A stretch of 64,000 bases of DNA from Brevibacterium yomogidense (GTDB lineage: Bacteria > Actinomycetota > Actinomycetes > Actinomycetales > Brevibacteriaceae). The stretch spans positions 124,001-188,000 of the forward strand of contig NZ_FWFF01000017.1 of assembly GCF_900163715.1 (NCBI RefSeq), given 5' to 3'. Within the stretch, counting starts at the first letter, position 1. Every line of letters begins with the position of its first letter. Positions 1 to 64,000 of the stretch are shown here, piece by piece. The notes beneath the pieces were generated by a model. That model made no database searches, had not been told where the DNA came from, and saw only the letters and a program-made list of their open reading frames with translations. The translations under genes and the position numbers were made by a program.

Positions 1-1014
1 CGCGGCATCACGATCAACGTGTCGCACGTCGAGTACCAGACGGAGACGCGCCACTACGCGCACGTCGACGCTCCGGGCCACGCTGACTACGTGAAGAACA
101 TGATCACGGGTGCAGCGCAGATGGACGGCGCGATCCTCGTGGTCGCAGCGACCGACGGCCCGATGCCGCAGACGCGTGAGCACGTGCTGCTCGCACGCCA
201 GGTCGGCGTTCCGTACATCGTCGCCGCGCTGAACAAGTCGGACATGGTCGACGACGAGGAGCTCATCGAGCTCGTCGAGTTCGAGGTCCGCGACCTCCTC
301 TCCTCGCAGGACTTCGACGGAGACAACGCACCGGTCGTGCCGGTGTCCGCTCTTAAGGCGCTCGAGGGCGACGAGAAGTGGGTCAAGTCCGTCGAAGACC
401 TCATGGATGCCGTGGACGCGAACGTCCCGGAGCCGGAGCGCGACGTCGACAAGCCCTTCCTCATGCCTGTCGAGGATGTCTTCACGATCACCGGTCGCGG
501 CACGGTCGTCACCGGTCGTGTGGAGCGCGGCGTGCTCCTCCCCAACGAGGAGATCGAGATCGTCGGCATCAAGGAGCACTCCTCCAAGACGACGGTCACC
601 GCGATCGAGATGTTCCGCAAGACCCTGCCGGACGCCCGTGCGGGCGAGAACGTGGGACTCCTGCTCCGCGGCACGAAGCGCGAGGACGTCGAGCGCGGCC
701 AGGTCATCGTGAAGCCGAACTCGATCACGCCTCACACGAACTTCGAGGCGCAGGTCTACATCCTCTCGAAGGATGAGGGCGGGCGTCACAACCCGTTCTA
801 CTCGAACTACCGTCCGCAGTTCTACTTCCGTACGACGGACGTCACCGGCGTCATCACGCTGCCCGAGGGCACCGAGATGGTCATGCCCGGCGACAACACC
901 GACATGTCGGTCGAGCTGATCCAGCCGATCGCTATGGAGGAGGGCCTCCGCTTCGCCATCCGTGAGGGTGGACGCACGGTGGGCGCCGGTCGTGTCGTGT
1001 CTATCACCAAGTGA
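1..1014 (+). CDS. tuf: Elongation factor Tu, 3' part (5' end outside window)
   Basis: EF-Tu is the GTPase that carries aminoacyl-tRNA to the ribosomal A site. The reading frame is already open at base 1 ([13 protein letters not shown]), so the N-terminal P-loop lies upstream of the window; 337 residues are present of about 397 usual. Visible GTPase motifs are DAPGH (G3), NKSD (G4) and SAL (G5), followed by the two beta-barrel domains ending in GRVVSITK. The GTG at base 19 is internal (Val of the conserved NVSHVEYQ), not a start. It sits upstream of the S10 operon as in most actinobacteria and is closed by its own terminator hairpin. Confidence 0.97.
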
Positions 1015-1030
1015 TCTGAACGACTCTCTC

Positions 1031-1092
1031 GCAGGTCTGTGACCTGCGGCGGAATCCGCGAAGGGCCTCGGGGGCAATCCCGGGGCCCTTCG
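1031..1092 (+). terminator. tuf terminator (two hairpins)
   Basis: A small hairpin (GCAGGTC/GACCTGC, 1031-1047) is followed by a strong one at 1059-1092 with outer arms CGAAGGGCC/GGCCCTTCG. There is no T-run, as is common in high-GC actinobacteria. The downstream tail TCATGC recurs after other terminators in this window. Confidence 0.8.
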
Positions 1093-1130
1093 TCATGCAC
1101 GCCGGCCGGTACCCCGGGACCGGTGTGGAT

Positions 1131-1159
1131 TTGCGAGGACACGCCCGGCGTGCCAAGAT
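1131..1159 (+). promoter_or_regulatory. Candidate S10-operon promoter
   Basis: TTGCGA (1131-1136), a 17-bp spacer and CAAGAT (1154-1159) form a plausible sigma-70-type promoter in the tuf-rpsJ gap. Predicted transcription start is near 1166, giving a leader of about 245 nt before rpsJ. The call rests on motif match and position only. Confidence 0.45.
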
Positions 1160-1413
1160 AGTGTGGTTGTGATCCGGGACCACTGACCCCTGCACTGCGA
1201 CGATGAGTCGCGAACGGTCCTGGAGGATCCGGCTGTTGAATCTGCACTCGTGCGGGTTCGAGCCGGGCAGCCATTGAACGAGTGTCGACACTCTGCCGCG
1301 AGGCAGATGCGACACGCCCGACCTCGGGGGTCGGTCACGTCAAGCCGGCGCAGACGCTCATCCGCAAGGAGGGCGTTGATGGCCGGGAAGTTCGAAAGGA
1401 AGAGACTTTCGCC
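1160..1413 (+). promoter_or_regulatory. Structured leader of the S10 operon
   Basis: No credible gene lies here. The stretch holds a 14-bp palindrome GAGTGTCGACACTC (1280-1293), a CTGCC/GGCAG stem with a GCGA (GNRA-type) tetraloop (1293-1306), a CCGACC/GGTCGG stem (1318-1334), and finally CGAAAG/CTTTCG (1393-1411), whose loop carries the purine-rich ribosome binding site of rpsJ. In E. coli the S10 leader is the target of L4 autoregulation; a comparable role here is inference. Confidence 0.45.
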
Positions 1414-1722
1414 ATGGCGGGACAGAAGATCCGCATCCGGCTCAAGTCGTACGACCACGCTGTGATCGACAGTGCCGCACGCAAGATCGTGGACACAGTC
1501 ACTCGCGCAGGCGCAACGGTCGTCGGCCCGGTGCCGCTGCCTACGGAGAAGAACGTGTACTGCGTCATCCGTTCGCCGCACAAGTACAAGGACAGCCGCG
1601 AGCACTTCGAGATGCGCACGCACAAGCGCCTCATCGACATCGTGGACCCGACGCCTAAGGCGGTCGATTCGCTCATGCGCCTCGACCTCGCCGATGACGT
1701 CAACATCGAGATCAAGCTCTGA
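1414..1722 (+). CDS. rpsJ: 30S ribosomal protein S10
   Basis: First gene of the S10 operon, 102 aa, a 30S head protein (also NusE in antitermination complexes). The start [15 protein letters not shown] is the family consensus; in-frame starts further upstream (for example at 1282) would add a non-conserved extension and are rejected. The ribosome binding site AAAGGAAGAG lies in a hairpin loop just before ATG. The end [11 protein letters not shown] is typical. The stop overlaps the GGGGGAGG ribosome binding site of rplC 10 bases on, so translation is probably coupled. Confidence 0.97.
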
Positions 1723-1732
1723 GGGGGAGGAC

Positions 1733-2407
1733 ATGGCCAACACACGTTCCAAAGCTCTCCCCACCACCCGCAGCGTCAAGGGCATCCTGGGCACCAAGCT
1801 CGGCATGACCCAGGTGTGGGACGAGGACAACAACTTCGTGCCGGTGACCGTCGTGCAGGCGTCGCCGAACGTCGTGACCCAGATCCGCAGCGAAGAGGTC
1901 GACGGCTACTCCGCCGTGCAGATCGGCTTCGGAGACATGGACCCGCGCAAGGTCAACAAGCCTGACGCTGGCCACTTCGAGAAGGCCGGCGTCGCACCGC
2001 GTCGTCACCTCGTCGAGCTGCGCACGGCCGACTCCGCCGACTACGAGCTCGGTCAGGAGATCACGGCTGAGGTGTTCGAGTCCGGCGCGAAGATCGACGT
2101 CACCGCGACCACCAAGGGCAAGGGCACCGCAGGCGTCATGAAGCGCCACGGGTTCGCCGGTGTGGGCGCGTCGCACGGTCAGCACCGCAACCACCGCAAG
2201 GCCGGTTCGATCGGCGGCGCGGCGACCCCCGGGCGCGTATTCAAGGGCATGCGCATGGCCGGTCGCATGGGCGCCGTCCGTCACACGACTCAGAACCTCA
2301 CCGTCCACTCGGTCGACGCGGACGCCGGACTGCTGCTCATCAAGGGTGCCGTCCCCGGCCCCAAGGGCGGAGTCGTTCTCGTTCGTACCTCTGCGAAGGA
2401 GGCATAA
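1733..2407 (+). CDS. rplC: 50S ribosomal protein L3
   Basis: L3 (224 aa) is an early-assembly 50S protein whose loop reaches the peptidyl transferase centre. The start at ATG 1733 ([21 protein letters not shown]) is chosen over longer in-frame options because the signature [12 protein letters not shown] follows at about residue 19 and a GGGGGAGG site sits 5 nt upstream. The Gln of [11 protein letters not shown], the usual site of N5 methylation, is present near residue 150. It lies 3 nt before rplD. Confidence 0.97.
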
Positions 2408-2410
2408 GAG

Positions 2411-3085
2411 ATGACTGACACGAAGACCATCGATGTCATCGATGCGGACGGCGCGAAGGCCGGCACCGCTGAGCTCCCCAGCGCTGTGTTCGCCGTTCCG
2501 ACGAACGTTCCGCTGATCCACCAGGTCGTGATCGCTCAGCTCGCCGCTGCGCGTCAGGGCACGCACAAGGCGAAGACCCGCGCCGAGGTCCGTGGCGGCG
2601 GCCGCAAGCCGTACCGCCAGAAGGGCACCGGCAACGCCCGTCAGGGCTCGATCCGCGCTCCGCAGTACGCGGGCGGCGGTATCGTGCACGGTCCGGTTCC
2701 GCGTGACTACTCGCAGCGGACGCCCAAGAAGATGAAGGCGGCCGCACTGCGCGGTGCGCTCTCCGACCGGGCGCGCCTCGATCGCGTGCACGTCGTCACC
2801 TCACTGGTGACCGGCGATGTGCCGTCGACCAAGATCGCGCGGGCAGCGCTCGCGAAGATCTCCGACCGCAGGAACAAGCTCGTCGTCATCGAGCGCGGCG
2901 ACGATCTCACCCACCTGAGCGTGCGCAACCTGACGCGTGTCCACGTGCTTCCCGTCGATCAGCTCAACACGTACGACGTGCTGATGTCCGACGATGTCGT
3001 GTTCACCCAGGCCGCACTCGACGCCTTCCTCGCACGCACGGCCGGCACGGCCGCAGCGGCGAGCACAGAGGAGGACGCACAGTGA
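2411..3085 (+). CDS. rplD: 50S ribosomal protein L4
   Basis: L4 (224 aa) lines the peptide exit tunnel; in E. coli it also represses its own S10 operon. The tunnel loop [20 protein letters not shown] is intact at about residues 60-80. The N-terminus is slightly extended and the C-terminus ends in an Ala/Glu-rich tail ([17 protein letters not shown]). The start ATG follows the rplC stop by 3 nt, and the gene end overlaps the GTG of rplW by 4 nt, showing tight coupling. Confidence 0.97.
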
Positions 3086-3384
3086 GCTCCGTGACCATCA
3101 AGGACCCGCGCGACATCATCATCGCGCCCGTCGTTTCCGAGAAGACCTACGCGCTCATGGACGAGGGGAAGTACACCTTCCTCGTCGACCCGCGGTCGAA
3201 CAAGTCGGAGATCAAGTACGCCATCGAGGCGATCTTCGGCGTCAAGGTCGACCGGGTCAACACCCTCAACCGCCAGGGCAAGGTCCGCCGGACGCGTACC
3301 GGCACGGGCAAGCGCAACGACACGAAGCGTGCGATCGTCAGCCTCAAGCAGGGCGACATCGACATCTTCGGCGGCGCGCTCTGA
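3082..3384 (+). CDS. rplW: 50S ribosomal protein L23
   Basis: L23 (100 aa) sits at the tunnel exit and is the docking site for trigger factor and SRP. The GTG start overlaps the rplD stop (GTGA) with GAGGAGGA upstream. The sequence [20 protein letters not shown] and the basic loop [18 protein letters not shown] are conserved hallmarks, and length is normal. It is the fourth gene of the S10 operon. Confidence 0.97.
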
Positions 3385-3415
3385 GCGCCGGCTGACAGGT
3401 AAGGATTAGAAGACA

Positions 3416-4252
3416 ATGGGAATCCGTAAGCACAAGCCGACGACCCCGGGCCGCCGTGGCAGCTCCGTCGCCGACTTCGTCGAAGTGACCCGGTCGACAC
3501 CGGAGAAGTCGCTTCTTCGTCCCCTCCCGAAAAAAGGCGGACGCAACAGCAACGGTCGTGTGACCACGCGCCACCAGGGCGGCGGTCACAAGCGCCAGTA
3601 CCGCGTCATCGACTTCCGTCGCCATGACAAGGACGGCGTCGAAGCGCGCGTCGCGCACATCGAATACGACCCGAACCGCACAGCGCGCATCGCGCTGCTG
3701 CACTACGTGGATGGCACCAAGCGCTACATCATCGCTCCGACCAAGCTCAAGCAGGGCGACGTCATCGAAGCTGGTGCTGACGCAGACATCAAGCCCGGCA
3801 ACAGCCTGCAGCTGCGCAACGTGCCCGTGGGCACCGTCGTGCACGCGGTGGAGCTCCGTCCCGGCGGCGGCGCGAAGATCGCGCGCTCCGCGGGATCGTC
3901 GGTGCAGCTCGTGGCGAAGGACGGCCCGTATGCGCAGCTGCGCATGCCGTCCGGTGAGATCCGCAACGTCGATGCGCGCTGCCGCGCGACGATCGGCGAG
4001 GTGGGCAACTCCGAGCAGTCGAACATCAGTTGGGGCAAGGCAGGACGCATGCGCTGGAAGGGCCACCGCCCCTCCGTCCGCGGTGTCGTGATGAACCCGA
4101 TCGATCACCCGCACGGTGGTGGCGAGGGCAAGACTTCGGGTGGACGCCACCCGGTCAGCCCGTGGGGTCAGGCCGAAGGCCGGACCCGTCGTCCGAACAA
4201 GGAAAGCGACAAGTACATCGTGCGTCGCCGTCGCACCGGCAAGAAGCGCTGA
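3416..4252 (+). CDS. rplB: 50S ribosomal protein L2
   Basis: L2 (278 aa) binds 23S rRNA near the peptidyl transferase centre and bridges the subunits. The N-terminal [15 protein letters not shown] and the C-terminal loop [12 protein letters not shown], which contains the conserved functional histidine, are intact. Length matches actinobacterial homologues. It is preceded by a 31-nt gap with the site AAGGATTAGAAG. Confidence 0.97.
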
Positions 4253-4267
4253 TAGGGAGCCTCACAC

Positions 4268-4549
4268 ATGCCTCGCAGTCTGAAGAAGGGCCCCTTCGTC
4301 GACGAGCACCTCTACAAGAAGGTTGCTGCTCAGAACGAAAAGGGCACGAAGAATGTCATCAAGACCTGGTCCCGCCGCTCGATGATCATCCCGGATTTCC
4401 TGGGACACACGATCGCCGTGCACGACGGCCGCAAGCACGTTCCCGTGTTTGTCACCGAAGCGATGGTCGGGCACAAGCTCGGCGAGTTCGCACCGACGCG
4501 GATGTTCCGCGGCCACGACAAGGACGACCGGAAGGGCCGTCGCCGCTGA
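4268..4549 (+). CDS. rpsS: 30S ribosomal protein S19
   Basis: S19 (93 aa) forms a complex with S13 in the 30S head near the A site. The start [19 protein letters not shown] and the conserved block [20 protein letters not shown] are unambiguous. It lies 15 nt after rplB, with TAGGGAGC as ribosome binding site, in standard S10-operon order. Confidence 0.97.
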
Positions 4550-4593
4550 CGCGGTGCGCCCACGGTCTCTGAGACTGAAGGAAGTAGGAAACG

Positions 4594-4974
4594 ATGGAAG
4601 CCAAGGCGAAGGTGCGCTACCTGCGCGTCACGCCCCAGAAGGCTCGCCGCGTCGTCGACCTCATTCGTGGTCAGCAGGCGTCGGAAGCCCTCGCGGTGCT
4701 CAAGTTCGCAGAGCAGTCTGTGTCCGATCCGCTGTACAAGCTGGTCGCTTCGGGCGTCGCCAACGCACGCCAGACGGCCGACAAGCTGGGCGAAGCGTTC
4801 GATGAGGACGAGCTCGTCATCACCCAGGCGTTCGTGGACGAAGGACCGACCATGCGTCGATTCCGTCCCCGCGCGCAGGGTCGGGCCGGCCGCATCAACA
4901 AGCGCACGAGCCACATCACAGTGGTTCTCGCATCCGGCGACGACATCCCGGCTGACCGGAAGGGGAACCGCTGA
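4594..4974 (+). CDS. rplV: 50S ribosomal protein L22
   Basis: L22 (126 aa) has a beta-hairpin that reaches into the exit tunnel at the macrolide site. [20 protein letters not shown] and the loop [18 protein letters not shown] are present without unusual substitutions that I can see. A GAAGGAAGTAGG site precedes the ATG. The stop overlaps the rpsC start by one base (TGATG). Confidence 0.97.
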
Positions 4975-5807
4975 TGGGTCAGAAGATCAATCCCAACGGA
5001 TTCCGACTCGGAATCACCACGGACCACCGCTCGAAGTGGTTCGCGGACTCGTCGAAGGCTGGTCAGCGCTACGCCGACTACCTCGGCGAGGACATCAAGA
5101 TCCGCACGCTGCTGAGCACCGGACTTGAGCGCGCGGGCATCTCGCGCGTCAACATCGAGCGCACCCGTGATCGCGTCCGTGTGGATATCCGCACGGCTCG
5201 TCCCGGCATCGTGATCGGCCGCCGCGGTGCGGAAGCCGATCGCATCCGTGGAGACCTCGAGAAGCTCACGGGCAAGCAGATCCAGCTCAACATCCTCGAG
5301 GTGAAGAACGCCGAGGTCGACGCGCAGCTCGTTGCGCAGGGCGTCGGTGAGCAGCTCGCCAGCCGCGTGGCATTCCGCCGCGCGATGCGCAAGGCCATCC
5401 AGAGCGCTCAGCGCGCTGGTGCCAAGGGCATCCGCGTGCAGTGCTCGGGCCGACTGGGCGGTGCTGAGATGAGCCGGTCGGAGTTCTACCGCGAAGGTCG
5501 TGTGCCGCTGCACACCCTGCGCGCGAACATCGACTACGGCTTCTACGAGGCGCAGACGACCTTCGGCCGCATCGGCGTGAAGGTCTGGATCTACAAGGGC
5601 GACTTCACCGACAAGGAGCTCGCTGCGCAGGAGGCTTCGCAGCCTTCGGGTCGCGGTGGACCCCGCGGCGGTGGCGCCGGCGGACCTGCGGCACGTGGAC
5701 GCCAGCGCGGCGGACGCGGACGCGGACGCAGCGGTGACGCCCAGCAGAAGACGACAGAGAACACTGCTGAGGCCGCTCCTGCGGCCGAAGCCGGATCGGA
5801 GGGCTGA
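4974..5807 (+). CDS. rpsC: 30S ribosomal protein S3
   Basis: S3 (277 aa) is an mRNA-entry-channel protein of the 30S subunit. [22 protein letters not shown] is the family start; the KH-type RNA-binding segment [18 protein letters not shown] is intact. A low-complexity C-terminal tail rich in Gly, Arg and Ala occupies roughly residues 224-277 ([20 protein letters not shown]), which is common in actinobacterial S3. It is translationally coupled to rplV by a 1-nt overlap. Confidence 0.97.
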
Positions 5808-5809
5808 CC

Positions 5810-6226
5810 ATGCTCATCCCACGCCGTGTCAAGTACCGCAAGCAGCACCACCCGGGCCGCCGCGGAATGTCCAAGGGCGGCAACACCGTCACGTTCGGTG
5901 ACTGGGGAATCCAGGCCATCGAACCGGCGTACGTGACGAACCGTCAGATCGAAGCGGCTCGTATCGCCATGACGCGCCACATCAAGCGCGGCGGAAAGGT
6001 CTGGATCACGATCTACCCGGACCGTCCGCTGACGAAGAAGCCTGCTGAGACCCGCATGGGTTCAGGCAAGGGCTCGCCTGAGTGGTGGGTCGCGAATGTG
6101 AAGCCGGGTCGAGTGATGTTCGAGCTCGCCGGTGTGTCCGAGGAAGTCGCTCGTGAGGCACTGCGCCTCGCGATCCACAAGCTTCCGCTCAAGGCCCGCA
6201 TCGTGCGGCGCGAAGGTGGTGAATGA
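5810..6226 (+). CDS. rplP: 50S ribosomal protein L16
   Basis: L16 (138 aa) contacts the elbow of A- and P-site t[22 protein letters not shown] and the motif [20 protein letters not shown] are diagnostic, and the length is normal. The gene follows rpsC by 2 nt, and its stop is overlapped by the ATGA start of rpmC. Confidence 0.97.
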
Positions 6227-6480
6227 GAATGGCTATCGGTTCCAAGGATCTCTCCATGGACGCGCTCGATGGTTTCGACAACGAGCGTCTCGCCGAGGAG
6301 CTGAAGAAGGCCAAGGCCGAACTCTTCAACCTCCGCTTCCAGACGGCCACCGGCCAGCTGGAGAGCCATGGCCGCCTCAAGGCCGTCCGTCGCGACATCG
6401 CACGGATCTACACGGTGCTCAACGAGCGCAAGCTTGCAATCCGGACCGATCCGTCCGCTGCGAAGGAAGAGGATAAGTGA
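6223..6480 (+). CDS. rpmC: 50S ribosomal protein L29
   Basis: L29 (85 aa) is a small helical protein at the tunnel exit beside L23. The core [18 protein letters not shown] and [21 protein letters not shown] is typical. Two starts are possible: ATG 6223 (ATGA overlap with rplP, GAAGG 6 nt upstream) or ATG 6229, which gives the more common N-terminus MAIGSKDL. I keep 6223 because of ribosome-binding-site spacing, with real doubt over two residues. Confidence 0.95.
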
Positions 6481-6758
6481 TGGCCGAGCAGACTCAGACT
6501 CCGGTCGAGCGCGGCTCGCGCAAGACCGCCCGCGGGTACGTCGTCTCCGACAAGATGGCCAAGACCATCGTCGTCGAGGTCGAGGACCGCAAGATGCACC
6601 GCCTCTACGGCAAGGTGCTGCGCAGTACCAGCAAGATCAGTGTCCATGACGAGGAGAACAGCGCCGGCATCGGCGACCTCGTCGTCGTGGCCGAGACCCG
6701 TCCGCTGTCGGCGTCCAAGCACTGGCGACTCGTCGAAATCGTCGAACGCGCCAAGTGA
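6480..6758 (+). CDS. rpsQ: 30S ribosomal protein S17
   Basis: S17 (92 aa) is a primary 16S rRNA-binding protein. The conserved block [20 protein letters not shown] and [19 protein letters not shown] identifies it. The start used is ATG 6480 (TGATG overlap with rpmC, site GAAGGAAGAGG upstream); an in-frame GTG at 6477 directly before it would add one residue. It is the last gene of the S10 operon here, followed by a hairpin and a 142-bp gap. Confidence 0.96.
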
Positions 6759-6779
6759 CCCAGACGCTGCCCCCGTCCC

Positions 6780-6814
6780 TCCCGGTCCCGCCTCTTCCGC
6801 GGCGGCTACCGGGA
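6780..6814 (+). terminator. Hairpin between S10 and spc operons
   Basis: TCCCGGT (6780-6786) pairs with ACCGGGA (6808-6814), with an inner CCCGCC/GGCGG stem. It has no T-run. It lies in the only large gap of the ribosomal cluster before rplN, so it may be a terminator or attenuator that separates the S10 and spc operons. Confidence 0.55.
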
Positions 6815-6900
6815 ACCGGGGGTGAGCGGACGGCTGCCCCATATCCGTTCCGCCAGGCTCGCGAACACGTGAGAACCGGCGAGACGACAGGAGAGAACAA

Positions 6901-7269
6901 GTGATTCAGCAGGAGTCGCGACTCAAGGTCGCCGACAACACGGGTGCGAAGGTGATCCACACCATCCGTGTGCTCGGCGGCTCCGGCCGGCGCTATGCCG
7001 GCATCGGCGACACGATCGTCGCCACCGTCAAGGATGCTATCCCCGGCGGAAACGTCAAGAAGGGCGACATCGTGAAAGCGGTCGTCGTCCGCACCGCCAA
7101 GGAGCGTCGTCGTCCGGATGGCTCGTACATCCGCTTCGACGAGAACGCCGCCGTCATCCTCAAGACCGACGGCGAACCCCGTGGCACCCGCATCTTCGGC
7201 CCTGTGGGCCGTGAGCTGCGCGACAAGAAGTTCATGAAGATCATCTCGCTGGCTCCGGAGGTGCTGTGA
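6901..7269 (+). CDS. rplN: 50S ribosomal protein L14
   Basis: L14 (122 aa) is the first gene of the spc operon and forms intersubunit bridges with 16S rRNA. It starts at GTG ([19 protein letters not shown]) with GACAGGAGAG upstream. The conserved [18 protein letters not shown] and [11 protein letters not shown] blocks are present. The 142-bp gap before it probably holds the spc promoter, although no convincing -35/-10 pair could be picked. Confidence 0.97.
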
Positions 7270-7271
7270 TC

Positions 7272-7637
7272 ATGGCGAAGTTCAAGATCAAGAAGGGCGA
7301 TCTCGTACAGGTGATCGCCGGCGCACGTCAGGAGCGCGGCGGCGACCGCGGCAAGCAGGGCAAGGTCCTCGAGGTCTACCCCGAGCGCAATCGCGTGCTC
7401 GTCGAAGGCGTCAACCGCGTCTCGAAGCACCGCAAGCCGACGCAGACCGCATCCGGCTCCACTGCCGGCGGCATTGAGATCCACGAAGCCCCCGTTCACA
7501 TCTCGAACGTGATGCTGGTGGATCCCAAGGACAACAAGCCGACGCGTGTGGGCTACCGCGAGGAGACCGTCGAGCGCGACGGCCGCTCTCGGACCGTCCG
7601 CGTGCGCGTGTCGCGTCGTACCGGGGAGGACATCTGA
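7272..7637 (+). CDS. rplX: 50S ribosomal protein L24
   Basis: L24 (121 aa) initiates 50S assembly through its KOW domain ([20 protein letters not shown]). ATG 7272 is chosen over an in-frame GTG at 7266 because GGAGGT (7257-7262) then has a 9-nt spacing rather than 3, and [10 protein letters not shown] is the common N-terminus. The stop overlaps the rplE start by one base. Confidence 0.96.
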
Positions 7638-8206
7638 TGACTGAGACAACTCACGCCCGCCCGGCCCCGCGCCTCAAGCAGGTCTACCGCGACGATGTCG
7701 TCGGCAAGCTGCAGGAGGAGTTCGGCTACTCGAACCCCATGCAGGTGCCCGGCCTCGTCAAGGCCGTCGTGAACATGGGTGTCGGTGACGCCGCGCGCGA
7801 TTCGAAGCTCATCGAGGGTGCGATCCAGGATCTGACCCTCATCACGGGCCAGAAGCCCGTCGTCACGCGAGCTCGGAAGTCCATCGCGCAGTTCAAGCTG
7901 CGCGAGGAGCAGCCCATCGGCGCTCACGTGACGATGCGCGGCGCTCGCATGTGGGAGTTCGTGGACCGCGTCGTGTCATTGGCGCTGCCCCGTATCCGCG
8001 ACTTCCGCGGTCTGTCCGACCGCCAGTTCGACGGAAACGGCAACTACACGTTCGGCCTCACGGAGCAGTCGATGTTCCACGAGATCGATCAGGACAAGAT
8101 CGATCGGGTCCGCGGTATGGACATCACGATCGTGACGACTGCCAAGACGGACGACGAGGGACGCGCTCTTCTGCGCCACCTCGGCTTCCCGTTCAAGAAA
8201 AACTGA
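7637..8206 (+). CDS. rplE: 50S ribosomal protein L5
   Basis: L5 (189 aa) binds 5S rRNA and contacts P-site tRNA. Conserved blocks include [38 protein letters not shown] and the C-terminal [19 protein letters not shown]. The gene is coupled to rplX by TGATG. rpsN, which follows rplE in many bacteria, is absent; rpsH comes next after 65 bp. Confidence 0.97.
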
Positions 8207-8223
8207 ACCTCTACGTTGAAGGT

Positions 8224-8241
8224 CCCCGCCTCACGGCGGGG
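8224..8241 (+). terminator. Hairpin in the rplE-rpsH gap
   Basis: CCCCGCC (8224-8230), loop TCAC, GGCGGGG (8235-8241): a perfect 7-bp stem exactly where rpsN would normally be encoded. It could be an attenuator, a processing site or an mRNA-stability element. Confidence 0.55.
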
Positions 8242-8271
8242 AAACCGTGACGAGGAAGGGCACGAGCCCAC

Positions 8272-8670
8272 ATGACTATGACCGATCCCGTCGCAGACAT
8301 GCTGACACGTCTGCGCAACGCGAACTCGGCGTACCACGAGGACGTGAGCATGCCTTACAGCAAGCTCAAGTCTCGTATCGCCGAGATCCTCAAGAGCGAG
8401 GGCTACATCTCCGACTGGCGCGTCTCCGACGCCGAAGTGGGGAAGACCCTGGAGCTCGATCTGAAGTTCGGACCCAACCGTGAGCGTTCGATCGCCGGCA
8501 TCCGCCGCGTGTCGAAGCCGGGTCTCCGCGTGTACGCCAAGTCGAACGGCCTTCCGAGGGTGCTCGGCGGACTCGGCATCGCGATCCTCTCGACCTCGTC
8601 GGGACTCCTCACGGACAAGCAAGCAGGCAAGCAGGGCGTGGGCGGCGAAGTCCTCGCGTACGTCTGGTAA
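8272..8670 (+). CDS. rpsH: 30S ribosomal protein S8
   Basis: S8 (132 aa) is a primary 16S rRNA-binding protein and, in E. coli, the spc-operon translational repressor. [18 protein letters not shown] begins it and the signature [19 protein letters not shown], with the STSSG motif, is intact. ATG 8272 has a GAGGAAGGG site 11 nt upstream; the internal ATG 8278 would be too far from it. Confidence 0.96.
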
Positions 8671-8689
8671 CGGGAAGGAGGAGAAACTT

Positions 8690-9226
8690 ATGTCACGCAT
8701 TGGCAAGCATCCCATCTCCGTTCCCTCCGGCGTCGACGTCACCGTCGATGGCCAGGACGTTCGCGTGAAGGGCCCCAAGGGTGAGCACTCGTTCACCGTG
8801 CCGGCCCCGATCTCCGCGTCCCTCGAGGACGGCACGATCACCGTGTCGCGTCCGGACGAGGAGCGCGAATCACGTTCGCTCCACGGTCTGACGCGCACGC
8901 TGATCAACAACATGATCGTCGGCGTCTCGGAGGGCTATTCGAAGTCCCTCGAGATCGTCGGCACCGGCTATCGCGTGCAGGCCAAGGGAACGAACCTCGA
9001 GTTCGCCCTGGGCTACAGCCACTCGATCACGGTCGAGGCTCCGGAGGGCATCTCCTTCGCAGTCGAGGGTCAGAACAAGGTGACGGTGTCCGGCACCGAC
9101 AAGCAGCAGGTCGGAGAGGTCGCCGCTAATATCCGGAAGCTCCGGAAGCCCGAGCCCTACAAGGGCAAGGGTGTTCGTTACGCCGGCGAGAATGTCCGTC
9201 GCAAAGTCGGAAAGGCTGGTAAGTGA
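8690..9226 (+). CDS. rplF: 50S ribosomal protein L6
   Basis: L6 (178 aa) lies near the sarcin-ricin loop at the factor-binding site. The start [15 protein letters not shown] follows GGAAGGAGGAG and is 19 nt after rpsH; longer upstream in-frame starts run through rpsH and are rejected. The C-terminal motif [15 protein letters not shown] is diagnostic. The last codons overlap a possible GTG start of rplR. Confidence 0.97.
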
Positions 9227-9228
9227 CC

Positions 9229-9609
9229 ATGGCCTTCGGAAAGAAGCAGAGCTACGGCAAGGGCAAGACCGCCGCACGTATCCGGCGCCACGCCCGACTC
9301 CGCAAGCACATCAGTGGCACCGCCGAGCGTCCGCGCCTCGCGGTCACTCGCTCATCGCGCCACGTGTTCGTCCAGGTCATCGACGATGCAGCCGGCCTCA
9401 CGCTGGCTTCGGCATCCTCGATGGAGGCGGACCTCCGCGGTGCGAGCGACGAGAAGACCGCCAAGGCGCACCGCGTCGGCGAGCTCGTTGCTGAACGTGC
9501 CAAGGCAGCTGGAGTCGAGACAGTGGTCTTCGACCGTGGTGGCAACGCCTACCACGGCCGTGTGGCCGCAGTCGCCGACGGAGCACGTGAAGGAGGACTC
9601 GCACTGTGA
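9229..9609 (+). CDS. rplR: 50S ribosomal protein L18
   Basis: L18 (126 aa) binds 5S r[27 protein letters not shown] and the C-terminal [25 protein letters not shown] are typical. The start is either ATG 9229 (MAFGKKQS) or GTG 9223, which overlaps the rplF stop and has the better distance to AAAGG; the two differ by two residues. The stop overlaps the GTG start of rpsE. Confidence 0.95.
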
Positions 9610-10283
9610 GCACTGAAGAGAACAAGGCGGCGCAGCCCGCTGAGGCCCAGCCCGATGCGCAGCAGCAGGCGCCGGCCTCCGACGCCGGTGACCGCGGTCG
9701 CGGTCGTGGCCGGGGTCGTGGGGACGGCGGCAACCGCCGCGGGAACCGCTCGGACCGCGAAGACAAGAACCAGTTCATCGAGCACGTCATCACCATCAAC
9801 CGCGTCTCGAAGGTGGTGAAGGGCGGACGTCGCTTCGCCTTCACCGCTCTCGTCGTGGTGGGTGACGGTGACGGCATGGTCGGCATGGGCTACGGCAAGG
9901 CCAAGGAAGTTCCCTCGGCCATCGCCAAGGGTGTCGAGGAGGCGAAGAAGAACTTCTTCCGCGTCCCCCGCATCCGGAAGACGATCCCGCACCCGATCAC
10001 CGCGGAGAAGGCAGCCGGCGTCGTCCTGCTGCGTCCCGCGGCTCCGGGCACCGGCGTCATCGCGGGCGGACCCGTCCGCGCCGTGCTGGATGCCGCGGGT
10101 GTCCACGACATCCTCTCGAAGTCGCTGGGCTCCTCGAACGCGATCAACATCGTGCACGCCACGATCGCCGCGCTCAAGGGCCTCGAGCGTCCCGAAGAGG
10201 TCGCAGCACGTCGTGGCCTGTCCGTCGACGAGGTTGCTCCTGAAGCACTCCTCCGTGCAGCTGAAAGCGGGGCGACGTCCTGA
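9606..10283 (+). CDS. rpsE: 30S ribosomal protein S5
   Basis: S5 (225 aa) is a decoding-fidelity protein at the mRNA entry site; mutations in its loop confer spectinomycin resistance in other bacteria. It starts at GTG 9606 with GAAGGAGGAC upstream. An N-terminal extension of about 55 residues rich in Gln, Ala, Gly and Arg ([19 protein letters not shown]) precedes the S5 domain ([20 protein letters not shown]). Such extensions occur in actinobacteria. Catalytic or cofactor residues do not apply. Confidence 0.97.
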
Positions 10284-10465
10284 TGGCCAAGCTCAAGATC
10301 ACCCAGCTGAAGTCTGATATCGGTGGCAAGAAGAACCAGCGCGAGACCCTGCGCACGCTCGGTCTCAAGCGGATCGACGATGTCGTGGTGAAGGATGACC
10401 GTCCTGAGATCCGCGGCATGGTGAACGTCGTGAGCCACCTCGTCACCTGGGAAGAGGTGGACTGA
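10283..10465 (+). CDS. rpmD: 50S ribosomal protein L30
   Basis: L30 (60 aa) is a small two-helix, three-strand 50S protein. [20 protein letters not shown] and the block [17 protein letters not shown] match the family. It overlaps the rpsE stop by one base and ends one base before the rplO ATG. Confidence 0.96.
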
Positions 10466-10466
10466 T

Positions 10467-10922
10467 ATGGCAGAAGAGAACGCACTCAAGCTGCATCACC
10501 TGCGTCCCGCTCCCGGCTCCAATACCGCGAAGACCCGTGTGGGTCGCGGTGAGGCCGGCAAGGGCGGAAAGACCGCGGGCCGCGGCACCAAGGGCACACA
10601 GGCCCGCTACCAGGTGCCGCACGGCTTCGAGGGTGGGCAGACGCCGCTGCACATGCGGCTGCCCAAGCTGCGCGGGTTCAAGAACCCGAGCAAGGTGACC
10701 TTCCAGGTCGTCAACCTCGACAAGCTGTCCGTGCTCTTCCCGAAGGGCGGCGACGTGACTGTCGCCGATCTCGTCGAGAAGGGCGCCGTCCGCGCCAACC
10801 AGCCCGTCAAGGTGCTGGGGACCGGCGAGATCACCGTTGCGATCAACATCACGGCGGACAAGGTCTCCGGTTCCGCGGAGCAGAAGATCGTTGCGGCCGG
10901 AGGGTCGGTCACGACCGCCTGA
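10467..10922 (+). CDS. rplO: 50S ribosomal protein L15
   Basis: L15 (151 aa) is a late-assembly 50S protein. [20 protein letters not shown], the Gly/Lys-rich loop [17 protein letters not shown] and the C-terminal VTVSGTA-like ending region are as expected. It closes the spc ribosomal-protein run and is followed immediately by a perfect 17-bp hairpin, so secY is probably expressed mainly from its own promoter. Confidence 0.96.
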
Positions 10923-10942
10923 CGCTCGCAAGACGCATCACC

Positions 10943-10977
10943 CTGTGGGGCACAGCCGATTCGGCTGTGCCCCACAG
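10943..10977 (+). terminator. Strong terminator after rplO
   Basis: A perfect inverted repeat with 17-bp arms starting CTGTGGGGCACAGCCGA and a single central base. No T-run follows. It separates the spc ribosomal genes from secY. Confidence 0.8.
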
Positions 10978-10999
10978 TCGTCTGCGGTGCCGCCGACGA

Positions 11000-11029
11000 T
11001 TCGGTGGGGTTCCAGCGCACTGATAGAGT
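11000..11029 (+). promoter_or_regulatory. Candidate secY promoter
   Basis: TAGAGT (11024-11029) fits the actinobacterial -10 pattern; TTCGGT (11000-11005) at 18 bp is a weak -35. The identical TAGAGT hexamer precedes infA. TATTGT at 11041 is an alternative -10. Inference from motif and position. Confidence 0.35.
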
Positions 11030-11181
11030 TTCTCGAGGAATATTGTCGTTTCGTCGTCGATCCTTGTCTTGGACCTGCCGGTCGCAAGCGCGAGTTGCCG
11101 AGTCCCCCTCAACGCGGACCGTGCTCGCCGTGCGTCCGCCGGACCTCCTCCCGGACCGGCGCACGCTCATCAGGAGGACGA

Positions 11182-12483
11182 GTGCTCGGAGCTGTAGGGC
11201 GCGCTTTCAGGACGCCTGACCTTCGCAACAAGCTGCTCTTCACCCTCGGGATCATCGTGCTCTTCCGGCTCGGTTCTTTCATCCCGTCGCCGGGGATCGA
11301 TTATGCGCAGGTGCAGGAATGCGTCGCTTCGCCCCAGCTCACGCAGGGTGCGTTCGGCATGATCAACCTCTTCTCGGGTGGAGCTCTGCTCCAGCTGTCG
11401 ATCTTCGCGCTGGGGATCATGCCGTACATCACGGCGAGCATCATCACCCAGCTGCTGCGCGTCGTCATCCCCCGGTTCGAGGCGCTCCACAAGGAGGGTG
11501 CCTCCGGGCAGGCGAAGCTCACGCAGTACACCCGCTACATGACGCTGGGCCTCGCCGTCCTCAACGCGACGACGCTCGTGTCGACGGTGCGCACCGGAGC
11601 CCTGTTCGGGAACGTCGAGGGCTGCCAGGACCTCATCATCAATGACACCTGGTGGGGCATCGGCATCATCATCATGACGATGACCGCCGGCACCGGCCTC
11701 ATCATGTGGCTGGGTGAGCAGATCACCGAGCGCGGCGTCGGCAACGGCATGTCGCTGCTCATCTTCACCTCGATCGCCGCGGGCTTCCCGTCCTCGTTCG
11801 GCAACATCCTCAACTCGCAGGGCATCGACATCTTCCTGCTGGTGATCCTCGTGGGCCTCGTGATCGTGTGCCTGGTCGTGTTCGTCGAGCAGTCGCAGCG
11901 GCGCATCCCGGTCCAGTACGCGAAGCGCATGGTGGGCCGTCGCATGTTCGGCGGCACATCCACGTACATCCCGATCAAGGTGAACCAGGCCGGCGTCATC
12001 CCGGTCATCTTCTCCTCGTCGGTCCTGTACCTGCCCAGCCTGATCTCGCAGTTCGGCGACCCCGAGGACCAGTGGGTCCAGTGGATCGGCACCTACTTCA
12101 CGCAGGGCGACCACCCGATCTACATGGTCACCTACTTCATCCTCACGATCTTCTTCACGTTCTTCTACGTGGCGATCACGTTCAACCCCGAAGAGGTCGC
12201 GGACAACATGAAGCGCTACGGCGGCTTCATCCCCGGGATCCGTGCGGGCCGGCCCACGGAGCAGTACCTCAGCTACGTGCTGACGCGCATCACGCTTCCC
12301 GGCTCGCTCTACCTGGGCTGCGTCGCGCTCATCCCGCTCGTCGCACTGGTCCTCATCAATGCGAACCAGGACTTCCCGTTCGGCGGCACCTCGCTGCTGA
12401 TCATCGTCGGCGTCGGCCTGGAGACGGTCAAGCAGATCAACTCCCAGATGCAGCAGCGCCACTACGAGGGCCTGCTGCGCTGA
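11182..12483 (+). CDS. secY: Preprotein translocase channel subunit SecY
   Basis: SecY (433 aa) is the pore of the Sec translocon in the cytoplasmic membrane. The GTG start (MLGAVGRAFRTPDLRNKLLF) has AGGAGG 4 nt upstream; longer in-frame starts would run through rplO and are rejected. About ten hydrophobic segments are visible. Signature stretches include SGGALLQLSIFALGIMPYI, GTYFTQGDHPIY and the C-terminal FGGTSLLIIVGVGLETVKQI. Length is normal. It forms a group with adk and map. Confidence 0.97.
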   Translation: MLGAVGRAFRTPDLRNKLLFTLGIIVLFRLGSFIPSPGIDYAQVQECVASPQLTQGAFGMINLFSGGALLQLSIFALGIMPYITASIITQLLRVVIPRFEALHKEGASGQAKLTQYTRYMTLGLAVLNATTLVSTVRTGALFGNVEGCQDLIINDTWWGIGIIIMTMTAGTGLIMWLGEQITERGVGNGMSLLIFTSIAAGFPSSFGNILNSQGIDIFLLVILVGLVIVCLVVFVEQSQRRIPVQYAKRMVGRRMFGGTSTYIPIKVNQAGVIPVIFSSSVLYLPSLISQFGDPEDQWVQWIGTYFTQGDHPIYMVTYFILTIFFTFFYVAITFNPEEVADNMKRYGGFIPGIRAGRPTEQYLSYVLTRITLPGSLYLGCVALIPLVALVLINANQDFPFGGTSLLIIVGVGLETVKQINSQMQQRHYEGLLR

Positions 12484-12505
12484 TCCGAACCGGCACCCGG
12501 TGACC

Positions 12506-12538
12506 GGAGCATCCAGGGCCCAGAGCCCGGGATGCTCC
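12506..12538 (+). terminator. Hairpin in secY-adk gap
   Basis: GGAGCATCC (12506-12514) pairs with GGATGCTCC (12530-12538), extended inward by GGGC/GCCC. It may attenuate transcription between secY and adk. Confidence 0.6.
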
Positions 12539-12597
12539 GCGCCGCGGCCGGTGTCGGACGGCGACCTCGGCCCTGCCACATAGAGAAAAGGAATCTC

Positions 12598-13167
12598 ATG
12601 AGCACTCGCATCATCCTGATCGGACCCCCCGGGGCGGGGAAGGGCACGCAGGCTGCCCGACTCAGCGAGGCACTGGACGTCCCCGCGATCTCCACGGGCG
12701 ACATCTTCCGGGCCAACGTCAAAGGCGAGACGGAGCTGGGCAAGACCGCCAAGCGGTACATGGACGCGGGGGAGTACGTCCCCGACGAGGTGACCAACTC
12801 GATGGTGGCGGACCGACTGTCCCAGGAGGACGCGAAGGGCGGCTTCCTGCTCGACGGCTACCCGCGCACGCAGGCCCAGGTGGAAGAGCTCGACGGGATG
12901 CTCGAGGCTGCCGGGCACTCGCTGGACCACGTCGTCGAACTCACCGCCGATGTCGACGAGGTCGTCGGTCGTCTGCTGGCCCGCGCGTCCCTCCAGGGTC
13001 GTTCGGACGACACCGAGGACGTCATCAGGCACCGCCTCGACGTGTACGCGGAGCAGACGCAGCCTCTCACGGAGATCTATGCGCAGCGCGGACTCCTCAA
13101 GCAGGTCGACGGCCTCGGTGAGGTCGAGGCGATCACGGGCCGGATCCTCGAGGCGATCGGCCGCTGA
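12598..13167 (+). CDS. adk: Adenylate kinase
   Basis: Adenylate kinase (189 aa) interconverts ATP + AMP and 2 ADP in the cytosol. The P-loop GPPGAGKGTQ is at residues 9-18 and the AMP-binding DGYPRTQAQ is present. The lid is the short form (no zinc-finger or long insert), usual for actinobacteria. ATG 12598 follows AGAAAAGGAATCTC; the longer upstream frame has no conserved sequence. It overlaps map by one base. Confidence 0.97.
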   Translation: MSTRIILIGPPGAGKGTQAARLSEALDVPAISTGDIFRANVKGETELGKTAKRYMDAGEYVPDEVTNSMVADRLSQEDAKGGFLLDGYPRTQAQVEELDGMLEAAGHSLDHVVELTADVDEVVGRLLARASLQGRSDDTEDVIRHRLDVYAEQTQPLTEIYAQRGLLKQVDGLGEVEAITGRILEAIGR

Positions 13168-13991
13168 TGTTTGATTCGGTCGAGCTGAAGAGCGACCAGC
13201 AGATCCGCACGATGCGTCGTGCGGGACTCGTCACACGGGCGGCCCTGGAGGCCGCCCGTGCGGCGTGTGTGCCGGGTGCTACGACGTCGGACATCGATGC
13301 GGCCGGTGCGAAGGTCATCGCGGACATGGGCGCCACGTCGAACTTCAAGGGCTACCACGGTTTCCCCGGCACGCTGTGCGTGTCGGTCAACGAGGTCGTC
13401 GTCCATGGGATCCCGGGCGACCGCGTCCTGGAGCAGGGCGACATGGTGTCGATCGACGGCGGTGCGATCGTCGACGGTCTGCACGGCGATTCGGCGATCA
13501 CGGTGTTCGTCGGCGGTGAGGAAGCGGCCGATCCAGCCCATGTGCGGATCTCTCGGACCACCGAGGAGATCATGTGGGCGGGCATCGCCGCGATGGCGAC
13601 GGGCCGGAAGGTCGGTGAGATCGGTGCGGCCATCGAGGAGCGTGCGCAGCAGCTCGCTCCGGACCTGGGCCTCATCGAGGACTTCACCGGGCACGGGATC
13701 GGGTCGCAGATGCACATGGAGCCCGAGGTCCTGAACTACCGCGCGAAGCGCATGGGCCCCAAGCTGAAGCCGGGGATGTGCCTGGCCGTCGAGCCGATGC
13801 TGGTGGGCGGCGGCATCGACACGAAGACCCTCGCTGACGACTGGACGGTCGTGACCGTCGACGGGGCCCGTGCCAGCCACTGGGAGCATTCCGTGGCCCG
13901 GCACGCCGGAGGCATCTGGGTGCTCACCTCCCCGGACGGGGGAGCGGAGCGGCTCAGGCCCTACGGCGTCGCCCCCGTGCCGCTGGACTGA
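13167..13991 (+). CDS. map: Methionine aminopeptidase, type I
   Basis: Removes the initiator Met from nascent proteins. At 274 aa it has the type I pita-bread core with all metal ligands: Asp97 (VSIDGGA), Asp108 (LHGDSA), His176 (GHGIG), Glu209 (VEPML) and Glu240 (HWEHS), plus catalytic His80. It is translationally coupled to adk (TGATG). In many actinobacteria map is followed directly by infA, but here about 4 kb of unrelated genes intervene. The stop codon lies inside a 19-bp tandem duplication. Confidence 0.97.
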   Translation: MFDSVELKSDQQIRTMRRAGLVTRAALEAARAACVPGATTSDIDAAGAKVIADMGATSNFKGYHGFPGTLCVSVNEVVVHGIPGDRVLEQGDMVSIDGGAIVDGLHGDSAITVFVGGEEAADPAHVRISRTTEEIMWAGIAAMATGRKVGEIGAAIEERAQQLAPDLGLIEDFTGHGIGSQMHMEPEVLNYRAKRMGPKLKPGMCLAVEPMLVGGGIDTKTLADDWTVVTVDGARASHWEHSVARHAGGIWVLTSPDGGAERLRPYGVAPVPLD

Positions 13992-14015
13992 ACCGGTACC
14001 GCTGGACTGAACCGG
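13980..14015 (+). repeat. 19-bp tandem duplication across the map stop
   Basis: CCGCTGGACTGAACCGG occurs at 13980-13996 and again at 13999-14015. The first copy contains the map stop codon. One of several gene-end repeats in the window. Confidence 0.9.
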
Positions 14016-14203
14016 CACTGCTGCGGGTACCCGGTCAGCCCACGGTGAGGTCGACAGTCACGAGATCCGGACCGCCGTGATCATTTCGTGACCACAATGA
14101 ACACAAGTTCCGTCATGGCGGGTCGGCTGGCAGAGTCGGCGTAGCGATGCACGCGCGATGTCGTGTGCAGATGCGGACAGACATCGAAACGAAGGATGAA
14201 CGA

Positions 14204-16015
14204 ATGGCACACCCCACCACGGGTAAGCGCTTCGTCGCTCTGAGCGCGGCTGTCGCGCTGGGCTTCGGCGGCGCGATGATCGCGGGCCCTGCGTCCGCGG
14301 CTCCGAGCACGGACCTCAAGACTGCTGCGGCAGAGGCATTCACCAGCAGCGAGAGCATCGCGGCCATCGGCCACGGCGAGGACGGCTCGCTCGTCGCGCA
14401 GGTCGTCGCGGGCTCCGATGAGGCCGAGGTCGAGAAGGCCCTCGAGCCCGCCAACGCGGTCGCGCAGGACCAGACCGGTGAGGACCTCGTCGTCCAGGAA
14501 GTCGCATCGACCTACTCCACCCAGAGCCCGGAGCCGTCGAGCACGGCGACCGACGGCGCTGCCTACGAGGCATCCGACGATGTCGTCGCCGGTGCCGGCT
14601 ACGTCGTGGAGACCTCTGCCGGGGCGGGGCTGTGCTCCGTCGGCTTCCCGGCGACCGGTCCCGAGGGCGAGGACGCGATCATCACCGCGGGCCACTGCTC
14701 CGGCGGTGAGGCCACGGGCGACGTGTACGTCGAGCGCCCCTCGACGTCGAACGTCTTCACCGACAGCTACGACACCGCGGAGTGGGACCAGTCCCGCAAG
14801 CTCGGTGAGTTCACGCACTCGCAGTACGGCCCGAAGGTGCTCGGCGACGTCGAGACGGACGCAGACCTCGATCCTGAGCAGATGCAGGACTTCGCCGTCA
14901 TCACGGTCGACGAGTCGGCCGGCTTCAACCTCATCGGCGAGGCGGCGACGTGGAGCGAGGAGTCCGGCCAGGCCGACGACCTCGCGTCCGACACCACCGA
15001 CATCACCGGTGTGCACGACGTGACGAGCGAGGACATCGGCTCGGAGGTCTTCCACTCCGGACGGACCACCGGCAAGACGGCAGGCGACATCGGCTGGGAC
15101 GAGTCCAACGGCAAGGTGTCGATCGGCATCGTCGACGGCTACGCGCCCGTCACAGACGACGCGGGCAACGAATACATGGTCTACGGCTTCGCCTCGGAGA
15201 CCAACGTCGCCGGCGGCGACTCCGGCGGCGCCGTCATGATGGGCGACAAGGCTGTGGGCGTCGTGTCCGGCGGCATCGAGGCGAGCGCTGACATGCCCGC
15301 CATGCTGTGGACCGCAGAGCTGGCCGAGGGCCTCACGCACCTCCCCGGCGACTACGAGATCAAGACGTCCGGCGAATCGACCGAGGATCCCTCGGAGACG
15401 CCGTCCGAGGACCCCACGGAGGAGCCCACCGAGGATCCGACCACACCGGCGCCGACTCCCACGGAGACGGATGACGCGGATGTGGACGCGGAACTGTCCG
15501 TCGACCCGCAGGAGATCGCCGCTGAGCGCTTCCTCGCAGAGGACGAGGAGCAGGCCGAGTCCGACGACCGCGGTGTGAAGTACACGGTCGAGGGCGTGGA
15601 GCCGGGCTCCGAGGTCCTCTTCGAGACCTTCACCGGTTCGGACGCGGCTTCGGCCAACGCAGGTTCCGAAGAGGCTCCTGCTGAGGAGACCGACCAGGAG
15701 CCGGCCAAGTCGATCACCGTCACGGCCAATGAGGACGGCGTCGCGCAGTCCCGCATCTGGGGCATGACGACTGCCGAGGCCGAGGCCTACATCGGTGAGT
15801 ACGACGTGGTCGCTCAGACTGAGGAAGAGACCCTCGAGGGCTCCTTCTCCGTCGTCGCCGGTGACGGCGACCAGGGCGAAGGCGGCGACGAGGGCGAGGG
15901 CGGCGAGGACCTGCCCCGCACGGGTTCGACCGTCGCACCGCTGGCTGCAGGCGCAGCCGGACTGGTCGCACTCGGTGGCGCTCTGGTCTACGTCGCACGT
16001 CGTCGTCAGGCCTGA
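14204..16015 (+). CDS. Secreted, sortase-anchored S1-family serine protease
   Basis: 603 aa, with a Sec signal peptide (about residues 1-32, ending GPASA), a pro-region to about residue 125 and a chymotrypsin-fold protease domain. The triad is His164 (TAGHCSGG), Asp229 (MQDFAVI) and Ser340 (NVAGGDSGGAV); Cys144 and Cys165 may form the disulfide next to His. A Pro/Glu/Thr linker (residues 390-425) leads to a beta-rich, all-acidic domain and a C-terminal LPRTG (570-574), membrane segment and RRR tail. It resembles streptogrisin/alpha-lytic-type proteases but is fixed to the wall. Start ATG 14204 has GAAGGA 7 nt upstream. Its substrate is unknown. Confidence 0.9.
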   Translation: MAHPTTGKRFVALSAAVALGFGGAMIAGPASAAPSTDLKTAAAEAFTSSESIAAIGHGEDGSLVAQVVAGSDEAEVEKALEPANAVAQDQTGEDLVVQEVASTYSTQSPEPSSTATDGAAYEASDDVVAGAGYVVETSAGAGLCSVGFPATGPEGEDAIITAGHCSGGEATGDVYVERPSTSNVFTDSYDTAEWDQSRKLGEFTHSQYGPKVLGDVETDADLDPEQMQDFAVITVDESAGFNLIGEAATWSEESGQADDLASDTTDITGVHDVTSEDIGSEVFHSGRTTGKTAGDIGWDESNGKVSIGIVDGYAPVTDDAGNEYMVYGFASETNVAGGDSGGAVMMGDKAVGVVSGGIEASADMPAMLWTAELAEGLTHLPGDYEIKTSGESTEDPSETPSEDPTEEPTEDPTTPAPTPTETDDADVDAELSVDPQEIAAERFLAEDEEQAESDDRGVKYTVEGVEPGSEVLFETFTGSDAASANAGSEEAPAEETDQEPAKSITVTANEDGVAQSRIWGMTTAEAEAYIGEYDVVAQTEEETLEGSFSVVAGDGDQGEGGDEGEGGEDLPRTGSTVAPLAAGAAGLVALGGALVYVARRRQA

Positions 16016-16064
16016 GTCACAGCACTCATGTGGCGGTGACGCGGGCGTGACCCGCTGATCCGCA

Positions 16065-16098
16065 CGAAGGGGCGCAGGGGAGACCCTGCGCCCCTTCG
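16065..16098 (+). terminator. Terminator after the protease gene
   Basis: CGAAGGGGCGCAGGG (16065-16079) pairs perfectly with CCCTGCGCCCCTTCG (16084-16098) around a 4-nt loop; the tail TCATGC follows, as after tuf. Confidence 0.85.
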
Positions 16099-16186
16099 TC
16101 ATGCCCGCAGCACCCGCGCGGCCCGGTAGCGTGTACGGTGCGGTGCCCCTCCAGGCGCACTGCACCGACCGGAAGGAGTTCGACCG

Positions 16187-16537
16187 ATGGCCTCTGATGA
16201 GCAGACCAGCAGCATCCTGCAGGGCCGGTGGGAGGCGGAGGTCCCCACCACAGCGTTCCTCGAGTTCCGCGGACCCGCACCCGTCGGCGGCCTGCTCGGC
16301 GGGAAGCCGGGCGAAGGCGTGCTGTCCGGCTCAGACGGATGCAACGGCGTCGGCGGCTGGTACGCACCGGACGGCGAGACGGCGACCATCCGGCGCGGCC
16401 TGAGCACACTCAAGGCATGTCCCGGGGTGGACACATGGCTGTCGAAGGCCTCCTCTGTGCGCGCAGACGGAACTGTTCTCCACGTCTACGACGGGACCGG
16501 CGAAGAGATCGGCGTGCTGACGCGCGCGGAGACGTGA
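16187..16537 (+). CDS. META-domain (HslJ-like) protein
   Basis: 116 aa with no signal peptide. SGSDGCNGVGGWYAPDGETATI, a Cys near residue 78 (LKACPGVDTWL) and a closing VLHVYDGTGEEIGVLTR match the small META beta-domain found in HslJ and related proteins, whose biochemical role is poorly defined. Start ATG 16187 is preceded by AAGGAG. A TAGCGT -10 candidate lies about 50 bp upstream, just after the terminator of the protease gene. It is convergent with the calpain-like gene. Confidence 0.75.
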   Translation: MASDEQTSSILQGRWEAEVPTTAFLEFRGPAPVGGLLGGKPGEGVLSGSDGCNGVGGWYAPDGETATIRRGLSTLKACPGVDTWLSKASSVRADGTVLHVYDGTGEEIGVLTRAET

Positions 16538-16544
16538 GCGGAGT

Positions 16545-16583
16545 CCTGATCGGGGACCCTGATCAGACACCCGGATCAGCGCA
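16545..16583 (+). repeat. 13-bp degenerate tandem repeat, three units
   Basis: CCTGATCGGGGAC, CCTGATCAGACAC, CCGGATCAGCGCA in tandem, 7 bp after the META-gene stop and covering the last codons of the convergent calpain-like gene. Confidence 0.8.
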
Positions 16584-17727
16584 GCGACGGCCCCACGTTC
16601 ACGCTGATGAACGCGCGCCGCAGCTGTCGCTCGGACAGGTAGAGGTCCGTTCGGCGCAGGGCCGGGCTCTCGCCGCCGCCCACCGGGTTGCGGACATGCA
16701 GTCTCACCGGCGCACCGGAGTCGGGTCGGCCGTCTTCTGTGCAGCGGAGTGCCCGCACTGCGGTGTACACGTGGGCATCCATGAAGGCGATGCGGCCGGT
16801 GCCGTCCTCGCGCGCGACTGTGAAGGAGCCCCGGGGGCGGGCGAGCGTCGACAGCACTACGGGCCGCCCCGCGTCCAGCCACTCCGCGATGTGCTCGACG
16901 GTGCGCGGGACGGGGCGCGCGGGACACCACCGTCCGGTGAGCAGCAGGAGGCCGATCCCCGCGAAGTCATTCTGGAGGCGACGATAGGACCCGTTCGCCC
17001 AGACCGCCGCGGCGGCCTTCTCGATGAGCGACGCGGCGTTCGGCCGCCGCCTGCGGTCGCCGGCGCGATGTGCGACAGGGACCCGCGTGCTCACGACGAC
17101 CCGGCGACGCCGCACCGGGAGGAACGGGATCCGCCGGAGGATGGGCACGGCGAGGGCCGGTTCGAGGAGATCGATCGCTGTGAGCCGCACCGATGGATCC
17201 GCGGTCCCGGATTCGCCCCGGGTGGGCCCAGCAGCGGGGGTGGCCGAACCTTCGGAGGAGATCAGCCCCTGCAGGAAGCCCGGTCGGACCTGCTCGCAGG
17301 CGGACATCACGGCCACCAGCCAGCAGTCGCCCAACCGACCCTGCCGCACGCGGGGGCGGCGCGATGTCAGCGCACTCCTCGGCACGGACACGAAGCGCTG
17401 GGGCCCGCGGGGGACCGGCTCGAGACCCGGCGCCCAGCGCAGGACCTCGAGGGCCCGACGACTGGACAGGGTCGGCCAGAGCCGCTCCCACAGGCGCGCA
17501 CCGGGAGACGGGCGGAGTCCGCGCATGAGCATCCGGAGGAGGGCCTCGGGAGCGGGGACGGCCGTGAGGGACGTGGTCTGAGCGCGATCGAGGATCCGTG
17601 CCGCGGCCATCCGATCCGCCGGCGCGGCGGCCGGGTGCAGGAGAGTCGGCAGCACGCGGTGCGCGAGCCTGCGCGTGGGGCCGTCGAGCGCGAGCGACCT
17701 GTCCGGCGGGTCGGTGGCCTGGGGCAT
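16576..17727 (-). CDS. Calpain-like cysteine protease (peptidase C2 family)
   Basis: 383 aa, probably cytosolic: no signal peptide or membrane segment. The calpain triad is recognisable: oxyanion Gln129 and Cys135 in RQGRLGDCWLVAVMSA, His319 in MDAHVYTAVRAL, Asn347 in VRNPVGGG; the helper stretch LIEKAAAAVWANGSYRRLQ is also family-like. An N-terminal region of about 120 residues has no recognised domain, and there is no EF-hand. ATG 17727 is chosen because GGAGGAG lies 7 nt upstream; a GTG 24 nt earlier has none. Target unknown. It faces the META gene tail to tail and lies inside the ribosomal superoperon. Confidence 0.8.
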   Translation of the reverse strand: MPQATDPPDRSLALDGPTRRLAHRVLPTLLHPAAAPADRMAAARILDRAQTTSLTAVPAPEALLRMLMRGLRPSPGARLWERLWPTLSSRRALEVLRWAPGLEPVPRGPQRFVSVPRSALTSRRPRVRQGRLGDCWLVAVMSACEQVRPGFLQGLISSEGSATPAAGPTRGESGTADPSVRLTAIDLLEPALAVPILRRIPFLPVRRRRVVVSTRVPVAHRAGDRRRRPNAASLIEKAAAAVWANGSYRRLQNDFAGIGLLLLTGRWCPARPVPRTVEHIAEWLDAGRPVVLSTLARPRGSFTVAREDGTGRIAFMDAHVYTAVRALRCTEDGRPDSGAPVRLHVRNPVGGGESPALRRTDLYLSERQLRRAFISVNVGPSLR

Positions 17728-17771
17728 GGGACGCTCCTCCGGCGTGTCCACCTTGCGCGGGTCAGGCCATG

Positions 17772-17800
17772 TGGCGTATGAGTCCGCGGTGCTGTAGAGT
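17772..17800 (+). promoter_or_regulatory. Candidate infA promoter
   Basis: TAGAGT (17795-17800) is a good actinobacterial -10; the -35 candidate TGGCGT (17772-17777, 17-bp spacer) is weak. It would give the alpha-operon genes their own start after the inserted protease cassette, with a leader of about 190 nt. Confidence 0.4.
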
Positions 17801-17996
17801 GTTCTCTTGGCCTGTGACCACGGGACGTCTGTGCACGCTGCAGGGTGATCGATGTGTGGAGAGTCTATCCACGATGGTCCACCAGTGAGGTGCAGCAGGC
17901 TCCCGGACGCTCAGGCTGCCGGTCGACGAGGGGCGAAGCCCTGACAAGACGAACGACACGCGGTGATACCGCGGGAAATTGAGGGTGAGAACACAC

Positions 17997-18218
17997 ATGG
18001 CCAAAAAAGAAGGGGTCATCGAGATCGAGGGAACCGTGCTGGAAGCGCTTCCGAACGCCTCGTTCAAGGTCGAGCTGACCAATGGCCACAAGGTTCTCGC
18101 TCACATCTCCGGCAAGATGCGTCAGCACTACATCCGCATCCTGCCTGAGGACCGGGTCGTCGTGGAGCTTTCTCCCTACGACCTGTCGCGCGGCCGCATC
18201 GTCTACCGGTACAAGTAA
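17997..18218 (+). CDS. infA: Translation initiation factor IF-1
   Basis: IF-1 (73 aa) is an OB-fold protein that occupies the 30S A site during initiation. [21 protein letters not shown] to GRIVYRYK is near consensus. The start ATG 17997 is fixed by homology; the in-frame ATG 18 nt upstream only adds non-conserved residues. It leads the infA-rpmJ-rpsM-rpsK-rpoA-rplQ run. Confidence 0.97.
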
Positions 18219-18252
18219 GCAAACACGATCGCTTCGACGATTTCGCAGGCGC

Positions 18253-18274
18253 TGCCCCGGGGGTACTCGGGGCA
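18253..18274 (+). terminator. Hairpin in infA-rpmJ gap
   Basis: TGCCCCG (18253-18259) pairs with CGGGGCA (18268-18274), loop of 8 nt. Possible attenuator or RNA-stability element. Confidence 0.5.
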
Positions 18275-18298
18275 TTCGCGGTGGAAGAAGGAACAGCT

Positions 18299-18412
18299 AT
18301 GAAGGTGAAGCCCAGCGTCAAGCCGATCTGTGAGAAGTGCAAGGTCATCCGTCGCCACAGCCGCGTCATGGTGATCTGCGAGAACCCGCGCCATAAGCAG
18401 CGTCAGGGCTGA
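18299..18412 (+). CDS. rpmJ: 50S ribosomal protein L36
   Basis: 37 aa: [20 protein letters not shown] to NPRHKQRQG. This is the zinc-binding (C+) form, with Cys11, Cys14, Cys27 and His32 as ligands. L36 is the smallest 50S protein and helps organise 23S rRNA. GAAGAAGGAA is the ribosome binding site. It lies in the standard place between infA and rpsM. Confidence 0.96.
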
Positions 18413-18440
18413 TCGTACCCACTTCGGGCAGATCTGGCGT

Positions 18441-18462
18441 CGCTCTCGACTGATCGGGAGCG
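18441..18462 (+). terminator. Hairpin in rpmJ-rpsM gap
   Basis: CGCTCTCGA pairs with TCGGGAGCG (one G-T wobble) around a CTGA tetraloop. The 209-bp gap may also hold a promoter for rpsM, but none is clear. Confidence 0.5.
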
Positions 18463-18621
18463 AGCCGCACACCCACGCAGACCTCGCCCCCCGCACCGCA
18501 GGGATCCCAGTGATCCGCTGCAGGCGGGACGACACCCTCGGTCGGAGGCCGGGGACCCACGGGACATCCCGGGGGAGAAGGACTGCAGCAGCACCTCCGA
18601 ATCAATGAGAAGGAAGAACAG

Positions 18622-18990
18622 ATGGCACGTCTTGCCGGAGTCGACATCCCCCGTGAGAAGCGGGTGGAGGTCGCCCTGACATACATCTATGGTGTGGGCC
18701 GCACGCGTGCGCGCCAGACCCTGACGGAGACCGGCGTCAGCCCGTCGACCCGTGTGAAAGACCTGACCGATGCGGAGCTGATCCAGCTGCGCGACTACAT
18801 CGAAGGCACCTTCAAGGTGGAGGGCGACCTCCGCCGCGAGGTCTCCGCCGACATCCGCCGCAAGGTCGAGATCGGCTCCTACGAAGGCCTCCGCCACCGC
18901 CGCGGTCTGCCCGTGCGTGGACAGCGCACGAAGACCAATGCGCGCACCCGCAAGGGTCCCAAGCGCACCGTGGCCGGTAAGAAGAAGTAA
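18622..18990 (+). CDS. rpsM: 30S ribosomal protein S13
   Basis: S13 (122 aa) contacts P-site tRNA and forms bridge B1 with the 50[22 protein letters not shown] and the basic tail [21 protein letters not shown] are diagnostic. A GAGAAGGAAG site precedes it. First of the alpha-operon genes rpsM-rpsK-rpoA-rplQ. Confidence 0.97.
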
Positions 18991-19023
18991 TCCTTCCAGG
19001 ATCGATCAGGAGTTTCGACGAAT

Positions 19024-19425
19024 ATGCCTCCCAAGACACGCACAGCTGCGCGCAAGACGCGCCGCAGCCTGAAGAAGAACATCGTCGCCGGTCAGGCGCA
19101 CATCAAGTCCACGTTCAACAACACGATCGTGTCCATCACGGACCCGTCGGGAGCCGTCATCTCGTGGGCGTCCTCCGGTGAGGTCGGCTTCAAGGGCTCG
19201 CGCAAGTCGACGCCCTACGCCGCTCAGATGGCCGCGGAGTCCGCTGCCCGTCGCGCACAGGAGCACGGCCTCAAGAAGGTCGACGTCTTCGTGAAGGGCC
19301 CGGGCTCGGGACGTGAGACCGCGATCCGCTCGCTGCAGGCCGCCGGCCTCGAGCTGGGCACGATCCAGGACGTCACCCCCACCCCGCACAACGGCTGCCG
19401 TCCGCCCAAGCGTCGGCGCGGCTGA
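19024..19425 (+). CDS. rpsK: 30S ribosomal protein S11
   Basis: S11 (133 aa) lines the mRNA exit platform. [36 protein letters not shown] and the C-terminal [16 protein letters not shown] are conserved. rpsD, which follows rpsK in many bacteria, is absent; rpoA comes next after 172 bp. Confidence 0.97.
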
Positions 19426-19556
19426 TCCGCACCGGCCGCGGCCCGACACCCCGGCGATGCTCCTTCGGGACATCGCAGCAGGGTGCCGCGGGTCGCAGCC
19501 GGACCTTCAACCGCCAGCGTTTCGAGCACGTCCCCGCCGCGTGCTCTTGAATGCCC

Positions 19557-19582
19557 GCGAACGTCATATAGCGGATGTTCGC
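19557..19582 (+). promoter_or_regulatory. Inverted repeat just upstream of rpoA
   Basis: GCGAAC (19557-19562) and GTTCGC (19577-19582) flank a 14-bp AT-richer core containing TATAGC, directly before the rpoA ribosome binding site. It could be an operator or an mRNA hairpin; the spacer is too long for a LexA box. Confidence 0.35.
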
Positions 19583-19597
19583 TGAAAGGAAGCCCAC

Positions 19598-20596
19598 GTG
19601 CTCATTGCACAGCGCCCCACGCTCACGGAAGAGGTCGTCTCCGATCGTCGATCGCGGTTCACCATTGAACCGCTCGAGCCCGGATTCGGCTACACCCTCG
19701 GCAACTCGCTGCGTCGCACCCTCCTGTCGTCCATTCCCGGGGCCTCGGTCACGAGCGTCCGGATCGACGGAGTCCTGCACGAGTTCTCGACGGTGCCGGG
19801 GGTGAAGGAGGACGTCACAGAGTTCCTCCTCAACCTGAAGTCGCTGGTCGTGTCCTCGGAGTTCGACGAGCCCGTCGTGGCCTACCTGCGCAAGCAGGGC
19901 CCCGGAGCCGTCACCGCTGAGGACATCTCCGCGCCTGCAGGCGTCGAGATCCACAACCCAGAGCTCTACATCGCCACCCTCAACGACACCGGTCGACTCG
20001 ACATCGAGCTGACCGTCGAGCGTGGACGCGGCTACGTGTCCGCAGCGCAGAACAAGAACGCGGACGCGGAGATCGGCCGGATCCCGGTCGACTCGATCTA
20101 CTCGCCCGTGCTCAAGGTGTCCTACAAGGTGGAGGCCACCCGTGTCGAGCAGCGCACGGACTTCGACCGCCTCATCGTCGACGTCGAGACGAAGCCCTCG
20201 ATCGTCCCGCGCGATGCGCTGGCGTCGGCGGGCAAGACCCTCGTCGAGCTCTTCGGCCTGGCCCGTGAGCTGAACGTCGAGGCCGAGGGCATCGAGATCG
20301 GTCCGTCGCCGGTGGACGCCGCGATGGCCGCTGATCTCGCCCTGGCGATCGAGGACCTGGAGCTGACGGTCCGCTCGTACAACTGCCTCAAGCGCGAGGG
20401 CATCCACACCGTGGGTGAGCTCGTCGCTCGCAGCGAGGCAGATCTGATGGACATCCGGAACTTCGGTCAGAAGTCCATCGATGAGGTCCGTCAGAAGCTC
20501 GGCGAGCTCGGCCTGAACCTGAAGGACAGCGCGGTCGGCTTCGGCGAAGCCGGCGAGACCGACGACGACGCGTACGTCGAGGACGAGCAGTACTGA
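19598..20596 (+). CDS. rpoA: DNA-directed RNA polymerase alpha subunit
   Basis: Alpha (332 aa) nucleates RNA polymerase assembly and contacts UP elements and activators. The N-terminal domain ([20 protein letters not shown]) and the C-terminal domain ([33 protein letters not shown]) are both complete, with an acidic tail. GTG start with GAAAGGAAG upstream. Coupled in order with rplQ 42 nt on. Confidence 0.98.
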
Positions 20597-20638
20597 GCGG
20601 TTGCCCGCGGTACGTAAGAATTCCAAGGAGACAGAACA

Positions 20639-21217
20639 ATGCCCACTCCCACCAAGGGAAACCGCCTCGGAGGCTCGCCGGCGCACGAGCGCATCATGCT
20701 CAACAACCTGGCTGCGCAGCTCTTCGAGCACAAGTCCATCACCACCACCGTGAACAAGGCCAAGCGCCTGCGTCCGGTTGCGGAGCGCCTCGTCACGTTC
20801 GCGAAGAAGGGCGACCTCGCGTCGCGTCGTCGCGTGCTGGGCTCGATCTCCGACAAGGGGATCGTCCACGAGCTGTTCACCTCGATCGCACCTGCGGTCG
20901 CTGAGCGCCCGGGCGGCTACACCCGCATCACGAAGATCGGCCCCCGGAAGGGCGACAACGCCCCGATGGCCGTCATCGAGCTCGTCCTCGAGCCCTACTC
21001 GCCCAAGCAGGCGACGGTGAAGGAGGCCGAGCAGGCCACCGCTGCCGAAGCCGCTGCGTCGGACGCCGAGGTCGTCGAGACCGAGGAGACGCCGGCCGCT
21101 GAGCCGGACGTCACCTCGGGTGCACAGGACGACGAGGCACAGGCCGCAGCAGAAGCAGACGCCGACTCGGCACCCGCCGACGACGCTGCTGAGGCACCGG
21201 CAGACGACTCCAAGTGA
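20639..21217 (+). CDS. rplQ: 50S ribosomal protein L17
   Basis: L17 core (residues 1-120) is typical: [61 protein letters not shown]-terminal extension of about 70 residues is almost only Ala, Glu, Asp, Thr and Val (net strongly negative). Such tails occur in actinobacterial L17 and vary in length; function unknown. It ends the ribosomal superoperon and is followed by two hairpins. Confidence 0.97.
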
Positions 21218-21224
21218 GCCCGCT

Positions 21225-21251
21225 GTCCCCGTAGGCACGCTCTGCGGGGAC
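21225..21251 (+). terminator. Hairpin 1 after rplQ
   Basis: GTCCCCG (21225-21231) pairs with CGGGGAC (21245-21251), starting 8 nt after the rplQ stop. Confidence 0.6.
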
Positions 21252-21300
21252 TGAGCTCCACGAGCCGTCGCGGCACGCGCCGCGAGAGTGTTCGCACGCA

Positions 21301-21332
21301 GGCCGCCGTCCTCCTTCGGGAGGCCGGCGGCC
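21301..21332 (+). terminator. Terminator 2 after rplQ with TTCG loop
   Basis: GGCCGCCG/CGGCGGCC outer stem and CCTCC/GGAGG inner stem closed by a TTCG tetraloop; the tail TTCGTCAT follows, as after other terminators here. Confidence 0.8.
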
Positions 21333-21430
21333 TTCGTCATTCACCGGCGACCTCGGTCATGCGACAGAGCCCTCGGTCGTGGGGCCGCACCTTCGGTCAT
21401 GCGGACGTGCCCTCAGTCATGCGGTGGCGG
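21331..21430 (+). repeat. 20-bp degenerate tandem repeat, five units
   Basis: Units start exactly every 20 bp at 21331, 21351, 21371, 21391 and 21411 with consensus CCTCGGTCATGCGG. The last unit contains the stop codon of the minus-strand LysR gene; the first is the tail of the rplQ terminator. Confidence 0.85.
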
Positions 21431-22310
21431 TCCGGATGAACGCCTCACGGAGGAACTCGACATGCGGCAGATGCGCGACCCGGCGGTCCACGTGGAGCAT
21501 GATGCGCCGGTAGGGCGTCGGGTCGGTCAGCGGTCGTGACGTGAGGTCGGCGGGCAGCTGCGCCACCGCGAGGCGGGGGAGTGCCGCCAGGCCGATGCCG
21601 GCGGACACCATGGCGAGGATGCCGTAGTGGTCGTCTGCCCGCGCAGCGTAGCGGGGAGAGATGCCTGCGGCCCGTGCGGCATGGTCGATGACATCGCCGG
21701 TCGCGCTGCCCTGCACGTCGGGGTCCAGCAGCGGCTCATCGGCGAGCTGACCGACGGACACGACGGAGTGCTCGCTGAGCGGGTGATCGGCGGGCAGCAC
21801 GAGCAGGTAGGTGTCGTCCACGAGGTGGTCGCTGCGCAGCCCGCCCCTGGTCACCGGCTCTGCGTGTCCCGGCTCGCTCACGACGTCGACGTCCGCCCGC
21901 TGCCGGTCGGTGCCGGTGAAGGGCTCGTTCGTCATCACGTCGTAGCGGAGGTGGGGGAATCGAGCCACAGCCTCACGCAGCACGCCGGGGATCCACTCCC
22001 GTGCGACGGACGACGAGCACCCGATCGAGACATGCCCGCGCGGTCCGGAGCGCAGTGCATCGACGACGTCCGTGAGCCGCGCGGACTCCTCGAACAGGTC
22101 GTTCGTCTCCGCCGCGAACCTGCGGCCCGCCTCGGTGATCTCGATCCCGCGCCCCACCCGCCGGTACAGGGGGAATCCGACCGCCTGCTGCAGTGCGATG
22201 ATCTGCTGGCTGACGCTCGCGGGGGAGTACTGGAGGTTCCGCGCAGCCTCCGTCACCGATCCGGTGCTCACGACCGCGCGCCACATCCTCAGCCTGTTGA
22301 GATCCCACAT
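21417..22310 (-). CDS. LysR-family transcriptional regulator
   Basis: 297 aa with an N-terminal winged helix (MWDLNRLRMWRAVVSTGSVT, SVSQQIIALQQAVGFPLYRR) and a substrate-binding domain. ATG 22310 is chosen because a TACGAT -10 box lies 6 nt upstream (leaderless arrangement) and the extra upstream residues are not conserved. It is divergent from a LysE-type exporter gene, the classic arrangement for LysR-controlled amino-acid export, so it probably controls that gene and senses an amino acid or related metabolite. Its 3' end runs into a 20-bp tandem repeat. Confidence 0.88.
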   Translation of the reverse strand: MWDLNRLRMWRAVVSTGSVTEAARNLQYSPASVSQQIIALQQAVGFPLYRRVGRGIEITEAGRRFAAETNDLFEESARLTDVVDALRSGPRGHVSIGCSSSVAREWIPGVLREAVARFPHLRYDVMTNEPFTGTDRQRADVDVVSEPGHAEPVTRGGLRSDHLVDDTYLLVLPADHPLSEHSVVSVGQLADEPLLDPDVQGSATGDVIDHAARAAGISPRYAARADDHYGILAMVSAGIGLAALPRLAVAQLPADLTSRPLTDPTPYRRIMLHVDRRVAHLPHVEFLREAFIRTATA

Positions 22311-22316
22311 GCCCCC

Positions 22317-22322
22317 ATCGTA
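22317..22322 (-). promoter_or_regulatory. -10 box of leaderless LysR gene
   Basis: TACGAT on the minus strand ends 6 nt before the ATG at 22310. No ribosome binding site is present, so transcription probably starts at the ATG. Confidence 0.5.
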
Positions 22323-22464
22323 AGGAAGAGACTGATGGTTGTACGGAGATATCTGCTTTTCCATGACGGTCGGATGGCTCATCCTTGGAGGGGTCTCGCC
22401 GTCCGGCGGGGCGTGTGATCGTCAGAGGGAAGAGGTGCCGGATGGCGCTGCGGGAGGTCGCCGG

Positions 22465-23097
22465 GTGACCGGGGCGGAGTTCATCGCGTTCCTGGGTGCG
22501 AGCGTGATCCTGGCGGTGACGCCGGGCCCCGATACGTTCCTGACCCTGCGCTTCGCGGCGCGCAGTGTGCGTGCAGGGCTGGTGTACACCGCCGCGGCGG
22601 GCCTGGGTGTCCTGGTGTGGGCCGTGCTCGCTCTCACCGGAGTCGCCGCGCTCCTGGAGCGGTTCCCGGATGTCCGCACGGGGCTGACCTGGGTGGGTGG
22701 GAGCTACCTCGTCTTCCTCGGCGTGACTGCGCTCTTCCAGGTCAACAGGGCTCGGCGGGGCTCCGCTGCGCATGCTCCCGCAGGCGAACCGCGCCTGCCC
22801 GCCCGCTCGCTGCCGATGGTGTTCCGCACCGGGCTGATCAGTTCGCTCACGAATCCCAAGACGGGGCTGTTCTTCCTGGCCCTGCTCCCGCCGTTCCTGC
22901 CGGCGTCGCCCAGCGCGGTCGACCATGTCCTGCTCGTGGCGACCGTCGTCGGGTGCATGCTCGTCTACGGGGCGGGTCTCTCCGTCATCGCAGGTCGTGT
23001 GGGCCGGTACCTCACCGGAGGTTCCGGGCCCCTCATCGTCGACGGCGTCGCGGGCGCGATCCTCGTGGTGCTGGGCGTCTCACTCGTCGTCCTCTGA
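22465..23097 (+). CDS. LysE/RhtB-family amino-acid exporter
   Basis: 210 aa integral membrane protein with about six hydrophobic segments. The N-terminal motif ILAVTPGPDTFLTLRFAARS and the central SSLTNPKTGLFFLALLPPF are family signatures (homoserine/threonine/lysine-type efflux). GTG 22465 is chosen because GGAGGT lies 6 nt upstream; longer starts reach back to 22339 without conservation. It is divergent from the LysR gene. The last 18 bp overlap the convergent acyl-CoA-synthetase-like gene. Substrate cannot be told. Confidence 0.88.
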   Translation: MTGAEFIAFLGASVILAVTPGPDTFLTLRFAARSVRAGLVYTAAAGLGVLVWAVLALTGVAALLERFPDVRTGLTWVGGSYLVFLGVTALFQVNRARRGSAAHAPAGEPRLPARSLPMVFRTGLISSLTNPKTGLFFLALLPPFLPASPSAVDHVLLVATVVGCMLVYGAGLSVIAGRVGRYLTGGSGPLIVDGVAGAILVVLGVSLVVL

Positions 23098-24996
23098 CGG
23101 GGCGGCGTCTTCGCGGCCGATGGCGGTGGTGCAGACGGCCTCGAGCACCTCGTCCCACGTTCGGACGGCCCACGCGGTGCGCGAGGGCACGAGCGCGACG
23201 AGTGCGTCCGCGAGCTCCCCGCGATCGATCGCGCCTGTCATCCGATCGACGAAGACGATCATCCGCGGTCGCGCCAGTCCGCCGAGCTCCGCGTTGACGG
23301 TGGCGATGAGTTCGCGCGCCGTTCCCGCACCCGGCTCTCCGTCGGCGACCACGCACGCGATGATCGTGCTGCCGGAGTTCTCCCTGTGCGCGCGCAGCGC
23401 CGTGGCCGCACTGACGAAGGGATGCTCCAGCAGGGAGCGGGCGACGGCCTCGAGCGAGATCAGCTGGCCGGACACGGACACCACGGCATCCATCCGGCCG
23501 CGGAAGTGCAGGCTGCCGTCAGACGCGGCCGTGACGAGGTCCTCCGTGAAGCCCAGGGCATCCGCCGTCTGGTGCTCCCACCCGTCCGCCAGAGCGTCAG
23601 CGAGGACCAGGGACCCCGGGGTGGGCAGGCGCAGGACCAGCTGACCGGACTCGCCGGGTCGGATCGGCTTCCCGTCCTCCCCGAGTGCGGCCACGTGCGC
23701 TGTGTCGAGCAGCGTGGACTGTCCGTTCACATGGACGATCCCATTGAGCTCCACCTGTCCCCAGCCGTCCGCGACCTCGCATCCGGTCCCTGAGAACGTC
23801 TGCTCCATCCAGCCCCGCAGCCCGGGTTCGACGGGTTCGCCCGCCGTCACGAGTCGGCGCAGGGTGGAGCCGCGGGCGCTGAGTTCGGCGTCGATGTTCC
23901 ACGAGCGCAGGGTGCGCATCACGGACGGGGACGAGACCAGCGTCGAGACTCCGTAGCGCTCGACCACGTCGAGCGTGCGCAGCTGGTCCGGGACGTCGAG
24001 CGTGCCCTCGTAGACCACGACCGTGTCGCCGAACAGCAGCGGACCGATGAAGCCGTGCCAGGTGGAGACCGCCCATGACACGTCTGCTGCGCACCAGAAG
24101 ACCGGACCGGTGCGAACGGCCGCGTGGAAGGCCGCCGCGGTCATGAGCACCCCTGCTGCGGAGTGCTGGGTCAGCCGTGTGGTCGGTGCTCCGGAGGCCT
24201 GCTGCCGGGTGCAGAGCACGTGGTCCGCCGGGACGCCCGCGGACATGCCCGGGACGGGGCCCGCGGCCCGCATGCCCTCCGCGGGCAGCTGTGCTCCGTC
24301 GCCGGCAGGATCCGGCGCAGCCGCGCTCGTGGAGGGGCCGGAGCCGATGAGGTCGCTGAACCAGTGGTCGCCGTGGAACCAGGGGACGTCCATGCCGGTG
24401 CGGCGGACGACGATCGTGGCCTCGACCCCGGCGGTGCTCGCGAGGGCCTCGTCGGCCCGGTTCTTCAGCGGCAGCACCGCTCCGCGGCGCCACGCGCCGT
24501 CCTGGGTGAGCAGGACGGTCGGTGAGAGCTCGTCGATGCGGGTGCCCAGGGCCTCGGGCGGGAGGGAGACGGGGAGCATCGACCATGATGCGCCGATGCT
24601 CATGCACGCCAGCATCGTGACGACCGTCTCCGGCAGCCATCCGGTGTGCAGCGCCACGACGGCATCGGCGTCGACCCCCAGCCCGCGCAGCGCGCGCGCA
24701 GCCTGCTCGACCTGCTGCGACAGCTGTCCGTAGGTCAGTGAGCGGCGGTCGCCCGGTTCTCCCTCCCAGTGGAGGGCGATCCGGTCGCCGTGCTCCGCCG
24801 CATGGCGGTGGACGAGATTCCAGACGACGTCGATCCTGCCGCCGGGGAACCAGGCGCCTGCGGTACCGGGCGCCGTCGGAGGTTCCCAGACCTCGCGGGG
24901 CGAGGTCGACCATTCGAGGTGTCCCAGGGATTCCGCCCATTCGTCGTGGACGTCGGACTGCAGGGTGCGCAGCCACGGGGGGATGTGCTCAGCCAT
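23080..24996 (-). CDS. Degenerate acyl-CoA synthetase-like protein (ANL superfamily)
   Basis: 638 aa, related to acetyl/acetoacetyl-CoA synthetases: RIDVVWNLVHRHAAEHGDRIAL near residue 54 and FWCAADVSWAVSTWHGFIGP (300-319) are Acs-like. The nucleotide P-loop normally reading TSGTTGKPKG is replaced by RQQASGAPTTRLTQHS (264-279), the usual WxTE motif is WGQVELNG (412-419), and the C-terminal catalytic Lys of the SGKxxR motif is absent (MTGAIDRGEL). It may be inactive, altered in chemistry, or a regulator. The ATG overlaps the IclR stop by 8 nt, so the two are translated together. Family sure, activity unsure. Confidence 0.8.
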   Translation of the reverse strand: MAEHIPPWLRTLQSDVHDEWAESLGHLEWSTSPREVWEPPTAPGTAGAWFPGGRIDVVWNLVHRHAAEHGDRIALHWEGEPGDRRSLTYGQLSQQVEQAARALRGLGVDADAVVALHTGWLPETVVTMLACMSIGASWSMLPVSLPPEALGTRIDELSPTVLLTQDGAWRRGAVLPLKNRADEALASTAGVEATIVVRRTGMDVPWFHGDHWFSDLIGSGPSTSAAAPDPAGDGAQLPAEGMRAAGPVPGMSAGVPADHVLCTRQQASGAPTTRLTQHSAAGVLMTAAAFHAAVRTGPVFWCAADVSWAVSTWHGFIGPLLFGDTVVVYEGTLDVPDQLRTLDVVERYGVSTLVSSPSVMRTLRSWNIDAELSARGSTLRRLVTAGEPVEPGLRGWMEQTFSGTGCEVADGWGQVELNGIVHVNGQSTLLDTAHVAALGEDGKPIRPGESGQLVLRLPTPGSLVLADALADGWEHQTADALGFTEDLVTAASDGSLHFRGRMDAVVSVSGQLISLEAVARSLLEHPFVSAATALRAHRENSGSTIIACVVADGEPGAGTARELIATVNAELGGLARPRMIVFVDRMTGAIDRGELADALVALVPSRTAWAVRTWDEVLEAVCTTAIGREDAAPSEDDE

Positions 24997-25909
24997 GGGA
25001 GATGCTCCTTCCGCACGACGCCGCAGTCCGCAGGAGCGATGCGGCGACGGCGTGGGGGTCGGCCGTCGGCTGGAGGTCTGCCGACAGCGCGGCGACCACG
25101 ACTCCGTCGGCAGCGCGCACGGGCACTGCCACCTCGTTCGAGGCCGTCGGGTCCGCCGATTCGAAGACCACGTGCTCCGCAGAGCGCCAGGCGCTCCGCC
25201 TGGATGCCATGTCAGCAGCGGAGTCCGCTGCCTCAGTGGAGGCGGAAGGAGTCGGAGCATGCGGGGCGTCCGAGGTGCCCGAGGTGGAGGTGCCCGAGGT
25301 GCTCGAGGCTTCCGGGGTGCCCGGGGCTCCCGGGCCGACCGGACCGACCGGGCCGGCCGGGCCAGCTGGGCCTCCCGGGGCATCCTCGGCTCCGGTGCCC
25401 GGCTCTGCGGTGCGGCCGGTGCGGATCGACTCCCACACCTCATCGCCCGCGTGTGCGGCCAGGATGCGGCCGGCCGCGGATTCGAGCGCCGGCACCGACC
25501 GGAGCGGGCGGCGGAACGGCCCGCGGTCCCGGGCCTCGGCCTGGTCGATGCACACGGCCTCGCCCCCGATGAGGACGTGCACGGCGATCGTCGCGTCCAG
25601 CTGATCGCGCAGGCCGATCATGAACGGGCTCAGCGCCGTGAGGATCGGGTTGTTGGACATCTGATGGACCGCGAGTCGGGTCACGGCCTGTCCCAGTCCG
25701 TATCGCGAGGTCGCGGGATCCTGCACCGCATACTCCGCGTACACGAGCGAGCGGAGGAGCCTGTGCACCGTGGGGACGGTCATCCCCGACTGCTGGGCCA
25801 GATCCGTGAGCTGGTGGAAGTACGGGCTGCGGGCCAGCAGGTCCATCAGCAGCGTCGCATTGCGGATCGTGCCCAGCCCGCCCTTGGGTGCACCGTTGTC
25901 GACCACCAT
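24989..25909 (-). CDS. IclR-family regulator with collagen-like insert
   Basis: 306 aa from ATG 25909 (MVVDNGAPKGGLGTIRN); in-frame starts at 25972 and 26020 are possible because no strong ribosome binding site marks any of them. The winged helix (TLLMDLLARSPYFHQLTDLA, VPTVHRLLRSL) is at residues 18-60. The effector domain begins at about 85 (SNNPILTALSPFMIGLRDQL) but is interrupted at about 168-235 by a Gly-Pro-rich stretch (GGPAGPAGPVGPVGPGAPG) and a Ser/Thr linker. It is coupled to the acyl-CoA-synthetase-like gene and divergent from the ABC operon, which it probably controls. Confidence 0.82.
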   Translation of the reverse strand: MVVDNGAPKGGLGTIRNATLLMDLLARSPYFHQLTDLAQQSGMTVPTVHRLLRSLVYAEYAVQDPATSRYGLGQAVTRLAVHQMSNNPILTALSPFMIGLRDQLDATIAVHVLIGGEAVCIDQAEARDRGPFRRPLRSVPALESAAGRILAAHAGDEVWESIRTGRTAEPGTGAEDAPGGPAGPAGPVGPVGPGAPGTPEASSTSGTSTSGTSDAPHAPTPSASTEAADSAADMASRRSAWRSAEHVVFESADPTASNEVAVPVRAADGVVVAALSADLQPTADPHAVAASLLRTAASCGRSISHG

Positions 25910-25983
25910 GCGTGTCCGTCCATTCCTCGTCCGTACTCCGGCGTGGAGCACAGATGTCACTGTACGACGCGGCATCTGCTCTC

Positions 25984-26022
25984 GCAATGAAATATGCATT
26001 CGTTCAATCAGGTATTGCATTC
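25984..26022. promoter_or_regulatory. Candidate IclR operator in divergent region
   Basis: TGCATTC occurs at 25995-26001 and 26016-26022, exactly 21 bp (two helical turns) apart, with GCAATGA (25984-25990) as a related inverted half. The stretch is AT-rich compared with the rest of the window and lies between the IclR gene and the ABC operon. Confidence 0.4.
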
Positions 26023-26170
26023 AGCATAGTGGAAACGTATTGTGATTCCACCGGGTGACGCCAGTCACTTCCGGAAGCGAGGGCGCACCAAGGACGACCC
26101 CTCGCTGGGATCTGCGAGGAGCATCCTTTTGCGAACACGCGCGTACAGACACTCACTCAACGGGAGCTCG

Positions 26171-27037
26171 ATGCCCCCGGGGCAGCCTCTGCTGCGGGTG
26201 TCCGACCTGACCCTGAAGTTCGGCGGCGTCACGGCGCTCGCAGACGTGGACATGTCCGTGGAGTCGGGCACGATCCACGCGATCATCGGGCCGAACGGGG
26301 CGGGCAAGTCATCCCTGCTGAACTGCATGTCCGGTCTCTACCGGCCCACCTCAGGCTCCGTCGCGCTGCGGTACGTCGCAGATGACGTGGGCCGGGGACG
26401 CCGCGATCAGCCTGCGGCGTCGCCGGAGGCGGACATCGACTCCCTCGACATCCGCGAACGCGCGCTCACCAGCCTGCCGCCCCACAGGGTGGCACGCCTG
26501 GGGGTCGCGCGCAGCTTCCAGAACATCGAACTGTTCGATCACCTCACGGTGCTCGAGAACATGATGCTCGGCCGCCACATCCACATGAAGCAGAACGTCC
26601 TGACCTCGATGCTGTGGTTCGGTCCTGCCCGACGGCAGGAGATCGCCCACCGCGAGATCGTCGAGGAGGTCGTCGACCTGCTCAAGCTGCAGGCGTACCG
26701 CCAGAAGCCCGTGGGGACCCTGGCCTACGGCATCCAGAAGCGGGTCGAGCTGGGACGTGCACTCGCCCTCCAGCCGTCGCTGCTGCTGCTCGATGAGCCG
26801 ATGGCCGGCATGAACGCAGAGGAGAAGGAGGACATGGCCCGCTACATCCTGGACGTCCACGAGCTCGCCGGCGTCTCGATCGTTCTCATCGAGCACGACA
26901 TGAACGTGGTCATGGACATCTCCAACCGCGTCACGGTGCTGGACTTCGGGAAGGTGATCGGGGACGGCACGCCCCAGGAGGTCATGGACAACCCCCGAGT
27001 CATCGAGGCGTACCTGGGAGCGGGGGCGGCGTCATGA
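26171..27037 (+). CDS. Branched-chain-type ABC transporter ATPase (LivG-like)
   Basis: 288 aa. Walker A GPNGAGKSSL (40-49), the LivG-type signature LAYGIQKRVELGRALA and Walker B LLLLDEPMAGM are intact, so it should be an active ATPase. A short insert rich in Arg and Asp (DDVGRGRRDQ) follows the A-loop region. ATG 26171 has GGGAG 5 nt upstream; the longer upstream frame is not conserved. First gene of a seven-gene operon whose later genes supply permeases, binding protein, second ATPase and two CoA ligases; it ends in an ATGA overlap with the ligase. Confidence 0.92.
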   Translation: MPPGQPLLRVSDLTLKFGGVTALADVDMSVESGTIHAIIGPNGAGKSSLLNCMSGLYRPTSGSVALRYVADDVGRGRRDQPAASPEADIDSLDIRERALTSLPPHRVARLGVARSFQNIELFDHLTVLENMMLGRHIHMKQNVLTSMLWFGPARRQEIAHREIVEEVVDLLKLQAYRQKPVGTLAYGIQKRVELGRALALQPSLLLLDEPMAGMNAEEKEDMARYILDVHELAGVSIVLIEHDMNVVMDISNRVTVLDFGKVIGDGTPQEVMDNPRVIEAYLGAGAAS

Positions 27038-29085
27038 GCGCGGCGAACGAGACGGCCCCGTCGGCAGGCGGCTTCGTCGCTGACCGGCCGGCCCACGGGA
27101 TCACGCACACGATGCCGCAGCTGCTCGAGCGGCTGGCCGCGCAGCGTCCGGACCAGATCGCCCTCCAGGAGAAGCGGTACGGCATCTGGATGCCCATGAC
27201 GTGGAAGGTCTACCGCGAGCGCGTGCGGGACTTCGCCCACGGTCTGGCCGGACTGGGCGTCCAGCGGGGCGACGTCGTCGCGGTCCTGGGCGACAACCGT
27301 CCCGAATGGCTCATCGCGGAGCTGGCGGCGCAGTCACTGGGCGCCGCGGTCGTGGGCATCTACCCGACCTCGATCGGCACCGAGCTCACGCACGTCCTCG
27401 CCGTGTCGCGTGCGCGCGTCGTCGTCGCAGAGGACCAGGAGCAGGTCGACAAGCTGCTGGCGATGGACGCGGAGTCCGCGGACGGGGTGCTCGTCGAGCA
27501 CATCGTCTTCTACGACCCGCACGGCCTGGAGCAGTACGACCATCCGATGCTCCGCGAGTTCACCGCGGTGGAGGACGCAGGGCGGGAGTACGCGAAGGGT
27601 CGTGACGGGTGGCTCGACGACGAGATCGCGCGCAGCGAGCCAGAATCACTCGCCGTCATCTGCACGACGTCCGGCACGACCTCGAAGCCCAAGCTCGCAG
27701 AGCTGTCCCACGCGAACCTCCTGTCGATGGCGGACCGGCTCACCGAGGTGGATCCCATCGACGCGTCGTTCCGCTACGTGTCGACGCTGCCGTTCGCCTG
27801 GATCGGTGAGCAGATGCTCGCCGTGGCGTGCAGCCTCCACACCGGGTTCACCGTGTCGTTCCCGGAGGACTCCTCGACGCAGCGCGCGGACCTCAGGGAG
27901 ATCGGGCCGGACGTCATGTTCGCCCCACCCCGCATCTGGGAGTCGCTCCTCTCCGAGGTCCAGGTGCGCATCGATGAGTCGGGACCGCTGAAGCGCGCGA
28001 TCTTCGGCTGGGGCTACGACGTCATGGACAGGGCGGCCACCGTGCGGGCCGAGGGGAAGAAGCCGGGGGCGGGCCTGAAGCTCGCAGCCGGCATCGCGGA
28101 CCTCGTCGCCACCCGCCCCATCCGTGAACAGCTGGGCCTCACGCGCATCAAGCGCTGCTACACCGGCGGTGCCCCGCTGGGGCCCGACGTGTTCCAGTTC
28201 TTCCATTCGATCGGCGTGAACCTCAAGCAGATCTACGGTCAGACGGAGATCTGCGGCATCGCGGTGCTCCACCGCGACGATGCGGTGTCGTTCGCATCGG
28301 TGGGTGAGCCGCTGCCCGGCACGGAGATCCAGTTCGGTGACAAGCAGGAGATCATGCTCCGGTCCTCCGCGGTCTTCCGCGGGTACCACCGCAACGACGA
28401 CGCCACCGGAGAGGCCGTGACCCGTCAGGGCTGGCTGCACACCGGTGACGCGGGCTACCTCGATGACAACGGACAGCTGATCGTCGTCGACCGGCTCAAG
28501 GACGTCGTCTTCGCGGACGACGGCACGATGTACTCCCACGCGTTCATCGAGAACAAGCTGAAGTTCTCCCCGTACGTGGAGGAGGCGGTCGTGTTCTCCG
28601 GCACCGGACTCGACGTGCCGGAGGCCGCGGATGCCGACGCCGCCATGTGCGCGATCATCACGGTCGACCCCGCGACTGTGGGCGCATGGGCCGAGCACAA
28701 CCGGATCTCCTTCACCACCTACACGGATCTCGCCTCGAAGCCCGAGGTGTACGACCTCGTCGCAGAGGAGATCGCGACCGCCAACGAAGGGCTCATGGAG
28801 CGCATCCGCGTCAACCGGTTCGTGCTGCTCCACAAGCAGTTCGACCCGGACGACGACGAGATCACTCGGACGCGGAAGGTGCGGCGCAACGTCATCGGTG
28901 AGCGCTACGCCCCGATCATCACCGCACTCGCGGAGGGACAGGAAGAGCTCACGATGGAATCGACGGTCACCTACCAGGACGGCACGGTCGCACAGCGCTC
29001 CCTGCCGCTGCGGATCTTCGACCTCACCGGATATTCGCTGCCCGCCGGCCGCGTGCGTCGCAAGGTCTGGAGTGGTCGCAAGTGA
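27034..29085 (+). CDS. Long-chain-type acyl-CoA ligase (AMP-forming)
   Basis: 683 aa AMP-dependent ligase of the FAA1/long-chain type. P-loop TTSGTTSKPK (211-220), the YGQTEICG motif and the hinge stretch GWLHTGDAGYLDDNGQLIVV are all present, so adenylation and CoA transfer are expected. Sitting between LivG- and LivH-type genes, it probably activates the acid imported by this transporter; ligases of this group next to Liv-type transporters are often linked to aromatic or branched carboxylate use in other bacteria. Both ends overlap the neighbours by 4 nt (ATGA, GTGA). Confidence 0.9.
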   Translation: MSAANETAPSAGGFVADRPAHGITHTMPQLLERLAAQRPDQIALQEKRYGIWMPMTWKVYRERVRDFAHGLAGLGVQRGDVVAVLGDNRPEWLIAELAAQSLGAAVVGIYPTSIGTELTHVLAVSRARVVVAEDQEQVDKLLAMDAESADGVLVEHIVFYDPHGLEQYDHPMLREFTAVEDAGREYAKGRDGWLDDEIARSEPESLAVICTTSGTTSKPKLAELSHANLLSMADRLTEVDPIDASFRYVSTLPFAWIGEQMLAVACSLHTGFTVSFPEDSSTQRADLREIGPDVMFAPPRIWESLLSEVQVRIDESGPLKRAIFGWGYDVMDRAATVRAEGKKPGAGLKLAAGIADLVATRPIREQLGLTRIKRCYTGGAPLGPDVFQFFHSIGVNLKQIYGQTEICGIAVLHRDDAVSFASVGEPLPGTEIQFGDKQEIMLRSSAVFRGYHRNDDATGEAVTRQGWLHTGDAGYLDDNGQLIVVDRLKDVVFADDGTMYSHAFIENKLKFSPYVEEAVVFSGTGLDVPEAADADAAMCAIITVDPATVGAWAEHNRISFTTYTDLASKPEVYDLVAEEIATANEGLMERIRVNRFVLLHKQFDPDDDEITRTRKVRRNVIGERYAPIITALAEGQEELTMESTVTYQDGTVAQRSLPLRIFDLTGYSLPAGRVRRKVWSGRK

Positions 29086-29954
29086 GCACCTTCGTCACGC
29101 TTCTCGTCATCGGACTGTCCGAGGGTGCGATCCTCGCGCTCGCCGCCCTGGGCTTCGTCCTCATCTACAAGGCGACCGGAGTCATCAACTTCGCGCAGGG
29201 CGAGTTCCTGCTCATCGGCGCCTACTCCTTCTACACGGCATTCGTCGTCATGCAGCTTCCGATCGTGCTCGCGCTTCTCGTCGGAGTGCTGGTCGCGGTG
29301 GTGGTCGGCGTGGTCGTCGAGCGGTTCATCCTCAGACCCATGGTGGGACAGAGCCACATATCGATCATCATGGTGACGATCGGACTGGCGAGTGTGCTGA
29401 GTGCGCTCGTCCAGATGTTCTACGGGACGCAGCCGCGGTCCATGCCGCCCATCCTGCCGCGCGGCTCCGTCTCCATCCTGGGCGGCACCGTGCCGGTCAA
29501 CCGCCTGTGGGCGATCGTCATCTGCGCCGTCGTGCTGGGCCTGCTGACCTGGTTCTTCCAGAAGTCCCGCCACGGCGTCGCAATGCGGGCCGTCGCGGAC
29601 GACCAGCAGGCGGCGATGACCGTGGGCATCTCCGTGCGCCGCGTGTTCGCCATGTCGTGGGCGCTCGCCGCGATCTCCGCACTCATCGCCGGCGTGACGC
29701 TGGCGGACATCACGACGGTGGAGATGAACATCGTGAACTTCGGGCTCCTCGTGTTCCCCGTGGTCATCATGGGCGGTCTCGACTCCGTGCCCGGCACCAT
29801 CGTCGGCGGCCTCACGATCGGCCTCGTCACGCAGTTCGTCTCCGGCTACATGGATCCGGGCCTCGCAGAGATCGTCCCCTACCTCGTCCTCGTCCTCGTG
29901 CTGCTGGTCCGCCCGTACGGCGTGTTCGGCGAGAAGCGCATCGAAAGGGTCTGA
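29082..29954 (+). CDS. Branched-chain-type ABC permease (LivH-like)
   Basis: 290 aa with about eight membrane segments. GLSEGAILALAALGFVLIYK, ATGVINFAQGEFLLIGAYSF and the cytoplasmic coupling stretch GVAMRAVADDQQAAMTVGI are LivH signatures. GTG start overlaps the ligase stop. It forms the transmembrane pathway with the LivM-like protein encoded 3 nt downstream. Confidence 0.93.
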   Translation: MSTFVTLLVIGLSEGAILALAALGFVLIYKATGVINFAQGEFLLIGAYSFYTAFVVMQLPIVLALLVGVLVAVVVGVVVERFILRPMVGQSHISIIMVTIGLASVLSALVQMFYGTQPRSMPPILPRGSVSILGGTVPVNRLWAIVICAVVLGLLTWFFQKSRHGVAMRAVADDQQAAMTVGISVRRVFAMSWALAAISALIAGVTLADITTVEMNIVNFGLLVFPVVIMGGLDSVPGTIVGGLTIGLVTQFVSGYMDPGLAEIVPYLVLVLVLLVRPYGVFGEKRIERV

Positions 29955-29957
29955 ACC

Positions 29958-31019
29958 ATGGCAGCAGTCGAAACCGGACGGCATCATACGAGTTACCGGT
30001 CAGAGCTCCGTCTGTGGCACACCCGCCCGCAGATCGTGCGGATGGCGGTCCTCGCCGTCATCGTCATCATCCTCCCGTTCATCCTGGACGACTACTGGCT
30101 GGCACTGGCGAACACCGCGCTGATCGCGGCGATCGGAGCGATCGGCCTCAACATCCTCGTGGGCTACACGGGACAGATCTCCCTGGGCCAGGGCGGCTTC
30201 TTGGCAGTCGGCGCGTTCACCTCCGCGATCCTCACGGACCGGCTCGGGATGCCCGCACCGGTCTCGATCATCGGGGCCGTGATGCTCACCGCCGCGATCG
30301 GCGTGATCGTGGGCCTGCCCGCGCTCAGGCTCAAGGGGCTCTACCTCGCGATCGCCACCCTCGCGTCCCAGATGGTCATCCTCTTCATCGTCCGCCGGTG
30401 GGAGTTCCTCACGGAGGGCCAGGGCTTCCTCGACGTCGCGCGGCTGGAGGTGTTCGGGTTCCGCCTGGACCGCGCGAACTTCGAGCAGCAGTGGTACATG
30501 ATCCTCCTCGTGCTCGCGATCCTCGCGGCGCTCACGGCGACGAACCTGTTCCGCACGGGGGTGGGCCGGTCCTTCATGGCGGTCCGCGACCAGGACATCG
30601 CCGCATCGGCGATGGGCGTGAACCTCACCCGCGCCAAGCTCACGGCGTTCGCCGTGTCGAACGGCTACGTGGGGCTCGCCGGAGCGCTCATGGCGCACTA
30701 CACGGAGATCCTGTCGTGGGAGAAGTTCACGCTCGACGTGTCGATCCTCTACCTCGCGATGATCATCGTCGGGGGCATGGGATCGGTCGCCGGTGCCGTG
30801 TACGGGGCCGTGTTCATCACGCTCCTGCCGGTCCTCGTCCGCGAGGTGGCGGACGTGGTGGGCGGCGCGGTGCCGATCATCAGGGACCAGCTGCCCGCGG
30901 TCGAGCACGGGGTCTTCGGCCTCACGATCATCGTCTTCCTCATCTTCGAGCCGCGCGGCCTCAACCGGATCTGGGAACGGATCAAGGACTGGTTCGGCTA
31001 CTGGCCGTTCCGCTACTAG
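29958..31019 (+). CDS. Branched-chain-type ABC permease (LivM-like)
   Basis: 353 aa with about nine to ten membrane segments. GLNILVGYTGQISLGQGGFL and the EAA-like loop FMAVRDQDIAASAMGVNLTR are LivM signatures; IIVGGMGSVAGAVYGA and a C-terminal IFEPRGLNRIWERIKDWF complete it. An N-terminal cytosolic stretch of about 25 residues precedes the first segment. Partner of the LivH-like permease. Confidence 0.93.
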   Translation: MAAVETGRHHTSYRSELRLWHTRPQIVRMAVLAVIVIILPFILDDYWLALANTALIAAIGAIGLNILVGYTGQISLGQGGFLAVGAFTSAILTDRLGMPAPVSIIGAVMLTAAIGVIVGLPALRLKGLYLAIATLASQMVILFIVRRWEFLTEGQGFLDVARLEVFGFRLDRANFEQQWYMILLVLAILAALTATNLFRTGVGRSFMAVRDQDIAASAMGVNLTRAKLTAFAVSNGYVGLAGALMAHYTEILSWEKFTLDVSILYLAMIIVGGMGSVAGAVYGAVFITLLPVLVREVADVVGGAVPIIRDQLPAVEHGVFGLTIIVFLIFEPRGLNRIWERIKDWFGYWPFRY

Positions 31020-31080
31020 ACGCACCACACCCCTCAGCAGCGGGCCGAAGGCCCACGGCGACCCACACAAGGAGAAAGCA

Positions 31081-32277
31081 ATGAAGCACTCTCGTTTCCT
31101 CTCAGCAGCAGCCTTCGCGGCTGTCACCGCGATGACCCTCAGCGCCTGCGGCGGCGGAGGCGCCGCCAGCGCGGATTCCGACGAGCCGATCCCGATCGGT
31201 GTCATCGCGGACCTCTCCGGTGCGACCGGCGATGTGGGGACGCCCTACAACGAGGGGATGCTCGCGTACGTGGAGCAGCTCAACGCGGACGGAGGCATCA
31301 ACGGTCGCGAGATCGATGCGATGTCCAATGACTACGCCTACGAAGTCCCCCAGGCGGAGGAGCTCTACCGCCGCTACCTGAGCGACGAGGCCGTCGCCAT
31401 CCAGGGGTGGGGCACCGGCGACACGGAGGCACTGCGCACCCGCGTGGCCAACGACGAGCTCCCGTTCATGTCCGGTTCGTTCTCCGAGGAGCTCACGGAC
31501 GTGGAGGAGTCGCCGTACAACTTCCTCGTCGCCGCGACGTACTCCGACCAGATGCGCGCCGCGCTGAACTGGATCGCGGAGGAGTCCGGCGGAGAGGCGG
31601 GCGTCGCAGCACTGCACCACGACTCCCCGTTCGGCACGTCGCCCGTGGGCGACGGTGAGGCGTGGATCGACGAGCAGGGCCTCGACATCGACTTCACCTC
31701 CCACGCGATGCCCGCGGGCACGACGAACTTCGCAGGCATCCTGAGCCAGGTGGATTCCGCGGGTGCGGAGTACATCATCATCCAGAACGTGGCGAGCCCC
31801 GCGGCCCAGCTGGCCCGCGACCTCAAGGCGCAGGGCGGCGACCAGACGATCGTCTGCCTCAACTGGTGCGGCAACGAGCTGTTCGCGACCGGTGCCGGTG
31901 ATGCGGCGGAGGGCCACGTCATGGTGCAGCCCATCGCGCCGATCACCACCGAGCGGCCCGGACACGAAGCCATCCTCGCGTACGCCGACGAGAACGGCAT
32001 GGATCCGGCCGACATCCAGGTCAGCTTCGTGCAGGGCTGGTACGCGATGCACATCATGGCCGAGGGCATCCGCCACACGCTCGACGCCGGCGAGGACCTC
32101 ACCGGCCCGGCGATCCGCGAATCGCTCGAGACGATGGGCCCGATCGACACCGGCGGAGTGATCGGTGAGGGAACCGTCGAGTTCAGCGCGGACTCGCACC
32201 GCGGCTCCACCACCACGGGACTCTACGAGGTCAAGGACGGCGAGCTGGCCGTCATCGAGGAGGCGGTGTCGCCGTGA
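31081..32277 (+). CDS. ABC substrate-binding lipoprotein (LivK-like)
   Basis: 398 aa. The signal peptide ends in lipobox LSAC (Cys23), so it is anchored to the outer face of the membrane. The mature part is a type I periplasmic binding fold (IPIGVIADLSGATGDVGTPY, NADGGINGREID). ATG 31081 with AAGGAGAAAG. It belongs to the Liv/amide/urea/aromatic-acid group; the substrate cannot be fixed, though the two CoA ligases in the operon favour a carboxylic acid over an amino acid. Confidence 0.92.
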   Translation: MKHSRFLSAAAFAAVTAMTLSACGGGGAASADSDEPIPIGVIADLSGATGDVGTPYNEGMLAYVEQLNADGGINGREIDAMSNDYAYEVPQAEELYRRYLSDEAVAIQGWGTGDTEALRTRVANDELPFMSGSFSEELTDVEESPYNFLVAATYSDQMRAALNWIAEESGGEAGVAALHHDSPFGTSPVGDGEAWIDEQGLDIDFTSHAMPAGTTNFAGILSQVDSAGAEYIIIQNVASPAAQLARDLKAQGGDQTIVCLNWCGNELFATGAGDAAEGHVMVQPIAPITTERPGHEAILAYADENGMDPADIQVSFVQGWYAMHIMAEGIRHTLDAGEDLTGPAIRESLETMGPIDTGGVIGEGTVEFSADSHRGSTTTGLYEVKDGELAVIEEAVSP

Positions 32278-33116
32278 CCGCCGCTCCGGAAGCGGCGCCG
32301 GGGGCGGGCCCCCCGGCCGCCGCGCCCTCGCTGCTCTCGATCAACAACATCGAAGTCATCTACGACGAGGTGATCCTCGTCCTCCGCGGGCTGTCGCTCG
32401 AGGTTCCGAAGGGGCAGATCGTCGCTCTGCTGGGATCCAACGGCGCCGGCAAGTCGACCACGCTCAAGGCGGCGTCGGGGCTGCTGCCCAGCGAGCAGGG
32501 GGAGGTGACGAGCGGATCCATCTCCTTCGCTGGTGAGGACATCACGAAGATGGACGCACCGGAGAGGGTGAAGCGGGGCCTGAGCCTCTGCATGGAGGGA
32601 CGCCACGTCTTCCCCCACCTCACCGTGTCGGACAACCTGCTGGCGGGCGGCTACACGAAGGCGAAGGAAGCCGGCGAGACGCTCGACTTCGTCTACGAGT
32701 TCTTCCCGAAGCTCGCGGACATGCGGGCACGGACCGCGGGCTTCCTGTCCGGCGGCGAGCAGCAGATGCTCGCGATCGGGCGGGCGCTCATGAGTCAGCC
32801 GACCCTGCTCATGCTCGACGAGCCGTCGCTGGGACTCGCTCCGCTCCTGGTGGAGGAGATCTTCGCAACGATCGCGAAGCTCAACGCGGACACCGGGCTC
32901 ACCGTGCTCGTCATCGAGCAGAATGCGCGGACGGCGCTCTCCGTGGCCCACCACGGCTACATCATGGAGCAGGGCCGGATCATGCTCGAGGACGAGGCGG
33001 ATGCGCTCGCCGACAACCCCGACGTCAAGGAGTTCTACCTGGGCGTCGGAGGGGACGCGGGCAAGCGCAGCTACCGGGACGTCAAGCACTACCGGCGCCG
33101 CAAGCGCTGGTTGTGA
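32274..33116 (+). CDS. Branched-chain-type ABC transporter ATPase (LivF-like)
   Basis: 280 aa. Walker A LGSNGAGKSTT (53-63), signature LSGGEQQMLAIGRAL, Walker B LLMLDEPSLGL. The N-terminal extension is Ala/Pro-rich and the C-terminal SYRDVKHYRRRKRWL is a basic tail seen in LivF proteins of such ligase-linked operons. GTG start overlaps the binding-protein stop. Works with the LivG-like ATPase. Confidence 0.92.
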   Translation: MTAAPEAAPGAGPPAAAPSLLSINNIEVIYDEVILVLRGLSLEVPKGQIVALLGSNGAGKSTTLKAASGLLPSEQGEVTSGSISFAGEDITKMDAPERVKRGLSLCMEGRHVFPHLTVSDNLLAGGYTKAKEAGETLDFVYEFFPKLADMRARTAGFLSGGEQQMLAIGRALMSQPTLLMLDEPSLGLAPLLVEEIFATIAKLNADTGLTVLVIEQNARTALSVAHHGYIMEQGRIMLEDEADALADNPDVKEFYLGVGGDAGKRSYRDVKHYRRRKRWL

Positions 33117-33128
33117 GGGAGGACCACC

Positions 33129-34310
33129 ATGACAACGACGAACAGCGCCGACGCGGCGCGGCTCCTCCAGTCCGCCGCAGCGGCGGATCCGACTCTGGCG
33201 ACGAGGCTCGCCGAGGCGGGCATCGATCCGGCGACCGTCTCCGGACCCGACGACCTCGCGGCCGTTCCGGTCCAGAGCAAGGATGCGAGGGTCGCTGGCC
33301 GGGACCACGTCCTCGGCGGCGGTGTGCCCCGGCGGATCTTCCAGTCACCGGGCCCGATCTACGAGGCCCAGCCGGACGGCGACGATCCGTGGCGGTGGCG
33401 CGAGGCCCTCGCATCCGCGGGACTGGTGCCGGGCGACATCGTCCTCAACTGCTTCGGCTACCACCTCTCGCCGGCTGGAGCGATGTTCGATGAGGCGGTC
33501 GTGGCGGCGGGTGCCACGGTGCTGCCCGGCGGCATCGGGAACCAACAGCTGCAGGTGCAGGCGATCCGTGACCTCGGCATCCGCGGGTATGTGGGTCTGC
33601 CCAGCTACCTCAAGGCGCTCATCGACCTCTTCGCGGCAGAGGGCGGGACGCCTGCGGACATGCCGCTGCAGTACGCCGTGGTCACCGCGGAGCCCCTCCC
33701 GGACAGTCTGCGGGCGGAGCTGGAGGCCTGGGTCCCCGCCGTGCGGATGGCCTACGGATCCGCCGAGGCCGGCCTCATCTCCTACGAGGACGGACGCGGC
33801 GCCGGCATGGTCACCGCGGCGGACATCGTCGTGGACGTCTGCGACATCGCCGACGGCACGCCGGTGACGACGGACGCCCCGGGCGAGGTCGTCGTCTCGA
33901 TCCTGCGGGAATCGGCGCCGCTGGTCCGGTTCGGCACGGGTGACCTGTCGGCCTGGGTGATCGACGGCGGGGAGCCCGTCCTGACCGACGGGCGGCGCAG
34001 GCTGGTCGGGGTGCTGGGGCGGACGGGTCAGGCGACCAAGGTCCGCGGCATGTTCCTGCACCCCACCCAGGTGAAGGCGGTCGCGGCGAAGCTCGCGGGC
34101 ACCGAGGCGCTGCGGTTCCTGGTCGGCCGTGAGGACCACAAGGACACGATCGTCGCCGAGGTCGTCGTCGCCGCGGGTGCTGACGCTGAGGTCGCGCAGG
34201 CCGAGGCCGCGGATCTGATCCGCTCGGAGCTGCGGTTCCGCGCGGAGGTCCGCGCCGTCGCAGCGATCGAGGGCGACGAGGTCATCGTCGACGAGCGGTC
34301 GTGGGACTGA
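33129..34310 (+). CDS. Phenylacetate-CoA ligase-like protein (PaaK family)
   Basis: 393 aa, shorter than typical PaaK (about 430). Shared features include the central GYVGLPSYLKALID region, YGSAEAGLISYED, the GDLSAWVIDGGEPVLTDGRR stretch and the C-terminal subdomain with RTGQATKVRGMFLHPTQ. The usual SSGTTG P-loop is not evident; QSPGPIYEAQ stands in its place, and the ADP-binding loop differs. Last gene of the ABC operon, 12 nt after the LivF-like gene. It may activate an aromatic acid, or be a divergent partner of the first ligase. Family moderately sure, substrate unknown. Confidence 0.78.
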   Translation: MTTTNSADAARLLQSAAAADPTLATRLAEAGIDPATVSGPDDLAAVPVQSKDARVAGRDHVLGGGVPRRIFQSPGPIYEAQPDGDDPWRWREALASAGLVPGDIVLNCFGYHLSPAGAMFDEAVVAAGATVLPGGIGNQQLQVQAIRDLGIRGYVGLPSYLKALIDLFAAEGGTPADMPLQYAVVTAEPLPDSLRAELEAWVPAVRMAYGSAEAGLISYEDGRGAGMVTAADIVVDVCDIADGTPVTTDAPGEVVVSILRESAPLVRFGTGDLSAWVIDGGEPVLTDGRRRLVGVLGRTGQATKVRGMFLHPTQVKAVAAKLAGTEALRFLVGREDHKDTIVAEVVVAAGADAEVAQAEAADLIRSELRFRAEVRAVAAIEGDEVIVDERSWD

Positions 34311-34330
34311 GCTTCCAGCCGCTTCTCCAT

Positions 34331-34392
34331 ATCGAATGCTCACAATCCGTGTGATCCGGCAACGGTATTCGCATGGATTGTGAGCATTCGAT
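34331..34392. repeat. 18-bp perfect inverted repeat with 26-bp spacer
   Basis: ATCGAATGCTCACAATCC (34331-34348) and its exact reverse complement (34375-34392). It is distinctly AT-rich and lies 20 bp after the ABC operon. It may serve as a terminator with a large loop, a regulator site or a remnant of a small mobile repeat; no transposase is near. Confidence 0.85.
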
Positions 34393-34464
34393 CTCTGCGC
34401 CCGGTGGGGAAAACCCCCGTGAGCCGTCTGGTCGTCACCAGTGAGGAGCCTGTGGGGCCGTTCC

Positions 34465-34470
34465 TAGTGT
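34465..34470 (+). promoter_or_regulatory. -10 box of leaderless CPBP gene
   Basis: TAGTGT ends 6 nt before the ATG at 34477; no ribosome binding site between. Confidence 0.5.
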
Positions 34471-34476
34471 GAGGGC

Positions 34477-35466
34477 ATGACCGCAGCCCCCGCATCCCGT
34501 CCGGCCCCCTCCGCCGTCGAATCACACCCGCAGCCGACCGTCGTCCCACAGGTCCCACAGGTCCCACAGGTCCCACAGGTCCCACCGGTGCTGCCGGTTC
34601 CACCGGTCCCGCCCCAGCCCGCGGCGACGCCCGGCCGCGCGTTCGCCCTCATCGTGGGCGCGTCGATCGCGGTGCTGACCGCCGTCTGCGGGGTCTTCCT
34701 GATCCTCGACGTCTCCGTGCCTTCCTGGGCGCTCGTCATCGGCCGGTGGATCCCCGCGTTCGTCGCACTCGTGGTCCTGCTGCGCATGCCGGTGCTCCAC
34801 GGGACGGGATGGGGGACGCTCGCATCCTGGTGGGGACTGCGGCGGAGGCGGGGTGCGGAGGACCGTCCGCGGTTCATCGGGACGGTCGTCGCGAGCGCGG
34901 GAGCGGCCGCGGGCGTGATCGTCATCGCGGTCGTCACCGCTGCGCTCGCCGCCACCGTCGGTGCGATCGAGCTCCAGGCCACAGGGGTGCTCGTGATGGG
35001 GGTGCTGGCGATGCTTCCGCTCACCCTGGTCTTCGCGGTGTCCACCCTGGGGGAGGAGGTGGTGTGGCGGTCGCATCTGCCGCGTCTGGTGGACGGCGGG
35101 TTCTGGCCGTCGGCCTGCCTGATCGCTGCGGCGTGGACGGCATTCCACGTGCCGCTGCACCTCACGTACGTGCTCCAGGGCGATATGCCCGCCTCGCACG
35201 CGACCGCGCTGACACTCGGCCTGCTGCCGCTCAGCCTGTTCCTCAGCGCGGCGGCGGCTCGCTGGGGGAACGTGTGGCCGGCCGTCATCGCCCACGCCGT
35301 CCCGTTCTCCGCGCTGACACTCGCGACCGATGCTCCGGCGCTCGATGCGGCAGGGGTGTGGACGGTGACCGGGATCAGCGCAGCCCTGTTCCTCAGCGCA
35401 TCCATGGCGATCGCTCCGGTGCAGGGGGACGGAGGAGGGGGCGCGCACCGCGGGATCCGGCGGTGA
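34477..35466 (+). CDS. CPBP-family intramembrane metalloprotease
   Basis: 329 aa. A cytosolic Pro/Val/Gln-rich N-terminus (residues 1-53) contains VPQ repeats, then about eight membrane segments. CPBP motifs are visible: EExxxR as TLGEEVVWRSHL, FxxxH as WTAFHVPLH and a later His in VIAHAVPF. Family members cleave or process membrane proteins (Rce1-like) or protect against bacteriocins; the role here is unknown. Apparently leaderless. Neighbours give no clear context. Confidence 0.82.
   Translation: MTAAPASRPAPSAVESHPQPTVVPQVPQVPQVPQVPPVLPVPPVPPQPAATPGRAFALIVGASIAVLTAVCGVFLILDVSVPSWALVIGRWIPAFVALVVLLRMPVLHGTGWGTLASWWGLRRRRGAEDRPRFIGTVVASAGAAAGVIVIAVVTAALAATVGAIELQATGVLVMGVLAMLPLTLVFAVSTLGEEVVWRSHLPRLVDGGFWPSACLIAAAWTAFHVPLHLTYVLQGDMPASHATALTLGLLPLSLFLSAAAARWGNVWPAVIAHAVPFSALTLATDAPALDAAGVWTVTGISAALFLSASMAIAPVQGDGGGGAHRGIRR
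34543..34587 (+). repeat. 9-bp in-frame tandem repeat
   Basis: GTCCCACAG four times exactly (34543-34578), then a fifth variant GTCCCACCG. It encodes VPQ repeats in the CPBP N-terminus and could vary in copy number. Confidence 0.9.
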
Positions 35467-35472
35467 TTCGTT

Positions 35473-35488
35473 TCCCGGAGCACCGGGA
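35473..35488 (+). terminator. Small hairpin after CPBP gene
   Basis: TCCCGG, loop AGCA, CCGGGA, 7 nt after the stop. Weak terminator candidate. Confidence 0.4.
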
Positions 35489-35510
35489 GCGTGGGATGCT
35501 GGGACGGCGG

Positions 35511-35538
35511 TTCGGCTCTCGATGCCCGCTGTTACGCT
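35511..35538 (+). promoter_or_regulatory. Candidate glyA promoter
   Basis: TTCGGC (35511-35516), 16-bp spacer, TACGCT (35533-35538). Predicted leader about 50 nt with GAGGAGT before ATG. No ZTP riboswitch core was seen. Confidence 0.4.
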
Positions 35539-35592
35539 GATCGAGGACCGCGCCCGCGGCTGTCCTACCGTCCCGTGAGGAGTACCCCCCAG

Positions 35593-36876
35593 ATGACTGA
35601 AGTCCCGTCCTCGTTGAACGCCGGCCTCGCCGACGTCGATCCGGAGATCGCACAGGTGCTGGACCAGGAGCTGTCGCGTCAGCGCGGCACGCTGGAGATG
35701 ATCGCATCGGAGAACTTCGTCCCGCGCGCAGTCCTGCAGGCGCAGGGCTCCGTCCTGACGAACAAGTACGCGGAGGGCTACCCGGGTCGCCGCTACTACG
35801 GCGGCTGCGAGTACGTGGACGTCGCGGAGGAGCTCGCGATCGACCGGGCGAAGTCACTGTTCGGCGCGGCGTACGCGAACGTGCAGCCGCACTCGGGCGC
35901 GCAGGCGAACGCAGCCGTCATGCACGCGTTCGCGCGTGCGGGCGACAAGCTGCTGGGCATGGACCTGGCCCACGGCGGACACCTCACTCACGGGATGAAG
36001 ATCAACTTCTCCGGTCGTCTCTACGACATCGCCTCCTACGAGGTGGACCCGGACACCTACCGCGTCGACATGGACAACGTCCGTGAGCGCGCGCTCGAGC
36101 ACCGTCCGAAGGTCATCGTCGCCGGCTGGTCCGCGTACCCGCGTCAGCTCGACTTCGAGGCCTTCCGGTCCATCGCGGACGAAGTGGGCGCGACTCTCTG
36201 GGTCGACATGGCGCACTTCGCGGGTCTGGCGGCCGCGGGTCTGCACCCCAACCCCGTCCCGATCGCGGACGTCGTGTCCTCGACGGTCCACAAGACGATC
36301 GGCGGCCCCCGCTCCGGGTTCATCCTGTCGAAGGACGAGGCGCACGCGAAGAAGCTCAACTCCGCCGTCTTCCCGGGACAGCAGGGCGGTCCGCTCATGC
36401 ACGTGATCGCGGCCAAGGCCGTCGCCTTCAAGCTGGCGGCACAGGCGGAGTTCAAGGAGAAGCAGGAGCGGACGCTGCGCGGAGCGCGGATCCTCGCCGA
36501 CCGCCTGCAGGAGGCCGACGTCGCAGACACCGGCGTCCAGGTGCTCACCGGCGGCACCGACGTGCACCTGGTGCTCGTCGACCTGCGCAACTCCCAGCTG
36601 GACGGCAAGCAGGCGGAGGACCTCCTCCACGAGGTCGGCATCACGGTCAACCGCAACGCGGTGCCGTTCGACCCCCGCCCGCCGATGGTGACGTCGGGTC
36701 TGCGCATCGGCACCCCGGCGCTCGCGGCCCGCGGGTTCGGCGACGCGGAGTTCACAGAGGTGTCGGACATCATCGCGCAGGCGCTCAAGCAGGGCGCTGA
36801 CGCTGACGCGCTCCGCGCCCGCGTGCAGAAGCTGGGCGACGACTTCCCCCTCTACGAAGGGCTGGAGCAGTACTGA
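35593..36876 (+). CDS. glyA: Serine hydroxymethyltransferase
   Basis: PLP enzyme (427 aa) that converts serine + THF to glycine + methylene-THF in the cytosol. [18 protein letters not shown], the [18 protein letters not shown] motif and the PLP lysine Lys234 ([13 protein letters not shown]) are intact. ATG 35593 has GAGGAGT 10 nt upstream; the longer open frame runs into the promoter. Directly coupled to folD (TGATGA), so serine-derived one-carbon units can pass on to methenyl- and formyl-THF. Confidence 0.97.
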
Positions 36877-37799
36877 TGACGACAGACACGGGCACGGCTG
36901 CGGATGCCGCGGCCGAACCGCTGAAGCTCGATGGCAAGGCGACTGCGGCGACGATCAAGCAGGAGCTGGCCGCGCGCGTCTCCGCGCTGCACGAGCGCGG
37001 GGCGACACCGGGGCTCGGCACGCTGCTGGTCGGCGACGACCCGGGTTCGCAGTGGTACGTCGCGGGCAAGCACCGCGACTGCGAGGAGATCGGGATCGCG
37101 TCGATCCGCGAGGATCTGCCGGAGACCGCCACGCAGCAGGAGATCGAGGACGCGGTCCGCCGCCTCAACGAGAATCCTGAGTGCACCGGCTACATCGTGC
37201 AGCTGCCGTTGCCCAAGGGCATCGACGAGAACCGGGTGATCGGCCTCATCGATCCGGAGAAGGACGCCGATGGACTGCACCCGCAGAACCTCGGCAGCCT
37301 CGTCCTGCGGGTCAAGGAGGAGATCGAGACGCCACTGCCCTGCACCCCCGCGGGCATCGTCGAGCTCCTCACGCGCCACGACATCGACCTGAACGGCAAG
37401 CACGTGGTCGTCCTGGGGCGCGGCGTGACGGTGGGGCGCCCGATCGGGCTCCTCCTGACGCGCAGGGATGTGAACGCGACGGTCACGCTCACCCATACGG
37501 GCACGCAGGACCTCGCGTCGCTGGTCGCCCAGGCGGATGTCATCGTGGCGGCCGCGGGACAGGCCGGGATGGTGAGCGCCGACATGGTGAAGGACGGCGT
37601 CATCCTCATCGACGTGGGCGTGTCCCGCGAGGAGGATCCGGAGACCGGGAAGTCGAAGGTCGTCGGCGACATCGCGAAGGAGGCCCGGGCGCGGGCGTCC
37701 GCCTTCACCCCGAACCCCGGCGGGGTCGGACCGATGACGCGGGCGATGCTGCTGGTCAACGTCGTCGGCATCGCGGAACGGCACGCGGCCGAGGCCTGA
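36876..37799 (+). CDS. folD: Methylenetetrahydrofolate dehydrogenase / cyclohydrolase
   Basis: Bifunctional FolD (307 aa) turns methylene-THF into formyl-THF with NADP. The catalytic Lys is in [34 protein letters not shown], the nucleotide loop [12 protein letters not shown] and [11 protein letters not shown] are present. The first Ser of the usual GRSxxVGxP is Gly here, a mild deviation. The 20-residue N-terminus is longer than in E. coli. It overlaps glyA by one base and is followed by an 18-bp tandem repeat that contains a second in-frame stop. Confidence 0.96.
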
Positions 37800-37802
37800 C
37801 GG

Positions 37803-37856
37803 GCTGACGGGTTCAGCTGAGCTGACAGGTCGGACCGGGCTGACAGGGTCGACCGA
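37803..37856 (+). repeat. 18-bp degenerate tandem repeat, three units
   Basis: Units beginning GCTGAC at 37803, 37821 and 37839, 4 nt after the folD stop; the first unit carries another in-frame TGA (37818-37820). Confidence 0.8.
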
Positions 37857-37870
37857 ACTGAGACTTTCGT

Positions 37871-37912
37871 CGACTGCGGGCTCTCCACCTCAGGGTGGGG
37901 AGCCCGCAGTCG
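37871..37912. terminator. Bidirectional terminator overlapping the PaaX-type gene end
   Basis: CGACTGCGGGCTCTCCACC (37871-37889) pairs with the 19-nt arm at 37894-37912 (one G-T wobble) around TCAG. The minus-strand stop codon of the PaaX-type gene lies in the loop. Confidence 0.85.
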
Positions 37913-38798
37913 TGGTTCCAGCGGTGCCCTCGACCCACGGCGCATCGGGAAGGAACCTGATGAGCCGGGAGGTGGGCTGGCTCAGGGCGGTGCCGACGAC
38001 CTCGGCGGCGAACTTCTGAGCGTAGAGGTCCACCAGGGAGGTCATCACCGCGGCGACCCGCCTGCCCGCGTCGAGTCCGGGAGTCAGCTCGTCGGGGAGC
38101 GACGGCAGGAACATCGCGCGCTTTGACGTCTCGTAGAAGCCGTCGTAGTACGTCGCCAGATCGACTGACTGCTCGGTCGAGCGTGCGGCGATCTGCTCGA
38201 GTGCGCGCACCTCCTCGTGGAGGCCGCGCACGTCGAAGGCGATCTCAGTCCATCTGCGCGCCTGCTCCCGGTCAGCGGGGACGAGGGTGCACCGCTCCCA
38301 GAGGACGCCCTCGGCGCCGTGGGCGTCACGGATGCCGCCCGCTTCCTCGAACTCTGTCACCAGAGTGGCTGCGAGAGTCCCCGCAGCGTCCTCGAAGCCG
38401 ATGAGGACGCCGGGCCGCAGCTGTCGGTAGCCCGAGAACTGCGCGGCGTACACGATCCGGTCCCGCAGCGACCGTCTGCTCTCCGGCACCGCCACGATGA
38501 GTCCGTGGAACGCGCCGGTGAAGGCCGGTGCGTCTGCGTCGCCCGACAGGGTGGAGAACCCGCGCTGCAAGGACTCGTCCAATGTGTACACCGATGCGGT
38601 GCCGGCCTTCTCCCGGTGCATGAGCCCTCGCTGGGTCAGGCGCGTCACCTGGTTGCGGACCGCGGAGGGCTTGATGCCGCGCATGCCCAGCACTGCGGTG
38701 ATGACGGGCCCGGGGAGCGACGCCGCTCGCAGGGAGCCGAAGACGGACACGATGTCGAAGGATCCGCGGGTCAAGCGGTAGCGGGGCAGCTCTGCCAC
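37890..38798 (-). CDS. PaaX-family transcriptional repressor
   Basis: 302 aa. An N-terminal winged helix (GSFDIVSVFGSLRAASLPG, IKPSAVRNQVTRLTQRGLM) is followed by the PaaX-type central domain (YAAQFSGYRQLRPGVLIG) and C-terminal domain. PaaX proteins repress aromatic-acid (phenylacetate) catabolism and respond to the CoA thioester. GTG 38798 has CGGAGT 7 nt upstream. A GTAGA-N6-TCTAC palindrome lies just upstream. The nearby ligases and acyl-CoA dehydrogenase fit such a regulon, but the target is inferred. Confidence 0.85.
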   Translation of the reverse strand: MAELPRYRLTRGSFDIVSVFGSLRAASLPGPVITAVLGMRGIKPSAVRNQVTRLTQRGLMHREKAGTASVYTLDESLQRGFSTLSGDADAPAFTGAFHGLIVAVPESRRSLRDRIVYAAQFSGYRQLRPGVLIGFEDAAGTLAATLVTEFEEAGGIRDAHGAEGVLWERCTLVPADREQARRWTEIAFDVRGLHEEVRALEQIAARSTEQSVDLATYYDGFYETSKRAMFLPSLPDELTPGLDAGRRVAAVMTSLVDLYAQKFAAEVVGTALSQPTSRLIRFLPDAPWVEGTAGTTTAGSPP

Positions 38799-38834
38799 GG
38801 TGTGACTCCGTTTCGGGACGAAGTGGTCGGTCGT

Positions 38835-38850
38835 GTAGAACCGACTCTAC
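38835..38850. promoter_or_regulatory. Candidate PaaX-type operator
   Basis: GTAGA-N6-TCTAC in the 94-bp divergent gap between the PaaX-type gene and the small membrane protein gene. Suits autoregulation; inference. Confidence 0.4.
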
Positions 38851-38892
38851 CGTGAGGAGCATCACAGCAAAGCGGTCGATGGAGGAGGAATC

Positions 38893-39141
38893 ATGGCACA
38901 GGCATCCGGCATCGGAATCCAGGACAACTTCTATCAGTCAGCGATCTCGGCAGGCATAGCCGTCGGCATCACCGCGATCATCGGCTTCGTCTGCTTCATG
39001 ATCTTCGGATCGGGGATCCAGGAGACCATGCAGTGGGTGGTGACGCTCTGCCTGGTGTCAGGAGGCGCCACGTTCGCCGGCGTCGCCGTCGGGATGTCCG
39101 CCGGGGCGAAGCGGGAGCGGAGTCTGGCACAGACCCCGTGA
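38893..39141 (+). CDS. Small two-helix membrane protein
   Basis: 82 aa, not recognised. Two hydrophobic segments at about residues 18-40 (SAGIAVGITAIIGFVCFMIF) and 48-70 (VVTLCLVSGGATFAGVAVGM), then a short basic tail. A clear GGAGGAGGAATC site precedes the ATG, so it is likely real. Divergent from the PaaX-type gene. The last codons begin a tandem repeat shared with the convergent acyl-CoA dehydrogenase gene. No function can be proposed. Confidence 0.75.
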   Translation: MAQASGIGIQDNFYQSAISAGIAVGITAIIGFVCFMIFGSGIQETMQWVVTLCLVSGGATFAGVAVGMSAGAKRERSLAQTP

Positions 39142-39214
39142 GGGCTCTGGCTTCGTAAGGGCACAGGCTCCGTGCGGGCACGCCCCGTGAGGACTGGCCC
39201 TCACGAGGGCTCAG
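39134..39214 (+). repeat. About 17-bp degenerate tandem repeat, five units
   Basis: CCGTGAGGGCTCTGG-like units with CG at 39137, 39154, 39171, 39186 and 39204. It spans the ends of two convergent genes. Confidence 0.75.
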
Positions 39215-40377
39215 TACGAGCGGGGGAGCCCCAGGACCTTCGTGCCGAGGTAGTTCAGCACCATCTCCTGGCTGACCGGGGCGATGCGCATGAGGCGGAC
39301 CTCCCTGAGGTAGCGACCCACGTGGTACTCCTCCGAGTACCCCATGCCGCCGTGGACCTGCAGCGCGCGGTCGGCGGCTTCGTGCCCCGCCTCTGCGCAG
39401 AGATACTTCGCGGTGTTCGCCTCGCGGCCGCTGGGCAGGCCGCGGTCGTAGGTCCAGGTGGCGCGACGGAGGGACAGCTCCGCTGCATCGAGCTTCGCGA
39501 GCGAGTCCGCGAGCGGGAACTGGAGCCCCTGGTTCATGCCGATCGGGCGGTCGAAGACGACGCGCTCCTTCGCGTACTCCGTGGCCTTCGCCAGTGCGGC
39601 GCGTCCGATCCCCAGAGCCTCTGACGCGATGAGCATGCGCTCGGGGTTGAGGCCGTCGAGGATGTAGGTGAAGCCCTTGCCCTCTTCGCCGACGCGGTGG
39701 GCCTCGGGTACGACGAGGTCGTCGATGACCAGTTCGTTCGACGACACGGCGTTGCGGCCGATCTTGCGGATGGGCCGGATCGATACGCGGTCCCGGTCGA
39801 GGTCGGTGAAGAAGAGGGTGAGTCCGTCGGTCGGCTTCTCGACCTCGCTTCGCGGAGTCGTCCTGGTCAGCAGGAGGATCTTCTCCGACTCGAGGGCCTT
39901 GGAGATCCAGACCTTGCGGCCGTTGATGACGTAGTCGGAACCGCGGCGCGCCGCGGTCGTCGTGATGCGGGTGGTGTCCAGGCCGGCATCCGGTTCGGTC
40001 ACGCCGAAGCACACGTGGAGGTCTCCCGAGGCGACGCGCGGGAGGTTCTCATCCTTGAGTGCGTCGGAGCCGTGGACGATCACGGGGTGCATTCCGAAGA
40101 GGGTCATGTGCACCGCGCTCGCGGCGTTCATCGCACCGCCGCCCGCGGCGATCGCCTCGAGCAGGAGGGTGGCCTCCGTGATCCCCATGCCTCCGCCGCC
40201 GTACTTCTCCGGGGTGGTGATCCCAAGCCAGCCGTGGGATGCGAGGTGGTCGTAGAACTCCTGGGGGAATTCGCGATCCGCGTCCTTCTGCGCCCAGTAC
40301 TCGTCATCGAACGGGGCCACGATCTCCCGAGCGGCTTCGCGGATGTCGATCTGCTCGTCGGTCAGTCCGAACTCCAT
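39211..40377 (-). CDS. Acyl-CoA dehydrogenase
   Basis: 388 aa FAD enzyme that introduces a 2,3-double bond into acyl-CoA. MEFGLTDEQIDIREAAREIV opens the N-terminal helical domain; CFGVTEPDAGLD is the flavin/substrate loop; the C-terminal HGGMGYSEEYHVGRYLREVR holds the probable catalytic Glu region. GGAGGACCCC lies upstream of ATG 40377. Divergent from a GntR/FCD regulator with a palindrome between, so probably under its control. Chain-length preference cannot be judged. Confidence 0.93.
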   Translation of the reverse strand: MEFGLTDEQIDIREAAREIVAPFDDEYWAQKDADREFPQEFYDHLASHGWLGITTPEKYGGGGMGITEATLLLEAIAAGGGAMNAASAVHMTLFGMHPVIVHGSDALKDENLPRVASGDLHVCFGVTEPDAGLDTTRITTTAARRGSDYVINGRKVWISKALESEKILLLTRTTPRSEVEKPTDGLTLFFTDLDRDRVSIRPIRKIGRNAVSSNELVIDDLVVPEAHRVGEEGKGFTYILDGLNPERMLIASEALGIGRAALAKATEYAKERVVFDRPIGMNQGLQFPLADSLAKLDAAELSLRRATWTYDRGLPSGREANTAKYLCAEAGHEAADRALQVHGGMGYSEEYHVGRYLREVRLMRIAPVSQEMVLNYLGTKVLGLPRSY

Positions 40378-40419
40378 GGGGTCCTCCTGGTGTCTTCGCC
40401 ATGCTTTCCCTTAAAGGTA

Positions 40420-40436
40420 CTACCATAAAGCGGTAG
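40420..40436. promoter_or_regulatory. Candidate GntR operator
   Basis: CTACC-N7-GGTAG (40420-40436) in the 74-bp gap between the divergent acyl-CoA dehydrogenase and GntR genes; half-sites resemble FadR-subfamily operators. It overlaps the likely promoter region. Confidence 0.5.
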
Positions 40437-40451
40437 ACGTGAAGGGGGATC

Positions 40452-41123
40452 ATGAGTGGATCGGAGTCGGTGGCCGCTGATGTGCGTGCGCGGATCCTGT
40501 CCGGCGAGCTGCCGGTGGGTCGCGCGCTGCCGCCGGAGCGAGAGCTCGCGGACGAGCAGGGCGTGAGTCGGACGACTGTGCGCGCGGCGCTGACGCTGCT
40601 GGAGGCCGAGGGGCTCGTCGTCAGGCGCGTGGGGCGCGGCGGGGGGACGTTCGTGTCCGAGCCGGGGACGCGTGCGGTGACCTCTGCGCTCCAGCGGACC
40701 GTGGGGATGTCGGGATTCCCCGCCGTGGACCTCGCGGAGGCGCGACGAGAGATCGAGCCGCGGTGCGCCGCCTTCGCGGCAGCGCGGATCTCCGCAGCGC
40801 AGCTCGCTGACCTGCGAGATCTGCAGGCGATCATGGCGCGCACGCGCGATAGGGCGGAGTTCTTCGCGGCGAATGCGCGCTTCCACGTGCTCATCGCGGA
40901 GGCGAGCGGCAACGCCGTCCTCTCCGCGGTCATCAGCGGCCTCGTCGTCCCGATCCGCGACGTGACCGATGACCCGGTGCGCATCCGTGAGCAGGAGATG
41001 GCCTCGACGGTCCGCGTGCACGAACTCATCATCGCCGCGTTGTCCGACGGTGACTCCGACGCCGCGGAGGCTGCGATGCGGGCTCACCTGAGTGCGCATG
41101 CGGACGTGGTCGGCGGTGCGTAG
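40452..41123 (+). CDS. GntR-family regulator, FadR/FCD type
   Basis: 223 aa. The winged helix (VAADVRARILSGELPVGRAL, RTTVRAALTLLEAEGLV) is followed by an all-helical FCD ligand domain with metal/ligand residues spread in AEARREIEPRCAAFAAARIS and FFAANARFHVLIAEASGN. GAAGGGGGA precedes the ATG. Such regulators sense carboxylates or acyl-CoA. Its divergent acyl-CoA dehydrogenase and the downstream TRAP operon are likely targets. Confidence 0.9.
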   Translation: MSGSESVAADVRARILSGELPVGRALPPERELADEQGVSRTTVRAALTLLEAEGLVVRRVGRGGGTFVSEPGTRAVTSALQRTVGMSGFPAVDLAEARREIEPRCAAFAAARISAAQLADLRDLQAIMARTRDRAEFFAANARFHVLIAEASGNAVLSAVISGLVVPIRDVTDDPVRIREQEMASTVRVHELIIAALSDGDSDAAEAAMRAHLSAHADVVGGA

Positions 41124-41194
41124 GGCGATCGTTCTGTCCGCCGGTCGTTGAGCAGGTCGACGGCCTGACGGTGCCGAGTCAGCTCTATAGCGTT

Positions 41195-41219
41195 GTTCGC
41201 GCTTACGAACGGAAGTTCG
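41195..41219. promoter_or_regulatory. Operator cluster upstream of TRAP operon (LexA-like core)
   Basis: GTTCG-N6-CGAAC-N4-GTTCG lies just after a TAGCGT -10 box (41188-41193). The right half, CGAAC-GGAA-GTTCG (41206-41219), matches the core of the actinobacterial LexA box but lacks its outer T and A. It may instead bind the IclR or GntR regulator of this cluster. Confidence 0.4.
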
Positions 41220-41244
41220 CAAATACCAATGGAGGTATGACTCG

Positions 41245-42357
41245 ATGGTCGATGATGACGTCCACCGCGCACGCCGCAGAGCACCGCGACCACGGCGTGC
41301 CGTCCGCGGTGTCCGTGCGTGCGCGGCGGCTGCGCTCGTCTCTGCTGTGGGGCTGCTGAGCTCCTGTGCCGGAGACACCGATGACACCGCAGTGCTCAAG
41401 CTCGCGGACAGCTACGCGACGACCCACATGTTCGCCCGGTACGGGGTCGAGGGCTTCATCGAAGACGTCACCGAACAGGGTCCGGGCGAGGTGGGCATCG
41501 AGTACTACCCGGCCGGGCAGCTGGGGAGCGCGCGGGACATCGTCAATCTCGCGCAGGCCGGATCCCTGGAGATCACGCCTGCGGCACCCGCATACCTGTC
41601 CGACCAGCTGCCGCTGTCGAGCGTGACGGACCTGCCGGGCCTCGCTGACGATTCGTGTGTGGCCTCCGCCGCCTTCAGCGACCTGCTCGATGAAGGCGGA
41701 GTCCTCTATGAGGAGGAGTACGCGCCGCGCGGACTCAGGCCGCTGTGGGTCGCGGTGATCCCCTCCTACGAGATCATGACGGCCTCCCGGAAGGTGGAGA
41801 CGCCGGAGGACATGGTGGGGCTCACGATCCGTTCGTCCGGAGGCGCGATGGATACGAACATCGGCTCCTTGGGCGGTGCGCCGGTGAGCATGACCGCGGC
41901 GGACGCCTATGAGGCGCTGTCCCGCAACACCGTCGACGGCATCTCGTTCCCGTATGCCAGCGTCACGCCGTACAAGCTGGAAGAGGTGCTCAACTACTCC
42001 ACGAAGGGCCTCAACCTCGGATCCTTCGCGATTCCGTACGTCATCGCCGAAGACGCGTGGCAGGACCTGAGCGCGAAGCAGCGGGAGCAGATCACCACGG
42101 CCGCGGACGATGCCAGCCAGAGGCTGTGCGACGGCATCGCCGAGGAGAACCCTGCCTCCGAGGAGCTCATGCGTGAAGCGGGGATCACGTTCACAGAGCT
42201 GACGGATCCGCAGGTGGAGGAGTTCGCGGAGTACCTCGAGCCGCTGCGCCGGCAGTGGGCCGACGAGTTCGATGCCGTCGGCCGACCCGGGACCGAGGTC
42301 CTTGACGCGTACGAAGAGGCGGTGGCCCGTCATTCGGCCGCCGCAGAGGAGGGCTGA
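41245..42357 (+). CDS. TRAP transporter substrate-binding lipoprotein (DctP type)
   Basis: 370 aa. A basic N-terminus and lipobox LSSC (Cys41) indicate a lipoprotein, the Gram-positive version of the soluble DctP protein. The mature domain shows the DctP pattern (LADSYATTHMFARYGVEGFI, YYPAGQLGSARDIVNLAQAG) and the conserved Arg in GLTIRSSGGAMDTN that usually binds the substrate carboxylate. GGAGGT lies 8 nt before ATG 41245. First gene of a TRAP-CoA transferase operon; substrate is probably a small organic acid. Confidence 0.9.
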   Translation: MVDDDVHRARRRAPRPRRAVRGVRACAAAALVSAVGLLSSCAGDTDDTAVLKLADSYATTHMFARYGVEGFIEDVTEQGPGEVGIEYYPAGQLGSARDIVNLAQAGSLEITPAAPAYLSDQLPLSSVTDLPGLADDSCVASAAFSDLLDEGGVLYEEEYAPRGLRPLWVAVIPSYEIMTASRKVETPEDMVGLTIRSSGGAMDTNIGSLGGAPVSMTAADAYEALSRNTVDGISFPYASVTPYKLEEVLNYSTKGLNLGSFAIPYVIAEDAWQDLSAKQREQITTAADDASQRLCDGIAEENPASEELMREAGITFTELTDPQVEEFAEYLEPLRRQWADEFDAVGRPGTEVLDAYEEAVARHSAAAEEG

Positions 42358-42361
42358 GACC

Positions 42362-43039
42362 ATGGTGAACGGATCAGCGAAGAACCCGGGCCTCGAACCG
42401 ACTCCCGAACCGACTCCCGAATCGGCGCCCGTACCGGCACCTGCACCGGCGCCCGGAGACGACGGTCCGGGTGCGATCGCGGACGAGGGCGCCACGTCGA
42501 TGCCCGCAGCCGCCGTCAGCATGCACCCGGTGGTGCGGGGGGTGGGCCGAGCGAGTGCTGCGGCGGCGGGCCTGTCCGTCTTCTGCCTGTTCGTGGTCAT
42601 GCTCGTCGAGGCGGGCGCGCGCTACCTGCTGTCGGCACCTCTGGGATGGAACGTGAGTGCTGTCGAGCGGGTCATGATGCCCGGCATGGTCTTCCTCGCG
42701 CTGCCGTGGATGTACGTCTGCGCCGGTCACGTGAGCGCTGGGATGGTGTACTCGCGGATGTCCCCGGCACTGCAGTCGGCCGCGCGCGTCGTCGCGTTCG
42801 TGTGCATCGTCGTCGTCGCGGCGCTCCTCTTCGCGTCGGGACTCAACGGAGTGCTCCAGTCGATGGCGCTGGGCGACGCTCCACCGCCCGCCTCCTCTGA
42901 GGTCCCCATACCGACCTGGACCTGGCTCGCCATCCAGCCCGTCGGTGCACTGGGTCTCCTCATCGTTGCGCTCGTCGATGCGCGTCGCTTCCTGCGCGAC
43001 GGCGAGATCGAGGACGAGTCGGAAGGACACGAATCATGA
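42362..43039 (+). CDS. TRAP transporter small permease (DctQ type)
   Basis: 225 aa with four membrane segments (about residues 66-86, 105-123, 140-160 and 185-205) after a long Pro/Ala/Glu-rich cytosolic N-terminus. SVFCLFVVMLVEAGARYLL and the WNVSAVERVMMPGMVFLALP stretch are DctQ-like. ATG 42362 has GAGGAG upstream. It overlaps the DctM-type gene by 4 nt and partners it in the membrane. Confidence 0.88.
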   Translation: MVNGSAKNPGLEPTPEPTPESAPVPAPAPAPGDDGPGAIADEGATSMPAAAVSMHPVVRGVGRASAAAAGLSVFCLFVVMLVEAGARYLLSAPLGWNVSAVERVMMPGMVFLALPWMYVCAGHVSAGMVYSRMSPALQSAARVVAFVCIVVVAALLFASGLNGVLQSMALGDAPPPASSEVPIPTWTWLAIQPVGALGLLIVALVDARRFLRDGEIEDESEGHES

Positions 43040-44319
43040 TCGTGCTCGTCATCACGCTGCTTCTGCTCGCACTGATCCTCCTGCGTGTGCCGGTCGCGTT
43101 CGCGATCCTCGTCGCCGGGCTCGTCGGCATGGTCGCCATCGACGGATTCTCTGCCGCGTTCGCGGTCCTGCAGGTCATCCCGATGAGCGCCTCCGGCAAG
43201 TTCTCGCTCTCCGCCATCCCGCTCTTCATCCTCATGGCGCACTTCGTGCTCGCGAGCGGTGCGCTGACCTCCCTGTTCGAGAGCGCACGGGTGCTCGTGG
43301 GCCGCGTCCGGGGAGGCACCGGGATCGCAGCGGTGCTCGCGGGCGCCGGCTTCGCATCGGTGTCAGGGTCGTCGACCGCGTCAGCGGCGACGCTCGCCCA
43401 CACGTCGACGGGGGAGATGATCAGGCAGGGCTACTCGCCCCGCCTGGCGACCGGCGCGGTCGCGAGCGCGGGGACGCTGGCAGCGATGATCCCGCCCTCC
43501 ATCCTCCTGATCTTCTACGCGATCACGGCGGAGACGAGTGTCGGCCAGACACTGCTGGCCGGACTGGTGCCGGGTCTGCTCATGGCGGCGACACTGTGCG
43601 CCGTCGTCTACATCCTGGCTCTGCGCGGCCAGGCACCGGCGGCCGACGGCAGCACGATGCGGGAGAAGGCCCGCGCGCTCGCCGGGCTCCTGCCGGTGGG
43701 TGTCCTGTTCGTCCTCGTGGTCGGTGCGGTGTTCTTCGGCATCACGACTGCGACCGAGGCCGCGGCCGTGGGCGCGCTCGGAGCCCTGGGACTCATGGTC
43801 GTGTACCGGAAGGCGACGTGGAAGAACATCCGCGAGTCCCTCGTCGGCACCGTCACGAGCAGCGCGATGATCATGGTGATCATCGTCGGGGCGCACGTGT
43901 TCGGCCACTTCCTCGCGGAGAGCCGCGTGACCCCCGCCGTCGTCGAGGCGGTGGGCGAGTGGCAGGTCCCCTCCGTCCTCATCATGCTGGGAGTCGTCTT
44001 CGTCTACCTGATCCTCGGATTCTTCATGGATCAGATGGCGATCATCGCACTCACCGTCCCCGTCACCCTGCCACTCGTCGAAGCGCTGGGCTACGACCCG
44101 ATCTGGTTCGGCATCGTCGTCATCCTCGTCGCAGAGGTCGGACTCGTCACCCCGCCGCTCGGCCTCAATGCGTTCGTGACCGCCCGTGCGAGCCGCATCC
44201 CGCTGGAGACGGTGTTCCTGGGCGCAGTGCCCTTCATCATCGGCATGCTCGTCGTCGTCGCACTGATCTTCTCCTTCCCCCAGCTCGCGCTGTTCGTTCC
44301 TGAGATGATGAACGGATGA
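43036..44319 (+). CDS. TRAP transporter large permease (DctM type)
   Basis: 427 aa with about 11-12 membrane segments. LSAIPLFILMAHFVLASGAL, FASVSGSSTASAATLAH, GTLAAMIPPSILLIFYAI and EVGLVTPPLGLNAFV are DctM signatures. It drives Na+- or H+-coupled uptake of the acid delivered by the DctP lipoprotein. ATGA overlap with the DctQ gene. Confidence 0.93.
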   Translation: MIVLVITLLLLALILLRVPVAFAILVAGLVGMVAIDGFSAAFAVLQVIPMSASGKFSLSAIPLFILMAHFVLASGALTSLFESARVLVGRVRGGTGIAAVLAGAGFASVSGSSTASAATLAHTSTGEMIRQGYSPRLATGAVASAGTLAAMIPPSILLIFYAITAETSVGQTLLAGLVPGLLMAATLCAVVYILALRGQAPAADGSTMREKARALAGLLPVGVLFVLVVGAVFFGITTATEAAAVGALGALGLMVVYRKATWKNIRESLVGTVTSSAMIMVIIVGAHVFGHFLAESRVTPAVVEAVGEWQVPSVLIMLGVVFVYLILGFFMDQMAIIALTVPVTLPLVEALGYDPIWFGIVVILVAEVGLVTPPLGLNAFVTARASRIPLETVFLGAVPFIIGMLVVVALIFSFPQLALFVPEMMNG

Positions 44320-44336
44320 CGGAAGGAGGAGGTTCC

Positions 44337-45506
44337 ATGCTGGGAGCGGCTCCGCTCGACGGCGTCCGGGTGCTCGAGGTCGGCACCGTGATCATGGCGC
44401 CGTATGCGGGCAAGGTGCTCAAGGACCTCGGCGCCGAGGTCATCAAGGCGGAACCGCCGGGAGGCGACATCGGGCGTCGGATAGGACTGCTCGGGCCGAA
44501 CGGAACGAGTGTCCTGGCGATGAACCTCAATGCGGGCAAGCGCAGCATCGTCGTCGATGCGCGCACGGGGACGGGACGGCGGGTGATGGACGGCCTGATC
44601 GCCTGGGCAGACATCGTCCTCACGAACACCCTTCCCGCACGTCGTGAGGAGTTCGGCCTCTCGTGGGACCACGTCCGCGCGGTGAACCCGCGCGCGATCC
44701 TCGTGACCGGCCAGGGCTTCGCGAGCGATTCCGCACGGCGGGACTCGCCAGCGTACGACGATATCGTGCAGGCGGCGTCAGGTGTGGCGGACACCTACCG
44801 GCTGCGCGATGGCGAGCCCCGCTATTCGCCGTACGTCGTCGCTGACAAGGTGTGCGGCATGACGATGGCGCAGTCCGCGCTCGCCGCGCTCCACCGCCGC
44901 TCCGTGGACGGGGAGGGGTGCTGGGTCGACGTGCCGATGGTCGACACGATGGCGGCGTTCACACTCGTGGAGCACATGGGCGGGGCGACGTTCTCGCCTG
45001 CCCGGGGTGACGTGGGCTGGTCCAGGGTGCTCGCACCGCAGCACCGGCCGCATCCGGCGCTCGACGGGTGGGTCTGCGTCATGCCGTACACGGACGCGAA
45101 CTGGCACAGCTTCTGCACTCTGATCGAGAGGCCCGACTACCTGACCCATCCCCAGGTCGCGACGAATCGCGATCGCAGCGCCGACCCGACGCTCTACGAG
45201 CAGATCCTCGCCGACTACGCGTCGCAGCGCACGTGCGCACAGATCGAGGAGGAATGCGCGGCCGCGGGGATCCCCGTCAGTCGGGTGGCTCGAGTCGATG
45301 ACCTCCCCGACGACCCGTACCTCGCTGCCAGGCCGGTGCTGTCCCGGACCGCTCACGCACGGGAGGGAGACTACGTCCACGTGTCGGGGCCGGCGGTCTT
45401 CCACGGTCACGAGCGGCCGCTCCCGGAAGACAGCGCAGTCCTCGACGGCGACCGGGAAGCAGTGCTGTCCCTGATCGGAGTCGATGCCGAGGAACCGGCA
45501 CCATGA
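44337..45506 (+). CDS. CaiB/BaiF-family (family III) CoA transferase
   Basis: 389 aa. LDGVRVLEVGTVIMAPYAGK and LKDLGAEVIKAEPPGGDIGR are diagnostic; the catalytic Asp is probably in YVVADKVCGMTMAQSALAAL. These enzymes move CoA between carboxylic acids, here presumably onto the acid imported by the TRAP system. ATG 44337 is chosen because GGAAGGAGGAGG precedes it closely; an in-frame ATG at 44316 overlaps the DctM stop. A 10-bp duplication follows the stop. Confidence 0.92.
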   Translation: MLGAAPLDGVRVLEVGTVIMAPYAGKVLKDLGAEVIKAEPPGGDIGRRIGLLGPNGTSVLAMNLNAGKRSIVVDARTGTGRRVMDGLIAWADIVLTNTLPARREEFGLSWDHVRAVNPRAILVTGQGFASDSARRDSPAYDDIVQAASGVADTYRLRDGEPRYSPYVVADKVCGMTMAQSALAALHRRSVDGEGCWVDVPMVDTMAAFTLVEHMGGATFSPARGDVGWSRVLAPQHRPHPALDGWVCVMPYTDANWHSFCTLIERPDYLTHPQVATNRDRSADPTLYEQILADYASQRTCAQIEEECAAAGIPVSRVARVDDLPDDPYLAARPVLSRTAHAREGDYVHVSGPAVFHGHERPLPEDSAVLDGDREAVLSLIGVDAEEPAP

Positions 45507-45510
45507 CACG

Positions 45511-45530
45511 GCAGCCCGGTGCAGCCCGGT
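45511..45530 (+). repeat. 10-bp tandem duplication after CoA-transferase gene
   Basis: GCAGCCCGGT twice exactly, with a decayed third copy (GCATCGGACT) at 45531-45540, 4 nt after the stop. Confidence 0.85.
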
Positions 45531-45545
45531 GCATCGGACTAGCGG

Positions 45546-46274
45546 GTGGACCCGGTGGCTGAGCACAGGACCGTGTCCCGCGTCGTGGGGATCCTCGAGG
45601 TCGTGGCGCGTGCGCGCAGGCCCGTTCCCCTCTCTGTGCTCGCGGCGCAGCTGGACGCGCCGAAGAGCAGCCTGCACGGGCTCGTGGGGGGACTCCTGCA
45701 CCGCGGATACCTGAGCGAGATCGACGGCGGATACAGGCTCGGTGCGGGGGCGCATGCTCTGCTCGCACCCGCGGGCTCGTCCTTGCCGCTGCTGCTGGGA
45801 GAGTCCTGCGCAGAGATCGCCGTGCGCACGGGAGAGACGGTGACGCTGGCGACCCGGGTCGGTGATCGATCGGTCGTCTACGTGCACTCGGAGCCGTCGG
45901 CATTCGAAGTCTGCTATCGCCCGCGTCTGCGCGAGAGACGGCCGATCCTGCCGACCAGTGCGGGCAAGCTCTTCCTCGCACACGACGACGACAGAGACAG
46001 CGTGCTCGCCCGCGCCGATGAAGATCACCGGCGGCGGTTCCTTACGGAGATCGATTCGATCCGCGCGTCCGGCATGGCCTTCAACCGCGGCGAGACCGTG
46101 TCAGACCTGGGTGCCGTCGCAGTCGGGGTGTATGAGGACGACCGGCTCACGGCCGGGATCACCATCGCAGGTCCACTGACCCGGGTGGCGGAGCGCCTCG
46201 AGTACTTCGGCGGCCTCGCGCAGGAGGTCCTCACCGCGGACGGCTTCAGCCGTCACGGCCGTCAGCCGTCGTGA
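45546..46274 (+). CDS. IclR-family transcriptional regulator
   Basis: 242 aa. Winged helix at residues 8-60 (TVSRVVGILEVVARARRPVP, APKSSLHGLVGGLLHRGYL) and a full effector domain (PTSAGKLFLAHDDD, NRGETVSDLGAVAVGVYEDD). Start is GTG 45546 or GTG 45555; neither has a strong ribosome binding site. It sits at the end of the TRAP-CoA transferase genes and probably regulates them. Unlike the other IclR in the window it has no insert. Confidence 0.88.
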   Translation: MDPVAEHRTVSRVVGILEVVARARRPVPLSVLAAQLDAPKSSLHGLVGGLLHRGYLSEIDGGYRLGAGAHALLAPAGSSLPLLLGESCAEIAVRTGETVTLATRVGDRSVVYVHSEPSAFEVCYRPRLRERRPILPTSAGKLFLAHDDDRDSVLARADEDHRRRFLTEIDSIRASGMAFNRGETVSDLGAVAVGVYEDDRLTAGITIAGPLTRVAERLEYFGGLAQEVLTADGFSRHGRQPS

Positions 46275-46288
46275 CGCGACGCGGCACC

Positions 46289-46325
46289 GGGCCGTGCGGG
46301 GCCGGAGAGGGGAGCCGCACAGCCC
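46289..46325. terminator. Bidirectional terminator between convergent genes
   Basis: GGGC-C-GTGCGG (46289-46299) pairs with CCGCAC-A-GCCC (46315-46325) with one internal mismatch, between the IclR and GNAT genes. Confidence 0.65.
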
Positions 46326-46346
46326 GATGCCCGGACGTCAGACTCC

Positions 46347-46835
46347 TCAGCCTTCGGTGAGGCGGAGGGAGAAGAACACCCGGTCCTCGCCGGGTCCCGC
46401 ATAGTCCTCGATGCGGGTGCCCTCGAAGCCCAGCGATGAGTGGAACGCGATGGCATTGGCGTTCTCCGCGATCGCGGTGGCCTGCACCTCATCCTCGAGG
46501 TTCGCCTTGGCCCGGGCGATGAACGCCTCGTAGAGGCGACGTCCGATGCCCAGGTGGCGGAAGTCCTGCCGCGCGGCGACGAGGTGGATGTAGGACGGGC
46601 CCTCCTTCGGGAAGGCGCCCAGCAGGTATCCGACGATCTCATTCTGGTAGCGGGCCACGAGTCCGCCGGCGGCGAACTGACGGAACCAGTGCGGTTCGTG
46701 GTCGCCGCTCAGGTCACGATCACCCCAGAAGCGCTCCTGTGCGTTCACGATCTCAACGCGAAGCTCCAGGGGATCGAGTTCGTCGAGAGGACTGATGATC
46801 AGTTTGTCCGGATCGAAGTTCGTGTTCTCGGTCAT
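46347..46835 (-). CDS. GNAT-family N-acetyltransferase
   Basis: 162 aa. The acetyl-CoA-binding motif A is visible as LVAARQDFRHLGIGRRLYEAFIA; IAENANAIAFHSSLGFE is motif B. Two-domain partner absent, so a simple GNAT. AGGAGAGG lies 6 nt before the ATG and a TATGCT -10 candidate about 30 bp upstream. Substrate cannot be inferred; neighbours are unrelated. Confidence 0.88.
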   Translation of the reverse strand: MTENTNFDPDKLIISPLDELDPLELRVEIVNAQERFWGDRDLSGDHEPHWFRQFAAGGLVARYQNEIVGYLLGAFPKEGPSYIHLVAARQDFRHLGIGRRLYEAFIARAKANLEDEVQATAIAENANAIAFHSSLGFEGTRIEDYAGPGEDRVFFSLRLTEG

Positions 46836-47019
46836 GGCCTCTCCTCACGTGTGACTGAGCAACCAGCATACGCGGAGCTCGCGGTCGAGTCTGTCGCAGC
46901 CGGATCACAGTTCGACGTGAACCGGCTGGTTACGGGCGTGGACCCCTAGGTTACGGGACATGGAGCCCGCGCGCTCGGCCGGTCGCGAGGAACCCTGCGG
47001 GCGGCGGCCGCGACCGTGG

Positions 47020-47025
47020 CAGGAT
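47020..47025 (+). promoter_or_regulatory. -10 box of leaderless xthA-type gene
   Basis: CAGGAT ends 7 nt before the ATG at 47033. A 9-bp direct repeat GGTTACGGG lies upstream (46928-46936, 46949-46957; 21 bp apart). Confidence 0.45.
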
Positions 47026-47032
47026 GGGTGCC

Positions 47033-47848
47033 ATGCTGCGCATCACGACAGTCAACGTCAACGGAATCCGTGCCGCCCTGCGGAAGGGCATGGGGGAGTG
47101 GATGGCCGCTGCCGATTCCCCGATCATCACTCTGCAGGAGGTGCGTGCCGCGAACGACATCGTCTTCGACGTCCTCGCTGATTCCGGGTACCGGATCCAG
47201 AGCGCCGATGCGGAGGCGAAGGGCCGCGCCGGCGTGGCCATCCTGTCCCGCACGGAGCCGGAGGCCACCCGGACGGGCAACGGCGACGACTACTTCGACA
47301 GAGCCGGTCGCTGGATCGAATCGGACTTCCGGCTGGAGGACGGCTCCCTGCTGACGGTGGTGAGCGCCTACGTCCATTCGGGCGAGGTCGACACCCCCAA
47401 GCAGGACGACAAGTACCGCTTCCTCGAGGCGATGCTCGTCCGCCTCCCTGAGCTCGCGGAGCACGCGGACCACGCGGTCCTCACGGGCGATCTGAACGTG
47501 TGCCACACGGAGCTCGACCTGAAGAACTGGAAGGCGAACCGGAAGAAGGCGGGATTCCTGCCCGAGGAGCGGGCCTACTTCGACAGGTTCTTCTCCGACA
47601 TCGGCTACGTCGACGTCCACCGGCAGCTGTCCGGTGAGGTCCCCGGCCCGTACACCTGGTGGTCGATGCGCGGGAAGGCCTTCGACAACGACGCGGGATG
47701 GCGGATCGACTACCAGGCCGCCACTCCGGGCCTCGCGGAGACGGCGACCGCCGCACGAGTGGATCGCGCTGCGAGCTGGGGGGAGCGCTGGTCCGACCAT
47801 GCCCCGCTTGTCATCGACTACGACCTCCCGGGACTGCGGGAGGCCTGA
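47033..47848 (+). CDS. xthA: Exodeoxyribonuclease III / AP endonuclease
   Basis: 271 aa Mg-dependent DNA-repair nuclease of the ExoIII family, acting on abasic sites and 3' ends. Conserved residues: Asn in TVNVNGIR, Glu36 in TLQEVRA, Asp/Asn in [13 protein letters not shown], and Asp-His in [16 protein letters not shown] 47033 fits a leaderless promoter (CAGGAT 7 nt upstream); an in-frame GTG 9 nt earlier overlaps that region and is less likely. Followed by trpS 52 bp on, also apparently leaderless. Confidence 0.94.
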
Positions 47849-47887
47849 GCAGGCGGTTCCGAGTGCACGGAGCCGGCCGGCCGGTGG

Positions 47888-47893
47888 CAGAAT
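47888..47893 (+). promoter_or_regulatory. -10 box of leaderless trpS
   Basis: CAGAAT ends 7 nt before the ATG at 47901. It overlaps an in-frame upstream ATG (47892), arguing against that start. Confidence 0.45.
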
Positions 47894-47900
47894 GAGGGAC

Positions 47901-48920
47901 ATGACCGATTCCTCTGGCCTCCCGTCAGGCCGTCCGCGCTCCCTGTCCGGAATCCAGGCGACATCGGATTCCCTCCACCTGGGCAACTACATCGGAGCGC
48001 TGCAGCAGTTCGTCGAGCAGCAGGAGACGCATGACGCGTTCTTCTTCATCGCGAACCTCCACGCCATCACCGTCGATCAGGACCCGGCCCAGCTGCGCGA
48101 GCGGACGCTGCGCACCGCGGCCCAGTTCATCGGCGCGGGCCTGGATCCGCAGCGCTCGACCCTGTTCGTCCAGTCGCACATCCCGGCGCACACCCAGTTG
48201 GGGTGGATCCTCGAATGCACGACGGGTCTGGGCGAAGCGCAGCGCATGACCCAGTTCAAGGACAAGTCGACCAGGAACGAGCACGTCTCGCTGGGCCTCC
48301 TCACGTACCCTGCGCTGATGGCCGCGGACATCCTGCTCTACCAGGCGGACGTCGTGCCGGTCGGGGAGGATCAGCGCCAGCACCTGGAGCTGACGCGGAA
48401 CCTCGCCGAACGCTTCAACCACCGGTACGGGGACACCTTCACCGTCCCGGAACCGCACATCCTCAAGTCGACGGCGAAGGTCTACGACCTGCAGGACCCC
48501 ACGGCGAAGATGTCGAAGTCCGCGCAGACGCCGGCAGGCCTCATCGAGATCCTCGACGACGAGAAGTCGATCACGAAGAAGATCAAGTCGGCCGTCACGG
48601 ACGCCGGCACGGAGGTCACCTTCGATCCTGAGGGCAAGCCGGGAGTCTCCAACCTGCTCACGATCCACTCCGCCCTGTCGGGACGGTCGATCGAGGACAT
48701 CGTCGCGGAGTTCGAGGGCAGGATGTACGGCCATCTCAAGGTCGCCCTCGCCGAGGTCGTCGTCGAGACCCTGCGCCCGCTGCGCGAGCGCACCCTCGAG
48801 CTCCTGGACGACCCGGCGGAGCTCACGCGCGTACTCGACGCCGGTGCGGACACGGCCGGCGCGATCGCCGAGCGCACGATCGCGGACGTCTACGACCGAG
48901 TGGGATTCCTCACTCGCTGA
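47901..48920 (+). CDS. trpS: Tryptophanyl-tRNA synthetase
   Basis: Class I aminoacyl-tRNA synthetase (339 aa) that charges tRNA-Trp. [18 protein letters not shown] carries the HIGH-like motif and KMSKS is exact at residues 203-207. The tRNA-binding C-terminus is complete. Start by leaderless promoter position and homology. A perfect LexA box lies 14 bp after the stop and belongs to the next gene. Confidence 0.96.
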
Positions 48921-48934
48921 TCACCGGCACAGCG

Positions 48935-48950
48935 TCGAACCGCGGTTCGA
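48935..48950. promoter_or_regulatory. LexA (SOS) box
   Basis: TCGAACCGCGGTTCGA is a perfect 16-bp match to the actinobacterial LexA consensus TCGAAC-N4-GTTCGA. It lies 27 bp before the GTG of the App1-type gene and 14 bp after trpS, so it should control the App1-type gene. Confidence 0.75.
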
Positions 48951-48977
48951 GCCACGCCGGAGGAAGGTGGTGCCCGG

Positions 48978-50033
48978 GTGATCCTCTCTCCCAGGAACCG
49001 CAGGCCGAAGCCGTTCAATCTCTCTCCCGAGGTGCAGCACACCGCCGCACGGGTGGAGGACCGCGTCCATGAGTGGGCGAGGAAGCGGGTGACGAAGCGC
49101 GACTGGCGCCGCACCGTCGTCTGCTACGACTCCTACGGCACGGAGAAGAGCGTGCGCGTGCTGGGACGGATGATCCTCACGCGCACGGGGAAGCTCGCGG
49201 CGGACATGCACGCGAGCATCCGCGGATTCCGCTCATTCGGTGCGGTGCCGCTGGCGAACGAGACGGCGTGGGTGCGGATCGGCGGCCAGGAGCACATGGT
49301 CGAATGCGACCGCGGCGGCATCATCGACATGGTGATCCCGGGGGACTACGAGCCGGGCCCCGTCGAGATCGAGCTGTGGACATCGGATTCGCTGGTCGAC
49401 CGCGCGACTGTGACGATCATCGGTGAGGACCAGCGGTTCGGCATCATCTCCGACATCGATGACACCGTCATGGTCACGGCGCTGCCGCGTCCCTTCCTCG
49501 CCGCCTGGAACACCTTCGTGCTGGACGAGCACGCCCGCAGCCCCGTGTCCGGGATGGCCGTCCTCTACGACCGGCTCACATACCTGCGGCCGAACGAGCC
49601 GATCATCTACCTGTCGACCGGTGCGTGGAACGTCGCTCCCACTCTCAAGCGCTTCCTGTCGCGGAACATGTACCCGGACGGCCCGCTGCTGCTCACGGAC
49701 TGGGGGCCGACGACCACCCGCGCGTTCCGCAGCGGCGTCGAGCACAAGCGGAACTCCCTCGAGCGATTGGCGCGGGAGTTCCCGCACATGAAGTGGCTGC
49801 TGATCGGCGACGACGGCCAGCATGACGAGGACATCTACGGGGAGTTCGTGGACAACCATCCGGAGAACGCCGCCGCTGTGGCGATCCGCCAGCTGACCTC
49901 CGGCGAGGCCGTGTGGGCAGGTGGTCGCTCGCGCCGCACCGGCCGGGGTCAGGGAGTGCCGTGGATCTACGCCTCGGACGGCGCGGGCCTCGCATCGGAA
50001 CTGACCGAGCGCGGGATCATCAGCGGCCTCTGA
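48978..50033 (+). CDS. App1-type phosphatidate phosphatase domain protein (DUF2183)
   Basis: 351 aa. The N-terminal half is a beta-rich domain; the C-terminal half carries a HAD-like catalytic core: Asp159-Ile-Asp161-Asp-Thr163 (ISDIDDTVMVT), IYLSTGAWNVAPTLKRFL and LLIGDDGQHDEDIYGEF. Yeast App1 is a Mg-dependent phosphatidate phosphatase; the substrate of bacterial homologues is not settled. GTG 48978 has GGAGGAAGGTGG upstream. The LexA box just upstream suggests DNA-damage induction, which is unusual for this family. Confidence 0.85.
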   Translation: MILSPRNRRPKPFNLSPEVQHTAARVEDRVHEWARKRVTKRDWRRTVVCYDSYGTEKSVRVLGRMILTRTGKLAADMHASIRGFRSFGAVPLANETAWVRIGGQEHMVECDRGGIIDMVIPGDYEPGPVEIELWTSDSLVDRATVTIIGEDQRFGIISDIDDTVMVTALPRPFLAAWNTFVLDEHARSPVSGMAVLYDRLTYLRPNEPIIYLSTGAWNVAPTLKRFLSRNMYPDGPLLLTDWGPTTTRAFRSGVEHKRNSLERLAREFPHMKWLLIGDDGQHDEDIYGEFVDNHPENAAAVAIRQLTSGEAVWAGGRSRRTGRGQGVPWIYASDGAGLASELTERGIISGL

Positions 50034-50037
50034 GGCG

Positions 50038-51207
50038 TCAGTCCCGCTGCCTGCGATCCCTGCGCACGCGCACCACGAGCGCGAGGGCGGTGACGGCTCC
50101 CAGCCCGATCCCGCATGCCAGCAGGATGAGCGGCAGACCGGGTGCTCCGCCCTCGGCCTCCGCGGCACCGGCCGCGTCCGCAGCGACGGCTGCGTCGTCG
50201 GTCGACTCCGCTGCGGCGGGTGCCTGCGCAGCGGCCGTCTCAGCGGCCTCGGCGGCGGTCTCGAACGACATCGTGCCGACCGGTTCCGGTGACGACTGGG
50301 CGAAGGTCCAGTCGATGAGGTCGATCGCCGCGTCGCGCGTCATCGTCTCGCCGCCCAGCACAGCGGATGCGAGTCGACGGTCGTCGCGCTCGACCACGGC
50401 GACGAACGACCCGCCGGCAGCACTCGTGTAGCCGTTCTTGAGACCGAGGCCGCCCTCCACCTCACCGACGATCCGCGTGTGGTTCTGGATCGGGTAGCCG
50501 GACAGCTCTTCGCCCGTGTCCGGGTTCGTGGCACCGGGGAAGTCGTACTCGGTCTCCGAGATGACGTCCATGAGGTAGTCGTCCTCGAGCACCGCCCGGC
50601 CGATGCGCAGCAGATCCTCCACGGTCGTGACCTGGTCGTCCTCGTCGAGCCCCGACGTGTTCCACGCCTGCGTGCCGGTGAGCTGGAGCTCCTCCGCCTT
50701 GGCGTTCATGAGGTCGACGGCCTCGTCCTGCCCTCCCGCGGCGTCGGCGAGGGCGTGCGCGGCGTCGTTGGCGCTCGACATCAGCATCGCGTGGAAGAGG
50801 TCGTCGATCGAGTACTCGTTCTTCTGCACGAGCCCGACCTTGGTCCCGTCGACCAGCATGTCCTCGTACGTCGCCTCGTGCATGTGCTCCGGGTCGTCGA
50901 GCTCGTCGACGAGCGCCAGCCCGGACAGCAGCTTGATGGTCGAGGCGGGCGCGTGCTGCAGATCCGGTTCGTGCGAGGCGAAGACCTCTCCCGTGTCGAT
51001 GTCCGCGACGATCCATGCCTCCGCTGACGGTTTGGGCGCCGGCGATCCGTCTGTCAGCGGACCGGGGTCGTAGACGGCGGTCGGGGTCGGCGCCGGCTGG
51101 GCGATCGCCGGCGCGGTGAGCACCGAGGGGCCGACGACCAGGGCGGGAACCAGCGCGACGACTGCGGCGAGAGCGGCCGCAGGGGAGCGGGTGGGGAGAG
51201 GAAGCAC
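50038..51207 (-). CDS. D-alanyl-D-alanine carboxypeptidase (PBP5-type)
   Basis: 389 aa, exported and anchored by a C-terminal segment (about 360-382) with a basic tail. Active-site motifs: Ser89-Thr-Ile-Lys92 (PASTIKLLSG), Ser145-Ala-Asn147 (SSANDAA) and a third box reading Lys257-Asn-Gly (GLKNGYTSAAGG), where KTG is the classical form. An Ala/Glu-rich linker lies between domain and membrane. It trims pentapeptides of peptidoglycan. GTG 51207 fits a leaderless promoter (TAGGCT 6 nt upstream). Its stop is 4 nt from the convergent App1-type gene. Confidence 0.93.
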   Translation of the reverse strand: MLPLPTRSPAAALAAVVALVPALVVGPSVLTAPAIAQPAPTPTAVYDPGPLTDGSPAPKPSAEAWIVADIDTGEVFASHEPDLQHAPASTIKLLSGLALVDELDDPEHMHEATYEDMLVDGTKVGLVQKNEYSIDDLFHAMLMSSANDAAHALADAAGGQDEAVDLMNAKAEELQLTGTQAWNTSGLDEDDQVTTVEDLLRIGRAVLEDDYLMDVISETEYDFPGATNPDTGEELSGYPIQNHTRIVGEVEGGLGLKNGYTSAAGGSFVAVVERDDRRLASAVLGGETMTRDAAIDLIDWTFAQSSPEPVGTMSFETAAEAAETAAAQAPAAAESTDDAAVAADAAGAAEAEGGAPGLPLILLACGIGLGAVTALALVVRVRRDRRQRD

Positions 51208-51213
51208 GGCGAC

Positions 51214-51219
51214 AGCCTA
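51214..51219 (-). promoter_or_regulatory. -10 box of leaderless carboxypeptidase gene
   Basis: TAGGCT on the minus strand ends 6 nt before GTG 51207. The -35 region falls inside the sdh terminator hairpin. Confidence 0.5.
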
Positions 51220-51226
51220 ACGCGAA

Positions 51227-51272
51227 CGCGGCGGGGGAGTCTCCACGAATCCGTGGAGACTCCCCCGCCGCG
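51227..51272 (-). terminator. sdh operon terminator, perfect 21-bp stem
   Basis: The 21-nt arms at 51227-51247 and 51252-51272 are exact reverse complements (core GGCGGGGGAGTCTCC) around an AATC loop. It lies 76 nt downstream of sdhB and just upstream of the carboxypeptidase promoter. Confidence 0.9.
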
Positions 51273-51348
51273 CTGTGTGGCTGTGGTCAGCTCTGTGCGT
51301 CTGCGACCACCGTGCCTCGGATCAGCACGGATCAGCTCACAGCTCAGC

Positions 51349-52146
51349 TCACGCGAGGCTGCGTGTGAGCAGCGCCTGCTTCACCTCTGCGATCGCCTGC
51401 GTCACCTGGATGCCGCGGGGGCATGCGTCGGTGCAGTTGAACGTCGTGCGGCAGCGCCACACGCCCTCGCGGTCGTTGAGGACCTCGAGGCGCATGTCTC
51501 CGCCGTCGTCGCGGCTGTCGAAGATGAAGCGGTGGGCGTTCACGATCGACGCGGGACCGAAGTACTGGCCGTCGGTCCAGTAGACCGGGCAGGACGTGGT
51601 GCACGATGCGCACAGGATGCACTTGGTCGTGTCGTCGAAGATCGCCCGGTCGTGCTGCGACTGGAGGCGCTCACGCGTGGGCTCGTTGCCGGACGTGATG
51701 AGGAACGGCATGACCTCGCGGTACGACTGGAAGAACGGCTCCATGTCGACGATGAGGTCCTTCTCCAGCGGAAGTCCCTTGATCGCCTCGACGGTGACCG
51801 GCTTGTCCGTGTTGAGATCCTTCAGCAGCGTCTTGCAGGCCAGGCGGTTGCGGCCGTTGATGCGCATGGCATCGGAGCCGCACACGCCGTGCGCGCACGA
51901 ACGGCGGAAGGACAGCGAGCCGTCGATGTCCCACTTGATCTTGTGGAGGCCGTCGAGCACGCGATCCGTGCCGTACATCGTGACGGTGTAGTCCTCCCAG
52001 TGCTCTGCCTGGTCCTGCTCAGGGTCGAAGCGCGCGATCCGGAACGTCACGTCGAAGGACGGGATCTCGCCGCCGCCCCCGCCGCCCAGGTGGGCGGGGA
52101 GGTCGACCTTGGATGCGGGCTCTGCGGTCTGCGTGGTGTCTGCCAT
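51349..52146 (-). CDS. sdhB: Succinate dehydrogenase iron-sulfur subunit
   Basis: 265 aa. The 2Fe-2S ligands are Cys84, Cys89, Asp92 (SCAHGVCGSDAM) and Cys104; the ferredoxin-like domain has Cys176/179/182 and Cys186 (CILCASCTTSCP) and Cys232/238/242 (CRTTFNCTDACP) for the 4Fe-4S and 3Fe-4S clusters. It passes electrons from the SdhA flavin to quinone. Start ATG overlaps the sdhA stop (TGATG). Last gene of sdhCDAB. Confidence 0.97.
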   Translation of the reverse strand: MADTTQTAEPASKVDLPAHLGGGGGGEIPSFDVTFRIARFDPEQDQAEHWEDYTVTMYGTDRVLDGLHKIKWDIDGSLSFRRSCAHGVCGSDAMRINGRNRLACKTLLKDLNTDKPVTVEAIKGLPLEKDLIVDMEPFFQSYREVMPFLITSGNEPTRERLQSQHDRAIFDDTTKCILCASCTTSCPVYWTDGQYFGPASIVNAHRFIFDSRDDGGDMRLEVLNDREGVWRCRTTFNCTDACPRGIQVTQAIAEVKQALLTRSLA

Positions 52147-53906
52147 CAGTACTTACGCTCCATCGGCTGGTAACGGGTGATGACCACGGGCTTCCATTCG
52201 AGCCGCATGCCGGGGATTCCCTCGGACTCGGTCTCCGGATCCTTGTAGGTCATCGTGTGCTGCATGAAGTTCTCGTCGTCGCGGTCCGGGAAGTCCTCAC
52301 GGAAGTGACCGCCGCGGGATTCCTTGCGGTGGATCGCGGCGACCGCGACGACTTCGGCGATCTCGAGCAGGAAGCCCAGCTCGACCGCTTCGAGGAGGTC
52401 GAGGTTGAAGCGCTTCCCACGGTCCTGGATGCCGATGTTCTTGTAGCGCTCGCGCAGGGCGCCGATGTCGTCCAGCGCCTTGCGGAGCGTCTCGTCCGTG
52501 CGGAACACCTGGGCGTTCGCGTCCATCGTCTCCTGCAGGTCGCGACGGATGTCCGCGATGCGCTCCGGTCCGTCGGACGTGCGCAGCGTCTCGATCATGT
52601 CGACGACGTACGCCGCCGGATCCTCCGGCAGCTCCGGCAGCACTGCGGTCTCCGCGAACTTCGCCGCACCGATCCCGGCGCGCTTGCCGAACACGTTGAT
52701 GTCCAGCAGCGAGTTGGTGCCCAGTCGATTGGACCCGTGCACGGACACGCACGCCGTCTCGCCCGCCGCGTAGAGGCCGGGGACGACGTTCGTGTTGTTC
52801 GAGAGCACCTCCGCCTCGATGTTGGTCGGGATGCCGCCCATGCCGTAGTGCGCGGTGGGGAACACGGGGACGGGCTCCGTGTAGGGCTCGACGCCCAGGT
52901 ACGTGCGGGCGAACTCCGTGATGTCCGGGAGCTTCTCGTCGATGTGCGCCGGTTCGAGGTGCGTGAGGTCCAGGAGGACGTAGTCCTTGTTGGGTCCGCA
53001 GCCGCGGCCCTCGCGGACCTCGTTCGCCATCGAGCGGGCGACGATGTCACGCGGAGCCAGGTCCTTGATCGTGGGGGCGTAGCGCTCCATGAAGCGCTCG
53101 CCGTCCACGTTGCGCAGCACGCCGCCCTCACCGCGGGCCGCCTCCGACAGGAGGATGCCCAGGCCGGCGAGGCCCGTGGGGTGGAACTGGAAGAACTCCA
53201 TGTCCTCGAGCGGGATGCCGCGGCGGTAGGCCACACCCACTCCGTCGCCCGTGAGGGTGTGTGCGTTCGACGTCGTCTTGAAGATCTTGCCGAACCCGCC
53301 GGTGGCGAACACGACGGACTTCGCGCGGAAGACGTGGATCTCACCGGTCGCGAGCTCGTAGGAGACGACGCCGGCGGCCTTCTTGACCCCGTCGACCTCG
53401 GTCATGAGGACGTCGAGCACGTAGAACTCGTTGTAGAACTCGACGCCGTGCTTGACGCAGTTCTGGTAGAGCGTCTGGAGGATCATGTGGCCCGTGCGGT
53501 CAGCGGCGTAGCAGGCGCGGCGGACCGGTGCCTTGCCGTGGTCACGGGTGTGGCCGCCGAAGCGACGCTGGTCGATCTTCCCCTCGGGCGTGCGGTTGAA
53601 GGGGAGACCCATCTTCTCGAGGTCGAGGACCGCGTCGATGGCTTCCTTCGCCATGACCTCCGCAGCGTCCTGGTCGACGAGGTAGTCGCCGCCCTTGACG
53701 GTGTCGAAGGTGTGCCACTCCCAGTTGTCCTCCTCGACGTTCGCGAGCGCCGCGCACATGCCGCCCTGCGCTGCGCCGGTGTGGGACCGGGTCGGGTAGA
53801 TCTTCGTCAGCACCGCAGTGCGCGCGCGCTGACCCGATTCGATGGCCGCGCGCATGCCGGCGCCGCCGGCACCGACGATGACGACGTCGTACTCATGTAC
53901 CTGCAT
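52146..53906 (-). CDS. sdhA: Succinate dehydrogenase flavoprotein subunit
   Basis: 586 aa. FAD-binding VVIVGAGGAGMRAAIESGQ at residues 8-26; the histidine for covalent FAD is His42 (TRSHTGAAQGG). HPTGLAGLGILLSEAARGEGG and the HYGMGGIPTNIEAEVL and GSNRLGTNSLLDI blocks are canonical, as is the catalytic Arg region. Oxidises succinate to fumarate in the TCA cycle and respiratory complex II. Preceded by 25 nt after sdhD with CAAAGGAGTTC. Confidence 0.98.
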   Translation of the reverse strand: MQVHEYDVVIVGAGGAGMRAAIESGQRARTAVLTKIYPTRSHTGAAQGGMCAALANVEEDNWEWHTFDTVKGGDYLVDQDAAEVMAKEAIDAVLDLEKMGLPFNRTPEGKIDQRRFGGHTRDHGKAPVRRACYAADRTGHMILQTLYQNCVKHGVEFYNEFYVLDVLMTEVDGVKKAAGVVSYELATGEIHVFRAKSVVFATGGFGKIFKTTSNAHTLTGDGVGVAYRRGIPLEDMEFFQFHPTGLAGLGILLSEAARGEGGVLRNVDGERFMERYAPTIKDLAPRDIVARSMANEVREGRGCGPNKDYVLLDLTHLEPAHIDEKLPDITEFARTYLGVEPYTEPVPVFPTAHYGMGGIPTNIEAEVLSNNTNVVPGLYAAGETACVSVHGSNRLGTNSLLDINVFGKRAGIGAAKFAETAVLPELPEDPAAYVVDMIETLRTSDGPERIADIRRDLQETMDANAQVFRTDETLRKALDDIGALRERYKNIGIQDRGKRFNLDLLEAVELGFLLEIAEVVAVAAIHRKESRGGHFREDFPDRDDENFMQHTMTYKDPETESEGIPGMRLEWKPVVITRYQPMERKY

Positions 53907-53931
53907 AGGTGTCAGAACTCCTTTGGAAGCC

Positions 53932-54384
53932 TCAGAGGGCTTCGCAGAACTTGGGGAGGAGGCTCGGGTCCGCCCCGGCAGGGCACGGCTCGAACGTGAA
54001 GATGACCAGCGTGCCGAGCACGATGACGACGGCGGATGCCACGTAGAGGACGAACTGCAGCGTCAGGCGCGTGCCGGGGCGCTCCGCGTAGTCGAGGATG
54101 ATCGTGCGGACGCCGTTCGTGCCGTGGACCATCGCGAGCCACAGCATGGTGAGGTCCCAGATCTGCCAGAACGGGCTGGCCCACTTGCCGGCGACGAAGC
54201 CGAAGTCGAGCTGGTGCACGCCGTCGCCCATCCAGAGATTGACGATGAGGTGGCCGAAGATCAGGACGACCAGGATGACGCCGGACAGGCGCATGAACAG
54301 CCAGGCGCCCAGCTCGAAGCCGGAGCCCTTGGCCTTGGACCGCTGGTATCCGGCGCGCGGTGCGGGGATGGTGGGGGCACTCAT
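53932..54384 (-). CDS. sdhD: Succinate dehydrogenase membrane anchor SdhD
   Basis: 150 aa with three membrane segments. FELGAWLFMRLSGVILVVLI and the heme/quinone-region HGTNGVRTIILDY are typical of SdhD. ATG 54384 overlaps the sdhC stop by one base and has GGGAGGAA upstream; an in-frame ATG at 54423 would lie inside sdhC. The C-terminus ends with Cys-containing EPCPAGADPSLLPKFCEAL after the third helix. Confidence 0.92.
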   Translation of the reverse strand: MSAPTIPAPRAGYQRSKAKGSGFELGAWLFMRLSGVILVVLIFGHLIVNLWMGDGVHQLDFGFVAGKWASPFWQIWDLTMLWLAMVHGTNGVRTIILDYAERPGTRLTLQFVLYVASAVVIVLGTLVIFTFEPCPAGADPSLLPKFCEAL

Positions 54385-54767
54385 CAGAGGATTCCTCCCA
54401 GCGAGTTCGGGATGTGACGCCACAGGAAGCCGACCATGACGACGAGCCAGAGGCCCATCGCGACCCAGAAGAGTGTCTTGTGGTGCTTGGTGCCGCCCTT
54501 GAAGAAGTCGACGGCGACGACGCGGAGTCCGTTGAATGCGTGGAAGGCGATCGCTCCGACGAGAACGACCTCACCGAACGCCATGAGCGGGGACTTGTAC
54601 GTGTCGATGACTGCGTTGTAGGCCCCGGGGGACACGCGAACGAGTGCTGTATCGAGCACATGCACCAGCAGGAAGAAGAAGATGCCGACGCCGGTCACAC
54701 GGTGCAGGACCCATGACCACATGCCTTCTCTTCCGCGATACAGAGTGCCTGTTGAGGCCTTGGCCAC
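54384..54767 (-). CDS. sdhC: Succinate dehydrogenase cytochrome b subunit SdhC
   Basis: 127 aa with three membrane segments. MWSWVLHRVTGVGIFFFLLV carries the Arg/Ser-type quinone-site region, and LVHVLDTAL and AFHAFNGLRVVAVDF hold the likely heme-ligand histidines. GTG 54767 (MAKASTGTLYRGREG) is chosen because GGAGGAT lies 6 nt upstream. First gene of sdhCDAB. Confidence 0.93.
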   Translation of the reverse strand: MAKASTGTLYRGREGMWSWVLHRVTGVGIFFFLLVHVLDTALVRVSPGAYNAVIDTYKSPLMAFGEVVLVGAIAFHAFNGLRVVAVDFFKGGTKHHKTLFWVAMGLWLVVMVGFLWRHIPNSLGGIL

Positions 54768-54812
54768 GGGGCATCCTCCAGTGTGGATTGCGGACGGTTG
54801 TGTACTCGTTGA

Positions 54813-54842
54813 AAAGTACGCCGCGACGACGGACTGCGCCAA
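54813..54842 (-). promoter_or_regulatory. Candidate sdh promoter
   Basis: On the minus strand, TTGGCG (54842-54837), an 18-bp spacer and TACTTT (54818-54813). Predicted leader about 40 nt. The rest of the 313-bp gap between sdhC and the guanylyltransferase gene (to 55080) holds no credible gene; it is AT-richer around 54870-54970. Confidence 0.45.
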
Positions 54843-55067
54843 TCGCCGGTCCCACGAGCTTCTCACAGTCTTCATTTTTCCTGTGAATGAGTGGTACGCG
54901 CGTCCCGCACCTCGAGAGGATTCGTTTCAGCTGACTATTAGCGAACACTCCCATGTCGCAATACGTGTCGCATCGCGTCGTCTCTGACCGCTTCTGCGCG
55001 TCTGGGGCCATCGCGGCCAGTCGCCCGACCCCGGTGTGTTGGGGTGCGCGAGGAGTGGCGCGTGGAG

Positions 55068-55073
55068 AAGAAT
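55068..55073 (+). promoter_or_regulatory. -10 box of leaderless guanylyltransferase gene
   Basis: AAGAAT ends 7 nt before ATG 55081; no ribosome binding site. An in-frame ATG at 55072 overlaps it. Confidence 0.4.
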
Positions 55074-55080
55074 GGGCGGG

Positions 55081-56193
55081 ATGATCGAGAACTTCCACGC
55101 CGTGATCCCCGCGGGAGGATCCGGCACGCGGCTCTGGCCGGTGTCGCGCACTGCCCGTCCCAAGTTCCTCCACGACATCCTGGGCACGGGCAGCACGCTG
55201 CTCCAGTCGACGTGGGAGCGGACGGTCGGGCTGGCCGCCCCTCAGCGCACCTGGGTCGTCACGGGGCGCGGACATGTGGATGCGGTGAGGGAGCAGCTGC
55301 CCGATCTGCTCAGCGACCGCGTCGTCGCGGAACCGTCCCCCAAGGACTCCGCGGCCGCGATCGGGCTCGCGACGATGCTCATCCACCGTGAGGACCCCGA
55401 CGCGGTCATCGGATCGTTCTCCGCGGATCACTCGATCACGAACACGGGGGAGTTCCTGTCCGTCGTCGAGCAGGCGGCGGCTGCCGCGGCCGCAACGGGG
55501 GACATCGTGACGATCGGGATCACTCCCACCTATCCGGCGACGTCGTACGGATACATCGAGACCGGCGATCTGCTGCGGATCCCCGATGCACCCACGGCCC
55601 GGCGCGCGGCCGCTTTCGTCGAGAAGCCCGATGCGGCCACCGCGCGCACGTACGCCTATTCGGGCGGCTACCGGTGGAACGCTGGCATGTTCATCATGCG
55701 CGCTGCGGTGCTCCTGGAGCTGCTCGAGGAGCAGGCGCCCGCTCTCCATGCGGGGCTCACGCGGATCGTCGACGCCTGGCACACGCCCGACCGCGATGCG
55801 GTCCAGTCCGAGGTCTGGCCGACCCTGGGGAAGAAGGCGATCGACTACGTGGTCGCGGAGCCCGCCGCCGCTGCGGGCCGCGTCATCGTCGTCCCCGGGG
55901 ACTTCGGCTGGGACGACGTGGGCGACTTCGACTCCGTCGCGAAGCTGCGCCAGCCGGTCCCGGGCGAGGTCCACGGGGTCTCCGCGATCGGGGAGGGCGT
56001 GGATGTGGTCGATGTCGAATCACGCGGGGTCGTGATCTCCGAGACCGGGCGGCTCGTGGCGCTGGTGGGCGTCGAGGACCTCGTGGTCGTCGACACCGAC
56101 GATGCGGTGCTCGTGACGTCGCGCGCATACGCGCAGCAGGTGAAGGAGGTCGTCGCCCGCGTCAGGGAGGCGGGCCGCGACGAACTCCTCTGA
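55081..56193 (+). CDS. manC: Mannose-1-phosphate guanylyltransferase
   Basis: 370 aa nucleotidyltransferase that makes GDP-mannose, the donor for lipomannan-type glycolipids, glycoproteins and polysaccharides. IPAGGSGTRLWPVSRTARPK is the nucleotide-binding motif, FVEKPDAATA the phosphosugar site, RWNAGMFIMRAA the metal/sugar region. No C-terminal isomerase domain, so monofunctional. Apparently leaderless. The stop codon is repeated in frame three more times by a 15-bp tandem repeat downstream. Confidence 0.94.
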   Translation: MIENFHAVIPAGGSGTRLWPVSRTARPKFLHDILGTGSTLLQSTWERTVGLAAPQRTWVVTGRGHVDAVREQLPDLLSDRVVAEPSPKDSAAAIGLATMLIHREDPDAVIGSFSADHSITNTGEFLSVVEQAAAAAAATGDIVTIGITPTYPATSYGYIETGDLLRIPDAPTARRAAAFVEKPDAATARTYAYSGGYRWNAGMFIMRAAVLLELLEEQAPALHAGLTRIVDAWHTPDRDAVQSEVWPTLGKKAIDYVVAEPAAAAGRVIVVPGDFGWDDVGDFDSVAKLRQPVPGEVHGVSAIGEGVDVVDVESRGVVISETGRLVALVGVEDLVVVDTDDAVLVTSRAYAQQVKEVVARVREAGRDELL

Positions 56194-56260
56194 GGGGAAG
56201 TCCTTTGAGGAGAAGTCCTCTGAGACGAGTTCCTCTGAGACGAGCTCCTCGAAGGGGAAC
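56186..56260 (+). repeat. 15-bp tandem repeat with repeated in-frame stops
   Basis: Five units: TCCTCTGAGGGGAAG, TCCTTTGAGGAGAAG, TCCTCTGAGACGAGT, TCCTCTGAGACGAGC, TCCTCGAAGGGGAAC. The first holds the manC stop; TGA recurs in frame at 56206, 56221 and 56236. Confidence 0.9.
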
Positions 56261-56358
56261 GGGCCCGGACAGGTGCGGGCAGCGGCGGAAGTAGACTCGG
56301 GGCCCAGCCGCGCGAATCGCGGCTGCCCCGCCGTGCACGCGCTGCGCAAGGGACTGGA

Positions 56359-57624
56359 ATGAGCGGGAAGAGGGCGTACGTGACGATCGAGAAGTCGGAG
56401 GCACACAGTGCGGAGAGCATCCTCGCGGAGTTCGATGACGAGCTGATCGCCTTCCGTCGGGACATCCACGCGCACCCGGAGCTGTCGTTCGAGGAGCACC
56501 GCACGACCCGTGTGATCGCCGACCGACTCCGTGCGGCGGGCCTCGTTCCGGAGTTCGTCACCCCCACGGGTCTGATCTGCGATGTGGGGGAGGGGCCCGT
56601 GTCCGCGGTGCTGCGTGCGGACATCGATGCGCTGCCCCTGGACGACCTCACGGGCCTCGACTGGGCATCGACCGTGCCCGAGGTCGCACACGCCTGCGGT
56701 CACGACGTCCACCTCGCGGCCCTGCTGGGCGCGGGGCTGGCGCTGGACCGCCTGCACCGGGAGACGCCCGGCGGGCTGGGTGCGACGATCCGCCTGGTGT
56801 TCCAGCCGGCCGAGGAGGTCACGCCCGGCGGTGCCCTCACGATGATCGGAGAGGGCGTCCTGGAGGGCGTGCGGAGATCGTATGCACTGCACTGCGATCC
56901 GAACGTCGACGTGGGGAGCGTGGGTTCCCGGATCGGCCCGATCACCGCGGCGGGAGACACCGTCATCATCCGTCTGAACGGGCACGGAGGGCACACGTCC
57001 CGCCCGCACCTGACGGAGGACCTCGTCTACGCCCTGAGCCGGCTGGCCACCGATCTGCCGGCGACCCTGTCGCGCCTCATCGATCCCCGGCATGCGATCT
57101 CGCTGGTCTGGGGGCACATCGAGTCCGGGCACGCCCCGAACGCGATCCCCAGCACGGGCCTGCTGACCGGGACGCTGCGCTGCCTGGACGTGGACGGCTG
57201 GAACCAGGTCGCCGAGGTCCTGCCCGACCTGGTCGACCGGATCGCCGGGCCGTACGGGGTCGAGGTCGATCTGGACCACCGCCGCGGGGTGCCTCCCGTC
57301 GTGAATACGGAGCCCGAGGTGTCGCTCGCGGAGGCCGCCGTGCGCGAGGTCCTGGGTCCGGAATCCGTCCAGCTCACCCCGCAGTCGATGGGCGGCGAGG
57401 ACTTCGCGTGGTACCTGGCGCACACTCCCGGCGCGCTCATCCGCCTGGGCACCCGCACTCCGGGCGGGCGGACCTACGACCTCCATCAGGGCGACCTGGT
57501 GATCGACGAACGCGCGATCGCCGCCGGTGCCCGTGTCCTGTGCGCGATCGCGCTGCGTGCGATCGCGGACGATGCGGGAGCAGCGGAACCGTTCGCCGAC
57601 CCGTCGAGCTCGGGACGGGTGTGA
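56359..57624 (+). CDS. M20-family amidohydrolase
   Basis: 421 aa zinc/manganese peptidase-like hydrolase of the hippurate/IAA-amino-acid hydrolase group. FRRDIHAHPELSFEEHRTTR, the metal ligands in VAHACGHDVHLAALL and PAEEVTPGGA, LHCDPNVDVGSVG and the final His region (GGRTYDLHQGDLVIDE) are present. The dimerisation domain (NGHGGHTSRPHLTEDL) is intact. Start ATG 56359 with AAGGGA upstream. Substrate unknown; amino-acid conjugates are typical. Followed 4 nt later by a lipoprotein gene. Confidence 0.9.
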   Translation: MSGKRAYVTIEKSEAHSAESILAEFDDELIAFRRDIHAHPELSFEEHRTTRVIADRLRAAGLVPEFVTPTGLICDVGEGPVSAVLRADIDALPLDDLTGLDWASTVPEVAHACGHDVHLAALLGAGLALDRLHRETPGGLGATIRLVFQPAEEVTPGGALTMIGEGVLEGVRRSYALHCDPNVDVGSVGSRIGPITAAGDTVIIRLNGHGGHTSRPHLTEDLVYALSRLATDLPATLSRLIDPRHAISLVWGHIESGHAPNAIPSTGLLTGTLRCLDVDGWNQVAEVLPDLVDRIAGPYGVEVDLDHRRGVPPVVNTEPEVSLAEAAVREVLGPESVQLTPQSMGGEDFAWYLAHTPGALIRLGTRTPGGRTYDLHQGDLVIDERAIAAGARVLCAIALRAIADDAGAAEPFADPSSSGRV

Positions 57625-57628
57625 ACCG

Positions 57629-58963
57629 ATGCCGCGGAGCGTGCGCCTGAGGCTCGGGGCGACTGCCGGCCTCCTGGCCATGGGGTTCGGGGTCTCCGGC
57701 TGCGGTGGCGCAGTCGACGAGCCCACCGGGATCGTGCGCACATCCGCGTGCGCGGTGTCAGCGCCTGCCGGCTTCGCCGATGCGGGCATGGGCGCGGCCG
57801 TCCTGGACGAGGTGCGGACCGCGGCGAACGAGGGCGTCGTGGACACCACCAGCTCGCAGCGCGTGAGCACGGCGGCGCAGACGCAGGCGGCGCTCGAGCG
57901 CTTCGCGGCCGACGGCTGCACACTCAGCGTGCTCGTGGGCCCCGGTGGTGCGGGAGCCCTGTCGCAGGTCGCCGCTGACAATCCGGACCGCGCGTTCCTC
58001 GCGGTGGGGCCCGGCACGGATGCCGGCCAGCCCGACAACGTCCTCACCGTCGACTTCGACCTGCGTGAGTCGGCGTACCTGGCCGGGTACGCGGCTGCGA
58101 GCGCCACGCGCACGGGCACCGTCGCCGTCTCCACGGCCAAGGGGCAGTTCCAGGGCGCGGAGCTGCTCGCCGCGTTCGACGAAGGCGTGGACGCCCGCGC
58201 CGACGAGGCCGACGGCGACGTGACGGTCGTGGATGAGGGCGCTATCGATGTGCGTACCCTGGACGACACGACCTCCGCGGGAGTCGAATGGGCCGAGTCC
58301 GCGACGGCGGACGGTGCGGACGTGCTCGTGCCCTTCGGATCGGCCTCGCCCCAGGGCGTCGCGGAGCACATCGACGAGCTCGCAGAGGAGGCGGCGGAAG
58401 CCGACGAGTCGCAGGACGACGAAGACGACGAGGCCGACGCCGCAGCAGGAGACGACGCCGCGGATGCCGACGACCAGAGCACGGGCGACCGGGAGTCCGG
58501 AGAGGATCCCGTGGGGACCTCGGCGGAGGACGAAGATCTGCCCGTCCTCATCTGGTACGGATCGGACGGGTCGAAGACCCTCCCTCGTCCCGTGCGCAAC
58601 CAGGTCGTCGCCTCGATCATCCCGGACGTCGGACTCGGGATGAGGGCCGTGCTCACCGGCTGGCCGGGTGAGGGGGAGGAGCCGGAGGGCCTCGTGCGCA
58701 GCGCGGAGCCCGGCGCGGACTCCGCTGCGGGAACAGCGGGGGGCCCGGCGGACGATTCGGACGAGGACGTCCGGGAGGCGGTCCCGGAGCTCGTGGGCGG
58801 GCTCGAGGTGCGCGCCCGCCGTGCGGTCGGCGACCTGGACAACGGCGGAGTCGCCGTCGTCGCGAGCGATGGGATGCTCGGATCCATCACGGGTCTGGGA
58901 CGCGCGCTCGCGGATGAGAGGGAGCGGCTCGACGAGGAGCAGGACGAGGCCGACGAGGAGTGA
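57629..58963 (+). CDS. BMP/PnrA-like substrate-binding lipoprotein, divergent
   Basis: 444 aa. Signal peptide with lipobox VSGC (Cys25). LVGPGGAGALSQVAADNPDR, DFDLRESAYLAGYAAASATR, FDEGVDA and ADVLVPFGSAS follow the BMP (basic membrane protein, nucleoside-binding) pattern. An acidic low-complexity stretch at about 250-303 (SQDDEDDEADAAAGDDAADA) interrupts the domain. No ABC permease or ATPase gene is nearby, so it is an orphan receptor unless it shares components. The adenosine deaminase gene downstream fits a nucleoside role. Confidence 0.75.
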   Translation: MPRSVRLRLGATAGLLAMGFGVSGCGGAVDEPTGIVRTSACAVSAPAGFADAGMGAAVLDEVRTAANEGVVDTTSSQRVSTAAQTQAALERFAADGCTLSVLVGPGGAGALSQVAADNPDRAFLAVGPGTDAGQPDNVLTVDFDLRESAYLAGYAAASATRTGTVAVSTAKGQFQGAELLAAFDEGVDARADEADGDVTVVDEGAIDVRTLDDTTSAGVEWAESATADGADVLVPFGSASPQGVAEHIDELAEEAAEADESQDDEDDEADAAAGDDAADADDQSTGDRESGEDPVGTSAEDEDLPVLIWYGSDGSKTLPRPVRNQVVASIIPDVGLGMRAVLTGWPGEGEEPEGLVRSAEPGADSAAGTAGGPADDSDEDVREAVPELVGGLEVRARRAVGDLDNGGVAVVASDGMLGSITGLGRALADERERLDEEQDEADEE

Positions 58964-58972
58964 GGCCGAAAG

Positions 58973-59018
58973 GTGACGCCGACGGGTGGAGACGGGTGAC
59001 GCAGACGGATGGAGCAGA
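58973..59018 (+). repeat. 23-bp degenerate tandem duplication
   Basis: Two units starting GTGACGCCGACGGGTGGAG (58973) and GTGACGCAGACGGATGGAG (58996), 9 nt after the lipoprotein stop. Confidence 0.75.
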
Positions 59019-59031
59019 TGCGCGCCTCCGG

Positions 59032-59037
59032 TAGTCT
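59032..59037 (+). promoter_or_regulatory. -10 box of leaderless add
   Basis: TAGTCT ends 6 nt before GTG 59044; no ribosome binding site. Confidence 0.5.
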
Positions 59038-59043
59038 GAGGGC

Positions 59044-60204
59044 GTGGATCCTGAACTCTTTCCGACTCCTGCAGGAGTCGACGCCGATGACCCCATCCTG
59101 AACCTGCCGAAGGTGTCACTCCATGACCACCTGGACGGCGGTCTGAGACCCGCGACGATCGTCGAGCTGGCGGCGGAGGCGGGCCATGAGCCGCCCACGA
59201 CGGACCCGGAGGCGCTGCGTGCGTGGTTCTCCGAGTCCGCTGATTCGGGCGACCTGCCCCGCTACCTCGAGACCTTCGACCAGACGCTCGCCGTCATGCA
59301 GACGGCTCCGGCGCTCACGCGGGTCGCGCGCGAATGGGTGCTCGACCAGGTGGCCGACGGCGTCGTCGTCGCGGAAGCGCGGTGGGCCCCGGAGCAGCAC
59401 CTGCGCGGCGGGCTGACGCTCGACGGCGCGGTCGAGGCCGTGCAGGCCGGCATCGACGAGGGCACCGCCCTCGCGGCACAGGCGGGCAAGTCGATCCGCG
59501 CCGGTCAGATCGTGACCGCCATGCGCCAGGCCGACCGGTCGCAGGAGATCGCCCAGCTGGCGCTGCGCCACCGCGACGCGGGGGTGGTGGGCTTCGACAT
59601 CGCCGGACCGGAGGCGGGCTTCCCCCCGGCCGCCCATCTCGAAGCGTTCGACATGCTGCACCGTGCGGGCTTCCCCGTGACGATCCACGCCGGCGAAGCC
59701 GACGGAGTCGAGTCGATCCATGGGGCGATCCACGTGTGCCACGCACAGCGGATCGGCCATGGCGTGCGGATCACAGACGACTTCGCGCAGTGGGCGGCGG
59801 CCGCGGCCGTCGACGGCGTCATGGGCGATGTGGACGGCGACGGAGTGGAGACGGCCCCGGAGATGGGGCGCGTCGCAGCGTGGCTGCTCGACCAGCAGGT
59901 GCCGCTGGAGCTGTGCCCTTCGTCGAACCTGCAGACGGCCGCGGCGACCTCGATCGCGGACCACCCGGTCACCCGGCTGAAGGAGTTGGGCTTCGCCGTC
60001 ACGGTCAATCCGGACAACCGCCTCATGTCGGCGACGAGCGTGACCCGTGAGATGCGGCTGCTCGTCGATGAGGCGGGGTGGACCATCGACGATCTGGAAT
60101 GGGTCACGGTCACCGCGCTGGGGTCCGCGTTCCTGCCGTACGGAGTCCGCGAGGCGATCATCGACGAGCAGCTGGTCCCCGGCTTCTCCCGGGCGCACCT
60201 GTGA
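59044..60204 (+). CDS. add: Adenosine deaminase
   Basis: 386 aa zinc enzyme that turns adenosine into inosine. Metal and catalytic motifs: LHDHLDGGLRP (HxH), IHAGEADGVES, AQRIGHGVRITDD and VNPDNRLMSATSV, where eukaryotic enzymes read NTDDP. Length is typical of the actinobacterial type. GTG start (MDPELFPTPAG) with TAGTCT 6 nt upstream suggests a leaderless mRNA. The stop overlaps the GTG of the next membrane-protein gene. Confidence 0.95.
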   Translation: MDPELFPTPAGVDADDPILNLPKVSLHDHLDGGLRPATIVELAAEAGHEPPTTDPEALRAWFSESADSGDLPRYLETFDQTLAVMQTAPALTRVAREWVLDQVADGVVVAEARWAPEQHLRGGLTLDGAVEAVQAGIDEGTALAAQAGKSIRAGQIVTAMRQADRSQEIAQLALRHRDAGVVGFDIAGPEAGFPPAAHLEAFDMLHRAGFPVTIHAGEADGVESIHGAIHVCHAQRIGHGVRITDDFAQWAAAAAVDGVMGDVDGDGVETAPEMGRVAAWLLDQQVPLELCPSSNLQTAAATSIADHPVTRLKELGFAVTVNPDNRLMSATSVTREMRLLVDEAGWTIDDLEWVTVTALGSAFLPYGVREAIIDEQLVPGFSRAHL

Positions 60205-60674
60205 CGGGATCCGCTTCGTCCTCGCAGGCGGCGGGAGCGCCGGACGCCCTCCCGCGCAGGCCCGGCCCGCTCTATGTGGCGATGGGCGTCGTGCTGCTCG
60301 AGGCGCTGGTCCTGCTGGGATCCGCCGTCGCGTTCCTCGTCATGTCGGGGACCGGCGGTGAACTGGGCACGTCGCTGATCGCCCTGTGCGTGATGTTCGC
60401 GATCCTGGGCATCGGGCTGCTCGTGGTCGTCAGATCCCTGTGGTCCATGCACCGCTGGTCCCGTCCGGCGACCATCGCGTGGCAGCTTCTGCAGGCGCTC
60501 TTCGGGATCTCGACGTTCGGCGGCGGCCCGCTGCTGGCCGCCGCGGCGATCGTGCCCGCGGTCGCCTGCGTCATCGCGCTGTTCACGCCGTCCGTCATCC
60601 GCGCGTTCGACGTCTCGATCGCGTACTACATGGCGCATCCGTCAGCGCCGGCACCGCCGCCCAAGCGCTGGTGA
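60201..60674 (+). CDS. Four-helix membrane protein of unknown function
   Basis: 157 aa, not recognised. Four hydrophobic segments at about 25-45 (YVAMGVVLLEALVLLGSAVA), 54-73 (SLIALCVMFAILGIGLLVVV), 85-105 and 113-132 (LLAAAAIVPAVACVIALFTP), ending in a Pro-rich tail. GTG 60201 overlaps the add stop (GTGA), which supports this start and suggests coupled translation with adenosine deaminase. Small proteins of this shape are common downstream of actinobacterial genes without a known role. Confidence 0.8.
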   Translation: MTGSASSSQAAGAPDALPRRPGPLYVAMGVVLLEALVLLGSAVAFLVMSGTGGELGTSLIALCVMFAILGIGLLVVVRSLWSMHRWSRPATIAWQLLQALFGISTFGGGPLLAAAAIVPAVACVIALFTPSVIRAFDVSIAYYMAHPSAPAPPPKRW

Positions 60675-60745
60675 CCGGGGGCGGACTGCTGGTTCGCCCG
60701 TCCGGTCGGCTCGGAGGCGCCGCATCGGTGGCTGACCGGGGGCGC

Positions 60746-61510
60746 TCAGCCCTCGTCGCTCAGGTACGGCTCGCAGGCCTCGAGCAGGAAGTCGCCCGCT
60801 GACTCGCCGTCCGTGTCTGCCAGCGCGGAGCCCGTGCGCTGGATGCCCCACCAGACTGCGGGCGAGGCGCCCCACTGGAGGCGCAGCTGCTCGCGCTGCT
60901 CGGCGTCGTCCTCGCGGATGACATCGGCGAGGACCTGCGATGCGGCCTGGATCCGATCGTTCGCGTCGTCTGCAGTGCAGCGGGCCTCGTCATCCGGGCC
61001 CTGGGGGAGCAGATCCGACCGCGTCTCCGTATCCACCACGGTGAGGGAGAAGGCGGAGCCTCCCAGCTGCTCGACCTCCACGGTCGCATCGAGCAGGTAG
61101 AAGCCCGACTGGCCCTCCGTGATGGCGGATGCGTCGTCGACGGTGATGCTCACGCTGTCCGGCGTGTCGGGGGTGAGCGTGGCCTCGCCGTCCTCCGGCA
61201 CCTCCTGGTACGTGTGGACCCAGGCGTGCACGTACGCGTCAGTACCGGATTCGACGGCCTGCGCGAGGCCCTGCCAGACGGGGTCCGTCTCCTGCGGACC
61301 GCCCGGGCTCACATCGATGACCGGCGTGACGTCGAGGTCGGAGGGCGTGGGCACCGATGTCACGTCCTCGGCAGACACGGAGGGCGTTTCGACGGGGCGC
61401 TCGGCGTCGACCACCTGGCAGCCGGTGACCAGGACGGCGGTACTGATGCCGGCGATGGAAAGGGCTGTACGGGACCCGGCGCGACTGCGGAACGGCATGG
61501 CACGTGACAT
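60746..61510 (-). CDS. Lipoprotein of unknown function
   Basis: 254 aa. The signal peptide ends in lipobox LVTGC (Cys31). The mature part begins with a Pro/Ser/Thr-rich linker and continues as an acidic domain with no motif I recognise (VWQGLAQAVESGTDAYVHAW, VSITVDDASAITEGQSGFYL); two further Cys may pair (Cys near 181 and 245). Convergent with the four-helix protein gene; a 12-bp repeat TGACCGGGGGCG occurs at 60672 and 60733 near both gene ends. Upstream is GAAGGATCC as likely ribosome binding site. Confidence 0.8.
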   Translation of the reverse strand: MSRAMPFRSRAGSRTALSIAGISTAVLVTGCQVVDAERPVETPSVSAEDVTSVPTPSDLDVTPVIDVSPGGPQETDPVWQGLAQAVESGTDAYVHAWVHTYQEVPEDGEATLTPDTPDSVSITVDDASAITEGQSGFYLLDATVEVEQLGGSAFSLTVVDTETRSDLLPQGPDDEARCTADDANDRIQAASQVLADVIREDDAEQREQLRLQWGASPAVWWGIQRTGSALADTDGESAGDFLLEACEPYLSDEG

Positions 61511-61556
61511 GAGAAGGATCCTCGGGTCGGGGAAGAGGAGGACGATCCCCGCCAGT

Positions 61557-62099
61557 CTACGCGGAGAATTCTTCCGGTTCCGCGGAATCGGCGCCGGGCA
61601 CGACCGCTTCGACGCTCACGACGAGGTGGCGCAGCGAGTCGGCGAGGGATGAGCATTCGTCCTCATCGAGCGCCTTGAGCATCTGCGCTTCGAGATCGAG
61701 GAAGTCGGAGAGCGCGTCGTCGACCTTCTGCCGACCGGCGGCCGTGAGCCTCACGAGGACTCCGCGGCGATCTGCAGGATCGCGCTGGCGCGACACCCAG
61801 CCGGCGCTCGCCAGCCGATCGATGCGGTTGGTCATCGTGCCGGAGGTGACGAGGAGCTCGACTGTGAGTGCGGAGGGCGACAGCTGGTAGGGATCGCCTG
61901 CTCGTCGCAGTGAGGAGAGGACGTCGAACGCCCACGTCTCCAGCCCGTGGGAGGCGAAGACCGCCTTCCTCCTGCGGTCCAGCTGACGGGAGAGGCGTGT
62001 GACGCGGGAGAGCACCTCCATGGGCGCGACGTCGATGTCCGGACGCACATCGCGCCAGGCGGCGACGATCCGGTCGACCTCGTCCATTTCCTCATGCAT
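61557..62099 (-). CDS. MarR-family transcriptional regulator
   Basis: 180 aa. The winged helix is clear: SALTVELLVTSGTMTNRIDR as recognition helix and QRDPADRRGVLVRLTAAGRQ as wing. ATG 62099 is chosen because TATCCT lies 6 nt upstream (leaderless); upstream residues in the open frame are not conserved. A CTTGA-CC-TCAAG palindrome overlaps its promoter, implying autoregulation. The effector is unknown; neighbours give no clear target. Confidence 0.9.
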   Translation of the reverse strand: MHEEMDEVDRIVAAWRDVRPDIDVAPMEVLSRVTRLSRQLDRRRKAVFASHGLETWAFDVLSSLRRAGDPYQLSPSALTVELLVTSGTMTNRIDRLASAGWVSRQRDPADRRGVLVRLTAAGRQKVDDALSDFLDLEAQMLKALDEDECSSLADSLRHLVVSVEAVVPGADSAEPEEFSA

Positions 62100-62105
62100 G
62101 CGGCA

Positions 62106-62124
62106 AGGATACCTTGAGGTCAAG
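62106..62124 (-). promoter_or_regulatory. MarR promoter and operator
   Basis: -10 box TATCCT (62111-62106, minus strand) followed upstream by the palindrome CTTGACCTCAAG (62124-62113), a plausible autorepressor site. Confidence 0.55.
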
Positions 62125-62239
62125 ATTCTTTGTGCGAGAGTGATCGCCGTCGGGCGCTTCCGCTCCGCCTGCCGCGACGCCGACTCCCCGCAGCGCTCAC
62201 GCGGCTGTAGCCATTCCCACACTCGTGCGACCCTCAAGA

Positions 62240-62266
62240 GGTCTAGACTGAGTTCCGGGTTAGACC
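62240..62266 (+). promoter_or_regulatory. Candidate sucCD promoter with inverted repeat
   Basis: TAGACT (62244-62249) fits the -10 pattern. It overlaps GGTCTA (62240-62245) with its inverse TAGACC (62261-62266), a possible operator. The -35 is unclear. Leader about 95 nt to the sucC GTG. Confidence 0.4.
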
Positions 62267-62351
62267 CTCTGACGTCGACACACAGATGGAACCCGGCGCG
62301 GTCGCATGCATGCGGTGCCCGTCGGTGTCACAACACACGAAGGAATGACAC

Positions 62352-63521
62352 GTGGATCTTTTCGAGTATCAGGCGCGTGACCTCTTCGAGGAGCACGGAG
62401 TCCCCGTGCTCCAGGCGAAGGTCGCAGACACCCCGGAGGACGCGAAGAAGGGTGCGGAGGCACTGGGCGGCGGCACCGTCGTCGTCAAATCGCAGGTGAA
62501 GATCGGCGGTCGCGGCAAGGCAGGCGGAGTCAAGCTCGCGCACAACCCGGATGAGGCCGCACAGCGTGCGGAGGAGATCCTGGGCCTCGACATCAAGGGA
62601 CACGTCACCAAGCGGGTCATGATCGCCGAAGGCGCGGACATCGCGGATGAGTACTACTTCTCCATCCTGCTCGACCGTGCCAACCGCACGTACCTGGCCA
62701 TGTGCTCCAAGGAGGGCGGCATGGACATCGAGCAGCTCGCCGTCGAGCGCCCGGACGACCTGGCGCGGGTTCCGGTGAATCCGCTGACCGGCATCGACGA
62801 GGCGAAGGCCCGCGAGATCGCTCAGGCGGCGGGCTTCGACGCGGAGACGACGGACAAGCTCGTCCCCGTCTTCCAGAAGCTCTGGGACGTCTTCCAGGGT
62901 GAGGACGCCTCGCTCGTCGAGGTGAACCCGCTCGTCCAGACCGGCGCCGGCGACATCATCGCGCTCGACGGCAAGGTCTCGATCGACGAGAACGCTGAGT
63001 TCCGCCACGAGAACCACGCGGAGCTGCGCGATCTCGACGCAGAGGACCCGCTGGAGCTCAAGGCGAAGAAGCTCGACCTCAACTACGTGAAGCTCGACGG
63101 CGAGGTCGGCATCATCGGCAACGGCGCGGGCCTCGTCATGTCGACGCTCGACGTCGTCGCGTACGCCGGTGAGGACCACGGCGGCGTGAAGCCGGCGAAC
63201 TTCCTGGACATCGGCGGCGGCGCATCGGCAGAGGTCATGGCCAACGGCCTCGACGTCATCCTGGGCGATGACCAGGTCAAGAGCGTCTTCGTGAACGTGT
63301 TCGGCGGCATCACCGCGTGCGACGCAGTGGCAGACGGCATCGTGAAGGCGCTCGAGATCCTGGGCGATTCCGCGACGAAGCCGCTGGTCGTCCGCCTCGA
63401 CGGCAACAACGTCGAGGAGGGACGCCGCATCCTGGACGAGGCGAACAACCCTCTCGTCACCCAGATCGACACCATGGACGGCGGAGCCGACAAGGCAGCC
63501 GAGCTCGCGGCGAGCCGCTGA
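62352..63521 (+). CDS. sucC: Succinyl-CoA synthetase beta subunit
   Basis: 389 aa ADP/GDP-binding subunit of the TCA-cycle enzyme that converts succinyl-CoA to succinate with substrate-level phosphorylation. [40 protein letters not shown] (ATP-grasp) and [20 protein letters not shown] are canonical. GTG start with GAAGGAAT upstream. Followed by sucD after 25 nt. Together with sdhCDAB it gives two consecutive TCA steps in this window. Confidence 0.97.
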
Positions 63522-63546
63522 GCCCTCGAAAGGACTGAACAGAACT

Positions 63547-64000
63547 ATGGCGATTTTCCTCACGAAGGAATCCAAGATCATCGTCCAGGGCATCACGGGC
63601 GGTGAGGGCACGAAGCACACGGCCCGCATGCTCGCGGCCGGATCCGATGTCGTCGGCGGTGTGAACGCGCGCAAGGCCGGCACGACCGTCACGCACAAGG
63701 ATGCGAACGGCGCGGACATCGAGCTCCCCGTGTTCGGCTCCGTCGGAGAAGCGATGGAGAAGACCGGCGCAGACGTGTCCGTCGCATTCGTGCCGCCGGC
63801 ATTCTCCAAGGATGCGGCGTTCGAGGCGATCGACGCGGGCATCGGCATGCTCGTCATCATCACCGAGGGCATCCCGGTCCAGGACTCCGCCGCGCTGTGG
63901 GCGCATGCGACCGAGCTGGGCAACAAGACCCGGATCATCGGCCCCAACTGCCCCGGCGTCATCACCCCCGGCGAAGCGCTCGCGGGCATCATCCCGGCGA
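63547..64000 (+). CDS. sucD: Succinyl-CoA synthetase alpha subunit, 5' part
   Basis: The first 151 codons are in the window; the gene runs off the end. [20 protein letters not shown] and [20 protein letters not shown] form the CoA-binding Rossmann domain, and [17 protein letters not shown] begins the second domain. The active-site phosphohistidine lies beyond the window. GAAAGGACTGAACAG precedes the ATG. Forms the heterodimer with SucC. Confidence 0.96.

What the first reader, a model, noticed from the sequence alone, without database searches (positions are those of the whole stretch)
16576..17727. Bacterial calpain-like protease with intact triad and no signal peptide
Gln129/Cys135, His319 and Asn347 match the calpain catalytic pattern, yet there are no calcium-binding domains and the N-terminal 120 residues match nothing I know. 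A cytosolic or non-classically exported calpain next to a wall protease hints at a toxin, effector or processing role.
Basis: partly seen in the sequence, partly recalled or inferred. Interest (0 to 1): 0.5.

Follow-up and report, generated by a model that had tools for sequence, protein, structure and literature searches.

The report
Cytosolic bacterial calpain beside infA
This is a real, probably working bacterial relative of the animal protease calpain that seems to stay inside the cell and has been passed down in part of the genus Brevibacterium, so it looks like an ordinary cell enzyme of unknown job rather than an exported toxin.

Summary
The minus-strand gene at 16576-17727 encodes 383 residues with Gln129, Cys135, His319 and Asn347 placed as in calpains. 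These four are invariant in all 17 homologues aligned, and the 19 best solved-structure matches of a family profile are all calpains. Foldseek ranks calpains first for two weak models. Most calcium-site side chains are missing.

The toxin/effector hint is not supported. In the genus (Brevibacterium), 18 of 57 genomes carry the gene, always divergent from infA, and those in the genus tree lie on one side of it, with one nested loss. Plasmid, phage and viral searches found no relative. No WXG100 domain, clear signal peptide or constant partner gene is seen. Relatives with WXG100-like or long N-termini are strongly acidic; this family and 14 other relatives are basic.

The wall protease and META gene next door form a pair that recurs without calpain. 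A conserved 25-bp element upstream fits infA better than the calpain.

Best reading: a cytosolic, calcium-independent C2 peptidase with a helical N-terminal extension, doing limited intracellular proteolysis. Substrate and activity are unknown. It is a new member of a known kind, near the short Brachybacterium-type calpains in print.

The parts
16576..17727 (-). calpain-like (C2) cysteine peptidase gene, 383 aa
17428..17727 (-). N-terminal region, residues 1 to about 100: helical in a low-confidence model, poorly conserved, no Pfam or NCBIfam match; absent from the two shortest family members
16579..17427 (-). catalytic domain, residues about 101-383
17341..17343 (-). codon of Gln129 (oxyanion-hole position, role recalled)
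   Evidence: codon place counted from the start
17323..17325 (-). codon of Cys135 (nucleophile)
   Evidence: codon read
16771..16773 (-). codon of His319
   Evidence: codon place counted from the start
16687..16689 (-). codon of Asn347
   Evidence: codon place counted from the start
17794..17818 (+). conserved element between the divergent calpain and infA genes; best read as the infA promoter region, not a calpain element
   Evidence: at most 5 mismatches upstream of infA in 56 of 57 genomes, 39 of them without calpain; in the own genome the only match at up to 3 mismatches, though the backwards control pattern also matched once
17997..18218 (+). infA, translation initiation factor IF-1 (name recalled from its sequence): the constant neighbour
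13167..13991 (+). map, methionine aminopeptidase (name recalled from its sequence): the other border of the interval
14147..16015 (+). LPXTG-anchored trypsin-like (S1) protease: neighbour, not shown to be part of the same unit
16187..16537 (+). META-domain-like protein (23.8 bits, cut-off 24), convergent with calpain; travels with the S1 protease

Best explanation
The gene encodes an intracellular papain-like cysteine peptidase of the calpain (C2) family. Shown by sequence: the catalytic residues and the calpain-type domain are present and conserved, and the protein has no evident export signal, is basic, and has lost most calcium ligands. Inferred: Cys135 attacks a peptide bond with help from His319, Asn347 and Gln129, independently of calcium, giving limited proteolysis of one or a few cytosolic proteins. 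Inferred and untested: the helical N-terminal extension of the longer members acts as a prosegment or anchor that restrains activity until it is moved or cut. Its fixed place beside infA reflects vertical inheritance in an interval that also collects other cargo, not co-expression, since it is transcribed away from infA.
For: Calpain profile matches with aligned Cys, His, Asn; Foldseek top 21 rows and top 27 rows all calpains; four catalytic positions invariant in 17 of 17 down to 32% identity to the window protein; purifying selection in 6 of 6 pairs; no segment of the 17 proteins reaches the 19-residue hydropathy of the control anchor (highest 1.65 against 1.97); basic catalytic domain in 17 of 17, as in 14 of 19 domains from outside the genus, whereas the 5 with a WXG100-like or long N-terminus are at -23 to -40; divergent from infA in 18 of 18 carrying genomes, with map on the other side in the 16 where the fetched stretch reaches it; presence follows the genus tree.
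Against: No activity has been shown here. Both structure models are poor (mean pLDDT 52.6 and 53.5), and VIA-align Z stays at 7.5 or below with staphopains tied with calpains. The Trp after Asn-Pro of the calpains is Val, Leu or His in 17 of 17. Pfam recognises only 13 of 17 members at E up to 0.01. In the short members L047 and L048 the 11-residue hydropathy within the first 45 residues is 1.68 and 1.94, not far from the secreted control (2.25); their longest hydrophobic stretch is the active-site helix. One genome has the gene split over two frames and one genome within the calpain-bearing side lacks it, so it is dispensable. Lack of a signal peptide does not exclude other export routes. The prosegment idea rests on no test.
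Confidence: 0.55

Rival explanations
1. An effector or interbacterial toxin exported without a classical signal, for example by an ESX-type system.
For: Some distant relatives do carry WXG100-like N-termini (L086 at 23.0 and L102 at 17.8 bits, both under the Pfam cut-off of 27.3), and PMC4631099 section 14 reports WXG100-calpain fusions.
Against: No WXG100 match in any of 17 members; opposite charge to the WXG100-like forms; no constant small partner among the families tracked, and the convergent META gene belongs with the S1 protease; clade-wide vertical inheritance; no match in plasmids, phages or viral contigs; no PADLOC match.
Confidence: 0.12
2. A partner of the wall-anchored peptidases in the same interval, for example a cytosolic guard that trims or destroys precursors that fail to be exported.
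For: An S1 or TAP-like peptidase lies in the interval in 13 of 18 calpain-bearing genomes and in 7 of 39 without.
Against: The counts are not independent on the tree; 5 of 18 lack such a neighbour; the wall anchor was checked by Pfam in only five of these proteins (three pass, one just under the cut-off, one without a match); S1-META pairs occur in genomes without calpain; relatives outside the genus sit beside phosphofructokinase instead.
Confidence: 0.1
3. A decaying or inactive relic kept by chance.
For: Gene split over two frames in one genome, absence in G023 and in the other side of the genus, loss of the Trp after Asn-Pro.
Against: Invariant catalytic residues across 17 sequences and dN/dS 0.19-0.32.
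Confidence: 0.1
4. A calcium-activated regulatory calpain like the animal enzymes.
For: Same family; Glu353 may correspond to one site-2 ligand (count).
Against: Both side-chain ligands of site 1 absent; protein too short for the full site 2; no further Pfam domain.
Confidence: 0.04

Closest known systems
Short bacterial calpains of the Brachybacterium type (PMC4631099; abstract, sections 10, 11, 13, 14 and search passages read)
   Same: Described there as short, chromosomal and with only the peptidase domain. Unnamed relatives that look like this type, fetched here, share the QGxLGDCW motif, a similar C-terminal end (FRRxFxSV or close) and a basic domain
   Different: The window protein has a roughly 100-residue helical N-terminal extension and lies by infA; the unnamed relatives lie by phosphofructokinase. 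Brevibacterium is not mentioned in the main text of that paper
WXG100-fused bacterial calpains (Herpetosiphon, Segniliparus in PMC4631099; L086 and L102 here)
   Same: Calpain catalytic domain
   Different: L086 and L102 are acidic, with a WXG100-like N-terminal region under the Pfam cut-off
Eukaryotic calpain protease cores (calpain-9, calpain-1)
   Same: Cys, His, Asn and Gln positions; first Foldseek matches
   Different: Most calcium ligands lost, no regulatory domains, shorter after the Asn, no Trp after Asn-Pro
Staphopains (C47)
   Same: Papain-like fold, tied Z in VIA-align
   Different: Secreted (recalled); no sequence match

Membership tests
Peptidase family C2 (calpain) | Sequence similarity to the calpain catalytic domain | tested here: met
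   Pfam 24.3 bits over a cut-off of 23.8, short alignment; profile against solved structures E 1.4e-7
Peptidase family C2 (calpain) | Catalytic Cys, His, Asn in order, with Gln before Cys | tested here: met
   Invariant in 17 of 17, aligned with calpain-9
Peptidase family C2 (calpain) | Papain-like fold of calpain type | tested here: inconclusive
   Foldseek ranks calpains first but models have mean pLDDT about 53 and VIA Z is 7.5 or below
Peptidase family C2 (calpain) | Peptidase activity | not testable with these tools
   needs purified protein
Calcium-dependent (classical) calpain | Calcium-site residues in the core and EF-hand or other regulatory domains | tested here: not met
   site-1 side chains replaced, site 2 incomplete (count with residues); no such Pfam domains
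ESX/WXG100 effector | WXG100-type N-terminal domain | tested here: not met
   no match in any of 17 members at E up to 0.01
Polymorphic toxin with immunity partner | Conserved small gene next to the toxin | tested here: inconclusive
   of the families tracked none but infA is constant beside the gene, but genes under 70 aa were not called and immunity genes can vary

The most novel reading that the evidence does not exclude
The Brevibacterium family and the phosphofructokinase-linked short calpains are two vertical descendants of an old cytosolic, calcium-free actinobacterial calpain with a housekeeping-type role, so that the patchy spread of calpains among bacteria reflects clade-wide loss more than recent transfer. 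Their arginine-rich, lysine-poor make-up (one lysine in 383 residues of the window protein, the conserved Lys237) might shield them from pupylation or from self-cleavage.
Probability: 0.15. Interest if true: 0.6.

Novelty: new member of a known kind. Interest (0 to 1): 0.33.

Why it matters
[quoted passage not shown] In Brevibacterium the same minority pattern is better explained by vertical inheritance at a fixed locus, with one large absence and one later loss. The named records of B. jeotgali and B. yomogidense carry the gene, so the role of a short bacterial calpain could be tested in them.

Tried and rejected
1. A conserved 25-bp element upstream of the calpain gene looked like a private operator. 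Searching it across the genus was not informative in itself: 42 of 57 genomes matched at up to 3 mismatches, but the backwards control pattern matched about as often. Scanning the 300 bp upstream of infA was: at most 5 mismatches in 56 of 57 genomes, including 39 of 39 without calpain (2-5 mismatches), and at most 4 in 53 of 57, against 28 and 1 of 1140 plain shuffles; L047 has 7, which is chance level, though at the same place as L048. The pattern was written from calpain-bearing loci, so their zero mismatches are by construction. It reads as the infA promoter region and was dropped as a calpain element. An earlier count said 57 of 57; 56 of 57 is right. The entry says 17 of 18 for the locus; the later count is 18 of 18 beside infA.

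2. META protein as a cognate inhibitor of the calpain: rejected, since META paralogues sit beside S1-protease paralogues elsewhere, also in genomes without calpain such as G023, and META-like matches occur in 53 of 57 genomes (many S1 matches cover only the C-terminal part). Inside the interval META is seen only with calpain (10 of 18 against 0 of 39), which I attribute to lineage.

3. Mobile or phage origin: viral contigs gave no relative, plasmids and phages no match, PHROGs and PADLOC none.

4. Lysine depletion as pupylation escape: Pup ligase is in 57 of 57 genomes, so the test does not discriminate. In 23 of 23 loci the lysine share is below the local background, but the four low-GC members have 5-8 lysines, so base composition explains at least part.

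5. The G042 hit (E 6.6e-5 with 3 stops; stretch L049) was not confirmed by the profile and was dropped as false. L046 is split over two frames and was left out of the alignments. From the order search I fetched 20 of 40 loci outside the genus, mostly the best-scoring and three weaker ones of my choice; 19 gave a usable domain, L098 did not; L088/L089 and L091/L095 are near-identical pairs. For 6 of the 14 basic ones the gene caller named no gene, so their start is not settled. From the genus tree 8 of 57 genomes were dropped for too few sites; the tree is midpoint-rooted and its support values were not inspected. L170, L187, L192, L195, L197, L038 and L047 have no map gene within the fetched stretch, so their interval is open on that side.

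6. The PF00648 search of the own genome found nothing and no control rang; I relied instead. Papain-like families not listed by VIA-align are not excluded.

Full report
What is there. The gene on the minus strand at 16576-17727 encodes 383 residues. Pfam Peptidase_C2 passes its cut-off by half a bit over a short stretch; NCBIfam finds nothing. A single-sequence search of solved structures gave calpain-9 at E 0.99. A profile from 17 homologues finds calpain-9 at E 1.4e-7, and all 19 distinct sequences with E up to 0.012 are calpains; two unrelated rows follow at E 0.32 and 0.66. In the printed alignments the catalytic Cys, His and Asn of calpains fall on Cys135, His319 and Asn347. Those and Gln129 are invariant in 17 of 17 homologues, which are 32-73% identical to the window protein. 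Two AlphaFold2 models made from the four sequences that the rules allowed are poor (mean pLDDT 52.6 and 53.5; pTM 0.50 and 0.61), yet Foldseek ranks calpains in the first 21 and first 27 places. VIA-align gives Z of 7.5 or less, with staphopains and calpains tied, so the fold test is supportive, not conclusive. The family differs from classical calpains: Val, Leu or His instead of Trp after Asn-Pro in 17 of 17, both side-chain ligands of calcium site 1 lost and site 2 incomplete (my count, residues, numbers of the catalytic residues recalled), and an end 36 residues after the Asn.

Who has it. The genus is Brevibacterium: three close homologues are in Brevibacterium records. With the family profile, 18 of 57 genus genomes have the gene. 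In all 18 it lies upstream of and divergent from infA; in 16 of them map lies on the other side, and in two (L038, L047) the fetched stretch does not reach it. In L042 and L043 map and infA were missed by my gene caller but found by tblastn. In a midpoint-rooted tree of four neighbouring housekeeping proteins for 49 of the 57 genomes, 33 of 34 genomes without calpain form one clade, and the 15 with calpain lie on the other side together with one genome without it, L180, where map and infA are 250 bp apart. The simplest history is vertical inheritance with one gain or loss at the base and one later loss. dN/dS is 0.19-0.32 in 6 of 6 pairs.

Surroundings. The map-infA interval is a variable region. 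Without calpain it holds an aminotransferase (37 of 39), a PaaX-like regulator (30 of 39), an MFS transporter (20 of 39) and a TAP-like peptidase (7 of 39); with calpain it holds META (10 of 18), S1 (9 of 18), TAP-like (6 of 18), aminotransferase (5 of 18) and PaaX-like (4 of 18) genes (tblastn with ten representatives at E up to 1e-8; Pfam names, PaaX and the window META under their cut-offs). A Gram-positive wall anchor was checked in five of these peptidases: the window and L037 S1 and the L044 TAP pass, the L042 S1 is just under the cut-off, the L048 TAP has none. S1 and META occur as a pair elsewhere in these genomes, with or without calpain, so META is best seen as the partner of S1. The conserved 25-bp element between calpain and infA fits infA: at most 5 mismatches in 56 of 57 upstream regions, 39 of them without calpain; the genome-wide pattern search was uninformative, since its backwards control matched about as often.

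Relatives further away. In the order, 54 of 396 genomes match the profile, 40 of them outside the genus. Of 20 loci fetched from these, 14, all of one family, have the match next to a phosphofructokinase gene (by clustering; Pfam in two of them). Five others have a called gene of 360-540 aa with a WXG100-like or long N-terminal region; of the four scanned, two have a WXG100 score under the cut-off (23.0 and 17.8 against 27.3) and two none. Of 19 domains with a usable sequence, 14 are basic, like all 17 of the genus, and those 5 are at -23 to -40. In a FastTree of the domains the genus is split from the others with local support 0.957 (part of the printed alignment was cut).

How it most likely works. 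A cytosolic, calcium-independent cysteine peptidase that makes limited cuts in intracellular proteins, with the N-terminal helical extension as a possible restraint. The catalytic part is well supported by sequence; cytosolic place is supported by lack of an evident export signal and by charge; substrate, activity and the role of the extension are inferred. The toxin, export and wall-protease-partner readings are weaker for the reasons given in the rivals.

Novelty. Family C2 in bacteria is known, short peptidase-only forms too. Searches for 'bacterial calpain' (14 papers, 13 listed), Brevibacterium with calpain (14 papers), 'C2 family cysteine protease' with actinobacteria (none) and calpain with WXG100 (2 papers) showed no paper on this family, judged from listings. 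Beyond listings I read the named parts of PMC4631099 and search passages of PMC9380684 and PMC13413365. Only the open library was searched. What is added is a genus-level, vertically inherited, syntenic clade, with a charge split between basic and export-type relatives.

Noticed in passing
window 17794-17818: Element TGTARRGT-N6-TTGGYCTGT-like on the infA strand, 124-275 bp upstream of infA in 56 of 57 genus genomes at up to 5 mismatches; likely the infA promoter. In L048 it lies inside the start of the divergent calpain gene.
   Followed up: yes
window 16576-17727: One lysine in 383 residues (59 arginines); lysine share of K+R is below the local background in 23 of 23 calpain loci, and no background gene is lower in 14 of them. 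Base composition explains part of it.
   Followed up: partly
L046 7782-9083: Calpain gene of one genome (G011) is split over two frames; assembly error or recent decay not resolved.
   Followed up: no
map-infA interval, L166-L204 and L032-L048: The interval between map and infA is a lineage-specific cargo site (aminotransferase, PaaX-like regulator, MFS, peptidases, calpain).
   Followed up: partly
L044 5251-8190 and L048 5643-8486: Large TAP-like alpha/beta hydrolase (Gram-positive anchor matched in L044, not in L048) in the interval of 6 of 18 carriers.
   Followed up: no
L085-L104: Short calpains next to phosphofructokinase in 14 loci of one other family of the order; L093 and L099 have Asp in place of the catalytic Asn.
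   Followed up: partly
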